From contig NZ_FNJO01000006.1 of NCBI RefSeq assembly GCF_900104095.1, positions 1 to 64,000 on the forward strand: a stretch of DNA of 64,000 nucleotides. Reading direction: 5' to 3'. The notes beneath the pieces are model-generated. The model ran no database searches, was not told the DNA's origin, and saw only the letters and a list, made by a program, of their open reading frames with translations. Positions within the stretch are counted from its first letter, which is position 1. Every line of letters starts with the position of its first letter. The position numbers were made by a program, and so were the translations under genes. This stretch comes from Ralstonia sp. 25mfcol4.1. GTDB lineage: Bacteria; Pseudomonadota; Gammaproteobacteria; Burkholderiales; Burkholderiaceae. Below are positions 1-64,000 of the stretch, piece after piece.

Positions 1-405
1 TTGCGCGTCGATGACGGCCTCGCCGTCTTCCTTGGTGAAGGCGCCTTGCTGCGGCGCCGGCAGGATGTCCAGCACGAGTTCCGACGGCCGGCATAGCCGC
101 ACGCCTAACTCGGTGACGACGAATGGCCGGTTGATCAGGATCGGATGGGCCAGCATGGCATCGAGCAACTGGTCGTCGGTGAGTGCTGGATCACCAAGGC
201 CAAGCTCGGCATAGGGCGTACCCTTCTCGCGGATCGCTTCGCGCACAGTGAGCCCGGCATCGCGGATCATCGCCTGCAAGGTCTGCCGGTCGGGTGGCGT
301 GTTCACGTACTGGATGACGGTGGGCTCGATGCCCGCATTGCGGATCATGGCCAGCGTGTTGCGCGACGTACCGCACGCCGGGTTGTGATAGATGGTGACG
401 GTCAT
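1..405 (-). CDS. arsC: Arsenate reductase, glutaredoxin-coupled ArsC family (3' end cut by window)
   Basis: Reduces arsenate to arsenite in the cytoplasm using glutathione and glutaredoxin, supplying substrate for the arsenite pump encoded just upstream. The protein begins MTVTIYHNPACGTSRN; C11 in the NPACGTSR motif matches the catalytic Cys12 of E. coli R773 ArsC. The open frame continues to base 1 with 135 codons and no stop; the family is about 140 residues, so only a few residues are missing. It is the last visible gene of a minus-strand ars operon and starts 8 bases after the ACR3 stop. It is unrelated in fold to the other ArsC at 1475-1987, so the operon carries two kinds of arsenate reductase. 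Family assignment is firm. Confidence 0.9.
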   Translation of the reverse strand, partial: MTVTIYHNPACGTSRNTLAMIRNAGIEPTVIQYVNTPPDRQTLQAMIRDAGLTVREAIREKGTPYAELGLGDPALTDDQLLDAMLAHPILINRPFVVTELGVRLCRPSELVLDILPAPQQGAFTKEDGEAVIDAQ

Positions 406-413
406 GGGGTATC

Positions 414-1478
414 TCAGTGCGATTCGTACCAGTGCTGTGAGCGGTTGACCACGCCCACGACGAACAGCATCACGGGGACTTCGATCAGCACGCCGACGAC
501 GGTGGCGAGCGCCGCGCCGGATTGGAAGCCGAACAGGCTGATGGCGGTGGCCACGGCCAGTTCGAAGAAGTTGCTGGCGCCGATCAGGGCGGATGGGCCG
601 GCCACGCAATGGGCCACGCCGAGCTTGCGGTTGAGCAGATAGGCCAGGCCGGAGTTCAGCAAGACCTGAATCAGGATCGGTACGGCCAGCAGCAGGATGA
701 TCAATGGCTGTTCGACGATGGCATTGCCCTGGAAGCCAAACAGCAGCACCAGCGTCGCGAGCAGGGCGGTGATCGAGTAGGGACCCAGCGCGCAAACTAC
801 ACGCTTGTAGGTGGCTTCGCCCCGTGCCAGAAGTGCCTTGCGGATGACCTGTGCGATCAGCACCGGCACCACAATGTAGAGGGCCACCGAGGTGATTAGC
901 GTATCCCAGGGCACCGTGATCGACGACAGACCCAGCAGCAGCGCGACGACGGGCGCGAAGGCGACGACCATGATCGCGTCGTTGAGCGCGACCTGCGACA
1001 GCGTGAAGTACGGATCGCCCTTGCAGAGCTGGGACCAGACAAACACCATCGCCGTGCAGGGTGCCGCCGCCAGCAGGATCAGGCCAGCGATATAGCTGTC
1101 GAGTTGATCCACTGGCAGCCAGCCAGCGAACAGGTGTCGGATGAAGATCCAGCCCAGCAGCGCCATGGAGAACGGCTTGACCAGCCAGTTCACAAAGAGC
1201 GTCACGCCGATGCCGCGCCAGTGTCCCGCGACCTGGCCCATGGCACCGAAATCGATCTTGATCAGCATCGGGATGATCATGATCCAGATCAGCACGCCGA
1301 CCGGCAGGTTCACCTGTGCGACCTCCATGGCGCCAATGGCCTGAAAGACCGGTGGCAGCCATTGACCGAGCAGGATGCCCGCCACGATGCAGAGCGCCAC
1401 CCAGACGGTCAGGTAGCGCTCGAAGAAGCCAATGGCGCTGGGTTGTGCCGCTGCGGCGGACCGTTGCGCCGTGCTCAT
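414..1478 (-). CDS. acr3: ACR3-family arsenite efflux permease
   Basis: Inner-membrane arsenite carrier that exports As(III) using the proton motive force. The 354-residue length and about ten hydrophobic segments match bacterial ACR3 proteins. The segment APCTAMVFVWS holds the conserved Cys (C141) needed for metalloid transport, and a conserved Glu lies in the later FFELAVATAISLFG segment. It overlaps the stop of the upstream arsC by four bases (ATGA), indicating translational coupling, and is followed closely by the second arsC. Related bile-acid/sodium symporters share the fold, but the ars context and motifs make ACR3 clear. Confidence 0.95.
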   Translation of the reverse strand: MSTAQRSAAAAQPSAIGFFERYLTVWVALCIVAGILLGQWLPPVFQAIGAMEVAQVNLPVGVLIWIMIIPMLIKIDFGAMGQVAGHWRGIGVTLFVNWLVKPFSMALLGWIFIRHLFAGWLPVDQLDSYIAGLILLAAAPCTAMVFVWSQLCKGDPYFTLSQVALNDAIMVVAFAPVVALLLGLSSITVPWDTLITSVALYIVVPVLIAQVIRKALLARGEATYKRVVCALGPYSITALLATLVLLFGFQGNAIVEQPLIILLLAVPILIQVLLNSGLAYLLNRKLGVAHCVAGPSALIGASNFFELAVATAISLFGFQSGAALATVVGVLIEVPVMLFVVGVVNRSQHWYESH

Positions 1479-1987
1479 TGCCCGGCCTCCACAGGCTGCT
1501 CGCCGATGGCGCGCATCTCCTTCTGGATGGCGTTATGGTCCAGCACGTGCAGCGGCAGGTTCACGAACTGGCTGACGCGATTGAGGATCTGACGGAAGAC
1601 CTGGTCGAACACCTTGCGCTTCTCGTCATCGGAGCCCTGGATGGCGGCGGGGTCCATGAAGCCCCCTTGTGCCGTGATGGGCGTGCCGGGCCAGATCGGG
1701 CAGATCTCGCCCGCGGCCTGGTCGCAGACGGTGATGACGAAGTCCATCCTGGGTGCGTCGGGCAGGGCGAACTCATCCCAGTTCTTGCTGCGCAGGCCAG
1801 AGGTGTCGTAGCCGATCGACTGGCAGCGCTCGATGGCAAAGGGATTGACCGTGCCAGAGGGATGGCTGCCGGCGCTGTAGGCGTGAAAGCGTCCCTTGCC
1901 GAGCACATTGAACAGCGCTTCGGCCATGACGCTGCGGGCGGAATTGCCGGTGCACAGCACCAGCACGTTGAAAGTCTTGTCGGACAT
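1475..1987 (-). CDS. arsC: Arsenate reductase, low-molecular-weight phosphatase family
   Basis: Reduces arsenate to arsenite by a cysteine relay. The 170-residue protein opens with the P-loop CTGNSARS (C12 and R18 of the C-X5-R signature) typical of LMW tyrosine phosphatase-like ArsC. The later cysteines C88 and C96 (CDQAAGEIC) are placed like the resolving pair of thioredoxin-dependent ArsC, and a downstream Asp in GGFMDP fits the general acid. It lies third in the ars operon, about 87 bases after arsI, and its stop overlaps the ACR3 start. Whether thioredoxin or mycothiol/glutaredoxin recycles it cannot be read from sequence; the two-cysteine arrangement favours thioredoxin. Confidence 0.93.
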   Translation of the reverse strand: MSDKTFNVLVLCTGNSARSVMAEALFNVLGKGRFHAYSAGSHPSGTVNPFAIERCQSIGYDTSGLRSKNWDEFALPDAPRMDFVITVCDQAAGEICPIWPGTPITAQGGFMDPAAIQGSDDEKRKVFDQVFRQILNRVSQFVNLPLHVLDHNAIQKEMRAIGEQPVEAGQ

Positions 1988-2074
1988 GGTGGTTGTTGGG
2001 CGATTGAGCGACGTTGGGGCGAGCGGGTGCCTCCTCGCGCGAGGTCCCGATGCGGGAGGCGGGTCAGGGAGTGC

Positions 2075-2563
2075 TCAGCAGCAGCCGGATTCCGGCGTGC
2101 AGCAGGCGGTCTTGGCGGTTGGCTTCGGCGTGGCGCTCAATTGGACCGGCACGCAGCACGCGGCGGCCTCGGCGCTCCGCTCCCGTGACTCACCATAGGT
2201 CGGCGCGCCACCAAGCGTGTGAAACGATTCCCAAGCGATCCCCGTTGGGTCCACTGACCAGTGCTTGTTCGAGGTCGCGTAGCAGCAGTTCGTCTCGGAC
2301 TGGGACTGCAGGGGCAGGTCGGCGCTGGCGAGGCGCGTCTGCGTCTCGGCCAGCTCCGCGTCGGTCTCTACCTGGATGCCGAGATGGTCGACGCCGAGCT
2401 TCTCCGTGCGATTGGAGATCGCGAAGTTCACGCGCGGGTCGTCGAGCGCCCACTTGGCGTAGTCGTCCCGGACGACAGTGGGTTCGGCAGCGAACAGGGC
2501 CGAGTAGTAGCGGATGCTGGCCGGCAGGTCGGCCACGCTGACGTGGACGTGGAAGCGCTTCAT
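2075..2563 (-). CDS. arsI: ArsI/CadI-family dioxygenase, predicted C-As lyase
   Basis: Predicted non-haem Fe(II) dioxygenase of the vicinal-oxygen-chelate fold that cleaves the C-As bond of trivalent organoarsenicals. The 162-residue protein has H5, H60 and E112 at the positions expected for the metal triad. It also has the vicinal pair C93-C94 in TNCCYATSNK, the As(III)-binding hallmark that separates ArsI from ordinary glyoxalases. Its C-terminus adds further Cys pairs (AACC, TACC, GCC), a common tail in this group. It starts three bases after the arsR stop. CadI cadmium-induced proteins are close relatives, but the ars context favours ArsI. Confidence 0.85.
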   Translation of the reverse strand: MKRFHVHVSVADLPASIRYYSALFAAEPTVVRDDYAKWALDDPRVNFAISNRTEKLGVDHLGIQVETDAELAETQTRLASADLPLQSQSETNCCYATSNKHWSVDPTGIAWESFHTLGGAPTYGESRERSAEAAACCVPVQLSATPKPTAKTACCTPESGCC

Positions 2564-2566
2564 GGT

Positions 2567-2896
2567 TCAGGACTCCGTGGCGACGGAACAAGAGGACACC
2601 GGCGAACACGGATTGCCACCACAGCAGTTCTCCGTGAGATAGCCGAGCAGGGCATTCATGGTCTCGAAGCGTGCCATGTAGATGATCGACCGGCCCTCCT
2701 GGCGGCTGGCCAGCAGACCGGCGCGGTGTAATTCCTTGAGGTGGAATGACAGCGAGGAGGCCGGCATCTCCATCAGTTCGGCAATGCGGCCAGCCGGCAG
2801 GCCTTCGGGGCCGGCCTGCACGAGCAGGCGGAACACAGCCAGACGGACGGCGTGGGCGAGCGCGGCAAGCGCTTCCAGGGCGTTATCGGTTTCCAT
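2567..2896 (-). CDS. arsR: ArsR/SmtB-family arsenic-responsive repressor
   Basis: Winged-helix homodimeric repressor (109 residues) of the ars operon, released by As(III). The HTH spans about residues 34-58 (AGRIAELMEMPASSLSFHLK). There is no Cys pair in the recognition helix; instead C91-C92 with C97 and C102 cluster at the C-terminus (ENCCGGNPCS). This matches the Acidithiobacillus-type ArsR, whose C-terminal Cys triad binds arsenite. The start is fixed: an in-frame TGA lies seven codons upstream with no other start codon between. The ATG overlaps a perfect operator and has no Shine-Dalgarno sequence, so the transcript is probably leaderless. Confidence 0.93.
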   Translation of the reverse strand: METDNALEALAALAHAVRLAVFRLLVQAGPEGLPAGRIAELMEMPASSLSFHLKELHRAGLLASRQEGRSIIYMARFETMNALLGYLTENCCGGNPCSPVSSCSVATES

Positions 2897-2931
2897 GATT
2901 CGACTATAGTCGAATCATAAAAGCGTTGCAA
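2895..2931 (-). promoter_or_regulatory. ars promoter with embedded ArsR operator
   Basis: On the minus strand a -35 TTGCAA (2926-2931) and -10 TATAGT (2903-2908) are separated by 17 bases, close to the sigma-70 consensus. A perfect 24-base palindrome covers 2895-2918 (half-site ATGATTCGACTA), so a bound ArsR dimer would block the -10 and the start site. The arsR ATG begins seven bases after the -10, which would put the first transcribed base at or next to the A of ATG. No alternative promoter is visible between here and the truncated gene at 3050. Confidence 0.85.
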
Positions 2932-3049
2932 GCGTACTGTTGTGACGGTCGGCCTCAGCAGGTGGCTCAGCCGGGTCAATATACGGCGTCTAGTTAGCGA
3001 GGTACGTGAGACAGCGAGCAACGTGTCCTGAGTAAAGAACAAGGGCCGC

Positions 3050-3703
3050 TTGGGAACTCGGTATGAGGCAGTGGTGGAGATCGAGCATTGGCTCGATGAT
3101 GGCGAAACGCTATCGCAGGTCGCGGTCGCCGACCTGCCTTTCGAAGTGCTGCCCTACCTGGCCCCGAGCCGTTATTGCGAATCTGACCGCATGATGGAAT
3201 TTGCGATGCGCGAGTTTGGCAGCATGCGGCAGGGCTACCCGCGCGTGTATGCGATACGGGAGTGGGTGCGCAACCATGTGCGCTTTCTTTCACGGTCGAC
3301 CAACGAGGGGACGTCGGCGATCGATACGCTCATGGAGCGTACGGGGGTGTGCCGGGATTTCGCTCATTTGATGATCGCCATCTGTCGCGCGCTGAGCATC
3401 CAGGCCCGTATTTCCAGCAGCCTGGACTATGGCGCGGATCCGGCGATGGGGCCACCCGATTTCCATGCGGTGCTCGAGGTGTATCTCTCGAACGGCTGGT
3501 ATTTGCTTGATCCGTCGGGGATGTCCATTCCGACCGGACTGCTGCGCATCGGCACCGGCCGGGATGCCGCCGATGTTCCCTTTGCCGCGATATTCGGCAA
3601 GGTCGGGTCGGAGCGGCCCTACATCGAAATCGAGGCTCTGACCGATTCTGCCGCCGGCATTGGCATGCCGCTCGCCACAACACGCGCCATCTCGACCTGG
3701 TGA
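3050..3703 (+). pseudogene. Transglutaminase-like cysteine peptidase-fold protein, 5'-truncated
   Basis: The reading frame resembles bacterial transglutaminase-like proteins. It retains the catalytic triad region: Cys in RTGVCRDFAHL, His in PPDFHAVLEVYL and Asp in WYLLDPSGM. Family members usually run to 260-290 residues, with an N-terminal beta domain before the PSRYCESDR segment. Here only about 40 residues precede that segment and the only available start is TTG without a good ribosome site. I infer loss of roughly the first 60-80 residues, probably when the neighbouring ars operon was inserted. It may still make a shortened protein. The natural substrate of this family is generally unknown. 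Confidence 0.6.
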
Positions 3704-3864
3704 TCCGCGCTCAGTTGCTGGCCGCCTTCCATGATCTCGGTTTCCATTGCAGCGTTCCATTCTTCGGTTCCATGGCTTCATCGACGAACGCCGCTGGGAT
3801 GCGTTCCAGCGGGATCTGCCATGGCTCAGGCGTAGTCTTTCTGACAGAGCGTGGGGCCTCCAGA

Positions 3865-4137
3865 TCAGCGCCAAGAAGCCTGCAGCAGGCCCAGCAGCAG
3901 GTCGATGGCGAGACGGCCTCGCTGAACACCTGCGTGTTCGGCGCAACCATGCGACTCATAGGGGGTGCCTGAATGAAGCGGCCCCCAAACGCGCGTGCCG
4001 TGCTGCACCTCATCGACGCATACCTCATAGCCCCAGCCAGTACTGAACTTCACGGGATCGGAGTCCTCAAGAAATACCTTTACGGACAGTACTAGCCCGC
4101 GATAGCTATGCGCGGTCGTGTCTGCTGGATCGGCCAA
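3865..4137 (-). CDS. Small conserved-looking protein of unknown function
   Basis: A 90-residue frame with a TTG start (MADPADTTAHSYRGLVLS). No function recognised. Its layout (YRG, alternating hydrophobic strands, a WGYEVCV strand, then an Ala/Gly-rich helix ending GRLAIDLLLG) resembles the protein encoded at 4343-4627, so the two may belong to one family of small alpha/beta proteins. The weak start and lack of a clear ribosome site leave the exact N-terminus open. It lies between a truncated transglutaminase and gene-free sequence, so it could itself be a remnant. Confidence 0.42.
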   Translation of the reverse strand: MADPADTTAHSYRGLVLSVKVFLEDSDPVKFSTGWGYEVCVDEVQHGTRVWGPLHSGTPYESHGCAEHAGVQRGRLAIDLLLGLLQASWR

Positions 4138-4342
4138 GAGCTACGCCCCGGTGAAGTTGATCAATGCGGCGGTTAGCCCGTGTCGCAAGAGTTTGCGAGA
4201 GACTGTCATGCTGAACGGGAACATCGTCGAGGGATGTAGGCCGTTGTCCTACGTCGTCTAGGGTGCGTCCAGGCCCAAAAATAGATGCTGGCCGTCGCGG
4301 ACAATCAGCGTAGAGTGGGAGACTTCTCCTTGGGAGCATGGC

Positions 4343-4627
4343 ATGGACACTTATCCGGCAGCAAACAGCAAAGGCTTCAACATTTACCCGCTAGTCTACA
4401 AATACGATCCGCCGCGTGAATGGCATGAACGAAGGCCGGACCGTAGCTACAGCGCCTCCGTAGTGATCTGTCGGGAGGGTATCGCGCCGACAGCCGACAG
4501 CGGGCGAGTCTTTCAAGTACCGGATGCACAGTGGGCCGATTTGGGTGTGGCCAAGCGCGCAGCGGTCCAGCACGGGACGGACATCATCGAAGGATTGGTC
4601 AGCGGCGAATCGCTGGCGGGTATCTGA
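4343..4627 (+). CDS. Small hypothetical protein
   Basis: A 94-residue protein starting MDTYPAANSKGFNIYPLVYK with a GGGAG ribosome site seven bases before the ATG. No known domain recognised. Strand-like segments (FNIYPLVYKY, SYSASVVICR) are followed by a SGRVFQVPD turn and an amphipathic helix ending GTDIIEGLVSG, the same order as in the protein at 3865-4137. It contains no signal peptide or membrane segment, so a cytoplasmic location is likely. It converges on the chemotaxis-type hybrid gene, with about 40 bases between the stops. Confidence 0.6.
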   Translation: MDTYPAANSKGFNIYPLVYKYDPPREWHERRPDRSYSASVVICREGIAPTADSGRVFQVPDAQWADLGVAKRAAVQHGTDIIEGLVSGESLAGI

Positions 4628-4666
4628 CACGGGGATGCCGCCTGCCATGCGTACCTTACTCTGGGT

Positions 4667-7102
4667 CTAGGCTCCTCGCTTGTCTAGCGCCTCTGAGCCC
4701 ATATGAGCGCCGATATCGGCGAACGTAATTGCCACACCGGCGATCGCGGCTGTCTCTGAGAGGTACGGAAATGTCTTGCGCAGAAAGCTTCGGCCCTTGT
4801 CGTCGCGTGTGACGGCTTCGCGCGCTTCGCCGGTGCGGACCACATGCTGGATGTCGGTATAGAAGTGAGGGTCGCGGAATATCGGCACGAGGTCAGCGAT
4901 TTTCCTCCCGGTATCGGCCTGCCTTAGTGGAAACACGTCGCGCATCGTCGGCGTGAACCACTGAAGTCTCAGTTCCAGATCAAGAAAAAGAGCCATGACC
5001 TGGCCGGAAAGCAACACGCGGCTTTGCATCGCGAGCCGCTCGATGTTTCTCGTCAGGTCGCGGTTGACATCGTTGAGATCCTCGTTGCTTTGTTTGAGCT
5101 GTTCGTTGGACGCCTTGAGTTCTTCGTTGAGGGCCTGCAATTCCTCGCGCGACGCTTCCAGCTCCTCGCGGGACGTGCGCGCTTCGTCTTTCCAATTGAC
5201 GCTGGCACCCACAGCAAGGTCGTCTTGTAAAAGGTTGGAGTCGCCCGCGCCCAGTGCGTCGGAACAGTCTTGCTCCGGTATGAACGACACCAGAATACGG
5301 TCCCATGCACCTCCACCCAAGGTTTGGAGCGGGGTAAGTCGCATGCTTAGCTGAGTGTCCTTTGCAAGGGCGGCCGTCAGGTTTGTCAACGTGAGCGGGT
5401 CGTGCGATTCCTGCACTTGGCGGATGCCGTATTGGAGTTGTGACACCCATTCCCGTGGGACGAGATCCGTGAGGTTGAGGGAGGGCTCCCCGGCGGGCAG
5501 TGTCAAGATACCCTTCGTGCTACCGTATGTCCTTAGCACGTCGCCCCTGTGGTCGATCAGTGCCGACGGAACGTCGAATTGCTCATGGGCGACGCGAAGC
5601 GCAGCCGCTGTCCGTGCTGTGCTACTCGGAGCAGTGGATACGGGGTCGCGTCGGACACCTGGCATTGGGCCGACTTTGCGATAGATATTCCATTGTACGG
5701 AGACCGCTTCGAATCCTTGGGCGTTAGAAGGCAGTGCTTCACTCCTGCCTAGAAAAAGAACGCCGCCAGTGCGCAACGCGCCGTGAAGACGGAACAAGAC
5801 TTCCTCGACTGTCGCTCGCTCGAGATAGATGAACAGGTTGCGGCAGGTGACCAGGTCGAGTTCCGCAAACGGCGGGTCCGAGAGTAGATCCTGCGGCACG
5901 AACACCAATTTTTCGCGCAGGAACCGTTTCACGCGAAAGAACGCGTCGACCTGGTAAAGGTACCGGCTCTGGCGCGTGGGCGAAAGCCCCGTCAGGGCCT
6001 CACTTCGGAACACGCCGCGACTCGCCTTTGCGACGAGCTCCGGCGCAGCGTCTGTAGCAAAGATCTGGAAGTCTGGAGGGGTGGCCAATTCGTGCGCGAT
6101 TTCGTCGAGGAGCATCGCTATGGAGTACGCCTCCTCGCCCGTCGCGCATGCCGGCGTCCATACCCTTACCGTGCGAGCGGTTCCGGCCGCGGCGACCAGC
6201 GGTCTGAGCACATCGTTGCCCAGGATCTCCCAGGCATCGCTGTCACGGAAGAATTCGGTAACATGGATGGGGATGCCTCGCACCAGTGCCTCCAGTTCGA
6301 CCGGATCATCCTCGAGAAGCAGGGCATAGTCGTCGAACGACCAGACCTTTCGCATATCCATACGTTGTTGGACGCGCCAAAGCAGCGGCGAAGGCTTGTA
6401 TCCGCTCAAGTTGAATCCCGCCCGCTGTCCCACCAGTTCGATTATCCGGCCCAGCGTCTGCGACATGCCACCTGTCCAGTCGGCGGAGCCCGTAGGACGT
6501 ACATAGGCTGGGTCGGCGCAGGCCACCAGTTGTCGACCCATCGCGCCGACAGGCAGGATATGGTCATGGATGCCGCGCTGGATGACGGCTTGAGGCATCG
6601 AGTCATGTAAGGCCGTGAGGGGGTCCTGTACGATGACGATGCCGCCAGCCTGACGGATGCGGACCGCACCTGCGGTTCCGTCCATGCCGGTACCTGACAG
6701 GATGACCGCTATGGAGCGCGGTTCCTCACGCAGCGCCAGACTTTCAAGGAATGCGTCAATCGTGTCGATGCCGGGCCGTCGACCGCCGCCTTGCGCCTGG
6801 CTTGTATGAAACCGGCCATTTTCAAGCGTCAGGATATGATCAGGCGCTGGGACGTACACCGTATTCGTTTCGGGTCGCATGCCGTCTGCGACAACCTGGA
6901 CCGGCAGGTGGGTCCATCTCGCGATCAGATCCGGCAAACCACTGGGGCGGTCGCTGGGCAAATGCTGCAGCACGACGAGCGCAAACGGCAGCTTGGCAGG
7001 AAGTCCCTCAAAAAGCTTCTGCAGGGCGGTGATGCCACCGGCCGACGCTCCGACGGCAACGACGGGTACGTCGACGGGGCTTCTAGCTAACGACTTTTCC
7101 AT
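4667..7102 (-). CDS. CheB-CheR-PAS hybrid (methylesterase/methyltransferase) protein
   Basis: Single chain joining a CheB methylesterase domain (about residues 12-190), a CheR methyltransferase domain (about 210-480), a long coiled coil (about 640-700, EELEASREELQALNEEL) and one C-terminal PAS domain. With the start used here the CheB triad is S20 (GASAGG), H47 (VLQHLP) and D141 (GTGMDGT). CheR shows the SAM-binding VWTPACATGEEAYS and the LVTCRNLFIYL segment. Many relatives continue into a histidine kinase or GGDEF domain; this one stops after the PAS. Of three in-frame ATGs, the third (7102) has a GGGAG site at proper spacing, so I chose it (811 residues). No receiver domain or chemoreceptor gene lies nearby, so a role in stress signalling rather than chemotaxis is inferred. 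Confidence 0.9.
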   Translation of the reverse strand: MEKSLARSPVDVPVVAVGASAGGITALQKLFEGLPAKLPFALVVLQHLPSDRPSGLPDLIARWTHLPVQVVADGMRPETNTVYVPAPDHILTLENGRFHTSQAQGGGRRPGIDTIDAFLESLALREEPRSIAVILSGTGMDGTAGAVRIRQAGGIVIVQDPLTALHDSMPQAVIQRGIHDHILPVGAMGRQLVACADPAYVRPTGSADWTGGMSQTLGRIIELVGQRAGFNLSGYKPSPLLWRVQQRMDMRKVWSFDDYALLLEDDPVELEALVRGIPIHVTEFFRDSDAWEILGNDVLRPLVAAAGTARTVRVWTPACATGEEAYSIAMLLDEIAHELATPPDFQIFATDAAPELVAKASRGVFRSEALTGLSPTRQSRYLYQVDAFFRVKRFLREKLVFVPQDLLSDPPFAELDLVTCRNLFIYLERATVEEVLFRLHGALRTGGVLFLGRSEALPSNAQGFEAVSVQWNIYRKVGPMPGVRRDPVSTAPSSTARTAAALRVAHEQFDVPSALIDHRGDVLRTYGSTKGILTLPAGEPSLNLTDLVPREWVSQLQYGIRQVQESHDPLTLTNLTAALAKDTQLSMRLTPLQTLGGGAWDRILVSFIPEQDCSDALGAGDSNLLQDDLAVGASVNWKDEARTSREELEASREELQALNEELKASNEQLKQSNEDLNDVNRDLTRNIERLAMQSRVLLSGQVMALFLDLELRLQWFTPTMRDVFPLRQADTGRKIADLVPIFRDPHFYTDIQHVVRTGEAREAVTRDDKGRSFLRKTFPYLSETAAIAGVAITFADIGAHMGSEALDKRGA

Positions 7103-7126
7103 TGTCATCTCCCACATAGCGGAGCA

Positions 7127-7312
7127 TCAGCCGACTTCCGGTGGCACTTCTAGCGTAGCAACGCGAAAGCCACGCGCAAGGGCGACACCTCGTTTGGATA
7201 CCCAAGTCCCCTTGTCGGCAAAACAAGTTACATGGTCGCGCTCTGGCCAGTCAATGTGCTGCCGGTAGAATTGGTCAAGTGTTTCCGTGAAACTTGCGCG
7301 CCACCATGTCAT
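7127..7312 (-). CDS. Small hypothetical protein upstream of the CheB-CheR hybrid
   Basis: A 61-residue frame starting MTWWRASFTETLDQFYRQ with a GGAG sequence nine bases before the ATG. Its amino-acid composition is rich in aromatic and acidic residues and does not look like an antisense shadow. No domain recognised. It ends 24 bases before the chosen start of the CheB-CheR hybrid, so the two are probably co-transcribed. Its start overlaps the start of the divergent DUF3626 gene by a few bases. Confidence 0.45.
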   Translation of the reverse strand: MTWWRASFTETLDQFYRQHIDWPERDHVTCFADKGTWVSKRGVALARGFRVATLEVPPEVG

Positions 7313-8151
7313 CCGCCCGAACTCCAGCCGCCCGTGCTTGGGCCTACGTTGCCGCGAGATCTGCAGGCCAGCCGGTTGATCCAGGCTGGCGCGTAACGCT
7401 GAACTTCCACCCGGATCGGATGTTTCGGGGGCGGCCCCTGCTGGCGGTGATGGCCGATGATGGCGTGTATCGATCTCAGTTCGAAACTGGTACCAGCAAT
7501 GGCGGGCTGACCGCCTACCCCGGTGGCGATCGGTGGCACTGGGAAAGTCGGATCTTCGGACAGGCCTATGACACAACATCACCTTCCGAACGGCCGTGCT
7601 ATGGCGCGCTGAATCTGGGTCATGCACCAGCCGGCGCTGCGCCACGCTTTGGATCGGCGCATCTGCGGCTTGCTTCCGGCGTGCTGGCTCGCACGACGTT
7701 TTGCTACCCGGATAGCGTCTACGAGCCGAGTCACTTCGGCGTGTTTGACCGTTTCGCCCTTGTCGAACTTCTGGCTGCCGCGGCGCGGCATGTTGATCCC
7801 CTTGACCTTTACATCGAGGCTCATGTTCATGGCGGGGTGCTAATCGCGCGCGACGTGGAGGCCATCGTACTCGACCCATCATTCCGCCATACGGAGATCG
7901 AGGCGCTTGCCCATGCATTGCCCTGTCGTGTCGAATGGCACGCCGGCTTTCGCGCAGGAGCCGATTTGCTGCGCCGACAGCAAGAGTACCGCGGCCCAGC
8001 CGTCGCGGAACTTGCTGCGATCCTGGCAGGCGCACACCTGCTGACGCCGGTGCGGATTGGCGAGGCCTTGCACCTCGGCCAACACGATCCGCAGATGCTC
8101 AAACAGGTGTGGCACTGTCTGGCCCGTTTTGGCAACTGCAAGCCCCGCTGA
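7306..8151 (+). CDS. DUF3626 domain protein
   Basis: A 281-residue protein matching the DUF3626 family, whose function I do not know. Recognisable blocks are RVTLNFHPDR, YRSQFETGTSNGG, ERPCYGALN, PRFGSAHLRL and TFCYPDS, spread over residues about 30-150. A second half includes LYIEAHVHGG and ends with helical sequence. The conserved polar residues (His, Arg, Ser, Glu) suggest an enzyme, but this is inference. The ATG at 7306 was preferred over an in-frame TTG at 7294; neither has a strong ribosome site. It is divergent from, and slightly overlaps, the small gene at 7127-7312. Confidence 0.8.
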   Translation: MSSARTPAARAWAYVAARSAGQPVDPGWRVTLNFHPDRMFRGRPLLAVMADDGVYRSQFETGTSNGGLTAYPGGDRWHWESRIFGQAYDTTSPSERPCYGALNLGHAPAGAAPRFGSAHLRLASGVLARTTFCYPDSVYEPSHFGVFDRFALVELLAAAARHVDPLDLYIEAHVHGGVLIARDVEAIVLDPSFRHTEIEALAHALPCRVEWHAGFRAGADLLRRQQEYRGPAVAELAAILAGAHLLTPVRIGEALHLGQHDPQMLKQVWHCLARFGNCKPR

Positions 8152-8332
8152 GTCATGCTCGCCGTTGTTCATACGGCCGCTCGACCTCGGTGCATTCCGC
8201 TCCCCCCATCCATGGCGGATATTTGAAGCGGGCTCGATGGATGACCGCTGCTTGCCAGGAATCGGTCGACGACCCGGCACCAGGCTACGGTTGTCTCTCG
8301 CCGACCCAAAGCGCTAACTCGTGCCGCTCAAG

Positions 8333-8365
8333 ACCGGACATTTGACGGGAGCGATAATGTCCGGT
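8333..8365. repeat. Perfect inverted repeat in intergenic DNA
   Basis: Arms ACCGGACATT (8333-8342) and AATGTCCGGT (8356-8365) are perfectly complementary with a 13-base loop. No T-run follows on either strand, so it is a poor intrinsic terminator. It sits about 40 bases upstream of the GNAT gene and about 180 after DUF3626. It could be an operator, a weak attenuator or a copy of an intergenic repeat family. Confidence 0.6.
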
Positions 8366-8406
8366 TGTGTGCAAGAATGATACGTCTGTTCAAACTCGAC
8401 TGATCC

Positions 8407-8838
8407 ATGAATGCGAGTCTCCGCGCTGTTATCACCGTTCGACGGCTTTCACCAGTCGAATGGCCGCAAGCCTTCCCTGTTATCTCTCAGTTGCGCAAGC
8501 TGGACGAAGCGGAGTTTCTCCGACGAACCCTCAGGCAATCCTATTCGGGGTACGAGCTCGTCGGAGCATTCAGAGACGGCGCACTAATCGGCGTCCTGGG
8601 GATGCGACCGGTCCACACGTTGGCACGCGGGGCGTATCTGCACGTCGATGATCTAGTCGTCGTGGCCGAAGCGCGAGGCAGCGGTGCGGGGCACGCCCTG
8701 ATGGACTACGCCGAAGCTGACGCTCGCGTACGCGATATGAGTGCCGTATTTCTCGATGCGAGGCCAGAAGCTGTTTCGTTCTATGAGAGTCGAAATTTCG
8801 AGCTTCATCCAGCACCGTCGATGAAGAAGACTGTCTAA
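8407..8838 (+). CDS. GNAT-family N-acetyltransferase
   Basis: A 143-residue single-domain acetyltransferase. The acetyl-CoA binding motif A is seen as LVVVAEARGSGAGHALMDY (R-x-x-G-x-G/A), preceded by strand YLHVDDL, and the C-terminal FYESRNFELH matches the typical ending YxxxGF strand. The acceptor substrate cannot be told from the sequence. It stands alone, with gene-free DNA on both sides and a perfect hairpin about 40 bases upstream. No export signal is present. Confidence 0.88.
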   Translation: MNASLRAVITVRRLSPVEWPQAFPVISQLRKLDEAEFLRRTLRQSYSGYELVGAFRDGALIGVLGMRPVHTLARGAYLHVDDLVVVAEARGSGAGHALMDYAEADARVRDMSAVFLDARPEAVSFYESRNFELHPAPSMKKTV

Positions 8839-9063
8839 AGTGCATCAGTCCATTGGTCGGCTAAAGCGAGAACTGTCCGATTGATACCGCGAGATCTGCT
8901 ACACGTGAGTCCAGCAGACTGGAGCCGACCCATCTGAGTTGTTCAGTTTTGACTGCTCTAAAGACCGGTAGATTGCATATGGCGGTCTATCGGTCTATCG
9001 CCCGTTTCCTCGTGGCCCTTTGCGGTCGCCCAAGTCCTGCAAAGCCTCTGGCTTCCTGCGCAA

Positions 9064-9294
9064 CTAATCCCCGGACACGTGCAACCATACGCGGACCGGC
9101 TTCAGAGGTCTCGCGCCGACCGAATTTCTTGGCTGGCTGACTGGCTTACCGGGATAAGTTGCCGCCGCATATGCCAGTGCGGCCGCTGCGTCTTCGAAGG
9201 GGCAAGCCTCACCGGTAGAACCATCCCTGTTGATCGGGGTTACGAACCACCGCCCGTTCAGTCTCGTAATTGCCAAGCGTGATACCTGTGTCAT
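9064..9294 (-). CDS. Small hypothetical protein
   Basis: A 76-residue frame starting MTQVSRLAITRLNGRWFVTPIN. The pattern of short strands (RLAITRL, WFVTPI) followed by an Ala-rich helix (FEDAAAALAYAAATYPG) looks like a genuine folded protein rather than a shadow. No family recognised. The upstream TTG (9300) is less likely than the ATG at 9294. It lies on the same strand as the DUF2252 gene, about 70 bases downstream of it, and might be co-transcribed with it. Confidence 0.5.
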   Translation of the reverse strand: MTQVSRLAITRLNGRWFVTPINRDGSTGEACPFEDAAAALAYAAATYPGKPVSQPRNSVGARPLKPVRVWLHVSGD

Positions 9295-9367
9295 ATGCAA
9301 GGAAAGCGCCGGTGCGCTCTGGTCAGTTCGTCAATATCTGAATCCGCCATTGCTACACCCAGGAAAT

Positions 9368-10777
9368 TCATACCCGAAAATCCTGGGCCATCTCTTCATC
9401 ACCACGGGCCTCGAGTCGGCCTGTTCGACATGCGGTCATGAACAGACCGTAGTCGGCTTCGTTTTGCTTGGCGTAGGCGAACGCATATTCAACCAGCGCA
9501 TCGGCAAGACGCTCGCCGCTGCCGATATATGAGGAAATCTCAATGGCTTTACCGCCCGCCTTTGCATGTGCGCGGGCTAGCGCCCAGCCACACATGCGCG
9601 CATAGCCCTGAAGGACGGTATTGCTCATACGTTCCACTTCCGCTGAGACTTTCATGTCCCGCAACTGGCGGAAATAGAAGTGACGATTGGCCGGGCCGGT
9701 TGTCCACCCGAGAAACGAATCACTCGCGGCCTGGAGTAGGCGCTGTCCAGCAACGACGCGCTCCCCCTGATGTGAGGGGCCCGCTGCAGGAAAATAGGTA
9801 GCGATGACGGAGGGGCGGGCCTCTTTAACTTGCAGAAACAAAGGATTGCCATGGCAATCGACGAACAGCATGACAAGGCAGAACGTGCCTACGCTGCCAA
9901 CACCGACCACTTTGAATGCGATGTCGTGAAGTTCATACTGCGATATCAGCGCACGGCGGTCAAACGGTAGTGTTTGCACGTAGGCGTCAAAGGCCTTCGC
10001 GAGCTTACCCTTCCATGCATCGGTGTCGGCCCATTTTTCACCACCAAGCAAGGAGTTTGGCCCGCCAGGGTGGAACAGTGCAGGAGGGGCGTCTTGGATG
10101 GTCCAACGGCCATCCTGCAAGGTCGCCATCTTGGCTAGAACGCTTTCGTTGGTCCGGCTTGTCGCTTTTTTGCTTGTTTTCGCAATCAACTCCCGGCCTT
10201 CATCGCTGACCGCACGTTCCATCATTCGATCGAAGGTGATGACTTCGTGCCAGAGGTCCAGTGAACTGGATTCCGAGTATTCGCGCATCCGGTCGCCGTA
10301 CTCCTGTACTGCAGTCGATACACATTCGGCGATCGCTCCGCGGCCCGCGCCCATATGATCGCCAGCGATGGCGAAACTTGCCACGAGACGCTTCAAATCC
10401 CATTCCCAAGGGCCGGGAGCGACTTCGTCAAAGTCGTTCAGATCGAAGACGAGCTGTCGTTCCGGGGTCGCAAAGCCCCCAAAGTTAGATAAATGTGCAT
10501 CCCCACAAATAGGAAGGACGATACCGGTGTTGACGGTGCCCGCGAGGTCGTGAGCCTGAATTATGGCGCTGCCTCGGAAGAATGTGAAAGGCGAAACGGA
10601 CATCCGGCCGTAGCGGAGCGGCACCAACGCCTCAACCCGCCCAGCACTGTTCGCCTTCAGTAGTTCAATCGGATCGCGCTCGGTGTCGCCAATGTTTGCA
10701 TGCTGAGAGCGTCTGACGTGCTGTCGTGCTTGGCGCCCGAATTCCTGCCGCGCGGAGGCATTTAGTGAAGCGGCCAT
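9368..10777 (-). CDS. DUF2252 family protein
   Basis: A 469-residue protein of the DUF2252 family, uncharacterised proteins distantly resembling protein/aminoglycoside kinases. Typical blocks are MSVSPFTFFRG near residue 60, ICGDAHLSNFG near 90, FDLNDFDE near 110 and WEWDLKRLVAS near 125. The H-x-x-N and D-F-D motifs resemble the kinase catalytic and metal-binding loops, suggesting phosphotransfer, but activity is not established. Two in-frame ATGs exist; the second (10777) has AGAGG eight bases upstream and was chosen. No membrane segments or signal peptide are visible. Confidence 0.88.
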   Translation of the reverse strand: MAASLNASARQEFGRQARQHVRRSQHANIGDTERDPIELLKANSAGRVEALVPLRYGRMSVSPFTFFRGSAIIQAHDLAGTVNTGIVLPICGDAHLSNFGGFATPERQLVFDLNDFDEVAPGPWEWDLKRLVASFAIAGDHMGAGRGAIAECVSTAVQEYGDRMREYSESSSLDLWHEVITFDRMMERAVSDEGRELIAKTSKKATSRTNESVLAKMATLQDGRWTIQDAPPALFHPGGPNSLLGGEKWADTDAWKGKLAKAFDAYVQTLPFDRRALISQYELHDIAFKVVGVGSVGTFCLVMLFVDCHGNPLFLQVKEARPSVIATYFPAAGPSHQGERVVAGQRLLQAASDSFLGWTTGPANRHFYFRQLRDMKVSAEVERMSNTVLQGYARMCGWALARAHAKAGGKAIEISSYIGSGERLADALVEYAFAYAKQNEADYGLFMTACRTGRLEARGDEEMAQDFRV

Positions 10778-10825
10778 TTGCATTACCTCTCATTTTTGCG
10801 CCAGAAGATCCAAGCGCCGCCTTGG

Positions 10826-11131
10826 CTATTGCGACCGATTCGTCACCAGAAGCAGCTCTCCGCGATACCGTATCCGTGCTGCTTTGGTCGGCGCAGCATA
10901 GGTCAGCTCTATGCTTACCGCGACGAGCCCATCGCGGAAGTGAAAAGTTTCGGTGGTTGATCTAACTACATTGAGTTCGATGCATCGCGCTTCTATCTGT
11001 CCCCGTGAAAACCCGAAGACTTGAACTGCTTTGGGCTCTGGTGCGGCACACCAAACGCTTGTCTGGATTGCGCCACTTTCCCCAAAACACTTAAGGCGGA
11101 AAGATAAAGATTTCACTTCTACAGCGTCCAC
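10826..11131 (-). CDS. Possible small protein in the gap before the alkyl sulfatase
   Basis: A 101-residue frame with a GTG start and no convincing ribosome site. Composition (FRLKCFGESGAIQ, VQVFGFSRGQIEARC, TFHFRDGLVAVSIEL) is compatible with a small beta-rich protein, and it is not antisense to another gene. No homologue is recognised. It would be divergent from the alkyl sulfatase. Apart from this frame, the 400-base interval 10778-11182 shows no feature I can support. Confidence 0.35.
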   Translation of the reverse strand: MDAVEVKSLSFRLKCFGESGAIQTSVWCAAPEPKAVQVFGFSRGQIEARCIELNVVRSTTETFHFRDGLVAVSIELTYAAPTKAARIRYRGELLLVTNRSQ

Positions 11132-11182
11132 CGTTGAGAGACGATCCGTTCACCTTGGGGAGACTCTTAACGGGGGATGACA

Positions 11183-13153
11183 ATGAAGGCCGTACTCGTC
11201 TTGACTGGCGCGCTTGCCATGGCGTGGACATCATTGGGTTGGGCGCAAGCGCAGCCGATAGGAGGCAAGCCTGCAACGGCGGCCACAAAAGCAGCAAACG
11301 CGGCGGTCCTCAATGAACTGCCCTTCAATGACAAAGCGGATTTCGAAGACGCGCAGCGCGGTCTGGTTGCTAAGCCGGACAAGCTGACGATTCGCAATGC
11401 GAAGGGCGATGTCGTATGGGATCTCGAGGCGTACAAACAGTACATTAGCATCGACAAGCCCGCACCCGACACGGTCAATCCGAGCCTGTGGCGCAACGCG
11501 CAACTCACGATGCAGAATGGGTTGTTCAAGGTGTCGGACCGTATCTACCAGGTTCGCGGCTTCGATCTGTCCAACGTGACGTTTGTGCAGGGCAATACAG
11601 GTTGGATTGTTCTGGACCCGCTTATCTCGGAAGAGACGGCCAAGGCAGCCTACGATTTTGTGACGCAGCATCTGGGCTCAAAACCCGTGGTGGCCGTCGT
11701 ATATAGCCATTCACACATCGACCATTACGGTGGCGTCCGGGGTGTAGTCAATGAGGCCGATGTGAAATCGGGCAAGGTCAAGATCTTCGCGCCAGAGGGC
11801 TTTACCGAGCATGCGGTGAGCGAGAACGTCATTGCCGGCAACGCCATGGGTCGTCGCGCCGTGTACATGTATGGTGCGCTGCTGCCTCGGAACGATCGTG
11901 GTGGGGTGAATGGCGGCCTGGGACAGACGGTCTCCACGGGTACGGCAGGGCTGATCGTTCCCACGGACATCATCAGCAAGACCGGTACCGAGGTGACTGT
12001 GGACGGTGTGAAAATGGTGTTCCAGATGACACCTGGCACCGAGGCGCCAGCCGAGATGAATACGTACTTCCCGCAGTTCAAAGGCATGTGGATGGCCGAG
12101 AACACGACCAACACGATGCACAACATCCTGACACTGCGCGGAGCCCAGGTGCGGGACGCACTGAAATGGTCCAGCTACCTGAACGAAACCATCGATACGT
12201 ACGGCAAGGACGTCGATTTCAAGTTTCAGGCTCACCATTGGCCGATGTGGGGCAATGCCAAGATCATCGACTATTGGAAGAAGCAGCGCGATCTCTACAA
12301 ATACACCCACGACCAGTCGGTCAACCTGATGAATAAAGGTTACACCGGGGAAGAGATCTCGGAAATGATCAAGCTGCCGCCCGAGCTCGATAAGTTCTGG
12401 CCGAACCGGGGTTATTACGGCACGCTGCGCCACAATTCGCGAGCGGTGTATCAGCGGTACATGGGCTGGTATGACGGCAATCCATCGGACCTGAACAACC
12501 TGCCACCCGAAATGGCCGCGAAGAAGTACGTGGAGTACATGGGCGGCGAAGCGGCCATCCTCAAGCGTGCCAAGGCGGATTTCGACAAGGGCGACTATCG
12601 CTGGACCGCGGAGGCGCTCAAGCAGGTGGTATTTGCCAATCCGAACAGCAAGGCTGGCAAGGATCTGCTTGCCGACTCCCTGGAGCAGCTCGGCTACCAG
12701 GCGGAAAGCGGGCCGTGGCGCTCCGTGTACCTCATGGGCGCATACGAGTTGCGCAATGGCGTGCCAAAGGCAGGCGGCACCGATGTGGCCAGTCCGGACA
12801 CTATCAAGGCCATGCCGCCTGAAATGCTGTTCGACTACCTGTCGGTACGTCTGAATGGCCCGAAGGCCGCAGGCAAGAAGATCGCTCTGAACCTGGATTT
12901 CACCGATCTCAAGAAACAATATGGCCTGGCGGTCGAAAATGCCGTCCTGAACTACGGTAAGCCGTTGCCGCAGGCAGACGCCAAAATCACCTTGTCCAAG
13001 GCGACGCTCGATTCCATCCAGCTCAAGGAAACCACGATTGAGAACGCTATCGCAAAGGGCGACATGAAGGTGGAAGGGCGCCGTGAAGCACTTGGCGAGT
13101 TCCTCGGTCTGCTCGATTCCTTCCCGTTCTGGTTCAACATCGTGACGCCATGA
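11183..13153 (+). CDS. Secreted alkyl sulfatase, metallo-beta-lactamase fold
   Basis: SdsA1/YjcS-type enzyme that hydrolyses primary alkyl sulfates such as dodecyl sulfate to alcohol and sulfate. A Sec signal peptide (MKAVLVLTGALAMAWTSLGWAQA) places it in the periplasm or outside. The zinc-binding motif HSHIDHYGG (H176, H178, D180, H181) lies in an N-terminal metallo-beta-lactamase domain; AENTTNTMHN and FKFQAHHWPMWG are further family signatures. A dimerisation region and a C-terminal SCP2-like domain follow. At 656 residues it is full length. I preferred the second ATG (11183), since the purine-rich ribosome site GGGGGA abuts the first. The next gene overlaps it by four bases. Confidence 0.93.
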   Translation: MKAVLVLTGALAMAWTSLGWAQAQPIGGKPATAATKAANAAVLNELPFNDKADFEDAQRGLVAKPDKLTIRNAKGDVVWDLEAYKQYISIDKPAPDTVNPSLWRNAQLTMQNGLFKVSDRIYQVRGFDLSNVTFVQGNTGWIVLDPLISEETAKAAYDFVTQHLGSKPVVAVVYSHSHIDHYGGVRGVVNEADVKSGKVKIFAPEGFTEHAVSENVIAGNAMGRRAVYMYGALLPRNDRGGVNGGLGQTVSTGTAGLIVPTDIISKTGTEVTVDGVKMVFQMTPGTEAPAEMNTYFPQFKGMWMAENTTNTMHNILTLRGAQVRDALKWSSYLNETIDTYGKDVDFKFQAHHWPMWGNAKIIDYWKKQRDLYKYTHDQSVNLMNKGYTGEEISEMIKLPPELDKFWPNRGYYGTLRHNSRAVYQRYMGWYDGNPSDLNNLPPEMAAKKYVEYMGGEAAILKRAKADFDKGDYRWTAEALKQVVFANPNSKAGKDLLADSLEQLGYQAESGPWRSVYLMGAYELRNGVPKAGGTDVASPDTIKAMPPEMLFDYLSVRLNGPKAAGKKIALNLDFTDLKKQYGLAVENAVLNYGKPLPQADAKITLSKATLDSIQLKETTIENAIAKGDMKVEGRREALGEFLGLLDSFPFWFNIVTP

Positions 13154-13743
13154 AGACCAAACCGACTGTGCTAGCCGGTGTGCTCGTAGCGGGCGCGCTG
13201 GCCCTGGCCCCGGGCCTGGGAGCGGCTTGTGGGTCCGACTTTGTCCTCGGCGACGAAGTTGGGGCCGCCCATCCCGCATCGATCGGCGTCGCCTTTGCGA
13301 TGAACGACGCGCTCTCGGGAGGCGCGCTCCCGCCTTCGGGAAATCTGACGGGTATGGAAGCCCGATTGCGAGCGGACGATGCGGCCCACATGCTGGAGCA
13401 GCGTCTGACGTCGGTCAAGTCAAAGCTGCCGCCTACCTCCCTGCTGCTTGTCGAAACGCGGCTTTGGACGCGATATGTCCCGGTCGGGCAACGCAAGGCT
13501 GACGTTCATGCCGACCACGATGCGGGCCCCGCCGAGGGAGACGTTGTAGTGGTCACGGGAGAGCAGGTGCTCAGAGGCCTGCTGGAAGGACGGATCTCCT
13601 GGCAGCAGGCAGTGGATAGTGGACTGGTCGTCGTGACGGGTGATCCGGCAAACCGGATGCGTGTGGCTTCGCTGCTTGCAGGTCGATTTGCGCAGCCAAC
13701 CGGTGCTGCGCTTGCCAGCCACGAGCAACATGTTCGACGCTAG
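13150..13743 (+). CDS. Exported protein coupled to the alkyl sulfatase
   Basis: A 197-residue protein with a clear signal peptide (MKTKPTVLAGVLVAGALALAPGLGAAC). The Cys right after the cleavage region could be a lipobox (GLGAAC), though it is not canonical. The C-terminal part (VVTGEQVLRGLLEGRIS, then VDSGLVVVTGD) resembles the end of SCP2-type lipid-binding domains such as the one closing alkyl sulfatases. This is a pattern-level inference. Its ATG overlaps the sulfatase TGA, so translation is coupled and a partner role in handling the alkyl chain is plausible. No established family was recognised. Confidence 0.7.
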   Translation: MKTKPTVLAGVLVAGALALAPGLGAACGSDFVLGDEVGAAHPASIGVAFAMNDALSGGALPPSGNLTGMEARLRADDAAHMLEQRLTSVKSKLPPTSLLLVETRLWTRYVPVGQRKADVHADHDAGPAEGDVVVVTGEQVLRGLLEGRISWQQAVDSGLVVVTGDPANRMRVASLLAGRFAQPTGAALASHEQHVRR

Positions 13744-13779
13744 CCTGATCCTGAGGGCGAGCCGCAACAGGCGCTGGCG

Positions 13780-14976
13780 ATGAGCGCGATTTCTCAAGGC
13801 ACCGGATATCGCGGCATGGTGGAGGGGCTGGACTTTTCCCTCGTCCGCAATGACCTGCTGTTCCACCTCCAACGGCGCATCGGACTGATCCCGGCCACAG
13901 GGCTTGGTATTGGACGTCGCGCCGTCTTTTACAGCATGTTGTGCTGGCTGCCGCTTGTCATCTGGGCATGGTCAACGGGGCGAATGTTACCTGGTGGGCC
14001 TGACGAGCCCATGCTGGGTCACTTTGGCATCCATGTGCGATGCCTGGTTGCCATCCCACTGATGATCGTGGGCGAAGCACTTGTCCAGACGCTGGTACCG
14101 CTGTGCCTGACTCAGTTCGTACGCACCGGGATTGTCGATCCAAGCCTTGTTCCTGGCTTCCGGGAGGTGATCCAGGCCGGTTCCCGCTTGCGCGACCGCT
14201 TCTACCCGTGGGTGGTAATCGGTGGATTGGTTATCGCCTGGACGGCCATCGTCCTGGCGTCACCGAACCCCGACGAGATCGCGTGGACGGGCGAGCGGTC
14301 GGCACGAACATTTGGCGCGTGGTGGCTTCTGCTGGTGGTGAGGCCAGTGTTCTCCGTGCTGCTTCTTGCGTGGGTCTGGCGGCTTTGTCTTGCCGCCGTC
14401 GTCCTTGGCCGGCTTGCGCGGCTACCGCTTCAGCTTGTGCCAACGCATCCTGATCGGGTAGGAGGGTTAGGATTCTTGGCGCGCATGCCGGCAGCATTCG
14501 CACCGTTCACGCTTGCAGTGTCGGCGGTTGTGGCCGCTTCCTGGGCCCATCTTGTTGCCTACCACGACACACCCGTGCCGTCCCTTTACATTCAAATGGG
14601 ACTGCTGGTCGTCGTGCTAATACTACTGGTAGCCATGCCGTTGCTGTGCTTTACCCCATTACTGATGCTCATGAAGAAGCAAGCGATGCTCGACTACGGT
14701 GTCTTGCTTGCCGAACATGGTCGGAAGGTTCAAGGCCGTTGGCTGGAAGGCAACGATGGCCTGGATGATGACGAGATGCTCAATGCGCCAGAATTAGGCG
14801 CCACTGCGGATACGCAGACCATCTACGAGTCTGTGACGAAAATTCGGGTCGTGATCGTCAACAAGTACGTACTGTTCGCCATCGCGCTTCCGGCGGCTCT
14901 ACCCATGCTTCTGCTTGTGGCTGGTCAGTATCCTATCAAGGCAACGCTGCTCAAACTATTGACAGTTCTTCTGTAG
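13780..14976 (+). CDS. Multi-pass membrane protein of unknown function
   Basis: A 398-residue integral membrane protein with about seven to eight hydrophobic segments, for example VFYSMLCWLPLVIWAWS, VVIGGLVIAWTAIVLAS, MGLLVVVLILLVAMPLL and YVLFAIALPAALPMLLLV. A conserved-looking soluble loop (HGRKVQGRWLEGNDGLDDDE) lies late in the chain. No transporter signature is recognised. It begins 36 bases after the exported protein at 13150-13743 and on the same strand, so it is probably part of the alkyl sulfatase transcription unit. Confidence 0.75.
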   Translation: MSAISQGTGYRGMVEGLDFSLVRNDLLFHLQRRIGLIPATGLGIGRRAVFYSMLCWLPLVIWAWSTGRMLPGGPDEPMLGHFGIHVRCLVAIPLMIVGEALVQTLVPLCLTQFVRTGIVDPSLVPGFREVIQAGSRLRDRFYPWVVIGGLVIAWTAIVLASPNPDEIAWTGERSARTFGAWWLLLVVRPVFSVLLLAWVWRLCLAAVVLGRLARLPLQLVPTHPDRVGGLGFLARMPAAFAPFTLAVSAVVAASWAHLVAYHDTPVPSLYIQMGLLVVVLILLVAMPLLCFTPLLMLMKKQAMLDYGVLLAEHGRKVQGRWLEGNDGLDDDEMLNAPELGATADTQTIYESVTKIRVVIVNKYVLFAIALPAALPMLLLVAGQYPIKATLLKLLTVLL

Positions 14977-15110
14977 GTGTGTAGCGCTCCGCACGGTTCA
15001 TCGCGACTCGCACGCCACGCATCGGGAGCACACGCAAGGATTTGATCGGGGACACGCCCGTGCTCGCTGTCCTTCCACCAACGGCTGTACATCGCTTGGA
15101 GAGTGTACTC

Positions 15111-15926
15111 ATGGCACGCTTACCGGTACTTGGTCTGCTCGCTGTTGCCCTGACGGCCTGCAGTAGTGCACCCCCGTCGCCAGCCAAGGCGCCGGATAAT
15201 CCGCCGGTCGCCGCCGCGGCGCCCGCCGCCACGGCGCCGGCGCCAAAGCCCGATGCCAATGCAGTGGACCCGGCGGTCATCAAGGCATTGCAGGACATGG
15301 GCGCGAGCCTGCAGTCCCTCAAACAGTTCGAGGTCGGCATCAGCCTGACTGGCGAGCGCGTACTGCAGGACGGGCAGAAGCTGCAGCACAGCGCGATCGC
15401 GGATCTCGACGTCGTTCGGCCCAACAAACTGCGTGCAACGATGCGCAGTGCCCGTCTGCAGCGTGACCTGATCTACGACGGCAAGACAGTGACGCTCTAC
15501 CAGCCTGATCAGAAGTACTACTCGCAGGCCCAGTTCAGCGACAACCTCAGCACACTCGTGGATCGCTTGGGCGAACGCTATGGCATAGAAGTGCCTTCTG
15601 CGGACCTGTTCCTGTGGGGTACGCCCGCCGCCCCGGTCGATAACATCGAATCGGCGATGAACGCCGGACAGGACTTTATCGCTGGCGACCTGTGCGACCA
15701 CTATGCGTTCAGGCAAGGTCAGTTCGACTGGCAGATCTGGATTTCTGCTGGCCCGCGCCCGTTGCCGCGCAAGCTAGTCATCACGGATCGCTCGGACGAT
15801 GCACGGCCGCAGTCGGTCACGTACTACAAGTGGAACCTGAATCCGAGGTTCGGCAATACCACCTTTGCATTCACGCCGCCGGCGGGCGCCAAGGCCGCCG
15901 AGTTCGTTCCCCTAAAGTCCCGCTAA
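15111..15926 (+). CDS. DUF2092 lipoprotein, copy 1
   Basis: A 271-residue DUF2092-family protein. MARLPVLGLLAVALTAC ends in a lipobox (LTAC), so it is predicted to be a lipid-anchored periplasmic protein; I therefore start at 15111 rather than 69 bases upstream. A low-complexity Pro/Ala linker precedes the folded domain, which has the blocks DLDVVRPNKLRA, YDGKTVTLYQPDQKYYSQ and DLCDHYAFRQGQFDWQIWI. The domain resembles the LolA/LolB-like half-barrel of outer-membrane lipid carriers, by pattern only. It is strikingly similar to the protein at 27302-28156 and, like it, is followed by a Gly/Asn-rich secreted protein. Confidence 0.88.
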   Translation: MARLPVLGLLAVALTACSSAPPSPAKAPDNPPVAAAAPAATAPAPKPDANAVDPAVIKALQDMGASLQSLKQFEVGISLTGERVLQDGQKLQHSAIADLDVVRPNKLRATMRSARLQRDLIYDGKTVTLYQPDQKYYSQAQFSDNLSTLVDRLGERYGIEVPSADLFLWGTPAAPVDNIESAMNAGQDFIAGDLCDHYAFRQGQFDWQIWISAGPRPLPRKLVITDRSDDARPQSVTYYKWNLNPRFGNTTFAFTPPAGAKAAEFVPLKSR

Positions 15927-15936
15927 GGAGCCCGCG

Positions 15937-16473
15937 ATGACATACGCATTCGGCAAGCTTTCGATGGTTTGCGTGACCGCGCTCGTCCTAGTCGCATCGG
16001 GATGGGTGCCTACGGCGGAAGCCCGCCCGGGCGGTGGTCATGCGGGCGGGAGACACGCCGGGGGTGGCGGTGGCGGACATATGGCGGGCGCTCATGCCGG
16101 CGGCGGAGGTGGTGGCGGGCGCCAAATCAACAACAGCCGGGTGGACGCGCGCGCCAAAAACGTGCGTAGCACCAGCGTCAACAGCGTCAATACCAACCGC
16201 AACGTCAACGTGAACTCGAATCGTAACGTCAACGTGAATGTCGACAATCACGGTGGATGCTGTGGATGGGACAACGACTATCACCCGGTTGCAACGGCGG
16301 CGGCCGTGACGGCGACGGTAGCCGTAACTTCGGCCGTAGTCGGCTCGATGGTCCGCTCCGTGCCGCCGAATTGTGCGCCCGTGAACTATGGCGGCATGGT
16401 CTACCAGCAATGCGGAGGCACTTGGTATCAACCGCAGGGATCGCAGTACGTGGTGGTCAATCCGCCGTACTGA
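15937..16473 (+). CDS. Gly/Asn-rich exported protein, copy 1
   Basis: A 178-residue protein with a signal peptide (cleavage near PTAEA) and a Gly/His-rich stretch. An Asn/Val repeat region (NRNVNVNSNRNVNVNVDN) and a conserved C-terminal domain follow; the latter begins GWDNDYHPVATAAAVTATVA and ends GSQYVVVNPPY. The central ATAAAVTATVAVTSAVVGSM segment is hydrophobic enough for a glycine-zipper-like membrane helix. Function unknown. It starts 10 bases after the DUF2092 lipoprotein stop, the same order as the paralogous pair at 27302-28681, which argues for a joint envelope role. Confidence 0.82.
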   Translation: MTYAFGKLSMVCVTALVLVASGWVPTAEARPGGGHAGGRHAGGGGGGHMAGAHAGGGGGGGRQINNSRVDARAKNVRSTSVNSVNTNRNVNVNSNRNVNVNVDNHGGCCGWDNDYHPVATAAAVTATVAVTSAVVGSMVRSVPPNCAPVNYGGMVYQQCGGTWYQPQGSQYVVVNPPY

Positions 16474-16537
16474 GTCCGATAGGGTCACCGCTCGAGCGCG
16501 CCTGTTCCGCGGATAAGACGATACCAGATGAGGATGT

Positions 16538-17302
16538 ATGCACGACTTGATTCGCCACCCGGCCATTCTGTTCGTCGTACTGTTGTTGTTCATGGGCGTC
16601 GCCACGGCCATCGGGGCGCTTTTTCTACGCCGCATCTGGCCAATTGCCAAGGAGAATCGGGATGACTTCAACATCATCCAGGGCGCCACGCTGACGCTTC
16701 TTGCGTTGCTGATCGGGTTCACATTGTCGATGGCGGTAGGCCGATACGATCAGCGCAAGAATCTGGAAGAAGAAGAGGCCAATGCGATTGGCACCGAGTA
16801 TCTCAGGGCGGAGTTGATGGCGGCCGACGCGCCAGCCATCAAGAGGCTGCTCGGTCAATACCTCGAACAGCGCATCCTCTATTACCAGACGCGCGATCGA
16901 GCTAAGGTGCAAGAAATAGAAAACAAGACCGCGCGTGTCGAAGCGGAGATGTGGCGGTTGGTGCGAGACGCAGCCGGCGCTGCACCCAACCCGATCACCG
17001 CGCTGGCCGTGGCAGGTATGAATGATGTCATCAATTCGCAGGGCTATACCGAGGCAGCCTGGCTGAACCGTATCCCCATTTCTGCCTGGGGGTTGATGAT
17101 CATCATCGCGTTCTTCAGCAGCCTGCTGCAGGGATATGGCATACGCGCGGAAGGTACCAAGCTGTTTCTGCTGCTGATCGTGCCGTTGACGGTGTCACTG
17201 TCGTTGTCCCTGATTTCGGATATTGACAGCCCGCGCGGCGGGCTGATCCGCGTTGTCCCCCAGAACCTCCTAAGTCTTCAGCAATCCCTGGATCCTCCGT
17301 GA
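16538..17302 (+). CDS. Bestrophin-like (DUF4239) membrane protein
   Basis: A 254-residue protein with two hydrophobic segments near the N-terminus (HPAILFVVLLLFMGVATAIG and GATLTLLALLIGFTLSMAVG) and two near the C-terminus (AWGLMIIIAFFSSLLQGYG and LFLLLIVPLTVSLSLSLIS). A charged helical region containing EEEEANAIGTEYLRAELM lies between the two pairs. This is the DUF4239 bestrophin-like layout, suggesting an anion or small-ion channel, though the activity of bacterial members is not settled. It lies in a row of envelope genes on the same strand, 64 bases after the Gly/Asn-rich protein and 60 before the exchanger. Confidence 0.8.
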   Translation: MHDLIRHPAILFVVLLLFMGVATAIGALFLRRIWPIAKENRDDFNIIQGATLTLLALLIGFTLSMAVGRYDQRKNLEEEEANAIGTEYLRAELMAADAPAIKRLLGQYLEQRILYYQTRDRAKVQEIENKTARVEAEMWRLVRDAAGAAPNPITALAVAGMNDVINSQGYTEAAWLNRIPISAWGLMIIIAFFSSLLQGYGIRAEGTKLFLLLIVPLTVSLSLSLISDIDSPRGGLIRVVPQNLLSLQQSLDPP

Positions 17303-17361
17303 CACCTATTGGGATCGAGTGAGCCTCGTGCGTCGCTTAGTAGGTCACCGTGGAGTTCGCA

Positions 17362-19062
17362 ATGATTGCAGCGTTCGACTGGTTCCAGCATGTACTTCGT
17401 CTTCATCCGGAAGTCACGTTCTTCCTGGTGCTGGGCTTGGGTTACGCGCTTGGTAAGCTGAAAATTGGCAGCTTTACGCTGGGCGCCGTCACCGGAACGC
17501 TGCTCGCTGGCGTGCTGGTCGGGCAATTGGGCCTCAAGATTTCCGGTGAAGTGAAGCAGTGCTTCTTTCTGCTATTCCTGTTTTCCATCGGGTTTCGCAC
17601 CGGCCCACAGTTCTTTCGCGGTCTGCGCAGCGATGGTCTGCAGCAGGCGCTGCTGGCGGCGATCGTCGCCACGACTGGGCTTGTGATCGCATTCGTCGTC
17701 AGCAAGCTGTTCGGATACCAGGCAGGTACCGCGGCGGGCGTGGTGGCCGGATCGCTGACAGAATCGGCCACCATCGGAACGGCGAGCGACGCCATTTCGC
17801 GGCTGGCCTTGTCGGAAGCCCAGCGGCAGGTCTTGACGAACCAGGTTCCCGTTGCCTTTGCGGTCACCTATTTGGTGGGTGTGATTGGTGCAGCGTGGAT
17901 TCTCGGTCAACTCGCGCCTAGATTGCTGGGTGTGGATCTCCCCGCGGTGTGCCGCGAGCTCGAAGCCAGCATGGAAGGCAACGCGACGCAGGCAATCCCG
18001 AGCCGGCGCGAGTTCGAACTGCGCGCCTATCGCATTGGCGATCGATCGCCGCTGGCAGGCGCAACGATCGCCGAGCTGGAAGCGGCAATGGGTGAGGAGC
18101 GTCTCTTTATCGAACGTCTTCGCCGCAATGGCGTCATGACGGACGCCACGCCGGAAACTGTCCTGCGTGCCGGCGACACCTTCAGTGTGTCAGGTCGACG
18201 CACCTTGTTGGTCGAGCGCATGGAAGGCCCGGGTGCTGGTTTGCGGGAGATTGATGATCGGACGTTGCTGGACGTGGAAGTGGAAGCGCTGGACGTGGTG
18301 ATCACCTCCAAGGCAATTGACGGGCGCCGGCTCGGTGAACTGGCCCAGGAGGAAGGCGCGCGCGGCGTGTTTGTGCTGCGCGTGTCGCGCGCGGGCACGC
18401 CGATACTTCTTTCGCCCAAAACCATCCTTAACCGTGGAGATATCCTTTCGCTGGTGGGCAGTGTCAAACGTGTCGAGGGCGCAGTGGGGAAAGTTGGCGT
18501 GGCTGATCGTGCAACCAATGCGACGGACATGGTGCTGGTATCGCTGGGCATCGTGGCTGGAGCCCTCGTTGGCATCCCGGCGCTTGCCGTTGGCGGCATT
18601 GAGATTGGCCTCTCGCTTAGCGTTGGGGTGCTGCTAGGCGGGCTGGTGTGTGGCTGGCTACGATCAGTGCAGCCGCGCCTCTTCGGCCGTATTCCGGGGC
18701 CGACGCTCTGGGTGTTCGAGTCCATTGGGTTGACCGGATTTGTAGCGATCGTCGGCCTGAATGCCGGACCCGACTTCGTCAAAGGTCTGCAGTCAAGTGG
18801 CTTGTCATTGCTGCTCGCCGGAGCGCTCACAGTGAGCATTCCGATGTTCACAGGCATATTTGTGGGCCACAAGCTCATGAAGATGCATCCGGGCGTCATG
18901 CTTGGTGTTTGCGCAGGGGCTTCGACGGCAACCCCCGCGTTGGCCGCAGTACAAGAAGCCGCAAAAAGCGCAGTGCCTACATTGGGCTACGGCGTTGCCT
19001 ATGCGGTGGGCAACGTGCTGCTGGCGCTATGGGGAACGGTGATCGTGGCGCTGGTGGCCTAA
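17362..19062 (+). CDS. AspT/YidE-type (AAEx family) transporter with two TrkA-C domains
   Basis: A 566-residue member of the aspartate:alanine exchanger family. Two duplicated membrane halves flank a central cytoplasmic region with two TrkA-C (RCK-C) domains, at about residues 215-290 and 300-380. Membrane motifs include LFLFSIGFRTGPQFF, GSLTESATIGTAS in half one and VCAGASTATPALAAVQE in half two; these GxxT and GAST signatures are typical of AAEx. Substrate could be aspartate/alanine or another dicarboxylate. GTG at 17350 is possible, but ATG at 17362 has GGAG at a six-base spacing and was chosen. Confidence 0.88.
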   Translation: MIAAFDWFQHVLRLHPEVTFFLVLGLGYALGKLKIGSFTLGAVTGTLLAGVLVGQLGLKISGEVKQCFFLLFLFSIGFRTGPQFFRGLRSDGLQQALLAAIVATTGLVIAFVVSKLFGYQAGTAAGVVAGSLTESATIGTASDAISRLALSEAQRQVLTNQVPVAFAVTYLVGVIGAAWILGQLAPRLLGVDLPAVCRELEASMEGNATQAIPSRREFELRAYRIGDRSPLAGATIAELEAAMGEERLFIERLRRNGVMTDATPETVLRAGDTFSVSGRRTLLVERMEGPGAGLREIDDRTLLDVEVEALDVVITSKAIDGRRLGELAQEEGARGVFVLRVSRAGTPILLSPKTILNRGDILSLVGSVKRVEGAVGKVGVADRATNATDMVLVSLGIVAGALVGIPALAVGGIEIGLSLSVGVLLGGLVCGWLRSVQPRLFGRIPGPTLWVFESIGLTGFVAIVGLNAGPDFVKGLQSSGLSLLLAGALTVSIPMFTGIFVGHKLMKMHPGVMLGVCAGASTATPALAAVQEAAKSAVPTLGYGVAYAVGNVLLALWGTVIVALVA

Positions 19063-19587
19063 TGGAATATTTGCCGACCAGTGGCCTCGACGCGGAGTTC
19101 TACCGCGTCCTTTCGCCCCCTGGCGAGGATGCAACAAGACATAGACGTTGTGTCTCCGAAAGGCCGAAACCTAGTGTGAAACCGCGCATCCAGATGCGCT
19201 AGTTCGGATGACGCTTACTGGCCGGACCCCGTCGTCGACCCACATTCACAGGCTAGGTCCAGCTCAATCGGCGGTTCGCGACCCTTCTCGGCCACCGAGC
19301 GCATACGCCTCGAGCGGCCGCAATGTAGGGCGGAGGAGCCAAGTGAGCGCCGTGCCCAGCGACCGTGCAGAGCCGCTCCCCTGCCAACTATCTCAGTACC
19401 GTGAGTGAGGCAGCCAGAAGCAACCGTTTGTTGAGGAAATTTGGGTGAGCTGTGTTCTGGCCGGCAGGCCCAGCTTCTCCGCCGGTACCAGCTCTCTTCA
19501 AATTCGTGATCCTACTGTGAGATGATGCGCGTTTTCGGCGAAAGGCTTGCGCAAGGCCTTAACGTACAGTTTTCATTATTAAGACTC
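19063..19587. other. Gene-free interval
   Basis: About 525 bases between the exchanger and a LysR gene contain no reading frame with protein-like composition. A short hairpin with arms GCGCATC and GATGCGC (19184-19199) lacks a T-run and may be only a weak terminator for the exchanger. The sequence just before 19588 is AT-rich (TTTTCATTATTAAGACTC) and probably holds the LysR promoter. Confidence 0.5.
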
Positions 19588-20556
19588 ATGCCATCCTCAA
19601 CTGTGCCAGATCGCAAAGTAATAGCAATAAGTGATGCGGCTCTTCGATTTTCTTGGGACGATCTCCGCATCATCAAAATGCTAAGCGAGTGCGGCAGTCG
19701 CGCGATTGCCGCCGAAAGATTGGGCATCAACGCGTCCACCGTTTCGCGCCGGGTAGCGCAGGCCGAGGCCGCATTGGGCGTTGCGTTGTTTGACCGGAGA
19801 CGTGCTGGCTACAAGCTGACCCCTGAAGGGGTGGAGCTGCGGGAGCTGAGCGAGCGTGTCGAGTTGGATGTCGTCAGCGTAGCCCGACGGGTCGCAGGTG
19901 CAGTACATGGGCCGTTGGGTACCCTTCGTATTACCACAAGCGATTCGCTGTTGCTGTATTTCCTGACTCCAATCCTCGCCGAATTCAGGACCCGCAACCC
20001 TTCCTTGTCAGTTGACGTGCTGGTCGGAAATGACACACTTGATCTCGCCCGGGACGAGTCGGACATCGCGATAAGAGCAACACGGAGTCCATTGGAGAAT
20101 CTAGTGGGGCGAAAGCTTGCGAGCATTGCGTGGGCGCCGTACGGAAGCGCCCTTCAATTTCGCCGGAAGCGGCCTGCAGCGGATCGAATTTTTGATATGA
20201 CGTGGGCCTCTTACACCGGGAAACTGGCGGGGCTCAAAGCATTCCATTACCTTCAAAGCCGCGTTGCACCGATCAACATTGCATACCGTTCCGACTCAGT
20301 TGCTGCCGTGAGCAAAGCGGTCGCTGCCGGGCTCGGTATGGGTTACCTTCCGTGCATGCTGGGCGATTTGACGACCGAGTTGGTCCGCGTCGGTCCTGTG
20401 GTCCCCGAGCTGGAGGATGAGCTTTGGCTGCTCACACATCCCGATATTCGGCGGACACGACGCGTCCAAGCGTTTATGAGCTTTTGTGCTGCGGCGGTAG
20501 CAAAGCAGAAGGCGTTGATCGAAGGCCGCGAAACGAATCCAATCGGAAGGTTCTGA
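19588..20556 (+). CDS. LysR-family transcriptional regulator
   Basis: A 322-residue regulator with an N-terminal winged HTH (about residues 20-75; ERLGINASTVSRRVAQAEAALGVALFDRR) and a periplasmic-binding-protein-like effector domain (about 100-310). The start was placed at MPSSTVPD (19588) because the upstream 22 codons look non-coding. It converges on the RidA-family gene, leaving 13 bases between stops, so it is unlikely to share a promoter with it. The effector and targets are unknown. Confidence 0.88.
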   Translation: MPSSTVPDRKVIAISDAALRFSWDDLRIIKMLSECGSRAIAAERLGINASTVSRRVAQAEAALGVALFDRRRAGYKLTPEGVELRELSERVELDVVSVARRVAGAVHGPLGTLRITTSDSLLLYFLTPILAEFRTRNPSLSVDVLVGNDTLDLARDESDIAIRATRSPLENLVGRKLASIAWAPYGSALQFRRKRPAADRIFDMTWASYTGKLAGLKAFHYLQSRVAPINIAYRSDSVAAVSKAVAAGLGMGYLPCMLGDLTTELVRVGPVVPELEDELWLLTHPDIRRTRRVQAFMSFCAAAVAKQKALIEGRETNPIGRF

Positions 20557-20569
20557 AAAACCGGGTCGG

Positions 20570-21034
20570 CTAGGTGCCCGGTTTGTGCAAGACCGCCTTG
20601 CAGGCAATCTCAATCAATTGCGGCGGCATGGCCAAGCGCGAGACACCGATAAGGTTACTGGCGCATTGAGGGCGTTCAGTACCATACGCTGCTTTGCGTA
20701 CTTTGCCGGCGGCTGCGAATGCCGCGTCGACGTCCAGAACGTACAGCGTTTCTTCTACAACATTGTCGAGCGTTGCACCGAATTTCCCGAGAAGTGTGGC
20801 GATGTTCTCGTACGTGGCACGCATTTGTGCTTCCATCGTGGAAAAATCGCGAGGCTTCCCTGCTTCGTCAAGAGCGGCCGGAGCGACAAGTTGTCCGTTG
20901 CTATCATGGCTCAGTTGTCCGGACACATAGATGTCTTCGCCTACTTGGACTGCCTGCGCATAGCCATATGCGTCCTCCCACGGAACACCCCAATAGGCGG
21001 TTTTCTTTTCGAGCGAATTTTGATTCGTGGTCAT
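20570..21034 (-). CDS. RidA/YjgF/YER057c/UK114-family protein
   Basis: A 154-residue Rid-fold protein. Family members hydrolyse reactive enamines/imines from PLP enzymes or act in catabolic pathways; the subgroup here cannot be fixed. Typical segments are YAQAVQVGEDIYVSGQL (about residues 25-41), a helix with MEAQMRATYENIATLL and the LYVLDVDAAFAAAGKVRKAAYG stretch. The C-terminal catalytic Arg region reads RPQCASNLIGVSRLA, which differs from the RidA-type R-x-C/V pattern. The start has a strong AGGAGG five bases upstream. No partner gene is in the same operon. Confidence 0.88.
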   Translation of the reverse strand: MTTNQNSLEKKTAYWGVPWEDAYGYAQAVQVGEDIYVSGQLSHDSNGQLVAPAALDEAGKPRDFSTMEAQMRATYENIATLLGKFGATLDNVVEETLYVLDVDAAFAAAGKVRKAAYGTERPQCASNLIGVSRLAMPPQLIEIACKAVLHKPGT

Positions 21035-21302
21035 GCTTACCTCCTAGGGAAAAAGATAGAGCGGAGCCGACGGATGGGCTTAGAACGGTTGAAGCCTAAC
21101 ATCTGAGGCCGGCTGCAAGAGCGCAAAGATGCACTTTTGGCGTGCAGATTTGCGCCATGAGTGGCCGGCATTGGGGGCTCAAAGGCCATTCATATTAACT
21201 AGCACCATTGACGCAAAATGGCCGCACGCGGAAGTTCCGCGGTCGCTAGGCCCGCCGCGGCTACGGCTCCTCGGTTCCGACCCTTAGCCGTCGTCGATAT
21301 CT

Positions 21303-22778
21303 CTAGAAAGTGGACGCTTCGACGCCGCCTTCGCGACCATTGGACTCATGTGGGCTACGACTCGATGAAGCAACGATATCCGCAAGCGTCGCGCACACGG
21401 CCTCGATGTTGTCAGGCCGCAGGTTTGTCGCACTGAGTAGCAAGCCGCCTTGCGCGTGATTGCGGCGAAGGTACCATGCGGAGAGTGCCGAAGGTGCGAG
21501 GCCGCGTGCGCGGGCAAGGCCGACAACCACGCGGTCGTCGGCGGTTTGTGGCAGCGGTGCGATCACACCCAGACCCGCCACCAGCGTGCCCGGCAGAAAC
21601 TCGCTGACATGCGCCAGCGTCAGGCGGCGGCGTTCGCCATAGAGTGCCTTCATCTGGCGTAAATGCCGCAGGTAATGCCCATCCCGCAGAAACTCCGTCA
21701 CCGCCAATTGGGTGGTCCGGTTCGGCGCCGGGGCCAACACGGCGCAGACCTCCACCAGATGCTCCGCCACTGCGCGCGGGGCAACGACGAAACCGAGGCC
21801 CAGCGCCGGGCTGATCGTTTTGCTGAACGCGCCGATATGAACGACACGCTCGGCGCCCTCGCCGGCGGCAAGCGCCGGGGCGGCTCGGCCGTCGAGCTGT
21901 AGTTCTCCGAGATAGTCGTCTTCGATGATCCAGGCCCCCCTTGTCGCCGCCCATTCGAGCAGCGCGCGCCTGCGTGCCGGCGACATCGTGACGCCCAGCG
22001 GTGCATGTTGGCCGGGCGTGACCAGAGCCAGCAAAGCGTCTGGCGCGCTGGCGACGCCGGCTCCGACGCGCAGCCCCTCGGCATCAATGGGCACGGGTAC
22101 GACCTCGGCTCCGGTCACTTCCAGTGCTCGCCTTCCGAGCGGATACCCTGGCTCCTCGAGCCACGCCTTGCGGCCGTGCGCGCGCAGGGCGGTCAGTGCC
22201 AGCATCAGACCCTGCCGGTATCCACTGGTAACGATGATTTGATCCGGATGACATTGCATCTGCCTGCTTACGGCCAGGTGGCTCGCGATCTGGGCTCGCA
22301 GGGCAGGCTCGCCGCGAGGGTCAGCATAGGCCGTGTAAGCGAAGGCATCGGCGCGTACGGCACGCGTCCGCATGCGGGCCCAGAGCTTGGCGGGAAACGC
22401 GTCGTGGGCAGGTACGCCCATTTGGAACGGAAGCGGGACGCTCGAGAACGGGCGGGTGAAATCCGCCAGAGGCCCATCGAGTTCGGCTTCGCCGCCGGCT
22501 CGCCCGACAGGTAGCCGCGCGCATACGTGTGTGCCCGCGGAGCCCGCGCCGAACACCAGATTTTCGGCGATCAGACGGTCGTAGGCGACACGGATGGTGC
22601 CGCGGGCGACGCCAAGCTGCGCAGCGAGGTCCCGGCCGGAAGGAAGACGCTGTCCAGGTACGAGCCGACCCTCGACGATCGCCTGTCGCAGGCTCGCATG
22701 GATCTGGTCGCCGATCGGCACGGCGGTGGCGCGGTCCACCAGAATGGACAGCACGGCGGGTGAATTCGGGTGATTCAT
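21303..22778 (-). CDS. MocR/PdxR-type GntR-aminotransferase regulator
   Basis: A 491-residue chimera of an N-terminal GntR winged HTH (about residues 15-80; LPSGRDLAAQLGVARGTIRVAYDRL) and a fold-type I aminotransferase-like domain (about 120-470). The PLP lysine lies in HIGAFSKTISPALGLGF, and the Asp contacting the cofactor in WIIEDDYLGEL. MocR proteins sense PLP or PLP-amino-acid adducts and usually act on a divergent neighbour. Here the divergent gene is the AhpD-like protein at 22933, a likely target. Length is typical and the frame intact. Confidence 0.92.
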   Translation of the reverse strand: MNHPNSPAVLSILVDRATAVPIGDQIHASLRQAIVEGRLVPGQRLPSGRDLAAQLGVARGTIRVAYDRLIAENLVFGAGSAGTHVCARLPVGRAGGEAELDGPLADFTRPFSSVPLPFQMGVPAHDAFPAKLWARMRTRAVRADAFAYTAYADPRGEPALRAQIASHLAVSRQMQCHPDQIIVTSGYRQGLMLALTALRAHGRKAWLEEPGYPLGRRALEVTGAEVVPVPIDAEGLRVGAGVASAPDALLALVTPGQHAPLGVTMSPARRRALLEWAATRGAWIIEDDYLGELQLDGRAAPALAAGEGAERVVHIGAFSKTISPALGLGFVVAPRAVAEHLVEVCAVLAPAPNRTTQLAVTEFLRDGHYLRHLRQMKALYGERRRLTLAHVSEFLPGTLVAGLGVIAPLPQTADDRVVVGLARARGLAPSALSAWYLRRNHAQGGLLLSATNLRPDNIEAVCATLADIVASSSRSPHESNGREGGVEASTF

Positions 22779-22932
22779 TTTGGGCCAGTCGTTTCTCCAC
22801 TTTTTGGGCCTGTATCTTCAATGCCTGGCGGAGTAACTTTGCGTTATGACATGAATCGCGGCCCAAGTCGATAGGCGGCTCGGGCGAGCGGACCGCGACG
22901 CTAGACTCCATCAGCAACAGAAAAGGACCGAG

Positions 22933-23379
22933 ATGACCCGCTTGAACTGGCAAGAGATCGCGCCTGACGGCGCGAAGGCGCTTTTTGGTATCCACCACTA
23001 TGTCACGAAGAAGACGGATCTCCCCGAGGAGCTTGTCCACCTCGTGTTCCTCCGCGTCTCCCAGATCAACGGATGCGCGCATTGCATTGACATGCATAGC
23101 CGCGATCTCAGAAAGACCATGTCAATCGACAAGATCACGCTGATTCCGGTGTGGGATGAAGTACCGCACCTATTCGCCGAGCGAGAGCGGGCCGCGTTGG
23201 CCTGGGCGGAGGAAGTGACGCGCGTCAGTGAGACGCATGCCTCAGACGAAGCCTATGCGGCCGCATCGGCAGCATTTTCGCCCAAGGACCTCGTTGATCT
23301 CACTATTACGATTGCCGCCATGAACGCATTCAATCGTCTCGGCGCCCCGTTTCGGCTTCCAGTTGCGGCAGCGGTGTAA
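22933..23379 (+). CDS. AhpD-like carboxymuconolactone decarboxylase family protein
   Basis: A 148-residue all-helical protein with the redox motif GCAHCIDMHSRDL (CxxC followed by xxxH) near residue 48, the peroxidase-type active site of AhpD relatives. The helix SPKDLVDLTITIAAMNAFNRLG matches the family C-terminus. It probably reduces peroxides or acts as a disulfide exchanger; the physiological partner is unknown. An AAGGA ribosome site precedes the ATG by about six bases. It is divergent from the MocR gene with a 154-base intergenic region, suggesting control by that regulator. Confidence 0.88.
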   Translation: MTRLNWQEIAPDGAKALFGIHHYVTKKTDLPEELVHLVFLRVSQINGCAHCIDMHSRDLRKTMSIDKITLIPVWDEVPHLFAERERAALAWAEEVTRVSETHASDEAYAAASAAFSPKDLVDLTITIAAMNAFNRLGAPFRLPVAAAV

Positions 23380-24210
23380 TGCGGGAAGGCCGACCGCCCT
23401 CATGCATTCAGTCGGGTAGCCGACACAGTTGAACACTCATCCTTCAACACTCCTTTATCGACCGAGGGGTGCTCGAAGGGCATTCAGCCATTTTCCGTTT
23501 CCGGTATCAGCCGATCCTCCGAATGAGAGCCAGATCTTCGGAGAAAAATCCGGCTAATCGAGCGGGAATCTGCTGCAAGTAAGTGGTTTGGAAGCTGCAG
23601 AGTCGCGCTAATGGAAATCGGGCCAGCAAGGAATCAAGTCTCGACTGCTGCCTGTGCCAAAGCAGCCATTCGTTCAGCGATGGGCAATGACAGTTTCTGG
23701 CCGCGAAGGGACCTTGGATTTCCCGACGCCGGTGCCGTAGCCTGACCCGAACGCTTCCTGCGCTTGGGCTTCGAGATGCCGCAATCCTTCGGCGGCTAGC
23801 CTCAACTTACAAAGCCCCGTTCCCTCGCCACACCATGTACCCACTTACTGTGAGACGGGTTGCGCCTTTTACCCGCTTACTGTGAGATTTTGACCCAGGT
23901 AGTTTGAGACAGGGCTCCGCAACTCTTTGATTTTTCTACGTTGCACATCCCACTAACTATGAGACGTGACAGTCGGGCGAGGCGTCTGTCCACCCCCTCT
24001 TGGAGCGGAAGCCGCAACCTGAGACATATCGCAAGTCACTCGAAAAAAGCCGGACCCGGGCCACGATCTGCCGCTTCAATGGCTATGGCACCTACCGTAT
24101 CAGCACGCGCTGGGCTCCGCCGGGGTCCAGGGATGGCGCTTCAACGCCGGCTCGCGCTCGCTGTTCGAGCGGACGGCATGGGTTGACCGGCGGTTGCCAG
24201 CCCGGAGCGC
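23380..24210. other. Gene-free interval with insertion-sequence-like repeats
   Basis: About 830 bases without a credible gene. Stretches here are AT-richer than the neighbourhood (for example near 23920-23960). The right part (24000-24190) shows short runs of protein-like composition in changing frames, as expected of decayed coding sequence, but I cannot name the gene. A four-copy repeat array lies at 23838-23966. Confidence 0.5.
23838..23966 (+). repeat. Four degenerate copies of an approximately 19-base direct repeat
   Basis: Copies are TACCCACTTACTGTGAGACG (23838-23857), TACCCGCTTACTGTGAGATT (23870-23889), GACCCAGGTAGTTTGAGAC (23892-23910) and TCCCACTAACTATGAGACG (23948-23966). The shared core is CCC-x-x-TA-(3-4 bases)-GAGA. 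Arrays of short repeated transposase-binding sites are typical at the ends of some insertion sequences (IS21-like elements), so this may be an orphan element end. No transposase gene remains in the window. Confidence 0.6.
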
Positions 24211-25095
24211 CTACGCCAGTCGCAGATCGCGCAACAGATCCAGTACGTGTTGCGTGGAACGCTCGACATGCCCGGCACGATGCGCGATGCCGAGCCGACG
24301 CCACAATGCCGGACGCAGCGGACGCATGACGATGCGTTGGTCCGGTGCTGGCGCTGTCGCCTCATGGGGCAGCAGCGCGGCGCCATAACCGGCCGCCACC
24401 AGACTCTTGATCGCGTCGTTGAAGTTCAGCTCGATGCGAGGCGCAGGGTGATGCCCCGAGGTTGCGAACCACTCCGCCGTCAGGCGTGAAAGGCGTGTGG
24501 TCGCGTCATTGAGAATGAGCGGTTGGGCAGCGAGCCATTCTGGCGTGACGTGGGCCGGGCACTGCCAGTGCGCGGGTACGAAGGCCATCACGGGATCGCG
24601 CCGCCAGGGCTTGATGACGAGCCCCGCCACGGGTGGCTGGGGCAGTGCGACGAGGCCGATATCCAGCGTCCCATCCGCTAGCCGCGATAGCGTTTCCTGC
24701 GAGGTCAGCACGGCCACCTGAATGTCGATGGCGGGATGCTGCTGGCGCAAGACCTCCAGCGCCTGCGGCAGCAGATGCGCGATGGCGCCAGTCGAGGCTC
24801 CGATCCGCACGCGCCCTTCAAGGCCCTGCACCTGGCGCTGAATATCGTCCAGCGCCCGCTCCGCATCGGCAAGGAGTCGGCGCGCGCGCTCCACCAGCAC
24901 CTCTCCGATCGCCGACGGCCTGACATGTCCGCGCTTGCGGGACAGCAGGGGCGCCCCAATGCGGTTTTCCAGTTCCGCGATATGCAGGCTGACCGTTGGC
25001 GGCGCCAGATGCAAGGCACGTGCCGCTTCGGCAAAAGAGCCGCGCTCTGCAATGGCGACCAGAGTGCGCAGGCGGTCCAGGCTGATCTCTCGCAT
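24211..25095 (-). CDS. LysR-family transcriptional regulator next to argC
   Basis: A 294-residue LysR regulator: HTH at about residues 3-60 (SFAEAARALHLAPPTVSLHIAELENRIG) and an effector domain from about 90 to 290. It is transcribed divergently from the argC-type gene at 25232 with a 136-base intergenic region that includes AT-rich sequence (TTCACGTTATGAAATTCAAC). Control of that gene is likely by LysR convention. The effector is unknown. The 3' end abuts the decayed, repeat-bearing interval. Confidence 0.9.
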   Translation of the reverse strand: MREISLDRLRTLVAIAERGSFAEAARALHLAPPTVSLHIAELENRIGAPLLSRKRGHVRPSAIGEVLVERARRLLADAERALDDIQRQVQGLEGRVRIGASTGAIAHLLPQALEVLRQQHPAIDIQVAVLTSQETLSRLADGTLDIGLVALPQPPVAGLVIKPWRRDPVMAFVPAHWQCPAHVTPEWLAAQPLILNDATTRLSRLTAEWFATSGHHPAPRIELNFNDAIKSLVAAGYGAALLPHEATAPAPDQRIVMRPLRPALWRRLGIAHRAGHVERSTQHVLDLLRDLRLA

Positions 25096-25231
25096 GTCGG
25101 CGTCCAGATTCAGGAAAACTGAATGTTCACGTTATGAAATTCAACTTTCCATATTGTAGCGGTCCGCCGAACATGGGGGCTCTTTCTTCGTCTTGCTTCT
25201 TCCAATCCAAAGTTAGCGGAGCATTTCACGT

Positions 25232-26155
25232 ATGAGTTCTCCCGTTGTTTTCATCGACGGCGACCAAGGCACCACCGGGTTGCTGATCCACGAACGGCTG
25301 CGTCACCGGACCGATATCAGACTGATGACGCTGGCGGCTGCGGAGCGCAAGGACTTGCGGCGTCGTGCGGAGGCCCTCAACGCCTGCGACATCGCCATCC
25401 TCTGTTTGCCGGACGCGGCCGCGCGCGAGGCAGTGGCCACCATTGTCAATCCGGCGGTTCGCGTCATCGACGCAAGCTCCGCCCACCGTACGCAGCCGGA
25501 CTGGACCTACGGATTTCCAGAGATGAGGCCGGAGCAGGCCGAGCGCATCGCAAAGGCACGCCGGGTCACCAATCCCGGTTGCTATCCGACCGGTGCGATT
25601 GCCCTGCTGCATCCATTGGTGCAGGCTGGGCTGATACCGGACGATTACCCCATCAGCATTCACGCGGTATCGGGCTACTCCGGGCGCGGACGCACCGGCG
25701 TGGAGGAATATGAAGGGCAGGGAGCCGCCAGCGCGCCTGCATACCAGGTCTATGGCCTGGAGCTTGCGCACAAGCACACGCCCGAGATCCAGCAGCATGC
25801 CGGGCTCGGCCAGCCGCCCATTTTCGTCCCCGCCTATGGTGCGTTCCGCCAGGGCATCGTGCTGACGGTGCCGCTGGCGTTGCGGTTACTGGCGCCGGGC
25901 GTGAATGGTGTGACGCTACAGGAATGCCTCGCGCGCCACTATGCCGGGGCGGAACATGTCCATGTCCTGCCGCCCGAAGCGGCGTGCGATGTGAAGCATC
26001 TGGACCCGCAGGCGCTAAACGGGACAAACGACCTGCGCCTGAGCGTATTTCCGAGCAAGGCACACGGGCAGGTATTGCTGTCCGCGGTTTTCGACAATCT
26101 TGGAAAGGGCGCATCGGGCGCCGCGATTCAAAACCTGGACCTGATGCTGGCGTAG
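25232..26155 (+). CDS. argC: N-acetyl-gamma-glutamyl-phosphate reductase, type 2
   Basis: NADPH-dependent reductase of the third step of arginine (ornithine) synthesis, converting N-acetylglutamyl-5-phosphate to the semialdehyde. At 307 residues it is of the short type 2 class. The nucleotide-binding N-terminus reads [19 protein letters not shown], the catalytic Cys is in [15 protein letters not shown] (about residue 115), and the catalytic His region is [13 protein letters not shown]. It is not next to other arg genes but is divergent from a LysR regulator, so it may be a second, specially regulated copy rather than the housekeeping one. Confidence 0.92.
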
Positions 26156-26175
26156 CCCTGGATCCCAGGCCGTCG

Positions 26176-26208
26176 AATGTCCCTTGCCGCCCCCGGGGAA
26201 GGGACATT
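26176..26208. terminator. Hairpin between convergent genes
   Basis: Perfect 10-base arms AATGTCCCTT (26176-26185) and AAGGGACATT (26199-26208) enclose a GC-rich loop (GCCGCCCCCGGGG). It sits 20 bases after the argC stop and 26 before the end of the convergent gene at 26235, the right place for a bidirectional terminator, but T-runs are missing on both sides. Confidence 0.5.
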
Positions 26209-26234
26209 GGATTTCCGGCCAGCTTCGTCGCGAT

Positions 26235-26549
26235 TTATCGACCGTGCGGTACGGGGCGCGGGGGATTCGGGTACGGCGTATTGCCAGGTATCTGAATATA
26301 TGGCGCGACGATATATGGGTACGGTGCAGATCCATTGACCTGCTGGTCATAGGCGGGGGCGTTCGGTTGTGTCGCGATGGTGCCCGCCCGGGAAGGTGGC
26401 GGCGTGTGCAACACCGTCGCATCACGCTGGCCATCGCTGATTCCGTGTTCGGTACTCAGAATCTGGGGCCGGCTGCCCGTATCCGGCGCGGCATTCGCCG
26501 CAGCCGAACCCAATGTCGAGAGCAAGATAATCGTCGCAAATCTCAGCAT
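26235..26549 (-). CDS. Small exported Pro/Tyr-rich protein
   Basis: A 104-residue protein beginning MLRFATIILLSTLGSAAANA, a Sec signal peptide with cleavage after ANA. The start at 26549 is supported by GGAG five bases upstream; a 36-codon longer frame lacks such a site and would bury the signal. The mature part is rich in Pro, Tyr and Asn (APYIQIPGNTPYPNPPRPVP) and looks disordered. No homologue or function recognised. Confidence 0.65.
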   Translation of the reverse strand: MLRFATIILLSTLGSAAANAAPDTGSRPQILSTEHGISDGQRDATVLHTPPPSRAGTIATQPNAPAYDQQVNGSAPYPYIVAPYIQIPGNTPYPNPPRPVPHGR

Positions 26550-26960
26550 ATCGACTCCACATATTCCTGTTGTGCACGGCGTGACTCTGGCGCGATCGAG
26601 CCGGCAGCCCAGCCGTAGCCCATTTCCAGGTCGCGACGGGCGCTCCGATGGAGCCAATGGTAGTACGGACCCTTACGGCAGGCGGCCCGGAAACTTGAGC
26701 GCCCAACCGATTCCAAAAATTGAAACTGTCGATGGCTGTAATGTCGCGATTTTATATGTGATTTACTGTGCTCGCTTGGATTCCATGCTGAAGCATTCAA
26801 TAAACCGCAGAGATAACCGGCATGGCGCCCCCGACAATTGGTGTGTGCATGGCGCGCAAGACAGTCGACGAACGTAGTGGCACTGAACGGGATAACACGA
26901 CCTAGAATGAAGTGGCGCTGTTGCGCAGAATTCGGCAACTGAGAAGAACGGAGACAAACC
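26550..26960. other. Gene-free interval
   Basis: About 410 bases with no credible gene. The central part (26715-26770) is noticeably AT-rich (CCAAAAATTGAAACTGTC, GATTTTATATGTGATTTACT) compared with its surroundings and could hold promoters for the genes on either side. No repeats or RNA genes were seen. Confidence 0.4.
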
Positions 26961-27239
26961 ATGTTGCCTGCGGCCCCTGCCGGGGAAACCCTGTCCCGAG
27001 ATTTTCTTGACGCGCTGATTCAGGCGGCCTTGCTCGCGGTATTGGCGATTTTCCGGTTCGGAATATTCCCGCCGTTCCCGGACCCGATTGTCTGGTCGCT
27101 GTTCCTTGCCGTTTCGCTTTACCCGCTCCAGGTGCGGCGCACCAGCCGCTACGTGCAACGGGCTTCCTGCCTCTGGCTTTTGCCAGGGCCCGCCCTGCAG
27201 AGTCAACCATCAAAGCGCATGCCGATGCGCCGCGGCTGA
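26961..27239 (+). pseudogene. AI-2E family transporter, N-terminal fragment
   Basis: The first about 57 residues (MLPAAPAGETLSRDFLDALI, then AALLAVLAIF and VWSLFLAVSLYPLQVRR) look like the start and first membrane helices of an AI-2E/PerM-family permease, which normally runs to about 350 residues. After YPLQV the sequence loses resemblance and the frame stops at residue 92. Substitutions in the usually conserved segment (FPPFPDP) also suggest decay. I read it as a broken 5' remnant directly upstream of the second DUF2092 gene. Confidence 0.55.
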
Positions 27240-27301
27240 GTGCCGGGCGACGCGCGCATATGTCTTTGCTGGCACTCCTTAATATCCTTTCGGAGTTCAC
27301 C

Positions 27302-28156
27302 ATGGCACGCAAATCGGTCCTGACCTTGCTTGTTGCCTCGCTGGCTGCCTGTAGCAGCGCGCCACCCACGGCCTCCAGTCCCCCGCCGAGCCAGAAAACG
27401 GCAACGCCTCCGGCCTCGACTTCTGCCGCAACGGCACCCGCCGCTACCGACGCGAAGACGGTGGATCCGGCGTCGATCCAGGCGCTCAAGGACATGGGGA
27501 CCTATCTGCAGACGCTGAAACAGTTCGAGGTCTTTATCGAGTTGTCCGGCGAGCGCGTGCTGGCCGACGGTGAGAAGCTGCAGCACACGGCCACGTCGGA
27601 CCTGGACGTGGTGCGGCCCAACAAACTGCGCGCCCAGATGCGGTCTGCACGGTCGCAGCGCGATCTGGTGTACGACGGCAAAACGGTAACGTTGTACTAC
27701 CCGGACCAGAAGTATTACTCGCAGGCGGAGTTCGCCGACAACCTGGGCGTTCTCGTGGATCGGCTACGGGCGCGGTACGGTGTCGAACTGCCATCCGCCG
27801 ATCTCTTTACGTGGGGCACCTCCGCCGCGCCCACCGACAACATCGAGTCAGCCCTGTATGCGGGCCAGGACATCATCGGCGGCGACCTGTGCGACCACTA
27901 TGCATTCCGCCAGGGGCAGATCGACTGGCAGATATGGATTGCGTCCGGAGGCAAGCCGCTGCCACGCAAGCTGGTGATTACCAATCGTGCCGACGAGGCC
28001 CGCCCGCAATCGGTGACCCACTACAAGTGGAACCTGCAGCCGAAGTTCAAGGATTCTGCTTTCGTGTTCTCGCCGCCGGCCGGCGCGAAGAAGGTCGAAT
28101 TCGTTCCACTGAAGACGCAGCCGTCGCAGCAGAGCGCGCAGAGTCAGCAGCAATAG
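27302..28156 (+). CDS. DUF2092 lipoprotein, copy 2
   Basis: A 284-residue paralogue of the protein at 15111-15926. The N-terminus MARKSVLTLLVASLAAC ends in a lipobox (LAAC), so I start at 27302 rather than 42 bases upstream. A Pro/Thr/Ala linker follows, then the DUF2092 domain with DLDVVRPNKLRA, YDGKTVTLYYPDQKYYSQ and DLCDHYAFRQGQIDWQIWI, nearly identical to copy 1. The C-terminal tail is longer and Gln/Ser-rich. It is followed after 12 bases by the Asn-rich exported protein. Confidence 0.88.
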   Translation: MARKSVLTLLVASLAACSSAPPTASSPPPSQKTATPPASTSAATAPAATDAKTVDPASIQALKDMGTYLQTLKQFEVFIELSGERVLADGEKLQHTATSDLDVVRPNKLRAQMRSARSQRDLVYDGKTVTLYYPDQKYYSQAEFADNLGVLVDRLRARYGVELPSADLFTWGTSAAPTDNIESALYAGQDIIGGDLCDHYAFRQGQIDWQIWIASGGKPLPRKLVITNRADEARPQSVTHYKWNLQPKFKDSAFVFSPPAGAKKVEFVPLKTQPSQQSAQSQQQ

Positions 28157-28168
28157 AGGAGCACTGCC

Positions 28169-28681
28169 ATGAGACAAGTACACGGAAAACAACTCGCAGT
28201 GATCCTGGCCGCGCTCGTCCTGTCGATGCCCGCCTGGACGCCATCGGCATACGCGCGCGCGGGTGGCGGCGCGCAAGCCGCCGGCGCGCGCGGGGGCGGC
28301 GGTGCCAACGCCAACGCCAGTGCGGCGCGGCAGACGCAGCAGGTGAACAATACGCGCGCAGACGCCCGGACCAACAACGTGCGCAGTACCAGCGTCAACA
28401 ACGTGAACAACAACGTCAATGTCAACCGCAACACAAATGTGAACGTCAGCAGCAACGGCTGTTGCGGTGGAGGCTGGGATAACGACTACCATCCGGTGGC
28501 CACGGCCGCCGCGGTCACCGCAACGGTGGCGATGACCTCGGCCGTGATCGGCTCGATGACCCGTACCATCCCGCCGAGCTGCGTGCCGGTCAACTACGGT
28601 GGCATGGTCTACCAGCAATGCGGCTCGACCTGGTATCTGCCGCAGAGCGGGCAATACGTGGTGGTCAACCCGCCGTACTGA
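28169..28681 (+). CDS. Gly/Asn-rich exported protein, copy 2
   Basis: A 170-residue paralogue of the protein at 15937-16473. A signal peptide ends near SAYA; then come a Gly/Ala-rich stretch, an Asn/Val repeat region (NNVNNNVNVNRNTNVNV), a Cys pair in NGCCGGGW and the conserved domain WDNDYHPVATAAAVTATVA. The end GQYVVVNPPY is almost identical to copy 1. Function unknown. Keeping both the gene order and the tight spacing in two copies implies that the lipoprotein and this protein act together in the envelope. Confidence 0.82.
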   Translation: MRQVHGKQLAVILAALVLSMPAWTPSAYARAGGGAQAAGARGGGGANANASAARQTQQVNNTRADARTNNVRSTSVNNVNNNVNVNRNTNVNVSSNGCCGGGWDNDYHPVATAAAVTATVAMTSAVIGSMTRTIPPSCVPVNYGGMVYQQCGSTWYLPQSGQYVVVNPPY

Positions 28682-28753
28682 CGGAGGAGGCGAAGCGCCG
28701 ATCCGCGCCTGGGACGGCCGCTGCCCGTTAAGCAAAGTTAATCCTCTTCGCCG

Positions 28754-28939
28754 CTAAATTCGCCAATGGCGGTCCACCACCTCGGTACGGATCGGGGTCT
28801 CGTCCAGCGTTTTTTCGCTCCGGGTGCCGGTGACGACCACCGTCGGCAGCGGGTCGCCGGAATGGGCTTGCTGGGCTCGCACGTGCGGCGCCGCGGAAAG
28901 GAGGGTGCCGGCGACGACGGCAAGGGTTTTCAGACGCAT
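28754..28939 (-). pseudogene. TonB-dependent receptor, N-terminal fragment
   Basis: The frame starts with a signal peptide (MRLKTLAVVAGTLLSAAPHVRAQ) and runs into PLPTVVVTGTRSEKTLDETP, the hallmark beginning of a TonB-dependent receptor plug domain. It then stops after 61 residues, where an intact receptor would have 600-750. A Fur-box-like sequence lies about 50 bases upstream of the start, as expected for a siderophore receptor. I infer that the rest of the gene was deleted by a rearrangement that joined it to the DUF2092 module. Confidence 0.65.
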
Positions 28940-28988
28940 TCGGGGCGGAACCGGCGGTTTGCCGATCCGGTCATGACAAATGAGCATC

Positions 28989-29004
28989 AAATGATAATGA
29001 TTCG
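28989..29004 (-). promoter_or_regulatory. Fur-box-like site
   Basis: The sequence AAATGATAATGATTCG matches much of the Fur consensus built from GATAAT hexamers. It lies about 50 bases upstream of the truncated TonB-dependent receptor, a usual location for an iron-repressed promoter. Its present target is a broken gene, so it may no longer matter. Confidence 0.55.
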
Positions 29005-29120
29005 CGTATGCATCTTCCGTTAAGAATGCTTAATGAAGCGCCCGGCGGCCGCCCGAGCCCGGAGGTGGGGCGCGCGTGCGTTATATTCGGCGCGTTGACA
29101 TCACAGCCGGGCAGTAACGC

Positions 29121-29483
29121 ATGGACAAGAAACGGATTCGGGTATCGCACGTGGCGGTTCCCGGCAACCTCAGTGTGCTCAAGCTGAAGGGCTACCTCAG
29201 GACAGCCATCGCCGACGTGGCCAAGGCCTCGGACGACAACGAGATCCTGCTGGTCAAGGTGCTGGTGCCGCAGGCGCTGGGCCTCAAGGCTGGGGAAAAG
29301 CTGTTCGACAAGGTGCTGCAGGGCATCGTCGACAAGGATTCGCGCGTGCGCCGGGTGTCGGTCGAGTTCGTGGACGGCGACATCACGGCCGACAAGATCG
29401 CCGCCAGCGAGGCCCGGACCCAGAAGGAAATAGATGCCTACGGGCACCTGCTGGAAGACGAGCCGGACGAGTCGGCGCCGTGA
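29121..29483 (+). CDS. Hypothetical cytoplasmic protein coupled to an HD hydrolase
   Basis: A 120-residue protein (MDKKRIRVSHVAVPGNLSVL) with no signal peptide or membrane segment. Strand-like stretches alternate with helices (LRTAIADVAKAS, EKLFDKVLQGIV), and the C-terminus is acidic. No family recognised. Its TGA overlaps the GTG start of the HD hydrolase by four bases, so the two are translated together and may be functionally linked. Confidence 0.7.
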   Translation: MDKKRIRVSHVAVPGNLSVLKLKGYLRTAIADVAKASDDNEILLVKVLVPQALGLKAGEKLFDKVLQGIVDKDSRVRRVSVEFVDGDITADKIAASEARTQKEIDAYGHLLEDEPDESAP

Positions 29484-30082
29484 ACCTCTCCAACCTGGAA
29501 CGACAGCTGGCATTCCTGCGGGAGATCGACCGGCTGAAAAGCGTGGTGCGGATGTCGCCGCTGATCGACCAGTCGCGGCGCGAGAACAGTGCCGAGCATT
29601 CCTGGCACCTTGCCATGTACGCGCTCGTGCTGTCGGAACATGCCGCCGCACCGGTCGATGTGGTGCGCGTCGTCAAGATGCTGCTGCTCCACGATATCGT
29701 GGAGATCGATGCCGGCGACACGCCGTTCCATGATCCGTCGATGCAGGCCGGCCAGGCCGAACGGGAACAGCGGGCGGCCGAGCGGATCTTTTCGTTGCTG
29801 CCGGCAGCGCAGGCCGCCGAGTTTCGCGGGCTGTGGACGGAATTCGAGGCGGCCGAAAGCGACGACGCAAAGTTTGCCAAGTCGCTGGACCGCTTTCAGC
29901 CGCTGCTTCATAACGTCGCCACCGGCGGCGGCACATGGATTGCGCCTGGGCTCGATGAAGCGCAGGTCGTTTCCCGCTACGGGCCGACCATCGCGCTTGG
30001 CGCCCCCGCGCTCTGGGAAGCCGCCGCCAGGCTGGTGCGGGCGCATTTCCGCAACCCGGCGGCCGGGGACGATAGCCTCTGA
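29480..30082 (+). CDS. HD-domain phosphohydrolase, YfbR/HDDC2-like
   Basis: A 200-residue HD-domain protein. Metal-binding residues are seen in ENSAEHSWHLAMYA (H of the HxxH region) and LLLHDIVEIDAGDTPFHD (HD followed by E-x-D-x-GD), the arrangement of HDDC2/YfbR-type 5'-nucleotidases acting on deoxynucleoside monophosphates. The start is GTG at 29480, overlapping the upstream gene. Substrate is an inference from family; the length fits. Confidence 0.85.
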   Translation: MNLSNLERQLAFLREIDRLKSVVRMSPLIDQSRRENSAEHSWHLAMYALVLSEHAAAPVDVVRVVKMLLLHDIVEIDAGDTPFHDPSMQAGQAEREQRAAERIFSLLPAAQAAEFRGLWTEFEAAESDDAKFAKSLDRFQPLLHNVATGGGTWIAPGLDEAQVVSRYGPTIALGAPALWEAAARLVRAHFRNPAAGDDSL

Positions 30083-30452
30083 GGCACCGATGCCGGGCGA
30101 CTGGCGCCGTTACTGGCTGATGCCGGCGCGGCCGCGGCTGCTCGGCACGTCGGGCAGTCGTGTACCGCCCGGGACGCTCAACCCCACGCTCCTTTCCGTA
30201 ATACGAGACCTGCCCCGCGCAACAAGCTTTGTTGCGTCCGCACCTCGGGGATAACCCCGATAGGTGTCACATGCGTCACTATATGATGTATTGTATCTGT
30301 TTAAATACATCCAAATTGCCATCGGGATGCATGGTGTTGCAGACCGGATGGCGTCATGCCGCATCACGGGGTGGCGGCAGCGCAAGAAGAACACAGGCCG
30401 GCATTGCCCAGGCCGATGATGATTTTCCAACGAGAGGGGAGACCTCAGCGTC
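30083..30452. other. Intergenic region with porin promoter candidates
   Basis: No credible gene. An imperfect hairpin (CACCTCGGGG with CCCCGATAGGTG, 30241-30266) may end the upstream transcript. An inverted repeat GATGTATT (30285-30292) and AATACATC (30304-30311), separated by 11 AT-rich bases, lies about 140 bases before the porin start and could be a regulator site around its promoter. Confidence 0.5.
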
Positions 30453-31505
30453 ATGAAGAAGCAAGCAGTAGGAATGGTAGCGGCCGTCGCGGGCCTGTTC
30501 GCCGGGGGCGCGTTCGCGCAGACGTCGGTAACGCTGTACGGTGTGGCGGATGTGGGCGTGGAATACGCCAATCACCTGGGCGCCGGCAACAATTCGGTGG
30601 TCCGTATGCAATCGGGCAACCTGTCGGGCTCGCGCTGGGGCCTGCGCGGCGCCGAGGATCTTGGCGGGGGCCTGCGTGCGGTGTTTGCGCTGGAAAGCGG
30701 TTTCAGCGTCGACGATGGCAAGAGCACCCAGAACAACCGGCTGTTCGGCCGGCAGGCGTGGATCGGTCTGAGCAACGCCTATGGCACGCTGACGCTTGGC
30801 CGCCATACGACTGCGATGTATGACTTCGGCGTCCAGTTCGACCCGATGGGCATTTCGACGCGGTACTCGATCGGCGCCCAGGACAGTGCGTTCCAGTCGC
30901 GTGCCGACAACTCCATCAAGTACGCCGGCAAGTTCGGTCCGGTCAGCGCCAAGCTGATGTACAGCGCCGGTGCGGACGGCACCTCGGGCGTCAATGGCGA
31001 AGTGCCGGGCAACTACAAGGTCGGCCGCGAATTCGGCGGCAGCCTGGCCTACGAAAGCGGCCCGCTGGCCATCGCCGTGGTCTACGACGAAGTGAACGGC
31101 AACACAGTGGCCACGGACCAGGACAAGACGCGCAAGGCTGCCGTGTCCGGCACGTATCAGTTCGGCCCGGTCAAGTCGTACCTGGGCTACCGCTATGCCC
31201 GCTTCATGACGCCGCCGACGTCGCAGACCACCAACCTGTACTGGGCCGGCGCGCAGTGGGACATCACTCCGGCATGGTCGCTCACCGGCGCAGCCTACTA
31301 CCAGGACTTCCGCAACTCGGGGGCCGATCCGTGGCTGTTCATCGTCTCGGCTGACTATTCGTTGTCGAAGCGGACCGATGTCTACCTGAACCTGGCCTAC
31401 ACGAAGAACAAGGATGGTTCGGACTTGGGTACCGGCGGCTTCGGCACCACGGTGGCTGGCAAGAACCAGACCGGCGTGCTGATGGGCATTCGCCACAAGT
31501 TCTGA
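30453..31505 (+). CDS. Gram-negative general porin
   Basis: Outer-membrane trimeric porin of the beta-proteobacterial OmpC-like family. A signal peptide (MKKQAVGMVAAVAGLFAGGAFA) is followed by the first strand SSVTLYGVAD-type segment (TSVTLYGVADVGVEYANHL). The constriction-region blocks SRWGLRGAEDLGGGLRAVF and LFGRQAWIGLSNAYGTLTLG are typical, and the last strand ends in MGIRHKF, the terminal Phe recognised by the BAM complex. Length 350 is normal. A GGGGAG-rich ribosome site lies upstream and a strong terminator follows. It is a single-gene unit. Confidence 0.95.
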   Translation: MKKQAVGMVAAVAGLFAGGAFAQTSVTLYGVADVGVEYANHLGAGNNSVVRMQSGNLSGSRWGLRGAEDLGGGLRAVFALESGFSVDDGKSTQNNRLFGRQAWIGLSNAYGTLTLGRHTTAMYDFGVQFDPMGISTRYSIGAQDSAFQSRADNSIKYAGKFGPVSAKLMYSAGADGTSGVNGEVPGNYKVGREFGGSLAYESGPLAIAVVYDEVNGNTVATDQDKTRKAAVSGTYQFGPVKSYLGYRYARFMTPPTSQTTNLYWAGAQWDITPAWSLTGAAYYQDFRNSGADPWLFIVSADYSLSKRTDVYLNLAYTKNKDGSDLGTGGFGTTVAGKNQTGVLMGIRHKF

Positions 31506-31530
31506 CCCCGCGCCGCGTGCGATGAATCGA

Positions 31531-31556
31531 AGGGCATCCGCGAGGGTGCCCTTTTT
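31531..31556 (+). terminator. Intrinsic terminator of the porin gene
   Basis: Stem arms GGGCATCC and GGGTGCCC with loop GCGA are followed by TTTTT. It lies about 25 bases after the porin stop. Confidence 0.85.
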
Positions 31557-31680
31557 CATTGTGCTCAGGGGCGGGGCTGGCGCTCGCCGGGCGCATTTCG
31601 GATCGGCGCGGGTCGCATTCCGGTTCGAATCCCGCGCGCCGCGTGCCTAGACTCCCTGCACATCCACAAGGAGTTCGCCC

Positions 31681-32664
31681 GTGTCAATCCTGTCCCATCC
31701 GTCCCGCGCGGCGCACCGCGCACTGCTGGCCATCGTAGCCGGACTCTGTTTCGGGGCCGCGCATGCCGAGACCTGGCCAGCCAGGCCCGTTGTCATCGTC
31801 GTTCCGTTCCCGGCGGGCGGCGGCACCGACCTGGTGGTGCGGTCGATCCAGCCGCTGCTGCAGCGCGAACTGGGCCAGCCGGTGGTGATCGACAACCGCA
31901 GCGGAGCCGGCGGCACGCTTGGCTCGGCCTATGTGGCACGCGCCACGGCAGACGGCTACACCGCCGGCGTGGTGACCACCAGCACGCACGCGGTCAGCGT
32001 GGCGATCTATCCCAAGCTGACCTACCACCCGGCCAGGGACTTCAGCTATGCCGGGTTCATCGGCACCTCGCCATACGTGCTGGCCGTCAACAACCAGCTG
32101 CAGTCGACCGATGTCAAGGCGTTGCTGGCCAGGCTCAAGGCCGACAAGACGCAGCACAGCTTCGGCTCGGTGGGCGTGGGCACCGTATCGCACCTGATGG
32201 GCGAGCAGTTCCAGAAGCTGGCCGGCGTGCCGCTGGTGCACGTGCCGTATCGCGGCGCGTCCCCGGCCTACACCGACCTGATTGGCGGGCAAGTGCAGAT
32301 CATGTTCGACAATCCGGTGGGGCTGGCGCCGTACATCAAGGCGCGCAAGATCACCGCCATCGCCACCACCGCGCCCACGCCGCTGCTGGCCGATGTGCCG
32401 ACGTTCGCCAGCCAGGGCGTGCCCAATTTCGAGCAGCAGCTGTGGTACGGCATTGCGTTCCCCAAGGGGACGCCCGCAGCCGTGGTAGACCGGTTCAATG
32501 CCGCACTGAACAAGGTGCTGGGAGACAAGGCCGTGGCGGAAGATCTTGCCGCCAAGGGTGTCACGGCCCGGCCGGGTACGCCGGCGGCGTTGCAGGCGGC
32601 CGTACAGAAGGACATCCCCTATTGGGGCGCGATCGCGCGATCGGTAGGAGCCACAGGTGAGTGA
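31681..32664 (+). CDS. Bug-family tripartite tricarboxylate transporter binding protein
   Basis: A 327-residue periplasmic solute-binding protein of the Bug (TctC) family. GTG start, signal peptide ending GAAHA, then ETWPARPVVIVVPFPAGGGTDL, the hallmark N-terminus; further signatures are VIDNRSGAGGTLGSAYVARA and VPYRGASPAYTDLIGGQVQIMF. No membrane (TctAB) genes are adjacent, which is usual for the many orphan Bug proteins of these bacteria. It opens a three-gene operon with a PhzF-type enzyme and a Rid-type protein. The ligand is probably a carboxylate related to that pathway, but it is unknown. Confidence 0.93.
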   Translation: MSILSHPSRAAHRALLAIVAGLCFGAAHAETWPARPVVIVVPFPAGGGTDLVVRSIQPLLQRELGQPVVIDNRSGAGGTLGSAYVARATADGYTAGVVTTSTHAVSVAIYPKLTYHPARDFSYAGFIGTSPYVLAVNNQLQSTDVKALLARLKADKTQHSFGSVGVGTVSHLMGEQFQKLAGVPLVHVPYRGASPAYTDLIGGQVQIMFDNPVGLAPYIKARKITAIATTAPTPLLADVPTFASQGVPNFEQQLWYGIAFPKGTPAAVVDRFNAALNKVLGDKAVAEDLAAKGVTARPGTPAALQAAVQKDIPYWGAIARSVGATGE

Positions 32665-33529
32665 AGTCAGTCTGATCCACGTATTCGTGCGCGATGGCCG
32701 GGGCGGCAACCCCGTGCCGCTGGTTGCCGATGCACGGGGCATGGGCGCGGCGGCCATGCAGGCGGTGGCCGCATCGCACGGGCACGAGTCGGCCTTTATA
32801 TTGCCCAGCACCATCGGCTGCGACTGGCGCATCCGCTTCTTCGTCCCGCAGCACGAGATGGAGATGTGCGGCCACGCCACCGTCGGCACGTTATGGGCGC
32901 TGCGGCAGTGGGGGCAGTGGACCGCGCCCACCGCGCGTATCGAAACCCTGAGCGGCGTGGTGCACGCCCGGTGGGACGACACGCTGCAATGCGCGTGGAT
33001 CTCCCAGCCGGCGGTACGCACGCAGGCGCTGGACGCGCTGGACAGTGCCCGGGTGGCCGCGCAGTTGCGCTTGCCGGCGGGCGCGTGGACGGCGACCAAC
33101 GCCGCCACCAGCCGCGTGAAGACGCTGGTGGCGCTGCCTTCGGTGGCGATGCTCGATGGCCTGCAGCCCGACTTCGCCACGATGCAGGCACTCTGCGAAT
33201 CGATCGACTCCACGGGCCTGTATCCATACGCGCTCGGTGCCACGAAACCGGATGGCCGGCGCATCGTGCACGCGCGGCAGTTTCCGAAATCGTCGGGCTA
33301 CCCGGAAGACGCTGCCACGGGAATCGCCGCAGCCGCACTGTGGGGCTACCTGGCTCGCGAAGGCGGCCTTGGCAACGGGGCTGACGCGGCGGTCGCGCCA
33401 TCCATTGCCGTCTGGCAAGGCGATGCCATGGGCAGTCCGTCGGAGATCCTGGTGGCGCCGCGCGTCGACGACCAGGGTGCGGCGCACGGCTGCTGGCTCA
33501 GTGGCCGGACGGCATGGGGCGCGCCATGA
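32657..33529 (+). CDS. PhzF-family isomerase/epimerase-like protein
   Basis: A 290-residue PhzF-fold protein. The N-terminal domain reads VFVRDGRGGNPVPLV with EMEMCGHATVGTLWAL (catalytic-loop region, CGHAT); the second domain has PEDAATGIAAAALWGYLA, the D-x-A-T-G motif. HESAFILP contains the conserved catalytic Glu region. Family members catalyse proton shifts or epimerisation on small metabolites; there is no phenazine pathway here. It starts with GTG inside the end of the Bug gene (8-base overlap) and overlaps the next gene, so it is tightly coupled in the operon. Confidence 0.9.
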   Translation: MSEVSLIHVFVRDGRGGNPVPLVADARGMGAAAMQAVAASHGHESAFILPSTIGCDWRIRFFVPQHEMEMCGHATVGTLWALRQWGQWTAPTARIETLSGVVHARWDDTLQCAWISQPAVRTQALDALDSARVAAQLRLPAGAWTATNAATSRVKTLVALPSVAMLDGLQPDFATMQALCESIDSTGLYPYALGATKPDGRRIVHARQFPKSSGYPEDAATGIAAAALWGYLAREGGLGNGADAAVAPSIAVWQGDAMGSPSEILVAPRVDDQGAAHGCWLSGRTAWGAP

Positions 33530-34032
33530 CGGCGCAGGCATCGGGCACGCCGCCAGACACGCCGGAAGCTCGGCTCGCGGCCGTGGGTTTGGTGCTGCCG
33601 GAGGTATCGGCGCCCCGGGGGCACTACGCGCCGTATTGCGCGGTGCCGGTTGGCGATACGCAATGGGTGTCGATTTCCGGTCAGGTCTGCCGGCGCCACG
33701 GCGTGGCCATGGCGGGCCTGTGCCGCACCGACGACGACCTGATGCCGGCCCGCGAAGCCGCGCAGGTCTCGATGCTGAATGCACTGGCGGCGCTGCGGCA
33801 GGCGTGTGGCGGCGAGTTGTCGCGGGTGATCCAGGTAGCGCGGCTGCGCGGGTTCATTCGTGCGGCGGACACGTTCGCGCTGCATCCTGCGGTGCTGGAC
33901 GCGGCGTCGGCCGTGTTGCGCGTGGCGTTTCCCGATCAGCCCTTGCCTGCCCGCAGCGCGCTGGGCGTGGCCAGTCTGCCCGACTGTGCGTGGACAGAAA
34001 TCGAAATGGAAGCGATCGTGGCCGGCGCATGA
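33526..34032 (+). CDS. RidA-family protein in Bug/PhzF operon
   Basis: A 168-residue Rid-fold protein (MTAQASGTPP start, overlapping the PhzF stop by four bases). Features are YAPYCAVPVGDTQWVSISGQV, a helix AQVSMLNALAALRQACGGEL, VARLRGFIRAADTF and the PARSALGVASLPDCAWTEIEME C-terminus. It belongs to the Atu1372/UK114-like subgroup rather than classical RidA. With the PhzF-like enzyme it suggests catabolism of an amino or imino compound whose carboxylate is bound by the Bug protein; this is inference from context. Confidence 0.85.
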   Translation: MTAQASGTPPDTPEARLAAVGLVLPEVSAPRGHYAPYCAVPVGDTQWVSISGQVCRRHGVAMAGLCRTDDDLMPAREAAQVSMLNALAALRQACGGELSRVIQVARLRGFIRAADTFALHPAVLDAASAVLRVAFPDQPLPARSALGVASLPDCAWTEIEMEAIVAGA

Positions 34033-34045
34033 GGAACGCCGCAGC

Positions 34046-34861
34046 CTAGGCCGGGGCGGGCACCTCGCGCAGCAGCCGGTGCAGATGGCCGCTGGACGCA
34101 AAGCCCAGCTGCACGCTGACACTCGCGGGCGAGTGTCCGGTCGCGATCAACGTCCTGGCATGCGCCGCCAGCACGCGCCGGCGGACCGCCACGGGCGTGG
34201 TGCCGAGTTCGATCTGGCATGCGCGCTGCAACTGTCGAATCGCCACACCGAGTTCGCTGGCCACCGCATCGATCGACGGCAAGGGCTGGTCGCATTCCAG
34301 CGCCTGTGTGAAGCGCCACACCATGCGATGGGCGATCGATGCAGGCTCTTCAGGATGCGCCAGCGGCTGGCTCGTCACGAGTTGCTCGACGATGGCACGC
34401 ACCAGCCATGAAGCACTCGGGGTGGACAGGTTGGGGGCCAGCAGCGCCTCCAGCATGGCGACCGTGGGCCCGTCCAGGCGGATCGCGCCATACCGCAGGG
34501 CGGGCATGCGGTCGGGGGGCAGATAGAGTTCGCCGTGCTGCTGCTGTCGATGCTCGGATGCCGTGAGGTGCGACGTCGACGCCGGAAGCAGTACCGCGGC
34601 ACCGCGCACCAGCGTCGCGGCACGCCGTGACCGTGCCGCCGTAGCGGGCGTCGCCGGTTGCGCCGCTGGCCCCGGCGCATCGCCGGGGGTATCCCACACC
34701 GTCCTGAGCCGGCCCATGCGCGGCCATAGCAGCATGCCGCAGTCATGTTCGTGCCATTCGCGCCGGAATGCGGGCTGCCGGCTGTTGTGCAGCGCAAAGC
34801 CGTGCGTGGCCGTCAGATGCAGTTTGGGAGACAGGTGAGGGCGGTCGGTCATCGCGGACAT
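34046..34861 (-). CDS. AraC-family transcriptional regulator
   Basis: A 271-residue regulator: an N-terminal cupin-like sensor domain (HDCGMLLWPRMGRLRTV, about residues 35-55) and a C-terminal pair of HTH motifs (about 190-270; IDAVASELGVAIRQLQRACQIELG and GHSPASVSVQLGFASSGHLHRLL). The annotated frame could begin 17 codons earlier, but the ATG at 34861 avoids overlap with the upstream HxlR gene. It follows that gene on the same strand with a 25-base gap and is probably co-transcribed. It converges on the Bug/PhzF/Rid operon. Confidence 0.85.
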   Translation of the reverse strand: MSAMTDRPHLSPKLHLTATHGFALHNSRQPAFRREWHEHDCGMLLWPRMGRLRTVWDTPGDAPGPAAQPATPATAARSRRAATLVRGAAVLLPASTSHLTASEHRQQQHGELYLPPDRMPALRYGAIRLDGPTVAMLEALLAPNLSTPSASWLVRAIVEQLVTSQPLAHPEEPASIAHRMVWRFTQALECDQPLPSIDAVASELGVAIRQLQRACQIELGTTPVAVRRRVLAAHARTLIATGHSPASVSVQLGFASSGHLHRLLREVPAPA

Positions 34862-34886
34862 TCCGGCGGCCAGGGGATGCCACGCA

Positions 34887-35402
34887 TCATACGCCGGTCC
34901 GGCCGGAGCCACTGTCCGGCTTCAGCTTGCGGACCTCGGTATCGGCAGGCCGTATGGCGGTGCCGTCCTTCGCCAACGGCTGCATGGGCGGCAAGGGTTT
35001 GCCTGTGCGCCGGTCGATCAGCGTGGAATGGCGTTCACCCGCCGCGAACCGATGGCGCTCGCCCCATTGGCGCAGGGCCACCACCACCGGAAACAGCCGC
35101 TCGCCCGCGGCGGTCAGCACGTACTCCTGGTAGGCCGAGCCATCGGACGCCGCCTGCAATGCCAGCACGCCGGCCTCCACCAGCTTGTGCAGACGGTCCG
35201 CCAGGATATTCCGCGCCATGCCCAGGCTACGCTGGAAATCGCCGAAGCGGCGTACGCCATCGAAGGCGTCCCGGACGATCAGCAGCGACCACCGGTCGCC
35301 CACCACATCGAGTGACCGTGCGACGGGGCAGGATTCCGGAGGCTTCGGGCTGGTGCGCGTCAGGGGCGTCGCGGATGTCGCTGGGGTCGAAGGTGTTGGC
35401 AT
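34887..35402 (-). CDS. HxlR-family transcriptional regulator
   Basis: A 171-residue winged-helix regulator with the HxlR signature (CPVARSLDVVGDRWSLLIVRDAFDG at about residues 25-49; RFGDFQRSLGMARNILADRLHKL). The C-terminal extension after about residue 125 is longer than in minimal HxlR proteins and includes RRTGKPLPPM. It is divergent from the MFS transporter at 35492, and the intergenic region contains a perfect 11-base-arm inverted repeat, so it most likely controls the transporter and itself. Confidence 0.92.
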   Translation of the reverse strand: MPTPSTPATSATPLTRTSPKPPESCPVARSLDVVGDRWSLLIVRDAFDGVRRFGDFQRSLGMARNILADRLHKLVEAGVLALQAASDGSAYQEYVLTAAGERLFPVVVALRQWGERHRFAAGERHSTLIDRRTGKPLPPMQPLAKDGTAIRPADTEVRKLKPDSGSGRTGV

Positions 35403-35434
35403 GGGGTTTCGGCATGGGATGCTGGTTGCATTTT

Positions 35435-35466
35435 AAAACTGGTTGCCCTAGCATTCAACCAGTTTT
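35435..35466. promoter_or_regulatory. Probable HxlR operator
   Basis: Perfect inverted repeat AAAACTGGTTG (35435-35445) and CAACCAGTTTT (35456-35466) with a 10-base spacer. Additional half-site-like copies flank it: CTGGTTGCA near 35421-35429 and AAACTGG at 35473-35479. The array lies between the divergent HxlR and MFS genes and overlaps where both promoters should be. Confidence 0.8.
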
Positions 35467-35491
35467 GTTTTGAAACTGGATAAGGGGCGCC

Positions 35492-36784
35492 ATGGCACCG
35501 GAAGACACGCTGGAAAGATCACGCATCGAGGCCGCCGCGCGGCAGGGCGGCCCTGGCCTGGCCAGGGGTCTGGTTGCGCTGTTTGCCGCATCGGCCGGAT
35601 TCAGCGTGGCCAACGTCTACTATGGGCAGCCGTTGCTCGATGCCCTGGCGCGCGATTTCCGGATCGACCTTGCGGTCGTTGGCAGCGTGGTGGCGATGAC
35701 ACAGGCCGGCAGCGCGCTGGCGTTGCTGTTCGTCGTGCCGTTGGGCGATCTGATAGACAGGCGCCGGCTGATGCGTGCGCAGCTGGTTACCCTGATCATC
35801 GTGCTGGTGGTCGTGGGTCTGGCGCGGACGCTGCCGGTGCTATTCGCGGGCATGCTGGCGGTGGGCCTGCTCGGTACGGCAATGACGCAAGGCCTGCTGG
35901 CCTATGCGGCCAGCGCGGCGTCGGCCAACGAGCAGGGCCGGGTGGTCGGGGCGGCCCAGAGCGGCGTGTTCGTGGGCCTGCTGTCCGCACGCGTGTTTGC
36001 CGGGGCCGTCAGCGATCTTGCGGGATGGCGCTGGGTCTACCTTGCGGCGGCGATGCTGATGTTCGTGGCGGGCGTGCTGCTGTGGAATCGCTTGCCATTG
36101 CTTGCGCCGCCACGCGTGCGCGTGAGCTATCCGCGTCTCATCCTGTCGATGTTCGCGCTGCTGCGCCACGAGCGCACGCTGCAGGTCAGGGGCATGCTGG
36201 CGCTGCTGATGTTTGCCGCGCTGAACATCTTCTGGAGCGCGCTGGTGCTGCCGCTGGGCGCGCCGCCGTTTTCGCTGCCGCACACGGCCATCGGTGCCTT
36301 CGGACTGGTGGGGGTGATTGGCGCGCTGGCGGCCGCGCGTGCCGGCAAGTGGGTGGATGGCGGACATGGCCAGCGCACGACCATGGTGGCACTGGTGATG
36401 CTGGTCCTGGCCTGGTGGCCGCTCGCCCAGCTGCACGTGTCGCTGTGGATACTTGCCGTGGGAATCGTGCTGCTTGACGCGGCGGGGCAGGCGCTGCATG
36501 TCACCAGCCAGAGCATGATCGTCCGGACGCGCCCGGAGGCGCCCGGCCGCCTCATCGGTCTCTATATGCTGTTCTATGCCGTGGGCAGCGGGCTGGGCGC
36601 CATCGGTACCACGGCGGCATACGGGGCCGGCGGATGGTATGCCGTCTGCGCGCTGGGTGCGGCGGTCAGCATGGCGGCACTGGTGTTCTGGGCCGCCACG
36701 CGCCGCGCCCCGGCGTGCGCTGAAAGAAACGGCTCCTGCACGATGGCCCGCAAGAAGTCCGCCTGCTGGGGAGGCGCGCGATGA
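35492..36784 (+). CDS. MFS transporter, predicted drug/metabolite exporter
   Basis: A 430-residue major facilitator protein with twelve predicted helices. Motif A is seen as PLGDLIDRRRLMRAQLV between helices 2 and 3; the start of the transmembrane domain SAGFSVANVYYGQPLLDALARDF is typical of the YfcJ/Bcr-like and DHA-type MFS group. A ribosome site AAGGGG precedes the ATG. It is divergent from the HxlR regulator with a strong operator between, which suggests induction by its substrate or a reactive electrophile. The last about 30 residues are basic and cytoplasmic. Confidence 0.9.
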   Translation: MAPEDTLERSRIEAAARQGGPGLARGLVALFAASAGFSVANVYYGQPLLDALARDFRIDLAVVGSVVAMTQAGSALALLFVVPLGDLIDRRRLMRAQLVTLIIVLVVVGLARTLPVLFAGMLAVGLLGTAMTQGLLAYAASAASANEQGRVVGAAQSGVFVGLLSARVFAGAVSDLAGWRWVYLAAAMLMFVAGVLLWNRLPLLAPPRVRVSYPRLILSMFALLRHERTLQVRGMLALLMFAALNIFWSALVLPLGAPPFSLPHTAIGAFGLVGVIGALAAARAGKWVDGGHGQRTTMVALVMLVLAWWPLAQLHVSLWILAVGIVLLDAAGQALHVTSQSMIVRTRPEAPGRLIGLYMLFYAVGSGLGAIGTTAAYGAGGWYAVCALGAAVSMAALVFWAATRRAPACAERNGSCTMARKKSACWGGAR

Positions 36785-36785
36785 C

Positions 36786-37040
36786 TCAGGGCAACCGGGC
36801 CAGCGCCGCCCTGCGCAACGCGGCACGATAGGTTCTTTCGACGCTCAGGGTCTGCCGGAGGAGCCGCAGTACGCGCGCGTAGTCCCGCGCCGGGTAGCCA
36901 CGCGCCTTCTGCGTTTTTGCATAGTGCAGCTGCCAGCGGATGTCCTGGCGAAGCCGTGCGATGCGCCGATCGACGGGCGCGGTCTCGCGTGCGACGGCTG
37001 CTTCACGTCGCAGGGTGTCTGCTGCGCTTCCATCAAGCAT
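36786..37040 (-). CDS. Small basic hypothetical protein
   Basis: An 84-residue Arg/Ala-rich, mostly helical protein (MLDGSAADTLRREAAVARETAPV). GGAG lies seven bases before the ATG at 37040, supporting that start over a longer frame. The stretch QDIRWQLHYAKTQKARGYPARDYARVL suggests an RNA- or DNA-contacting helical protein, but no family is recognised. It converges on the MFS gene with only one base between the stops. Confidence 0.55.
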   Translation of the reverse strand: MLDGSAADTLRREAAVARETAPVDRRIARLRQDIRWQLHYAKTQKARGYPARDYARVLRLLRQTLSVERTYRAALRRAALARLP

Positions 37041-37134
37041 GTGTCGTCTCCGTGCGGGGTCGGGCAGGGCGCGCGTGCACGCGGAACAATCCAGCATATG
37101 GCAGATTCTGTGCCCCTGCTACCCATAGTGTTGC

Positions 37135-37435
37135 TCATCGAACGGTTGCGCGGCTGGTATCACACGTCCGACATCGCCCTGCGGCGAGACGACGGTTATC
37201 TCGTCTACGGTCACACCGCAGGGCCTGCGCTGGCTCTGGCGGTCTTCCGCTTCTCAAGGGAAAAGCTGGCGACTTACAAGCGATCGGCCGACTGCAATTC
37301 AGCGAACTGCCCAAGACGACATCGGGCAAGATCCGGCGGGTGGAACGTCGCCGTCGCGATTTGGCGCGCGAGGAGGCGCAGTGCTCGCGCATGCCGGACG
37401 AGTATTGGGAAGAAGACTTTCCCGACCCGCGCTGA
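37135..37435 (+). pseudogene. Acyl-CoA synthetase, decayed C-terminal fragment
   Basis: Two pieces of the C-terminus of an AMP-forming acyl-CoA synthetase are recognisable. RGWYHTSDIALRRDDGYLVYG matches the GWYHTGD block. After an internal deletion comes FSREKLATYK, then a frame change into FSELPKTTSGKIRRVERRRR, the catalytic-lysine block (PKTTSGK). The frame ends PDEYWEEDFPDPR. No intact frame spans these parts, so this is a pseudogene with at least one deletion and one frameshift. It lies between a small hypothetical gene and the racemase-like gene. Confidence 0.75.
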
Positions 37436-37496
37436 CGAACGGCGTGTCACTGGGGCGGCCGCGGCCGCCCGGTTCGCGAAAGCGGGTGCCGCAGGA

Positions 37497-38234
37497 TTAC
37501 GCCAGCAGGCGCACCAGGGCGGGCGGCAGGCCCGCGTTGGCCTTCTGCGGCGGCCGGGCGAAACTGCCTTCGCGGGCGCTGCCGGCGCGCAACGCCACCA
37601 GCGATTCGCAGTGCCGCACGGCGCTGCTGACGCCATCGACCACTGGCACCGGGATCCGGCCTTGCAGCGAACGCGCCAGTCCGGCCAGCGGGGCGCCGGC
37701 CACGATGATCACGTCGGCCCGGTCTTCGCGCACGGCCTGCAGGCTCATCTCTTCCAGTCGGGCCGCGTGGTCTTCCTGCACGCTGCCGATGTCGCGCAGC
37801 GGCGTCTGCAGCGACCGGATGCTGGCCAGCCGCGATGCCAGGCCGTTCGCGGCCACGCATTCGCGATACCAGGCCTCGATGCGGTGCGAGATCGCGATGA
37901 TCGAGAAGCGCTGTCCCAGCAGGCAGGCGCTGGCCAGCGCCGCTTCGGTCATGCCGACGACCGGTACGTCGAACAGTTCCTTGAGGCCGGCCAGCCCGGG
38001 GTCGCCGAACGCGGCGACGATCAGGCCGTCGAAGCTGCCCGCGTGCTCCGCGGCGGCGCACGCCGTGGCGTAGCCGCCTACCAGCGCCTCGAAGCGTGTT
38101 TCGATATAGGCCACGCCGAAACCGGCCGTGGCCATCGTGATGCGGGTGTCCGGCGCCGCAGTGCGCTGGGCTTCCGCATGGATCAGGTCGGTGACCGACG
38201 CACTGATATTGGGATTGACGATCAGGAGGTTCAT
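37497..38234 (-). CDS. Asp/Glu/hydantoin racemase-family protein lacking both catalytic Cys
   Basis: A 245-residue member of the Asp/Glu/hydantoin racemase superfamily (MNLLIVNPNISASVTDLI start; VQEDHAARLEEMSL). Classical hydantoin racemases use a Cys in a CFGDPG block and a second in an LGCAGM block. Here the equivalents read VAAFGDPGLAG and IVAGAPLAGLA, with Ala at both positions and no Cys nearby. It is therefore unlikely to be a two-base racemase and may catalyse another reaction or bind ligand. It is the last gene of the operon, five bases after the dihydropyrimidinase stop. Confidence 0.85.
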   Translation of the reverse strand: MNLLIVNPNISASVTDLIHAEAQRTAAPDTRITMATAGFGVAYIETRFEALVGGYATACAAAEHAGSFDGLIVAAFGDPGLAGLKELFDVPVVGMTEAALASACLLGQRFSIIAISHRIEAWYRECVAANGLASRLASIRSLQTPLRDIGSVQEDHAARLEEMSLQAVREDRADVIIVAGAPLAGLARSLQGRIPVPVVDGVSSAVRHCESLVALRAGSAREGSFARPPQKANAGLPPALVRLLA

Positions 38235-38239
38235 GGCGA

Positions 38240-39658
38240 TTACAGTTCGGGTTGGCCCGCTTCCAGGAACCTGCCGCGTCCTGCGGCCGGCTCCAGGTAC
38301 TCGCCGTTGCGCACGATCATCTCGCCGCGCGAGAACGTGGTCATCGGCCAGCCGGTGACCTCGATGCCTTCATACGGCGTGTAGTCCACCGCGTGATGCA
38401 GGTTACTGTTGGCGATGCGAACCTTGCGCGCAGGGTCCCAGAGCACGATGTCGGCATCGGCACCCACGGCGATGGTGCCCTTGCGCGGGTAGAGGCCGTA
38501 GATCCTGGCCGGACGGTACGACGTCAGTTCGACGAACTGGTGGAGCGACAGCTTGCCGCGCTGCACGCCATCGAACAGCAGCGGCAGGCGGGTCTCGATG
38601 CCGGGCACGCCGTTCGGGATATGGTCGAACGGCTGGGCCACGCCGCCAAGCTTCTTGCCTTCGGGGTCGTCGTAGTTGAACGGCGCGTGGTCCGACGAGA
38701 ACACGCTGAACACGCCGTTGGCCAGCGCACGCCAGACGGCGGCCTGGTTTTCCGGGTCGCGCGGCGGCGGGCTGCAGATGCACTTGGCGCCTTCGTAGCC
38801 GTCGTCGCCGGGCAGGCCCATGTCTTCCGCGGTCAGGTAAAGGTACTGCGGGCAGGTCTCGGCCAGGATCTTCAGGCCGCGGCCCTGGGCCCAGCGAATC
38901 TGCTCGATGGCTTCCTTGCCGGACACATGGACGATCAGGATCGGTACGTCCACCAGTTCCGCGAACGAGATCGCGCGGTGGGTGGCTTCGCGCTCGACCA
39001 CGGCCGGGCGGGCCAGTCCGTGGAAGCGCGGCGCGATGCGCCCTTCGCCGGTCAGCCTGTCGGTCAGCCACGAGATGCAGTCGGCATTCTCGGCATGCAC
39101 CATCACCAGCGCCTGGTTCTGGCGTGCCACGTCCAGTACTTCGAGCATTTCGCGGTCGGACAGCTTCAGATCGTCATAGGTCATGTAGACCTTGAAAGAG
39201 CTGTAGCCCTGGCGGATCAGCGACGGCAGTTCGTCCTGCAGCACGGCCGGCGTGGGGTCGGCCACGATCAGGTGGAATGCGTAGTCGATCACGGCGCGGC
39301 CGTCGGCCCGGCAGTGGTAGTCGGCCACGGCGGCCTTCAGCGAGGCGCCTTTTTCCTGGGCGGCGAACGGGATCACCGTGGTGGTGCCGCCGCACACGGC
39401 CGCGCGTGTGCCGGTGAAGAAGTCGTCGGCCATGCGCATGCCGTCGGGCATGGGCTGGTCCAGGTGGCAGTGGCCATCGACGCCGCCGGGCAGCGCCAGC
39501 AGGCCCGTGGCGTCGACTTCCTGCTGCGCGGCGGGCAAGCCGTGGCCAAGGGCCACGATCTTGCCGCCGCGTACGCCGATGTCGCAACGAAAGCGATCGG
39601 AAGCGGTGACCACGTCGGCATTGCGAATCACGAGGTCAAGATGGTTGTCTGCGGGCAT
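38240..39658 (-). CDS. Dihydropyrimidinase / hydantoinase
   Basis: Cyclic amidohydrolase that opens dihydropyrimidine or hydantoin rings. Metal-site features are DGHCHLDQPMP (HxH), the carboxylated lysine in GYSSFKVYMTYDD, MVHAEN, HVSG and VFSSDHAPFNYDD (catalytic Asp). The 472-residue length is normal. Of four possible starts, the ATG at 39658 has GGAGAG eight bases upstream. It lies 27 bases after the AMDase-like gene in a five-gene operon. No carbamoylase or beta-ureidopropionase is in the operon, so the carbamoyl product must be handled elsewhere or the substrate is unusual. Confidence 0.9.
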   Translation of the reverse strand: MPADNHLDLVIRNADVVTASDRFRCDIGVRGGKIVALGHGLPAAQQEVDATGLLALPGGVDGHCHLDQPMPDGMRMADDFFTGTRAAVCGGTTTVIPFAAQEKGASLKAAVADYHCRADGRAVIDYAFHLIVADPTPAVLQDELPSLIRQGYSSFKVYMTYDDLKLSDREMLEVLDVARQNQALVMVHAENADCISWLTDRLTGEGRIAPRFHGLARPAVVEREATHRAISFAELVDVPILIVHVSGKEAIEQIRWAQGRGLKILAETCPQYLYLTAEDMGLPGDDGYEGAKCICSPPPRDPENQAAVWRALANGVFSVFSSDHAPFNYDDPEGKKLGGVAQPFDHIPNGVPGIETRLPLLFDGVQRGKLSLHQFVELTSYRPARIYGLYPRKGTIAVGADADIVLWDPARKVRIANSNLHHAVDYTPYEGIEVTGWPMTTFSRGEMIVRNGEYLEPAAGRGRFLEAGQPEL

Positions 39659-39685
39659 GATCATCACTCTCCGATGTATCCGGTG

Positions 39686-40414
39686 TTATTCGACTTCGCG
39701 GAACAGTCGGCCCCAGCCCTTCAGGGCGCTGGTGTCCACGCCCGCCAGCCGCAGCGACTTCCACACCACGGTGGAAATCGTGTCGTACAGCGGGATGCCG
39801 GTCTCGGCCTCCAGTTCCTCGGCCAGGTGCGCGGCGCGCAGGTTGGTGCAGAACGTGGTGATGGCCTGCACGTCCTGGCCGGCCAGTTCGCGCACCATCC
39901 TGCGGATGGTGTCTTCCCCGACTTCGGCGAAGCTGTAGTTCACGTGCAGATCCAGATGCCGTTCGGCTGCGCAGTCGAAGCCGCTGCGCTGGTAGTTGGC
40001 GACGATGCGCTGCTGCACGTCGTTCAGGTAAGGCGTGGCCAGGCCGAAGCGGCGGGCGCCGGTCTTCTCCAGAATCTCGTTCAGCGCCAGCACGGAGGTG
40101 GTAGCCGGGATGCCGGTGGCCTCGGTGATCTGCTTGCACAGCGCCTGATCGCGGTCGAAGCCGAGCCAGCCCGACGACGTGCCGTTCCACGCGATCACAT
40201 CGACGCGCGCATCGGCCAGCAGCCGGGCAGCCCCGAGGATTTTCTCCAGGTCGAACTGGCCCAGCGCCTGGTCACGCAGCGAGATCTCGGTGACCGTGAA
40301 GCGCGAGAAATGCGCGCTGACGTTGGGCAGGCCGCTGACCATCGCGCTGGTAATGGGCTCCAGTGCGGTGTTGGAAGATGGCGTCAGCATGCCAAGGCGA
40401 ATCTGCTTGCTCAT
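39686..40414 (-). CDS. Maleate isomerase/arylmalonate decarboxylase-like protein
   Basis: A 242-residue Asp/Glu racemase-superfamily enzyme (RLGMLTPSSNTALEP start, typical of the maleate isomerase/AMDase branch). The second catalytic Cys is present in AITTFCTNLRAAH. The first position reads IAWNGTSSGWLGF, with Gly-Thr where isomerases and racemases have Cys. Arylmalonate decarboxylase has the same Gly/Cys arrangement (G74/C188), so a decarboxylase or one-base isomerase is more likely than a racemase; this is inference. It is in the operon with the dihydropyrimidinase. Confidence 0.85.
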   Translation of the reverse strand: MSKQIRLGMLTPSSNTALEPITSAMVSGLPNVSAHFSRFTVTEISLRDQALGQFDLEKILGAARLLADARVDVIAWNGTSSGWLGFDRDQALCKQITEATGIPATTSVLALNEILEKTGARRFGLATPYLNDVQQRIVANYQRSGFDCAAERHLDLHVNYSFAEVGEDTIRRMVRELAGQDVQAITTFCTNLRAAHLAEELEAETGIPLYDTISTVVWKSLRLAGVDTSALKGWGRLFREVE

Positions 40415-40477
40415 GGTTGGTTCTCAAGAGTATTCGGGCACCGTCTGGGCGCGGCGCCTCGGGATTGGATGTTGGTC

Positions 40478-41659
40478 TTATTGTTCGGGTTTGTCGTTGA
40501 AGGCGAGCTGGGTGCCGGGCACGCCCTGTGTGGCGCGTGCCAGCTCCAGCTCCTTCTTCAACGCGGCCTGACGCGCGGCGTCGGGCTTGACGGTAGCGCC
40601 GGCCTGCAATGCCGGCAGCACGTAATCGTTGACCATCTGACGATACAGGTCCAGGTACTTTGCGTCGCGCAATCCGCCTTGCGTCGACATGATGCTGTTC
40701 ATGACGATCACCGCGTTCTGTCCGGGCAGCACCGTGATGAACTGGCCCTTGTAGCCCATGGCGCTGAATTCGCGCTCGCCCTTCACGATGTTGTTGACCC
40801 AGCAGTAGTAGCCGTAGTCCTTTGCGGGCCCCGACGGCGTGGTCATCTGCGCCACCCAGGACGCCGGCACGATCTGCTTGCCGTTCCAGCGGCCCTGGTT
40901 CAGCATCAGCATGCCAAGCCGCGCCATGTCGATCGAGCGAAGCCGCAGGCCCCAGCCGCCGGAGACGGCGCCCTTGCCGTCGGCACCGTCCCAGCGGAAG
41001 TGTGACATGCCGAGCGGTTCGAACAGCCGCTTCGCCGCATATTGCTGCTCGGGCATGCCGGCGACCTGGCTGACCGTGGCGCCGACCAGCACCGGGTTGA
41101 CGTCGATGTAGTCGAACTCTGTGCCTGGCGTGGTGCGCACGCTGGCCGAGGCGGCCACCTTGAGGCGGTCCGGCACGCCGTAGTAGAGCGTGTCGGTGCC
41201 TTCGACAAGCTTGTACGACAGGCCGCTCGACATCGACATCAGATGGCGCAGCTGGATCTGCTGCTTGTCGGCGAGCGCCTGTGCCAGATCCGGGCGTGCC
41301 GCCGCTAGGCGTGGCGCCGGGGCGTCGGTGGCGGCGAGCCTGCCGTCGCCGACCAGCGTGCCGACAAGCAGCGCGCTGATGAACTTGGTCACCGAATACA
41401 GCTCGTGGTTGTAGTCGCGTCCGAGGCCCTCGCTGTAGCGTTCGAACACCAGCTTGCCGTCCTTGATGACAAGCAGGCTGCGCACATCGAGCCTGTCGCG
41501 GCGAATCCATTCGGACAGCGCGACCAGCCGCGCGGAATCGACGCCGACCGCTTCGGGCTGCGCCGTGGGGATGCCACCGGCCGTGGCCGGGGCAGCCTGC
41601 ACCAGCGGTGCGCCGAAGGCCAGCAGTGTCGCCGCCAGGATCGGGGTGAGTCGTGTCAT
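40478..41659 (-). CDS. Periplasmic serine hydrolase, class C beta-lactamase fold
   Basis: A 393-residue penicillin-recognising-type serine hydrolase with a signal peptide ending VQAAPA. The nucleophile motif is ELYSVTKFISALLVG (SxxK). A Tyr-containing DYIDVNPVLVG segment fits the second motif, and the overall pattern (DGKLVFERYSEG) resembles NylB-type amide hydrolases/esterases more than true beta-lactamases. Export indicates action on an external amide, ester or peptide before uptake by the MFS carrier encoded immediately upstream. Substrate unknown. Confidence 0.88.
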   Translation of the reverse strand: MTRLTPILAATLLAFGAPLVQAAPATAGGIPTAQPEAVGVDSARLVALSEWIRRDRLDVRSLLVIKDGKLVFERYSEGLGRDYNHELYSVTKFISALLVGTLVGDGRLAATDAPAPRLAAARPDLAQALADKQQIQLRHLMSMSSGLSYKLVEGTDTLYYGVPDRLKVAASASVRTTPGTEFDYIDVNPVLVGATVSQVAGMPEQQYAAKRLFEPLGMSHFRWDGADGKGAVSGGWGLRLRSIDMARLGMLMLNQGRWNGKQIVPASWVAQMTTPSGPAKDYGYYCWVNNIVKGEREFSAMGYKGQFITVLPGQNAVIVMNSIMSTQGGLRDAKYLDLYRQMVNDYVLPALQAGATVKPDAARQAALKKELELARATQGVPGTQLAFNDKPEQ

Positions 41660-41707
41660 GGGTGTCTCCTCCAGCCGGATTCCTGTCCGGCGGTGCGAAG
41701 CCGGTTG

Positions 41708-43006
41708 TCAGACCGGGATCTTCTTTTCGTAGTCGATGGCCGTGGACGCCAGCAGCAGGCCCACGCCGGCGGCCGCGAAGAACATCAGCGCCAGGAAGTA
41801 CGAGCCGGTGTACTGCACGATCATGCCGACGATGATCGGCACGCTGATGCCGCCGATATTGCCGCCAAGGTTCATCACGCCGCCCAGGAAACCGATCTTG
41901 TTGCGGGTGCCCAGGATCGACGGGATGCACCAGAACAGGCCGCACCAGCGCAGGAAGAACAGCGTGGACGAGAGCAGGACGACGACCACCACGGGGTTGG
42001 TCACATAGGCGACCGAGAAGATCGACACCGTGGCCACCACGGCGGCAATGCCGAACAGCGTGCGCATGACCACGTTGGGCCGGCCGCCAGCTTCCTTCCA
42101 CTTGTCGGCAATCCAGCCGCCGATCAGTTCGCCGATGAAGCCGCTGAAGAAGATGATGAAGCTGGCGCCACCCATGGCCTTGATGTCGAAGCCATGCACC
42201 TTGTTCAGGTAGTTCGGCATCCAGGTCAGCAGGCCGTAGAAGACGGTGTTGAAGCACATCCAGCCGATGGCCATGCACCAGACCGAGCGGTACTTGAAGA
42301 AATCGAGCGAGCGGCCCGACAGGTTGGCTGGCTCGGCGCGATGTTCGGTCGCGTGCGCCGCTTCGAGATAGCTGGCTTCCAGTTCATTGACGCCAGCGTG
42401 CTCGCGCGGCGAATTGCGGATGTACCACCAGGCCACGACACCGGCGATGACGGTGCCGACACCGGCCACCACGAAGGCCAGGCGCCACGAGCCGAGCGAG
42501 GAAATCAGCCAGGTGATGATGATTGCGCCGAGCGCCGCGCCCAGCGGCGCGCCGCCATCGAGCAGCGTGGCGCCGCGGCCGCGTTCGTTCTGCGTCATCC
42601 AGATCGCGTTGAGCTTGCCGCCGGCCGGGTAGATCGGCGCTTCGGCGGCGCCCAGGCCCAGGCGGGTCAGCAGCAGGGCGGTGGTGGTGGTGCAGACGGC
42701 GGCCAGTGCCTGGAATGCGCCCCAGAACACGGTGGCGCAGGCAATCACGATGCGCGGCTTGTACTTGTCGGCCAACATGCCGCCGGGCACCTGCATCAGC
42801 GCATAGGTCCAGAAGAACGCGCTCAGGACCATGCCCTGCATGGTGGGGCTCAGGTCGAATTCCTTTGCGATCAGCGGCATCGCCACCGACAGCGACGCTC
42901 GGTCGATGTAGTTGATGGCGATGAGGAACAGCATCATCAGGAAGATCTTCCAGCGGACGCTGCTGCGCGGGGCCGTCATCGCGGCGGCCTGGCTTGTGGT
43001 TGACAT
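41708..43006 (-). CDS. MFS transporter, anion:cation symporter (ACS) type
   Basis: A 432-residue twelve-helix transporter of the ACS group (glucarate, galactonate and phthalate permease relatives). Signatures: FLIAINYIDRASLSVAMPLIAKEF in helix 1, GGMLADKYKPRIVI (motif A), LGLGAAEAPIYPAGGKLNA in helix 4. Substrates of this group are organic acids. It is first in the minus-strand operon, divergent from the GntR gene, and probably imports the compound processed by the serine hydrolase, AMDase-like protein and dihydropyrimidinase. Confidence 0.92.
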   Translation of the reverse strand: MSTTSQAAAMTAPRSSVRWKIFLMMLFLIAINYIDRASLSVAMPLIAKEFDLSPTMQGMVLSAFFWTYALMQVPGGMLADKYKPRIVIACATVFWGAFQALAAVCTTTTALLLTRLGLGAAEAPIYPAGGKLNAIWMTQNERGRGATLLDGGAPLGAALGAIIITWLISSLGSWRLAFVVAGVGTVIAGVVAWWYIRNSPREHAGVNELEASYLEAAHATEHRAEPANLSGRSLDFFKYRSVWCMAIGWMCFNTVFYGLLTWMPNYLNKVHGFDIKAMGGASFIIFFSGFIGELIGGWIADKWKEAGGRPNVVMRTLFGIAAVVATVSIFSVAYVTNPVVVVVLLSSTLFFLRWCGLFWCIPSILGTRNKIGFLGGVMNLGGNIGGISVPIIVGMIVQYTGSYFLALMFFAAAGVGLLLASTAIDYEKKIPV

Positions 43007-43092
43007 GACGGGGGTCTCCTTGCTCCTGGGGTGCTGCGTTTTCGAGGCGTTTCTGTTGGGGTGTCGCGCAACTGGAACGGAGTATAGGATAC

Positions 43093-43140
43093 GTAATCTG
43101 TAATTACAACGCTCATAACTTATTGATTTATATGATCATA
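43093..43140. promoter_or_regulatory. Candidate operator/promoter region between GntR gene and catabolic operon
   Basis: AT-rich stretch within a GC-rich background. It contains an inverted repeat GTAAT (43093-43097) and ATTAC (43103-43107), and a perfect palindrome TATGATCATA (43131-43140). FCD-type GntR proteins bind short palindromes of this sort, so one of these may be the operator shared by the divergent genes. Which one is used cannot be decided here. Confidence 0.5.
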
Positions 43141-43197
43141 GGGTAAGCACCAATCTGGGTGTGCTAATCTTCGGACTGGTGCAGATTCCCTATTCTG

Positions 43198-43935
43198 GTG
43201 ACGTTCGTGACACAAGTGCTTCCCAAATCCGCCCGCCTGCGCACACTGGGCATGTCGGCCGAAATCGCGGCGCGGCTGCGCACGATGATTCAGGAGGGCG
43301 AGTTGCCGCCCGGCGTGCGCATCGACGAGAAGGCCTTCTGCGACGCGTTCGACGTATCGAAGACGCCGTTGCGCGAGGCGCTCAAGGTGCTGGTGTCCGA
43401 AGGGCTGGTGCTGCATCGCCAGTACATCGGCTATCGCGTGGCGCCGCTCGACCTTGACGAACTGCGCGCCACCTTCGAGACGCTGCACGGGCTGGAAGCC
43501 CACGCGGGCGATCTGGCCGCGCAACGGCTCAACGATGCGGCGCTGGCGAAGATCGAACGCAAGCATCAGGCCATGATCGACGCGCACGATTCGGGCCGTC
43601 GCACCGACTACTTCCGCATCAACCAGGAAATCCACCAGCTCATCGTCGACAGTGCCGACAACGCCGTGCTGTCGGGCATCTATGCCACGCTGATGAGCAA
43701 GGTGCATCGCGCGCGCGGCGCGGCCAATGCCGACCTCATGCGCTGGCAGGAATCGCACGAGGAACACGAGGCCATCATGACCGCCTTGCGTGAACCCGGG
43801 CGTCCACGCCTGGCAGGCATCCTGCGGGAGCATTCGGAAAACACGGCCCGGGAAGTGCTGCGTGTGGTGGAGCTGACACTGGCCGAATCCGGCGAGCCGG
43901 CAGCCCGCGTGGCCAACGCACGGCGCGGCCGCTGA
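43198..43935 (+). CDS. GntR-family (FCD) transcriptional regulator
   Basis: A 245-residue regulator: winged HTH at about residues 20-85 (VRIDEKAFCDAFDVSKTPLREALKVL) and an all-helical FCD effector domain with metal-ligand histidines in INQEIHQLIVDSA and the HEEHEAI segment. GTG start. Divergent from the MFS/serine hydrolase/dihydropyrimidinase operon with a 190-base gap, so it is probably the local repressor responding to the substrate or an intermediate of that pathway. Confidence 0.92.
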   Translation: MTFVTQVLPKSARLRTLGMSAEIAARLRTMIQEGELPPGVRIDEKAFCDAFDVSKTPLREALKVLVSEGLVLHRQYIGYRVAPLDLDELRATFETLHGLEAHAGDLAAQRLNDAALAKIERKHQAMIDAHDSGRRTDYFRINQEIHQLIVDSADNAVLSGIYATLMSKVHRARGAANADLMRWQESHEEHEAIMTALREPGRPRLAGILREHSENTAREVLRVVELTLAESGEPAARVANARRGR

Positions 43936-43954
43936 GGCCTCCCACGCCGGCCGC

Positions 43955-44416
43955 TCAGCCGCGCCGGCACATGGCGGCTGCCTTGTGGATGGCTTTGCGG
44001 ATGCGCGGAAACGTGCCACAGCGGCAGGCGATGCCTCGCATCGCCATATCGATCTGCAGGTCTGTCGGCACCGGGCAGCGGGCCAGCAGCGCCGCGGCCG
44101 CCACGAGTTGCCCGCTCTGGCAGTAGCCGCACTGCACCACATCGAATTCGATCCACGCCGCGCGCAAGGCCTGCGCGACCGGGCCTTGCAGGCCTTCGAC
44201 CGTGGTGATGCGCGCACCGCGCAGGTCCTTCAGCAGCAGCTGGCATGCCGGCGTGGCACGGTTGTCGAGCAATACCGTGCAGGCGCCGCACACGCCGATG
44301 CCGCACCCGAACTTGGTGCCGGTCAGGCGCTGCTCGCAGCGTAGCGCCCACAGCAGCGGCGTGTCGGTTGCAGACTTCAGGTCTACTGTCTTGCCATTGA
44401 GACGGACTGACACCAT
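43955..44416 (-). CDS. iorA: [2Fe-2S] subunit of an IorAB-type molybdenum hydroxylase
   Basis: A 153-residue iron-sulfur subunit. The plant-ferredoxin-type cluster has C38, C43, C46 and C58 (FGCGIGVCGACTVLL); the second cluster has C96, C99, C131 and C133 (VQCGYCQSG and IACRCG). It transfers electrons from the molybdenum centre of the large subunit. The start overlaps the large-subunit gene by 34 bases, so they are co-translated. A longer upstream frame exists but is antisense-like and lies inside the large subunit. The symbol is by family; the true substrate is unknown. Confidence 0.92.
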   Translation of the reverse strand: MVSVRLNGKTVDLKSATDTPLLWALRCEQRLTGTKFGCGIGVCGACTVLLDNRATPACQLLLKDLRGARITTVEGLQGPVAQALRAAWIEFDVVQCGYCQSGQLVAAAALLARCPVPTDLQIDMAMRGIACRCGTFPRIRKAIHKAAAMCRRG

Positions 44417-46749
44417 GGGTCGTTGCCCTCCGGTACGGCAGGTGTCGCCTGCAGCGGCAGCCTGCGGTGGCGCTGCCCGGTCAGCGCGAACAAGGCGTTG
44501 GCCACGGCGGGCGCGATGGGCGGGGTCGCGGTTTCTCCCACGCCTTCTGGCGCTGCGTCGCTGTCCAGCACATAGGTCTCGATGACGGGACAGGTCTCCA
44601 TGTCGACGATCGGAAAGTCGGGGAAGTAGTGCTGCTGCACCTGCCCGTTGCGCAACGTGATGGCCTGTTGCAGCGCGGCCGACAGCCCGAACACGATGCC
44701 GCTTTCCATCTGTTGCTCCACCAGGTTCGGATTGATGGCGCGGCCGCAATCGACCACGCAGACCACCCGCGTCACGCGGAAATCACGCTCGGCCGTGGCA
44801 CCCTGCCGCTTTGTCTCCGCCACCTCGGCCACCTGGGCCACCACGCTGCCGAATGATTCATGCATCGCCATGCCGCGTGCGAACGCCACGCCATCGCGGT
44901 CCCTCCATTGCGCGGGTCCGCGCCATGCGGCGCGCTCGCGCAGCGTCTCCAGTACGCGTACGTGGCGCCGGTGTGCCGGCTGCGTCAGCAATTCCAGCCG
45001 GAACGCGATCGGGTCCTTGCCCGCCGCCGCCGCCATCTCGTCGAGAAAGCACTCGACAAAGAACGCCTGATGCGAATGGCCGACCGAGCGCCAGTAGCCT
45101 ACGGGCACGGGCAGTTCGACGCGATGGTGGTGCACCAGCATGTTGGGGCACGCATAGGGCTGGTCGAACGCGCCCTCGGCCATGGTGGCATCGGTCAGCA
45201 GCCGGGCCAGGAAGCGCGGCTTGCCGAACGCGCGCGGGAGCGCCTGTTCGGCGATCGACTGGCTGGCCGAGACGCTTTGCCACGCCACAAGCCGTCCGTC
45301 AGCGTCCAGTGCGCCGCGGCACACAGCCATGCAGGCGGGCCGGTAGAAATCGTGCGTCATATCCTGTGGGCGCGACCAGATGGTCTGCACCGGGTTGGGC
45401 GATGCGTGCCGCGCGATGGCGGCCGCCTGCACGATGAAGTCGATTTCGAGCCGTCGTCCGAACGCGCCGCCCAGCAGTTGCTGTTGGATCTGCACGTCGC
45501 CGGGGCTCAGGCCCAGCATGTTCGCCACCGCCTTGCGCGCGGCCATCGGCACCTGGGTGGACACCCACACCTGGGCCTTGCGGCCGTCCACCTGCACCGT
45601 GCAGTTGACCGGCTCCAGCGCGCCATGCGCGAGGTAGGGCACCTCGTAGCGCATTTCCAGCATCTTGCCGCGCTTGAGCGCCGCTTCGGCGTCGCCGGTA
45701 CGATAGAACGTGTGGCCGCCGTCGCTGCTTTCCAGCGCACGGGTCAGCGCCGCGCGCACGTCATCGGTGTTCAGCCCCGCGGCCGGCCCGTGATCCCATT
45801 CGACGGGCAACTCGCACAGCGCGCGCATGGCGATGAACGGATTCTCGGCGATCGCCGCCACGCCCCCCGTGCCGCCGTGGTACGCATCGATCGGATAAAA
45901 CCCCTTTACGCCGATCTTGTGCATCACCTTGTTCGTGTCGAACTTGCGAACGGTGCCGCCCAGGGTCGGGCACATCAGCACGCTCGCATAGAGCAGGTGG
46001 TCGGGCAAGGCGTCGATGCCGAAACGCGCGGTGCCATCGAGCTTCGCCTTTGCCTCGATGTGGCCCAGGCGCTTGCCGATCAGCGTGAACGTCTTCGGGT
46101 CCTTGAGCGTGAGATGGCCGGGATGCGGCAGGTCGCGCGCGTCCGTGGCGAGTTCGCCAAAGCTGGCCGAACGCCCCGACGCCGCGTGGAACACGCGTCC
46201 GGAGCGGGCCTGACACTGTTCCACCTGCACGTCCCAGCGGCGGGCCGCGGCACCGCATAGCATGGCGCGCGCGGAGGCGCCCGCTTCGCGCATCGGCTGC
46301 CACAGGTCGACGATGCTGGTCGAGCCGCCGGTTACCATCGATCCCAGCAGGCGCGCGCTACGGCGGGCAAGGTATTCGCTGATATGCGCCAGCGCGCCGT
46401 CGTCGTCAGGGCGGAACGGCAGGCTGCGCGGCAGGTTCTCGTGATTGACGTAGAGCGGCTCGATGGCGGACTGCTCCACGCGCACCTGCGACCAGTCCGC
46501 ATCGAGTTCCTCGGCCAGCAGCATGGCCGCGCCGGTATGCACACCCTGGCCCATTTCGGCCTTGCTCATGACGATGGTCACGTGGTTGTCGGCACCAATC
46601 ACGACCCAGCCGTTCAGGCGCGCATCGCCCGTGGTGGCGGGTGGTGGCAGGTCGGCGTCGAGACGGTCCTCGGGCCGCAGCAATGTCCATCCCACCACCA
46701 GCGCGCCCGCCGCCGCACCGCCGAGTAGAAAGGTTCTGCGCGTCAGCAT
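44383..46749 (-). CDS. iorB: Molybdopterin-binding large subunit, isoquinoline 1-oxidoreductase/aldehyde dehydrogenase type
   Basis: A 788-residue molybdenum hydroxylase large subunit. The N-terminus MLTRRTFLLGGAAAGALVVG is a Tat-like signal or anchor. Cofactor-binding signatures include GWVVIGADNHVTIVMSKAEMGQG, QQLLGGAFGRRLEIDF, GYWRSVGHSHQAFFVECF and the catalytic Glu in APEGVGETATPPIAPAVANA. It pairs with the [2Fe-2S] subunit gene that overlaps its 3' end. No FAD subunit is present; IorAB-type enzymes pass electrons to a cytochrome instead. Substrate may be an N-heterocycle or an aldehyde. A much longer frame extends upstream but is not credible. Confidence 0.9.
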   Translation of the reverse strand: MLTRRTFLLGGAAAGALVVGWTLLRPEDRLDADLPPPATTGDARLNGWVVIGADNHVTIVMSKAEMGQGVHTGAAMLLAEELDADWSQVRVEQSAIEPLYVNHENLPRSLPFRPDDDGALAHISEYLARRSARLLGSMVTGGSTSIVDLWQPMREAGASARAMLCGAAARRWDVQVEQCQARSGRVFHAASGRSASFGELATDARDLPHPGHLTLKDPKTFTLIGKRLGHIEAKAKLDGTARFGIDALPDHLLYASVLMCPTLGGTVRKFDTNKVMHKIGVKGFYPIDAYHGGTGGVAAIAENPFIAMRALCELPVEWDHGPAAGLNTDDVRAALTRALESSDGGHTFYRTGDAEAALKRGKMLEMRYEVPYLAHGALEPVNCTVQVDGRKAQVWVSTQVPMAARKAVANMLGLSPGDVQIQQQLLGGAFGRRLEIDFIVQAAAIARHASPNPVQTIWSRPQDMTHDFYRPACMAVCRGALDADGRLVAWQSVSASQSIAEQALPRAFGKPRFLARLLTDATMAEGAFDQPYACPNMLVHHHRVELPVPVGYWRSVGHSHQAFFVECFLDEMAAAAGKDPIAFRLELLTQPAHRRHVRVLETLRERAAWRGPAQWRDRDGVAFARGMAMHESFGSVVAQVAEVAETKRQGATAERDFRVTRVVCVVDCGRAINPNLVEQQMESGIVFGLSAALQQAITLRNGQVQQHYFPDFPIVDMETCPVIETYVLDSDAAPEGVGETATPPIAPAVANALFALTGQRHRRLPLQATPAVPEGNDPWCQSVSMARQ

Positions 46750-46991
46750 GACATGGCCTCTGGTCGCCTCCGGTCGCAAACGCAAGCGCGCAAGCCCGAT
46801 TCTCTTGCTGCTGCGATCACCTATATTAGTCAATGTCGCCCGCCATCGCGAGGCGGCACTGGGACATCTAGGCCTAAAGGCCAAGGCGTGCCTGGCAGAC
46901 ATAAATGCGATGGAATACGGATTGAAAGCCGATGAAAGCGCGCGCCCCCGCGCATGCGGGCACGCCGCCGGTTGTCCGGGGGAGGTACGCG

Positions 46992-49349
46992 ATGCCCGTC
47001 GAAGCGATGCATGCCTGGGTGCTGCGATTGTCGGCCCCGTGGAAACAGGCGCTGCTGCGGCATGGCCTGGACCTGTCGCTGGTTCGATCGGCCGACGACA
47101 CCGCCGACATCCTCGAACGTACGCTGCAGATCGACTGGTCGGACCCGCGCGTGGCCGAACTGAGCCGTGCCACGCGCCGTGCCGTGGAACCGGGCGACCC
47201 CGCGCGCAGCCTGCTCTATCACATGCTGGCGCTGGCGGAGTGCCCGACGCTGGATGAGGGTATCGAGCTGGCCGACCTGGATCTGCTGGAAAACTACATC
47301 TATTCCCGCGCGCCGCTGCCCGACGACTGGGCATCGCTCGATGTCGCGGTGCTTGCCTGCCAGTACCGGCCGGCACGCCGCACGGGGCACCAGCTGCACG
47401 CAGACCTGGTGTTTTCTCGGCTCGGCATCGCGCGCAACGGCGACACCGAATCGAGTTACGACCCCCGCACGCGCAGCCACGTGCCGACCGTAGCCGGGCA
47501 CCCCGAGCACGTGCGGGTGCTGCCCGCCCACTATGCGGCGTTCCTGGTGCGCAGGACGCGCGGTGCCAGCGCGCTGAGCCTGGTCGAAGGCGAGCGGGAG
47601 GGCGACGAAGCGCGCGAGTTCCTGGTGCCGGTGCGCAAGCTGTTCGCCAGCGGCTGCGTGCCGGGGCAGGACCTGACGCTGGAATACGGCCACCACCACG
47701 TCGGCGACAAGCTGCGCCGCGCCGTGCAGGCGCGCTGGGGCGTAACGCCGGAGCCCAGGGCCGTGCTGGCCGATCCGCCTTATTCCCAGTCGTGGCGCTT
47801 TCCGGATGCCGCGCAAAGCGCCGCGCCGGTGCCAGGCTCCACGGCGCCGCCGATCGCGCTGGTGCGCAAGGGCGATTCCGTATGGCTGATGCCGGGGGCG
47901 TTGCCGTTGATCGAGCCCCTGACGCCAGAGCACTTCAAGATTCGGGGCTTCCGCGTGCCGGCGCAATGGCGCGTGTTGCCGGTGGTCAACCGGCGCTTCA
48001 CCACCCAGCGCATTTTCTCGGACCTGTTCAAACTTTTCCTGGAAGGCATCAACGCGCTGCGCGAGCGATATGTCCCGCATTTTGCCCCAGCGTTCCTGCG
48101 CTATCCGGAGCCTCGCAACGCGCCGGAGTACATCAATATCCGGCACCGCTGGCAAGACGACGGGGCCACCTATCGCGACATGTGCGCGGAGCCTTCGGAC
48201 CGCGAGCAGTTCCTGGCCGAAGTCAAGCAGGGCGGCTATCACGCCCAGCTGTTCCTGGACCATTGTGCCGAAGGGACGGTCAGCGTGCGCGTGGCGCAAT
48301 GGCCGGACCGCCACGTGTTTCCGGCCTACTCCGTGGTGGCCGCGCCGGATTTCTATCCCTACGCCGACCAGGCGGAATTGCAGCGGTGGTTCCGCGAGCA
48401 GAAGATCGATCCGAAGTCGCAATTTCGCAGCGGATCGCCGCTCTCGCTCAGTGCCGAACGGCTGGCCGCCAATCCCCTGCATCGTGACCCATTCAGCGCG
48501 GCGCGGGCGTTTCCGCCCGGCGAGACCACCATGCCCGTGTCGTTCAGCCTGGCACCACGCGGGCAGGCACCCAACGCGGACGGCACCCACGTGCCGCGCA
48601 TGGTGTCGTTCCTGTCCGATGCATCGTCCAGCGTGTTCGCGCCGGGCTGGGACGTGACCTATGCCGGTGGTTGGGGCGGCATCTATCTGGCCACGTTCGG
48701 GCTGGGCAGCCCGTTTGCGGAGGACATCAAGCTGTGCGCGGCGTCGAACAGCTTCTGGCCGGCGCTAAGCCCGGACGCGTCGCGCACGTTCCGTCGCGCC
48801 GATGCGCCCACCGCGCTGCCGATGCTCGATGACGAACTGGGCTATCACCCATCGCATCCGCTGGCGCAAGCCGGGGCGACACGGCCGGGCTGGGACGGCG
48901 AGTACGGCCCGTACCTGACCCCGGAGGGCGAGGTGGACTACGCCGACATCCACCGCTCGGATTACGTGGCCAATGCGTTGCGTGGCCAGATGCTGTTCGG
49001 CGCGTTCGAGCATGTCGACTCGGCCGAGCTGATCCGGCGGATTGCCGCGCTGCGCCACGCGGTGGCGGCGTGCGACAACGGCCAGGTGCCGTCGCACACG
49101 CGGCTGTGGCTGGTATCGGCGCGCAGGCTGGACGCCGCTCCCGCGGCTGTCCAGGATGGCGCGACGGATATCGTCTATCGCTTCGTGTTCGTGCTTCCCG
49201 CCGATGCCAGTGCCGTGCCCCGCCAGCATGAACCGGGGCGGCTGCGCGTGCCCTATGCCGAGGCGCTGCAATGCGACGCCACGCCGGCGGGCCTGGTCGG
49301 CGCGGTGCGGCGCCGCGCCCCTGGCCCGGAAGCACTGGCGTTGTACTGA
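46992..49349 (+). CDS. Large protein resembling LodA/GoxA CTQ-dependent amino-acid oxidases
   Basis: A 785-residue protein with no signal peptide. The start at 46992 has an excellent GGGGGAGG six bases upstream and is preferred to an ATG 60 bases earlier. I do not recognise the N-terminal domain, though HADLVFSRLGIARNGDT loosely recalls the IGIARVGNS segment of LodA. The C-terminal region has D578-x3-C582 (EDIKLCAASNSFWPA) and W634 (RPGWDGEYGP). LodA needs an Asp four residues before the crosslinked Cys and a Trp some 65 residues later to form cysteine tryptophylquinone. The next gene, six bases downstream, encodes a LodB-like flavoprotein, the known maturation partner type. Assignment is an inference from this combination. 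Confidence 0.55.
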   Translation: MPVEAMHAWVLRLSAPWKQALLRHGLDLSLVRSADDTADILERTLQIDWSDPRVAELSRATRRAVEPGDPARSLLYHMLALAECPTLDEGIELADLDLLENYIYSRAPLPDDWASLDVAVLACQYRPARRTGHQLHADLVFSRLGIARNGDTESSYDPRTRSHVPTVAGHPEHVRVLPAHYAAFLVRRTRGASALSLVEGEREGDEAREFLVPVRKLFASGCVPGQDLTLEYGHHHVGDKLRRAVQARWGVTPEPRAVLADPPYSQSWRFPDAAQSAAPVPGSTAPPIALVRKGDSVWLMPGALPLIEPLTPEHFKIRGFRVPAQWRVLPVVNRRFTTQRIFSDLFKLFLEGINALRERYVPHFAPAFLRYPEPRNAPEYINIRHRWQDDGATYRDMCAEPSDREQFLAEVKQGGYHAQLFLDHCAEGTVSVRVAQWPDRHVFPAYSVVAAPDFYPYADQAELQRWFREQKIDPKSQFRSGSPLSLSAERLAANPLHRDPFSAARAFPPGETTMPVSFSLAPRGQAPNADGTHVPRMVSFLSDASSSVFAPGWDVTYAGGWGGIYLATFGLGSPFAEDIKLCAASNSFWPALSPDASRTFRRADAPTALPMLDDELGYHPSHPLAQAGATRPGWDGEYGPYLTPEGEVDYADIHRSDYVANALRGQMLFGAFEHVDSAELIRRIAALRHAVAACDNGQVPSHTRLWLVSARRLDAAPAAVQDGATDIVYRFVFVLPADASAVPRQHEPGRLRVPYAEALQCDATPAGLVGAVRRRAPGPEALALY

Positions 49350-49355
49350 CCGATC

Positions 49356-50321
49356 ATGCGCAATGGTGGCGTGCTGGTGATCGGCGACGGTCCGGCGGGA
49401 TGCGCGGCCGCCATTGCGGCGGCCCGGGCCGGTGGCGCGGTGACGATGGTGGGCGCCGGCCGTATGCGCGCGGTGCCCGAATGCGCGTCGGCGGGGGCGT
49501 TGCGGCTGCTGGATGCGATCTCGCCTGCGTTCGCTACCCGGTCCCACATCTGGCTCGACCACGCATGGCCAGACGCTACCGTAATCACACAGCGTGCCCG
49601 GGCCGTCGATCGTGCGCAGCTCGATCGTGGCCTGCGCGAGGCGGCGGTGCGCGCCGGGGCCGACTACCAGGTCATGCCGGCGTCGACTTTGCGGCCACGA
49701 GTGGCCGGCGATCGCGTGACGGGCGTGGAGGGCATGTCCGGCGGTGGCCTTGCTGCCGGCGCCTACGTCGTGATCGACGCGTCCGGCGTGAACGGGTGGC
49801 TGCGCCGCACCCTGGGCCTGCCGGAAGGGATCGACTCGGGAGCCTGGTGGCTGCAGCGCGGCTTTGGCGTGCTGGCTGGGGGGCAGGCCAGCGCGCCAGG
49901 TACGCAGTTCGTCATTGGCGCCAACGGATGGCTGTGGCGGTACGCCACGCCACAGGGCTGCATCTGGACGGCGCTGTGCAGTACGCGCGACGCCAGCGTG
50001 GCATGGCCCCCCGGCATGCGGCCAGTTGGCCGGATCTGGCGCGAGTGCCGCCGCTGGCGGCATCTGCGGCAGGCGGCAGGCGCGGGTTACTTCGTTTGCG
50101 GCGATGCGGCTGGCTATCTCGATCCGGCTACCGGCGATGGCCTTCGCTTTGCGCTGGAATCGGGTGCCCGCGCCGGTGCGCTGGCCGCCGGCGTGGTGCG
50201 CTGGCCGCAGCGGAGCAGCCTGGCGGCGGCGTTGTACGCGGACTGGGTGTTGCAGACCTATCTGACCAGTCGGGCCGCACTGCGCGAGGTGTATGCGCGC
50301 GCGCACCTGGCGGTGCGGTGA
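49356..50321 (+). CDS. LodB/GoxB-like FAD-dependent maturation protein
   Basis: A 321-residue flavoprotein monooxygenase-like protein. The Rossmann motif GDGPAGCAAAIAAARAG lies at residues 10-26 and the second FAD motif GYFVCGDAAGYLDPATGDG near 245-263; the middle part resembles tryptophan-halogenase-like/LodB proteins, with a shorter chain than LodB. LodB-type proteins install the quinone on their LodA partner. It begins six bases after the large protein stop, so it is translationally coupled. A generic FAD oxidoreductase role is possible, but the tight pairing favours cofactor maturation of the upstream protein. Confidence 0.75.
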   Translation: MRNGGVLVIGDGPAGCAAAIAAARAGGAVTMVGAGRMRAVPECASAGALRLLDAISPAFATRSHIWLDHAWPDATVITQRARAVDRAQLDRGLREAAVRAGADYQVMPASTLRPRVAGDRVTGVEGMSGGGLAAGAYVVIDASGVNGWLRRTLGLPEGIDSGAWWLQRGFGVLAGGQASAPGTQFVIGANGWLWRYATPQGCIWTALCSTRDASVAWPPGMRPVGRIWRECRRWRHLRQAAGAGYFVCGDAAGYLDPATGDGLRFALESGARAGALAAGVVRWPQRSSLAAALYADWVLQTYLTSRAALREVYARAHLAVR

Positions 50322-50483
50322 CGGCCGGCACCGGCGGGTGTCTTGTCCGTCGCGTGGGGCTTCGGTCCCATTGCCCGCCACTGTCCCATGCACTACAAAA
50401 CCAGAACCCGCAACGCGGGGGCCGCGTGCCGGCGGGGTCGGCACGGACCACAATCCAACGACTTGGCAACAAGGGGGCAGCAG

Positions 50484-51302
50484 ATGAATCCGAACAAGGC
50501 GCTGTGGGAAAAGGGCGACTTCACGCGGCTGGCGGCAACCATGCGCGAGAGTGGCGACGAACTGGTGGAGCGGCTGGGCGTCACGCCCGGCATGAAGGTG
50601 CTTGACCTGGGCTGCGGGGACGGCACCACCGCGCTGCCCGAAGCGAAGCGTGGGGCCGACGTCCTGGGCGTCGATATCGCCAGCAACCTGGTGGCCGCCG
50701 GCAACCGGCGCGCGCAGGAAGCGGGGCTCGGGAACCTGCGCTTCCAGGAGGGCGATGCCTGCGCGCTGACCGACCTACAGGACCACACCTTCGACCTGGT
50801 CGTCAGCATGTTCGGCGCCATGTTCGCGCCCAAGCCGGGGGAGGTGGCCAGCGAGATGGTGCGCGTGGTAAAGCCCGGCGGGCGCATCGTGATGGGCAAC
50901 TGGATTCCGAACGATCCGACGCTGGTCGCGCAGGTGCTGAAGATCAGCATGTCCTATTCGCCACCACCGCCGGAAGGCTTCATCAGCCCGATGCTGTGGG
51001 GCCACGAAATCATTGTCACCGAGCGATTCGGCGCGGCGGGCGTGCCGCCGGAGAACATCGGCTTTGACCGGGACACCTACGTCTTCCGGTACGCCGGCAA
51101 GCCAACAGACTTCGTGGCGACGTTCCGCGATTACTACGGCCCGACCATGAACGCGTTTGCCGCCGCAGAGGCGAACGGCAGGCGCGACGATCTGCAGCGC
51201 GAACTCGACGCGCTGTTCACCGCGCAAAACCGGAGTGGCAAGCCCGATGTCACCGAGATCCCGGCGACCTACCTGCGCGTGACCGTGATGACGCCGCCGT
51301 GA
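50484..51302 (+). CDS. SAM-dependent class I methyltransferase
   Basis: A 272-residue methyltransferase. Motif I is VLDLGCGDGTTALPEAKRGA, motif II DVLGVDIASN, and the acidic post-motif EGDACALTD; the region FDLVVSMFGAMFAPKPGEVASEMVRVVKPGG matches UbiE/small-molecule methyltransferases. ATG at 50484 follows an AGGGGG sequence; a longer in-frame start has no such site. It lies 162 bases after the flavoprotein on the same strand and may or may not belong to that unit. Substrate unknown. Confidence 0.9.
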   Translation: MNPNKALWEKGDFTRLAATMRESGDELVERLGVTPGMKVLDLGCGDGTTALPEAKRGADVLGVDIASNLVAAGNRRAQEAGLGNLRFQEGDACALTDLQDHTFDLVVSMFGAMFAPKPGEVASEMVRVVKPGGRIVMGNWIPNDPTLVAQVLKISMSYSPPPPEGFISPMLWGHEIIVTERFGAAGVPPENIGFDRDTYVFRYAGKPTDFVATFRDYYGPTMNAFAAAEANGRRDDLQRELDALFTAQNRSGKPDVTEIPATYLRVTVMTPP

Positions 51303-51478
51303 GCGCATCCAGCGCACGACACCAGTATGTGGCGGCCGATGCACGCGCGCGCAAATACCGCGCATGAATGTCGGCCGCAAGCCTCGTTAATGACAGTTGC
51401 AAAACGGAACACTTTGTCAGGTGCCTCGACGCTACAGTGGGCCTTCCCAAGTCTGTAGGCTTTTCTGGAGGTACACGA

Positions 51479-51901
51479 ATGAAGCAACATCTGGCGAAAT
51501 CCCTGTTGATGGCTGGCGCACTGATCGCGTCGTACCCACTGCTCGCGCAGCAGTTGGCTCCCGCCCAGCAGGCCCAGCCGATGCCCGCCACCCAGGTCGC
51601 GCCTGGCGCGCCTGTCGCCCCTGCCGCGTCCACCGGCTACGGTGCGCCGGCCGCTCCCACGGGCTACGCAGCGCCGGCCGCGCCGGCGGCGGCACCCGTT
51701 GACGTCGCGCAGCAGCAGCCCGCCGCCAACCCCTACGCACAGGGTTCGATGGAAACCGTGCAGAGGGGCGTGCCGCCCGCGCCGGGTACCGCGACCATGG
51801 CACCTGCCCCGGCCGCCGCCGACCCCGCCAGCATGAGCCTGCCGCCGGACGCCCTCGGCAGCCGCCTGGGCCGGCGAAACATCTACCTCGACGGCGCCTG
51901 A
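51479..51901 (+). CDS. Exported Pro/Ala-rich protein
   Basis: A 140-residue protein with a signal peptide (MKQHLAKSLLMAGALIASYPLLAQ) and GGAGG eight bases before the ATG. The mature chain is low-complexity Ala/Pro/Gln with repeated TGYxAPAAP units (STGYGAPAAPTGYAAPAAP) and a short conserved-looking end LGSRLGRRNIYLDGA. It looks disordered and may be a periplasmic or cell-surface linker protein. No function recognised. Confidence 0.7.
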   Translation: MKQHLAKSLLMAGALIASYPLLAQQLAPAQQAQPMPATQVAPGAPVAPAASTGYGAPAAPTGYAAPAAPAAAPVDVAQQQPAANPYAQGSMETVQRGVPPAPGTATMAPAPAAADPASMSLPPDALGSRLGRRNIYLDGA

Positions 51902-52036
51902 CCTGATCGACGTCGATGCCCCCGCGTCGCCCCGCGCGCCTGTGCATGCGCCGCACAAATGCTGTGCGGCGCATGGCGTTGAACAGGCCACCTGTGCAAA
52001 CCTAGACTGGCGCCTCGATTCTTTGAGGAGCCTGTC

Positions 52037-52741
52037 ATGACCCTGACCCTGTTGCGTTGTTTCCGCCTGGCCACCGTAAGCCTGTCGCTTGCGGCATCTG
52101 CCGGCGGTGCCGTCCACGCGGCGCAAGACAACGCCCACCCGGGCATCCGCGCGATGCTGGGTGCCAAGCCTGTCGAGCATCTCGATCCGCGCAGCACGGC
52201 GCTGGTCATCATCGACTTCCAGAAGGAGTACTTCTCCGGCCGGATGCCGATTCCAGATGGCCAGCGCGCCATGGACAACGCGCAGCGCCTGCTTGCGTTT
52301 GCCGATCGCCACCGCATTCCCGTCTTCCAGATCCAGCACATCGCGCCGGCAGGTGCCGCCGTCTTTGCCGTGGATGGCCAGACCGTGGACTTCCAGCCGG
52401 GCATGGCGCCGCGCCAGCAGGACGTCGTGCTGCGCAAGGAAACCGTGAGCGTGTTTGCCAGCACGGACCTGGACCGCCGCCTCAAGGCAATGGGCGTCAA
52501 AACCATCGTGGTGGCGGGGCTGATGACCCATGCCTGCGTGGCCGGCGCCGCGCGCGACGCGGTGCCGCTCGGGTTTCACGTTGTGGTAGCATCCGACGCC
52601 TCGGCCACGCGCGCCATCACGCGCGCCGATGGCCGTACGATCGGCAAGGACGCGCTGCATGAAGCCGCGCTTGCGGAGATCGAAGACACGTTCGGCGATG
52701 TGATGACCACTGCGGCCATCACGCATCTGCCGTTGCGCTGA
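52037..52741 (+). CDS. Exported isochorismatase-family cysteine hydrolase
   Basis: A 234-residue isochorismatase-like hydrolase. The catalytic Asp is in ALVIIDFQKEYFSGR, the Lys in VVLRKETVSVFASTDLD and the nucleophile Cys in VVAGLMTHACVAGAARDA. Unlike most family members it carries a signal peptide (ending GGAVHAAQD), so the enzyme is predicted to act in the periplasm, probably on an amide such as a nicotinamide-like or carbamate compound. It has its own terminator directly downstream and an RBS-like GAGGAG upstream. Confidence 0.88.
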   Translation: MTLTLLRCFRLATVSLSLAASAGGAVHAAQDNAHPGIRAMLGAKPVEHLDPRSTALVIIDFQKEYFSGRMPIPDGQRAMDNAQRLLAFADRHRIPVFQIQHIAPAGAAVFAVDGQTVDFQPGMAPRQQDVVLRKETVSVFASTDLDRRLKAMGVKTIVVAGLMTHACVAGAARDAVPLGFHVVVASDASATRAITRADGRTIGKDALHEAALAEIEDTFGDVMTTAAITHLPLR

Positions 52742-52753
52742 CACTGTCCTGAG

Positions 52754-52780
52754 ACGCCCCGCCGGGGCGTTTCTGCTTTT
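52754..52780 (+). terminator. Intrinsic terminator of the isochorismatase-like gene
   Basis: Arms ACGCCCC (52754-52760) and GGGGCGT (52764-52770) followed by TTCTGCTTTT. The stem is GC-rich and the T-rich tail is interrupted. Confidence 0.75.
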
Positions 52781-52796
52781 GGGAGACGGCATTTTC

Positions 52797-53687
52797 ATGG
52801 ACCAGCTGCTTGCCATGCGCGTCTTTCGCGCCATCGTCGAGGCCAGGGGGTTCTCGGCGGCGGCGGAGCGGCTCGACCTGTCGCACTCCACCGTGTCGCG
52901 GCAGCTCAAGCAACTGGAAGCCAGCATGGGCGTGCAGCTGCTGAACCGCAACACGCGGCGCTTCGCGTTGACGGACGCCGGCGAACGCTATCACCGCCAC
53001 TGCGCCGATATCCTGGCGCGTATCGACGCCATGAACGTGGCGATGACGGGGGAGGGCGCGCAGTTGTCCGGGCCGCTGCGCGTGACGGTGCCGCTGGCCA
53101 TCGGCACGCTCGAACTGCAGGACTGGCTGCCAGCGTTTCGTGCGCGCTATCCGGAGATCCGGCTCGACCTCTCGTGCAGTGACCAGTTCGTCGACCTGGT
53201 GGCCGAGCGTTTCGACGTGGCGCTGCGCATCCGTAGCGCGCCGCTGGCCGACAGCAGTCTGATGGCCAGGCGTCTGGCCAGGTCCGATACGGTTCTGGTG
53301 GCGTCACCCGCCTACCTGGCCACATGTGGCCTGCCGGTGAACGCCAGCGATCTCGCCCGCCACCAGCTGCTGGCATTCGCGGCGGCCCCCGATACGTGGC
53401 AACTGACGGGTGCCGACGGCCAAACCGAACGGGTTGCCGTGCGCGGCGCGCTGACTGCCGATGCGATCACCGCACTGTATGCGGCGGCGCTGGCCGGCGC
53501 CGGCATTGCGGCCTTCACCGAGCGCACGGCGCGCAGCGAACTGTCGCGTGGCCGCCTGGTGCGTGTGCTGCCGCAGTACCACGCAGGCACCAGCCACTAC
53601 TACGCGCTCTATCCGCAGACCCGGCACCTGACTCCGCGTGCGCGGGCCTTCATCGATTTCATGGCGGAGCACTACGGCGCGCAGTGA
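52797..53687 (+). CDS. LysR-family transcriptional regulator
   Basis: A 296-residue LysR protein starting MDQLLAMRVFRAIVEARGFSA; the HTH covers about residues 1-60 (LDLSHSTVSRQLKQLEASMGVQLL). The effector domain includes GPLRVTVPLAIGTLELQDWL and RLVRVLPQYHAG. It follows the terminator of the isochorismatase-like gene and is on the same strand, so control of that gene is possible but not shown. The six-codon longer frame was rejected because family proteins start at this MDxLxAMRVF point. Confidence 0.9.
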   Translation: MDQLLAMRVFRAIVEARGFSAAAERLDLSHSTVSRQLKQLEASMGVQLLNRNTRRFALTDAGERYHRHCADILARIDAMNVAMTGEGAQLSGPLRVTVPLAIGTLELQDWLPAFRARYPEIRLDLSCSDQFVDLVAERFDVALRIRSAPLADSSLMARRLARSDTVLVASPAYLATCGLPVNASDLARHQLLAFAAAPDTWQLTGADGQTERVAVRGALTADAITALYAAALAGAGIAAFTERTARSELSRGRLVRVLPQYHAGTSHYYALYPQTRHLTPRARAFIDFMAEHYGAQ

Positions 53688-53888
53688 TGCGCAAGACGCC
53701 TGGAGGTGACAGCGACAGGCACCGATGTGCCATGCATCGCCCCGGTGCATCCGTGGGTCCGATGCGAGGACGGCCGTGAAAAATCTGTCCGCGGGCTCTG
53801 CAGCGCCTACAGTAGTGAAAGTCCCGGCGCCGGAAGCGGCGTGGGCACGGTCTTTGCGCGATACGGCCGGAGTAGGCCCACCATCATC

Positions 53889-54227
53889 ATGCAAGAGCTT
53901 GCCTTTCGCACCCTGCTGTATCGGTACTTCTTTTTCGACTGGCTGTTCAAGGACACCAGCCGGGGCGACCTGATCGCGCGCACGGCGGCCTGGCGCTTCA
54001 ACCAGGCCCGCGCACACTGGCTGCTGACCTATATGCGGCGATGGCTGTGGTGTGGCGTGCTGCTGTACGGGCTGGGCGGTGCGGCCGAGTTGCTGATGCG
54101 CGCGCCGGTGCTGTCGGCGTGCTTCTATGTGCCGGGCGCGCTCAGCGTTCCGGTCAATATCGTGATTGGCGTGATGTGGCTCGGGCTCAAGGCGTGCCCG
54201 GGGCCGGTGCGCACGCCGTCCCGCTGA
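53889..54227 (+). CDS. Small membrane protein
   Basis: A 112-residue protein (MQELAFRTLLYRYFFFDWLF) with two predicted membrane helices (LWCGVLLYGLGGAAELL and VPVNIVIGVMWLGLKAC) and a basic region between the aromatic N-terminus and the first helix (RTAAWRFNQARAHWLLTYMRRW). No family recognised. The start was set by the first ATG with protein-like sequence after it. No operon partner. Confidence 0.6.
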   Translation: MQELAFRTLLYRYFFFDWLFKDTSRGDLIARTAAWRFNQARAHWLLTYMRRWLWCGVLLYGLGGAAELLMRAPVLSACFYVPGALSVPVNIVIGVMWLGLKACPGPVRTPSR

Positions 54228-54494
54228 CTGTTTCAGGCTTGCAACGGCCTGGGCAGGAATCGTCCTGGTAAAGGATGGCCGCTGCCCGCCAGCCTGCGCG
54301 GTGCGGCCAGTGGCTCGCTCCTTGCATGGACGCGAAGTTGCTCACACTCCCCGGCGTGTCGCCTTCCAGGTGTACGCGTCCACGATGCATTTCATCAGGA
54401 CGGTGCGTCGCGCGCACCTGTCGGGTCACGCTCCGAAGCCATGAGCCGCCGTCAGCGCGCTGACGACGCTGTCCCATCCTGTCGGAGATTTGCC

Positions 54495-54788
54495 ATGACC
54501 CGATACATCGTGCTCGCAAGCTTTACAGACCAGGGCATACGCACTGTCAAGGACACCACCAAACGCGCCGCGGCCGTGCGCGAAATGGCGCCGCAGTTCG
54601 GCGTGAAGGTGACCGACGTGTTCTGGACGCTCGGTATATATGACGTGATCCTGACGCTGGAAGCGCAGGACGACGCATCCGTGACGGCCTTTGGCCTGTC
54701 GATCGGCTCGCAAGGGAATGTTCACACGCAGACACTGCGCGCCTTTACGGAAGACGAGATGAAGGCGATCGTCGGCAAGATGCGCTGA
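54495..54788 (+). CDS. GYD-domain protein
   Basis: A 97-residue protein (MTRYIVLASFTDQGIRTVKDTTKR) of the GYD family of small ferredoxin-like-fold proteins. Family features are LASFTDQGIRTVKDT, VFWTLGIYDVILTLEAQDD (the G-x-Y-D motif) and the C-terminal MKAIVGKMR. Function unknown; members are sometimes linked to redox or stress genes. It stands alone. Confidence 0.85.
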   Translation: MTRYIVLASFTDQGIRTVKDTTKRAAAVREMAPQFGVKVTDVFWTLGIYDVILTLEAQDDASVTAFGLSIGSQGNVHTQTLRAFTEDEMKAIVGKMR

Positions 54789-54860
54789 ACGGCGCTTGCC
54801 ACGCCGCCGCGCGTCCTGCGAACGGATCGACTTGCGCGGCGGCCCCCTGGCGCAGATTCC

Positions 54861-55031
54861 ATGCAGCCAGCCGAAGTACGAGACCTGCTGGACCTCGACG
54901 GACCCGACGCCGATAGGTTGGATCGCAGTTACCAGTCCGCACGGGCCCGGCGGTGGCATCGCGACGCCATGCGCGCCGAGGTGAAGCACCGGCTAGGCGT
55001 TTACCCCCGCATCGCCAATGGCACCGTGTAA
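54861..55031 (+). CDS. Possible 56-residue protein
   Basis: A short frame starting MQPAEVRDLLDLDGPDADRL with a charged, helical composition and ending VYPRIANGTV. It is below usual length cutoffs and lacks a clear ribosome site. It lies in the otherwise gene-free interval 54789-55140 upstream of the acetate-permease pair. Could be real or chance; no homologue recognised. Confidence 0.3.
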   Translation: MQPAEVRDLLDLDGPDADRLDRSYQSARARRWHRDAMRAEVKHRLGVYPRIANGTV

Positions 55032-55140
55032 GAACCGGGTAAGGGGCGCGCATTACCTTGTCACCATGCCATGCGAGGACACTCGCGCGGCAAACGCAAA
55101 TATATGTGGCACGTGCAGCAGAGATGCGCAGGAGACAAGC

Positions 55141-55449
55141 ATGCAAGAGGATCTGATCGAGAAACTGAAGGCCAGCCGGCAGTATCGGGAACTGGTGAGT
55201 CGGCGCGGCCGGCTGGGCTGGCTGCTGACGGCCGTGATGCTGGTGGTGTACTACGGCTACGTGCTGCTGATCGCCTTCGACAAGGAACTGCTGGCAACGC
55301 GCGTGGGCCAGGGCGTCATGACCTGGGGGATGCCGATCGGATTGTTCGTGATTCTCTTCACCGTCGTGATCACCGGGCTGTACGTGCGCCATGCCAACCG
55401 CGTCTATGACGACCTGACCGACCGCATCAAGCAGGAGGTGGCACGATGA
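55141..55449 (+). CDS. yjcH: DUF485 membrane protein (YjcH-like)
   Basis: A 102-residue inner-membrane protein with two helices ([22 protein letters not shown] and [20 protein letters not shown]) and the [16 protein letters not shown] start typical of DUF485. It is nearly always found before actP and assists or accompanies the acetate permease. Its stop overlaps the actP start by four bases. A longer in-frame start was rejected because the family begins at this point. Confidence 0.93.
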
Positions 55450-57110
55450 CCCGTCACGCATTCGGCGCCGCAGCGCTCGGCGCGGCACTGCTGCTGTCCG
55501 CCAACGCCTTTGCCGCCGGTGGCGACCTGGGCCAGGCGGTGAAGCAGGCCACCAACTGGACGGCCATCGGCATGTTCGTGGTGTTTGTCATCGGCACGCT
55601 GTTCATCACCAAATGGGCGGCCAAGAAAACCAAGTCCGCGGCCACGTTCTATACCGGCGGCGGCATCACCGGCTTCCAGAATGGCCTGGCGATTGCCGGC
55701 GACTTCATGTCGGCCGCGTCGTTCCTCGGCATTTCCGCAGCGGTCTACACCAATGGCTATGACGGCCTGATCTATTCGATCGGATTCCTGGTCGGCTGGC
55801 CGATCATCACCTTCCTGCTGGCCGAGCGGCTACGCAATCTCGGCCGCTTCACCTTTGCCGATGTGGCGGCATACCGCTTCAAGCAGGCGCCTATCCGTGC
55901 CTTCGCGGCGTCCGGCACGCTGGTGGTGGTGGCGTTCTACCTGATCGCCCAGATGGTGGGAGCAGGGCAGCTGATCAAGCTGCTGTTCGGTCTGGAATAC
56001 TGGGTGGCGGTGGTCATCGTCGGTGCGCTGATGATGATCTACGTGCTGTTCGGCGGCATGACCGCCACCACGTGGGTGCAGATCATCAAGGCCTGCCTGC
56101 TGCTGGGTGGTGCGTCGTTCATGGCCTTCATGGTGCTGGCCCAGTATCACTTCAGCCCCGAGCAGCTGTTTGCCAAGGCCGTGGAAGTGCATGCCAAGAA
56201 GGACTCCATCATGAGTCCCGGCAACTGCATCAAGGACCCGATCTCGGCCATCTCATTCGGCATCGCGCTGATGTTCGGTACCGCCGGGCTGCCGCACATC
56301 CTGATGCGCTTCTTCACCGTGCCGAACGCCAAGGAAGCCCGCAAATCGGTGTTCTGGGCCACCACCTGGATCGGCTACTTCTACATCCTGACGTTCATCA
56401 TCGGCTTTGGCGCGATCGTGCTGGTCAGCACCAACGCCAGCTTCCAGGACGGTAGCGGCAAGCTGCTCGGAGGCGTGAACATGGCCGCCGTTCACCTGGC
56501 CAGCGCAGTGGGTGGCAATGTGTTCCTGGGCTTTATCTCGGCCGTGGCGTTCGCGACGATCCTGGCGGTGGTGGCGGGCCTGACGCTGGCCGGCGCGTCG
56601 GCGGTGTCGCACGATCTGTACCAGACAGTGTTCAAGCACGGCAAGGCCACCAGTGCCGAGGAACTGCGCGTGTCGAAGCTCACGACGATTGTGCTGGGCA
56701 TCATCGCGGTGGTGCTGGGCATCGTGTTCGAGAAGCAGAACATCGCGTTCATGGTGTCGCTGGCCTTTGCCGTGGCGGCATCGGCCAACTTCCCGGTGCT
56801 GTTCCTGTCGGTGCTGTGGAAGGGCTGCACCACGCGGGGCGCCATGGTGGGCGGCTTCCTGGGGCTGGTGTCGGCGGTGGTGCTGACGGTGCTGTCGCAG
56901 GCAGTCTGGGTCGATGTGTTCCACTTCAAGAACGCACCGTTCCCTTACACGTCGCCGGCGCTGTTCTCGATGACGATCGGTTTTGTCGGCATCTGGCTGT
57001 TCTCGGTGACCGACAAGTCACGGCGTTCCCTGCTGGACAAGGCTGGCTTCGAGGCGCAGGAACTGCGCTCCGAGACGGGCATCGGCGCTGGCGAAGCGAC
57101 CGCGCACTAG
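55446..57110 (+). CDS. actP: Cation/acetate symporter
   Basis: A 554-residue sodium:solute symporter of the SSS family that takes up acetate and other short monocarboxylates. A signal-peptide-like N-terminus ([16 protein letters not shown]) is followed by 13 predicted helices. Signatures: [28 protein letters not shown] in helices 1-2, and [20 protein letters not shown], a typical ActP segment near residue 380. Translationally coupled to the DUF485 gene and followed by a strong terminator. Regulation cannot be seen here. Confidence 0.95.
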
Positions 57111-57125
57111 GCATCGCGTAATAGA

Positions 57126-57164
57126 AAACGGCCCCTGGATTCACAAGGGGCCGTTTTTCTTTTT
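57126..57164 (+). terminator. Intrinsic terminator of actP
   Basis: Arms AAACGGCCCCT (57126-57136) and AGGGGCCGTTT (57146-57156) with a 9-base loop, followed by TTTTTCTTTTT. The A-run before the stem also allows use by the convergent DUF2322 gene. Confidence 0.92.
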
Positions 57165-57186
57165 GGCTGCGCGGACGGAAGACCGC

Positions 57187-57519
57187 TCAGGCTCTGGCGA
57201 CGACCTGGATCTGCAGGGCTTCGCCGCCGGCGGCGACGATCAGCAGGCGGTCCACGTTCGGGTGTGCGCCCGGCCTGTTGCGTGCATCGGCGGTGTGTTC
57301 GGCAAAGACGGCCAGGCCATGCTCGGCGGCCTGGGCATCGAGCTTGCCGAAGACCTGCTGCAGGTAGTGGTACACGGCCAGCGAGCCTTGCTTGCCCTGT
57401 ACGTTCTCGATGCTCGCTACCACGGTGCCGCTGGTGTCGACGAGGTCGATGCGGGCGATGCCGTCGATGGCGGGGAGTTGTGCGAGGTTGTCCTTGAATA
57501 CCGGGCTTGGCTGGATCAT
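57187..57519 (-). CDS. DUF2322 family protein
   Basis: A 110-residue protein (MIQPSPVFKDNLAQLPAIDGIARIDLVD) matching DUF2322, a small family of unknown function. Recognisable blocks are VASIENVQGKQGSLAVYHYL and NRPGAHPNVDRLL. ATG at 57519 was chosen; a longer frame runs into the tRNA region. It lies between the actP terminator and the tRNA-Val terminator, transcribed from its own promoter on the minus strand. Confidence 0.8.
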   Translation of the reverse strand: MIQPSPVFKDNLAQLPAIDGIARIDLVDTSGTVVASIENVQGKQGSLAVYHYLQQVFGKLDAQAAEHGLAVFAEHTADARNRPGAHPNVDRLLIVAAGGEALQIQVVARA

Positions 57520-57545
57520 GAAAGGGTTCCGTTGGGTCTGGAATG

Positions 57546-57580
57546 CAAAAACGGACGGTGCCGAGTGGCGACCGTCCGTT
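57546..57580 (-). terminator. Terminator of tRNA-Val
   Basis: On the minus strand, arms AACGGACGGT and ACCGTCCGTT (plus-strand 57571-57580 and 57550-57559) with an 11-base loop are followed by TTTTTGC. It lies 14 bases after the tRNA 3' end. Confidence 0.88.
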
Positions 57581-57593
57581 CCTGTTTGTGCGT

Positions 57594-57670
57594 TGGTAGG
57601 CTCGATTGGACTCGAACCAACGACCCCCACCATGTCAAGGTGGTGCTCTAACCAGCTGAGCTACGAGCCT
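57594..57670 (-). tRNA. tRNA-Val (GAC)
   Basis: A 77-nucleotide cloverleaf with CCA encoded at the 3' end. The acceptor stem pairs AGGCTCG with CGAGCCT. The anticodon stem pairs CCACC with GGTGG around loop TTGACAT (anticodon GAC, reading GUC and GUU codons). The T-arm contains GGTTCGAGTCC. It is a single tRNA followed by its own intrinsic terminator. No phage integrase or attachment repeat was seen at its 3' end. Confidence 0.95.
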
Positions 57671-57917
57671 AGCGAAGGCGCGAATTCTATAGACGACTTT
57701 CGCAAAGCGCAAGCATTTCTTTTGCGAAACCTTTGCTGGGGGGCGGCGCGCCACATGCCGGCCGCCAGCCAGCATCCCGGGAAGCATGCGCCATGCGGGC
57801 GGGCAGGTGGGTTTGGGGGAAAGGGGAAATTTGCAGCTTGTCACGGGCATCGATTAGGGTTACGGCTATGGCGCCCGCCCCAATAACAACCCCACGCCCG
57901 CACGAGGAGACTAGAAC

Positions 57918-58796
57918 ATGACCCCCTGGCTCACACGCGCCGCTGCGGCCATCGGCTGCACGCTGGCCCTGATCGGCGCCGCACCGGCGCACGCCGAGGA
58001 TGCCGCCACGCTGACCATTACCGCCGGCGCGCAGCAGAAGACCCTGACCCGCGATGCGCTGCTGAAAGACCGGCGTCTGGCCAGCGTCACCGTCGACGAC
58101 GACAACTACAAGCGTCGCATGACATTCAAGGCCATCCCGATGGCTGCGTTGCTGGCAGGCCTGCCGGCGTCGCCGGATGGCAGCGCCACCACGGCCGCCA
58201 CCGATGGCTATGTCTCGCATCTGCCGCTGGGCCTGCTGCCGGCCGACCGCGCCGACGGCCCCCGCGCGTGGCTGGCGGTGGAAAACCCCGCAAAGCCGTG
58301 GCCGAAGCTAAAAGGGCAGGACATTGGCCCGTTCCGGCTGATCTGGACCGTGCCGAAGTCAGCCAGGCAGGCCGATGCGACGGTGCGGATCACGGAAAGC
58401 CTGTGGACCTGGGCGATTGCGCGCATCGATCTGGGCGGCACCGCCGCGGAGCGTTTTGCGGCGATTCGCCCGGCCGAAGGCGAGCCCGCCGACGGGCCGG
58501 TCATGCGCGGCTTCGCGGCGTTCCAGCGCGTCTGCTTCTCGTGCCATTCGATGAACCGCGCCGGCGACGCCAACCTGGGGCCAGACCTGAACGTGCCCTA
58601 CAACCCGGTGGAGTACCTGGGCGACGACAAGCTGTCGAAGCTGATCCGCAACCCCCAGGCGCTGCGCTGGTGGCCGGGCTCGAAGATGTCGTCGATCGAC
58701 GAGAAAACGCTGTCCGACGCCGAACTCAAGGACCTGCTGGCCTACCTGCACCACATGGCGGGGCACAAGGTGGACGCCCCGCCGCCAAAGCCCTGA
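57918..58796 (+). CDS. Periplasmic oxidoreductase-like domain fused to cytochrome c
   Basis: A 292-residue exported protein. After the signal peptide (ending PAHAEDA), residues about 30-175 resemble the Moco-free, sulfite-oxidase-like molybdopterin-binding fold that is often found as a small stand-alone domain (DGYVSHLPLGLL, LAVENPAKPWPKL). Residues about 190-285 are a class I cytochrome c with the haem site RVCFSCHSMN and a Met region with WPGSKM. The fusion suggests an electron carrier or a small periplasmic dehydrogenase. A GGAG sequence precedes the ATG. It converges on the acyl-CoA synthetase gene. Confidence 0.82.
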   Translation: MTPWLTRAAAAIGCTLALIGAAPAHAEDAATLTITAGAQQKTLTRDALLKDRRLASVTVDDDNYKRRMTFKAIPMAALLAGLPASPDGSATTAATDGYVSHLPLGLLPADRADGPRAWLAVENPAKPWPKLKGQDIGPFRLIWTVPKSARQADATVRITESLWTWAIARIDLGGTAAERFAAIRPAEGEPADGPVMRGFAAFQRVCFSCHSMNRAGDANLGPDLNVPYNPVEYLGDDKLSKLIRNPQALRWWPGSKMSSIDEKTLSDAELKDLLAYLHHMAGHKVDAPPPKP

Positions 58797-58826
58797 GGCG
58801 CGGCGGCGGTTGCGCGGCGAGGCGCG

Positions 58827-60464
58827 TCAGACGTCGATCGCGGCGGCCGACTGCAGCTGGCGCCGCAGTTCGAACTTCTGGATCTTGCCCGTCGATGTCT
58901 TGGGCAGCGGCCCGAAGTACACGGCCTTGGGCACCTTGAAGCCGGCCAGCAGGGTACGGCAGTGGGCGATGATTTCCTCGGCGGTGGCGCTGGCGCCGTC
59001 CTTGAGTTCGACGAACGCGCACGGGGTTTCGCCCCACCTGGCGTCGGGCTGGGCCACCACGGCGGCGGCCATCACGGCCGGATGGCGGTAGATCGCGTCC
59101 TCGACCTCGACGCTGGAGATGTTCTCGCCGCCCGAGATGATGATGTCCTTGCTGCGGTCCTTGATCTTGATATAGCCGTCCGGCATGCAAACGCCCAGAT
59201 CGCCCGTATGGAACCAGCCGCCGGCAAACGCCTCGCGCGTGGCGCGGTCGTTCTTCAGGTAGCCCTTCATGCAGATATTGCCGCGGAACATGATCTCGCC
59301 GATGGTCTCGCCGTCACGCGGTACCGGCTGCATGGTGTCGGGGTCCAGCACGGCCACGCCGGCCTGCAGGTGGTAGCGCACGCCCTGGCGGGCCTTCAGC
59401 ACGGCGCGCGCTTCCATCGACACGTCCCGCCAGTCGTCCTGCTCCGCGCAGGCCGCGGCCGGGCCATACACCTCTGTCAGGCCATAGACGTGCGACAGTT
59501 CGAAGCCCATGTGTTCCATCTGCGCCAGCACGGCGGCCGGCGGCGGCGCGCCCGCCACCATGCCGCGCACCGGCCCGCGCAGGCCTTCACGCCATGTGGC
59601 CGGCGCGCTGACCAGCGCGGTGTGGACGATGGGCGCGGCGCAATAGTGGGTGACACCCTCGTCGCGCATCAGATCGAACACCAGCTTCGGATCGAACTTG
59701 CGCAGGCAGACGTTCACGCCGGCGCGTGCGGCCACGGTCCAGGCGAAGCACCAGCCGTTGCAATGGAACAGCGGTAGTGTCCACAGGTAGACCGGATGCT
59801 TGGCCATGTCCCATTCCAGGATATTGGACACCGCGTTCATGGCCGCGCCGCGGTGGTGGTAGACCACCCCCTTGGGGTCGCCCGTGGTGCCGGACGTGTA
59901 GTTCAGCGCGATGGCATCCCATTCGTCGGCCGGCATCTGCCAGTCGTAGTCGGGGTCGCCGCCAGCCAGGAAGGTCTCGTAATCGGTGTCGCCAAACGGC
60001 GCGTCGGGCTCGGGGCCCAGCACGTCATGGACCGCGATGACCTTGAGCCCCTGTACCTCGCGCGCAAGCTGGCGCGCCACGTCGGCAAACTCGGTATCGG
60101 CCAGCAGCACGCGGGCCTCGCCATGGCGCAGCATGAAGACCAGGTTGGCGGCGTCCAGGCGGATGTTCAGCGCGTTGAGCACGGCGCCGGACATCGGCAC
60201 GCCGAAATGCGCCTCGATCATGGCCGGCGTGTTGGGTAGCAACGCGGCGACCGTGTCGCCCTTGCCGACGCCGGCGCGCGCCAGGGCACTCGCCAGCCGG
60301 CGGCAGCGCGCATAGGTATCGCGCCAGTTCTGCCGGAGCGGGCCATGCACGATGGCCAGGCGCTGGCCGTAGACTTCGGCCGCGCGGGCGATGAAGTCGA
60401 GCGGGGTCAGCGGCACGAAATTGGCGGCGTTGCGGGCCAGCCCGGTATCGAAGTCGGTCGGCAT
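58827..60464 (-). CDS. AMP-forming acyl-CoA synthetase
   Basis: A 545-residue adenylating CoA ligase for a medium- or long-chain or aryl carboxylic acid. The ATP/AMP loop is NYTSGTTGDPKGVVYHHRGA; later blocks are FHTGDLGVCMPDGYIKIKDRSKD, IIISGGENISSVEVED and the catalytic lysine in PKTSTGKIQKFEL. Full length and intact. It is divergent from the Crp/Fnr gene across about 190 bases, with a perfect palindrome in between, which suggests control by that regulator. The acid used is unknown. Confidence 0.93.
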   Translation of the reverse strand: MPTDFDTGLARNAANFVPLTPLDFIARAAEVYGQRLAIVHGPLRQNWRDTYARCRRLASALARAGVGKGDTVAALLPNTPAMIEAHFGVPMSGAVLNALNIRLDAANLVFMLRHGEARVLLADTEFADVARQLAREVQGLKVIAVHDVLGPEPDAPFGDTDYETFLAGGDPDYDWQMPADEWDAIALNYTSGTTGDPKGVVYHHRGAAMNAVSNILEWDMAKHPVYLWTLPLFHCNGWCFAWTVAARAGVNVCLRKFDPKLVFDLMRDEGVTHYCAAPIVHTALVSAPATWREGLRGPVRGMVAGAPPPAAVLAQMEHMGFELSHVYGLTEVYGPAAACAEQDDWRDVSMEARAVLKARQGVRYHLQAGVAVLDPDTMQPVPRDGETIGEIMFRGNICMKGYLKNDRATREAFAGGWFHTGDLGVCMPDGYIKIKDRSKDIIISGGENISSVEVEDAIYRHPAVMAAAVVAQPDARWGETPCAFVELKDGASATAEEIIAHCRTLLAGFKVPKAVYFGPLPKTSTGKIQKFELRRQLQSAAAIDV

Positions 60465-60543
60465 GATGCGTGTCTCCTGTCTGGATCCTGTCGGATTCGT
60501 GTTGTGTTGTCGGGGGCCACGCTATCATTCTCGCGCGGGCCGA

Positions 60544-60565
60544 CTCTGTCGTTCAGGCGACAGAG
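60544..60565. promoter_or_regulatory. Palindrome between acyl-CoA synthetase and Crp/Fnr genes
   Basis: Perfect 8-base arms CTCTGTCG (60544-60551) and CGACAGAG (60558-60565) with a six-base spacer, total 22 bases. This is the size and symmetry of a Crp/Fnr-family site, although the half-sites differ from TGTGA and TTGAT. It lies 80 bases from the acyl-CoA synthetase start and 88 bases from the regulator start. It could serve either or both. Confidence 0.65.
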
Positions 60566-60653
60566 CTGCTCCAACCGCGACATTGACGCATCTTGTGCCC
60601 CGTTGGCGTAAGTTTCGCGTCAGATTCCACTGGGTAACCGTTGCCGCAGGCTC

Positions 60654-61334
60654 ATGAACGTCCACGACTCGCTTGAACAACACGACTGGTATCGCGCGCT
60701 GGCGCCGGAACACCAGGCGCTGGCGGCGTCGGGCACGGTGGTGCGGACGTTCGCGCCCGACAGCTATATCGCGCGGCGCGGCGAATTTTCGCGCCACTGG
60801 ATCGGCGTGGATGCGGGCCTGATCAAGCTGGCGGTCTACACGCCGGACGGGCGCGGCTGCACCTTCTGCGGCGTGCCGGCCGGCGGCTGGTGCGGGGAGG
60901 GCAGCGTCATCAAGCGCGAGGACCGGCGCTACGACGTGATCGCCATCCGCGAATCGCGCGTGCTGCTGGTGGCCGAGGCGGTCTTCAACACGCTGCTGGC
61001 GGACAGCCTGCCTTTCGCGGGCTACGTGGTGCGCCAGCTCAACGAGCGCATGGGCCAGTTCATCGCCATGGTGCAGAACGACCGCCTGCTCGGCGCCGAT
61101 GCCCGTGTGGCGCAGGCCATCGCCCAGCTGTTCCATCCGGCGCTTTATCCGAAGACCACGGCGGTGCTGGAGTTGTCGCAGGAGGAAATCGGCCTGCTCA
61201 CCGGGCTGTCGCGCCAGCGCGTGAACCAGGCGCTGCGGCGGCTCGAAGCGGAGGACATGGTCGGGTTGTCGTACCAGACCATCCGGGTTACCGACCTGGA
61301 GGCGCTGCGGCGCTTCGGGATGTCGGAACTGTAG
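60654..61334 (+). CDS. Crp/Fnr-family regulator with Cys triad in the sensor domain
   Basis: A 226-residue regulator: N-terminal cNMP-binding-type beta-roll (about residues 20-130) and C-terminal winged HTH (TGLSRQRVNQALRRLEAEDMV). The sensor domain has C69-x2-C72-x7-C80 in GRGCTFCGVPAGGWCGEG, where related proteins have no Cys cluster. This points to a redox, metal or Fe-S sensor rather than cAMP, but that is inference. It is divergent from the acyl-CoA synthetase. Confidence 0.88.
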   Translation: MNVHDSLEQHDWYRALAPEHQALAASGTVVRTFAPDSYIARRGEFSRHWIGVDAGLIKLAVYTPDGRGCTFCGVPAGGWCGEGSVIKREDRRYDVIAIRESRVLLVAEAVFNTLLADSLPFAGYVVRQLNERMGQFIAMVQNDRLLGADARVAQAIAQLFHPALYPKTTAVLELSQEEIGLLTGLSRQRVNQALRRLEAEDMVGLSYQTIRVTDLEALRRFGMSEL

Positions 61335-61464
61335 GGCGGCCCGCGTGCCGAATGCGGGGCGATTGCCGCGCCGCGTGGCCGTTTCGCCAATGTGCGCGTT
61401 TTACGGGGCGCGGCGAACACTGGCACAATTCGGACCGATTCCCTAATTCCGTGCCCCTGTCCCC

Positions 61465-62220
61465 ATGCAACAACCGCTGGCCAACCTCGCGGCCATTTCA
61501 CTCGATCTCGACGATACGCTGTGGCCGTTCACGCCAGCCGTCATACGGGCCGAGCAGACCCTGCACGACTGGCTGCTGGCGCAGGCACCGCGCACATCGG
61601 GCCTGCTGACATCGCCGCAGGTGCTGGGCGAGCTACGCGCGCGGTTCCAGGCAGAGCGGCCGGACCTTGCGCACAGCCTGCGCGAGCTGCGGCTCGGATC
61701 GATCCGCATGCTCCTGGAACTGTCGGCCGAAGACCCGCAACTGGCCGAGGCCGCCTATGACGTGTTCTTTGCCGCGCGCCAGCGCGTGGATTTCTTCGAA
61801 GATGCGTTCCCGGCGCTGGAATGGCTCAGCGCCCGCTTTCCGTTGGTGGCCGTGTCAAATGGCAACGCCAGCCTGCAGGTGACGGGCGGCCATCACTTCT
61901 TCCATGCGGCCCTGAATCCGGAGAGCGCCGGCTGCGCCAAGCCCGATGCCGCGATCTTCCATGCGGCGGCCGAACTGGCCGGGTGCCGGCCCGAACGGAT
62001 GCTGCACGTCGGCGACGATGCGGATCTGGATGTGGTGGGAGCCATCGCGGCAGGCGTTCAGGCCGCGTGGGTGGTGCGCTCGGACGATGCCGCTGCGGCG
62101 CGCTGGGCCCGCAGCAGCCAGGCGCCGCATGTGATCGTGCGCGATCTCTATGCGCTGTGCCGGGCCATCGACCCGACCTGCCCGGTGGCGCGCGCGATGC
62201 CGGCGGCCGCGGCTATCTGA
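61465..62220 (+). CDS. HAD-superfamily hydrolase
   Basis: A 251-residue HAD phosphatase, type IA with an alpha-helical cap. Motif I is ISLDLDDTLWPF (Asp nucleophile and DxD), motif II VAVSNGNASLQ, motif III around GCAKPDAAIFH and motif IV LHVGDDADLDVVGA. Its gene stands about 130 bases after the Crp/Fnr gene on the same strand. The substrate is a small phosphorylated metabolite that cannot be named from sequence. Confidence 0.9.
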   Translation: MQQPLANLAAISLDLDDTLWPFTPAVIRAEQTLHDWLLAQAPRTSGLLTSPQVLGELRARFQAERPDLAHSLRELRLGSIRMLLELSAEDPQLAEAAYDVFFAARQRVDFFEDAFPALEWLSARFPLVAVSNGNASLQVTGGHHFFHAALNPESAGCAKPDAAIFHAAAELAGCRPERMLHVGDDADLDVVGAIAAGVQAAWVVRSDDAAAARWARSSQAPHVIVRDLYALCRAIDPTCPVARAMPAAAAI

Positions 62221-62221
62221 T

Positions 62222-62401
62222 TCAGTCTTCGGACTTTTCCTGCGGCACGGCTTTGCCGAGCAGCTTGCCGAGCAGGCCGTTCTTGCCGGTGCCCTGCTGG
62301 CGCTGCGACTTCGGGAGCCCACCTGCCCGGTTGGCGCCGGCCTGCTTCAGATTGTTGTTGATCTTCAGGCCCTTGTTCTTTTCCAGGTCGGTTTTCTTCA
62401 C
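62222..62401 (-). CDS. Small basic conserved protein
   Basis: A 59-residue protein with GTG start (MKKTDLEKNKGLKINNNLKQ) and stop TGA at 62222-62224. The MKKTDLEKNKGLKI start is of a kind I recall in small uncharacterised proteins of Cupriavidus and Ralstonia; this recollection was not checked. The chain is very basic and Gly/Gln-rich (LPKSQRQQGTGKNGLLGKL). It converges on the HAD gene with one base between the stops. A GGAAAG sequence lies before the start. Function unknown. Confidence 0.65.
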   Translation of the reverse strand: MKKTDLEKNKGLKINNNLKQAGANRAGGLPKSQRQQGTGKNGLLGKLLGKAVPQEKSED

Positions 62402-62492
62402 GGACAGCTTTCCAATTGGTTAAGCCGCGCATTGTACGCATGTGCGGCGGGGCGGCGCGACATCGGGCCAGATCTTCGGCGCAATCCGGGCC

Positions 62493-62807
62493 TTAATCCT
62501 CGCCTCTGTCTTCGCCCTTCCCGTCGCCCTTGATGGCCTGCTTGGTCGCCTGGTAGCCGCGCTTCGTGGTATCCGCCACGGCGTGGCCGGCATCCCGCGC
62601 GCCATGGCCGATGGTGATGCCGGCTTCCTTGGCGCCGTGGCCAATCGTGCGGGCGACATCGGCCACCGCGTGGCCGGTTTTCTTGCCGGCTTCCTTGACG
62701 CCTTCCTTGAAGGCGTGTGCGTCGGAAGACACACTGGCGTGTGCCAGGGGGCTCATGGCGGCCATGGCGGCCAGCGACATCGTGACGATCGTCGTGCGGA
62801 GCTTCAT
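62493..62807 (-). CDS. Exported protein with internal His/Gly repeats
   Basis: A 104-residue protein with a signal peptide (MKLRTTIVTMSLAAMAAMSPLAHA). The mature part has a mirror-like repeat array: GHAVADVAR, then TIGHGAKEAG and TIGHGARDAG, then GHAVADTTK. The C-terminus is Gly/Lys/Asp-rich. His and charged residues could bind metal, but this is speculation. No family recognised. It lies on the same strand as the next serine hydrolase gene, which ends about 80 bases upstream of it. Confidence 0.65.
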   Translation of the reverse strand: MKLRTTIVTMSLAAMAAMSPLAHASVSSDAHAFKEGVKEAGKKTGHAVADVARTIGHGAKEAGITIGHGARDAGHAVADTTKRGYQATKQAIKGDGKGEDRGED

Positions 62808-62890
62808 GTTTGGATCTGGTCCGTAGCGGGTTTCACGTGGCCGTATTTTACGCGCGCCCGCGCCGCGATGCCCTGGCGCGGGCAGCCGTG

Positions 62891-64000
<1,110 letters not shown>

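Follow-up and report, generated by a model that had tools for sequence, protein, structure and literature searches.

To our knowledge, few enzymes that carry a cysteine tryptophylquinone (CTQ) have been characterised, namely QHNDH, the L-lysine 6-oxidase LodA (2YMW/3WEU) and the glycine oxidase GoxA (6BYW). QHNDH is a dehydrogenase. Its gamma subunit, QhpC, is a short polypeptide into which a radical SAM enzyme introduces several Cys-Asp/Glu crosslinks (PMC7876137). LodA-like proteins have been divided into groups I-V on the basis of 168 genes collected by BLASTP from GoxA/LodA at a threshold of 1e-10; they are encoded in an operon with a lodB-like gene, and some of them carry a catalase-fold domain as a fusion (Campillo-Brocal et al. 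2015; PMC4417212).

The window analysed here is a stretch of 64,000 nucleotides from Ralstonia sp. 25mfcol4.1 that contains two adjacent genes, A and B. It is quite likely that these encode an enzyme and its maturase, with A a remote member of the LodA/GoxA fold whose CTQ joins C582 and W589, a reading that draws on homology, fold, motif, invariance, operon and neighbours, and from which we infer the CTQ itself, the chemistry, the substrate, the electron acceptor and the link to a Mo-enzyme. Like LodA and GoxA, A has the D-x3-C and W-P-x-x-x-P CTQ motif, a flavoprotein gene downstream and, in the predicted model, the same core fold. Unlike them, it falls below the Pfam and NCBIfam cut-offs, with about 15% structural identity, about 115 extra N-terminal residues, a tight C-x6-W where the Cys-Trp spacing of LodA is 65 by numbering, and Ala550 at the position of LodA C448 and GoxA H583. 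The motif of QhpC (D-x3-C-x5-W-PAQVPD) is nearly the same as that of A (D-x3-C-x6-W-PALSPD), but with 785 residues, one invariant Cys and a PF08992 score below the cut-off, A is not a QHNDH gamma subunit. B shares its FAD enzyme superfamily with QhpG, LodB and GoxB and, like theirs, its gene adjoins that of a known or predicted CTQ protein, yet B scores under their model cut-offs and forms a separate clade.

The gene pair and the fold of protein A

A and B are genuine genes that are conserved as a pair. The strong Shine-Dalgarno sequence GGGGGAGG 5' of the ATG at 46992 favours this start of A over an in-frame alternative ATG further upstream, at 46932. A sequence-only reading had placed D578, C582 and W634 in A and a partner gene six bases past it; the translation has all three residues at these positions, and the six-base gap between the stop of A and B at 49356-50321 agrees with the ORF coordinates. 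At the locus Rfam gives no match, the promoter scan found no promoter and terminator matches are at about chance level. The features of the pair are as follows.

46992..49349, plus strand: ORF A, 785 aa, putative CTQ enzyme of the LodA/GoxA fold
46992..47336, plus strand: N-terminal region of A, about residues 1-115, mostly helical, not in LodA
47337..49031, plus strand: LodA/GoxA-like core of A, about residues 116-680, from VIA-align ranges and profile segments
48639..48641, plus strand: A550 in FAPG, at the position of LodA C448 / GoxA H583
48723..48725, plus strand: D578, counterpart of LodA D512 / GoxA D678 / QHNDH Asp33
48735..48737, plus strand: C582, predicted CTQ cysteine (LodA C516)
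48756..48758, plus strand: W589, predicted CTQ tryptophan (LodA W581, QHNDH W43)
48891..48893, plus strand: W634 in GWDGE, invariant, does not correspond to the CTQ Trp of LodA
49356..50321, plus strand: ORF B, 321 aa, flavoprotein of the CmlS/QhpG/LodB superfamily, predicted CTQ maturase

AlphaFold reached a pLDDT of 35 from the single sequence of A, and the model used instead is the alignment-based one with 65 homologues (pLDDT 88.9, pTM 0.91). VIA-align of this model has GoxA or LodA in all of the top 14 rows (Z 9.4-6.9, next row Z 4.4), with matches of about 300 residues at 14-16% identity, and Foldseek also places GoxA first, but weakly (E 0.74). The structure prediction proposed in the sequence-only reading thus gives the fold of LodA/GoxA. 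The solved GoxA structures among the matches include the H583C, F316A and Y766F mutants. Residues 116-684 of the model span LodA 2-645, and the roughly 115 N-terminal residues outside this range are common to 67 of 67 A homologues (e.g. W17, S73, H77). The whole N-terminal half had been thought to be unlike LodA, which holds for about residues 1-115 but not beyond, where A superposes on LodA from its residue 2 and keeps the GIARxG and DGxV...PDFxP segments. Profile comparison without structure finds three weak collinear segments common to A and LodA, at 144-156, 423-456 and 541-575 (GIARxG; DGxV...APDFxP; FxPGxxV).

At the sequence level A gives nothing over the cut-off against Pfam LodA_N/LodA_C or NCBIfam LodA/GoxA, LodA_C (Pfam) is not found in the genome, and PDB sequences searched with a profile of A return no relevant match. 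A LodA profile that scores held-out distant LodA relatives at 268-315 bits detects 3 of 67 A proteins, the best at 19 bits. LodA_N and QHNDH gamma are the best sub-threshold Pfam matches of the A family; among 36 members one matches LodA_N (E 0.0093) and one NF038172 (E 0.058), and the only sub-threshold Pfam match of A itself is PF08992 (QHNDH gamma; 13.2 bits, cut-off 25). The shared fold and profile segments, together with the few matches to the LodA profile, imply that A is homologous to LodA and lies far outside the recognised family, and on the predicted structure it is a remote, unrecognised branch of the LodA/GoxA fold superfamily. The divergent group that had been anticipated does exist, and it is larger than was guessed. 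The assignment to a LodA/GoxA-like class is upheld by the fold, the D-x3-C...W-P-A-x-x-P motif and the conserved operon, but 'LodA' is too narrow a name.

The predicted cofactor motif

The CTQ of LodA links C516 and W581 (PMC4417212), of which the former lies in PWQAD512FFNC516 and the latter in YYSYWW581PPQSP (alignment to 3WEU/2YMW); in GoxA, D678-x3-C682 is followed by SWW697AANLP (alignment). All 17 LodA relatives read carry D-x3-C with a Trp element after it, and the Cys-Trp spacing is elastic among LodA relatives, from about 5 to 65. A QHNDH gamma control sequence, which scores 142.9 bits against PF08992, reads D-LYG-C-SDPCW-W-PAQVPD and matches the known CTQ pair of QHNDH gamma, C37/W43 (PMC7876137). 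A reads D578-IKL-C582-AASNSF-W589-PALSPD. All but one of the 67 A proteins have this compact motif; no other ORF among the 3,135 of the loci has it, nor does any shuffled ORF, and the spacing from the Cys to W589 is 7 in all 67. When the core profiles are aligned, C582 falls on the CTQ Cys of LodA and FW589PA on WWPA, at a score of 27.5 against a shuffled mean of 13.2, which is marginal alone, 1 of 60 shuffles scoring as high.

Invariant in 67 of 67 distinct A proteins are D578, C582, W589, W634, W553, W17, E577 and D543, and C582 is the sole invariant Cys of the family. D578 and C582 are kept in homologues down to about 29% identity, and their invariance argues that this Asp and Cys are no chance occurrence. 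The motif shared with LodA, GoxA and QHNDH and the fixed spacing point to W589, and not W634, so that W589 is probably the CTQ tryptophan partner of C582. W634 had been the choice of the sequence-only reading, which had also asked for C582 and W634 to be conserved in homologues, as both are. A CTQ that joins C582 and W634 would draw on this invariance, on the conserved (G)WDG context and on the LodA spacing of 65, which is nearer to 52 (C582-W634) than to 7 (C582-W589). It is nevertheless very improbable, since W17, W553 and W589 are equally invariant, the CTQ Trp of LodA, GoxA and QHNDH sits in a W-P/A-P/A-x-x-P element that in A is W589, the spacing within the LodA family is elastic, and the distance from the Cys to W634 varies with indels from 42 to 67 across the A proteins. 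The mass change on CTQ formation is not the loss that had been expected, as two O added and four H removed amount to about +28 Da (arithmetic).

Model confidence at 581-590 is lower (mean 70) than in the flanking residues, which may reflect the crosslink missing from the model and is only suggestive. Position 550 is Ala in 66 of 67 A homologues, where LodA has C448 and GoxA H583, which we take to be residues with a role in those enzymes; with this replacement the substrate pocket of A should differ, and a new substrate, as had been proposed, is plausible.

The weak PF08992 match of A was traced with a real QHNDH gamma sequence to the shared cofactor motif. A placement of the LodA Cys in ENCVGG and of its Trp in PWQAD, both absent from A, was rejected by the numbering of 2YMW/3WEU (C516, W581). 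Positions 48723-48776 of the window, the QHNDH gamma control (L122), the LodA relatives (L089-L106) and GoxA have in common D-x3-C-x(n)-[aromatic/M]-W-[PA]-[PA]-x-x-P, possibly a general signature of CTQ proteins.

Flavoprotein B and the spread of the pair

B contains the FAD-binding fingerprint and scores 81 bits against the QhpG model NF049967 (cut-off 240) and 24.4 and 25.3 bits against the LodB/GoxB models NF038171/NF038174 (cut-off 400 each). A quick tree has a branch (SH-aLRT 99) that separates 33 B proteins from 12 flavoproteins beside LodA-type genes and five QhpG, so that B is best read as its own lineage of putative CTQ maturases beside LodB/GoxB and QhpG. The description of B as a LodB-like partner is supported by the conserved operon, but as a name it is too narrow for a clade separate from both LodB/GoxB and QhpG.

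Among solved structures the profile of B matches CmlS-type halogenases and the peptidyl-Trp dihydroxylase 7ctq, and as its best relatives are CmlS and other halogenases, B could be a small-molecule halogenase or monooxygenase that lies beside A by coincidence. This is exceedingly unlikely given that B adjoins A in 83 of 86 loci from many phyla, and that the CTQ maturases GoxB and QhpG likewise have CmlS as their closest structural relative (PMC7876137). B might instead install another modification (hydroxy-Trp or a plain thioether) in a LodA-fold A, or A might be non-enzymatic, which would suit a B clade of its own and an A family of which the LodA profile detects so few members and at so low a score. 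This too is improbable, as neither the three cofactor residues nor their motif changes across many phyla and B stays adjacent to A across loci, both of which favour a role of B as CTQ maturase.

Close copies of A occur in Cupriavidus, Burkholderia and Paraburkholderia, and when one genome for each GTDB species was scanned, 69 loci were found, in cyanobacteria, Nitrospira, planctomycetes, Verrucomicrobia, Acidobacteria, Bacteroidota, Actinomycetota, Bacillota, Myxococcota and Proteobacteria. In a sample of 398 genomes of the phylum the family was found only as the window's own copy, and its distribution is thus patchy. The best match of the A family to the LodA relatives compared is about 5e-5, in a tiny database, and at the 1e-10 threshold of the 2015 survey the family was presumably out of reach. 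A search of the open-access literature, with subscription papers outside its range, found no paper on this A/B branch. One relative (L036) and the copy on the Acaryochloris marina plasmid pREC1 (L096) have no B gene nearby. The Acaryochloris copy, the only record with a feature table among three plasmid matches, is annotated 'hypothetical protein' in RefSeq, which does recognise relatives of LodA by name; within about 3 kb of this copy there is a gene for a Dyp-type peroxidase.

The copy in Cupriavidus sp. EM10 (NZ_CP076061.1, 1941988-1944329; L006/L007, L121) is split over two overlapping frames and is thus frameshifted (pseudogene or assembly error). In two genomes of another Burkholderiaceae genus (L018, L019) only N-terminal remnants of A are present, and both stop at the W113 codon, with TAA in one and TGA in the other, as if they shared a decayed ancestor.

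Neighbouring genes and the proposed reaction

Genes that accompany the pair in the window and in other loci include the following.

44383..46749, minus strand: Mo-hydroxylase large subunit (aldehyde/xanthine oxidoreductase type) with a twin-arginine-like start, divergent from A
43955..44416, minus strand: [2Fe-2S] subunit of the Mo-hydroxylase
L059, 9370-10539: amicyanin-like protein
L063, 4815-5915: amicyanin-like protein
L065, 9354-10523: amicyanin-like protein
L075, 9228-10511: amicyanin-like protein
L087, 4553-5659: amicyanin-like protein

The Mo-hydroxylase (MoCoBD domains) and its [2Fe-2S] subunit are found divergent from A in 14 of 14 close-clade Burkholderiaceae loci. Peroxidases occupy an operon position with A in several phyla: an FMP-type haem-binding/peroxidase protein accompanies A in 10 loci, an animal-type haem peroxidase in five loci of five phyla and a Dyp-type peroxidase in one, which echoes the catalase-fold fusions in LodA-like groups I-V. 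The amicyanin-like cupredoxin protein is uncharacterised and about 390 aa long, with its amicyanin-like domain at the N-terminus, and it directly adjoins A/B in the five loci listed. Among the window's own neighbours of A/B no peroxidase or cupredoxin was seen. The neighbours fit an amine oxidase: as indirect evidence they agree with a quinoprotein whose products are H2O2 and an aldehyde, or which passes electrons to copper in some branches.

In the proposed mechanism B, with FAD and O2, would oxidise W589 of A to a tryptophylquinone that is thioether-linked to C582 (CTQ), and D578 beside it would serve as the catalytic or biogenesis Asp and act as a base. The quinone of mature A would probably form a Schiff base with the substrate, a primary amine or an amino acid, and turnover would set free ammonia together with an aldehyde or oxo-acid. 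O2 would then re-oxidise the enzyme with formation of H2O2, or a copper protein might do so in some branches. The aldehyde product of A may in turn be oxidised by the Mo-hydroxylase encoded next to it in Burkholderiaceae. If A carried CTQ but were a dehydrogenase whose electrons go to a carrier such as a cupredoxin and not to O2, this would accord with the adjoining amicyanin-like genes and with the tight motif common to A and QHNDH. Such a function is rather unlikely, as haem peroxidase-type neighbours, which fit H2O2 production, occur in more loci than cupredoxins, LodA and GoxA with the same fold are oxidases, and the pair in the window is without a cupredoxin neighbour.

A reading of A and B as a third branch of CTQ enzymes, which would combine a LodA-type fold and a QHNDH-type compact motif with a maturase lineage of its own and a distinct substrate, is possible, though we regard it as doubtful. 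If true, the shared signature D-x3-C-x(n)-[WFYM]-W-[PA]-[PA]-x-x-P would be general for CTQ proteins, and the cofactor element of QHNDH gamma and LodA could have one origin. A branch with its own maturase seems to be unlabelled, with no curated model and a single feature-table record that calls it hypothetical. It would offer new amine oxidases and a compact system in which to study the construction of a quinone from Trp by a flavoprotein, and with a sequence signature drawn from it more CTQ proteins could be found.

Elsewhere in the window, a protein of the arylmalonate decarboxylase / Asp-Glu racemase family is encoded on the minus strand at 39689-40414, and beside it, on the same strand, lies a gene for a beta-lactamase-fold hydrolase (40481-41659).
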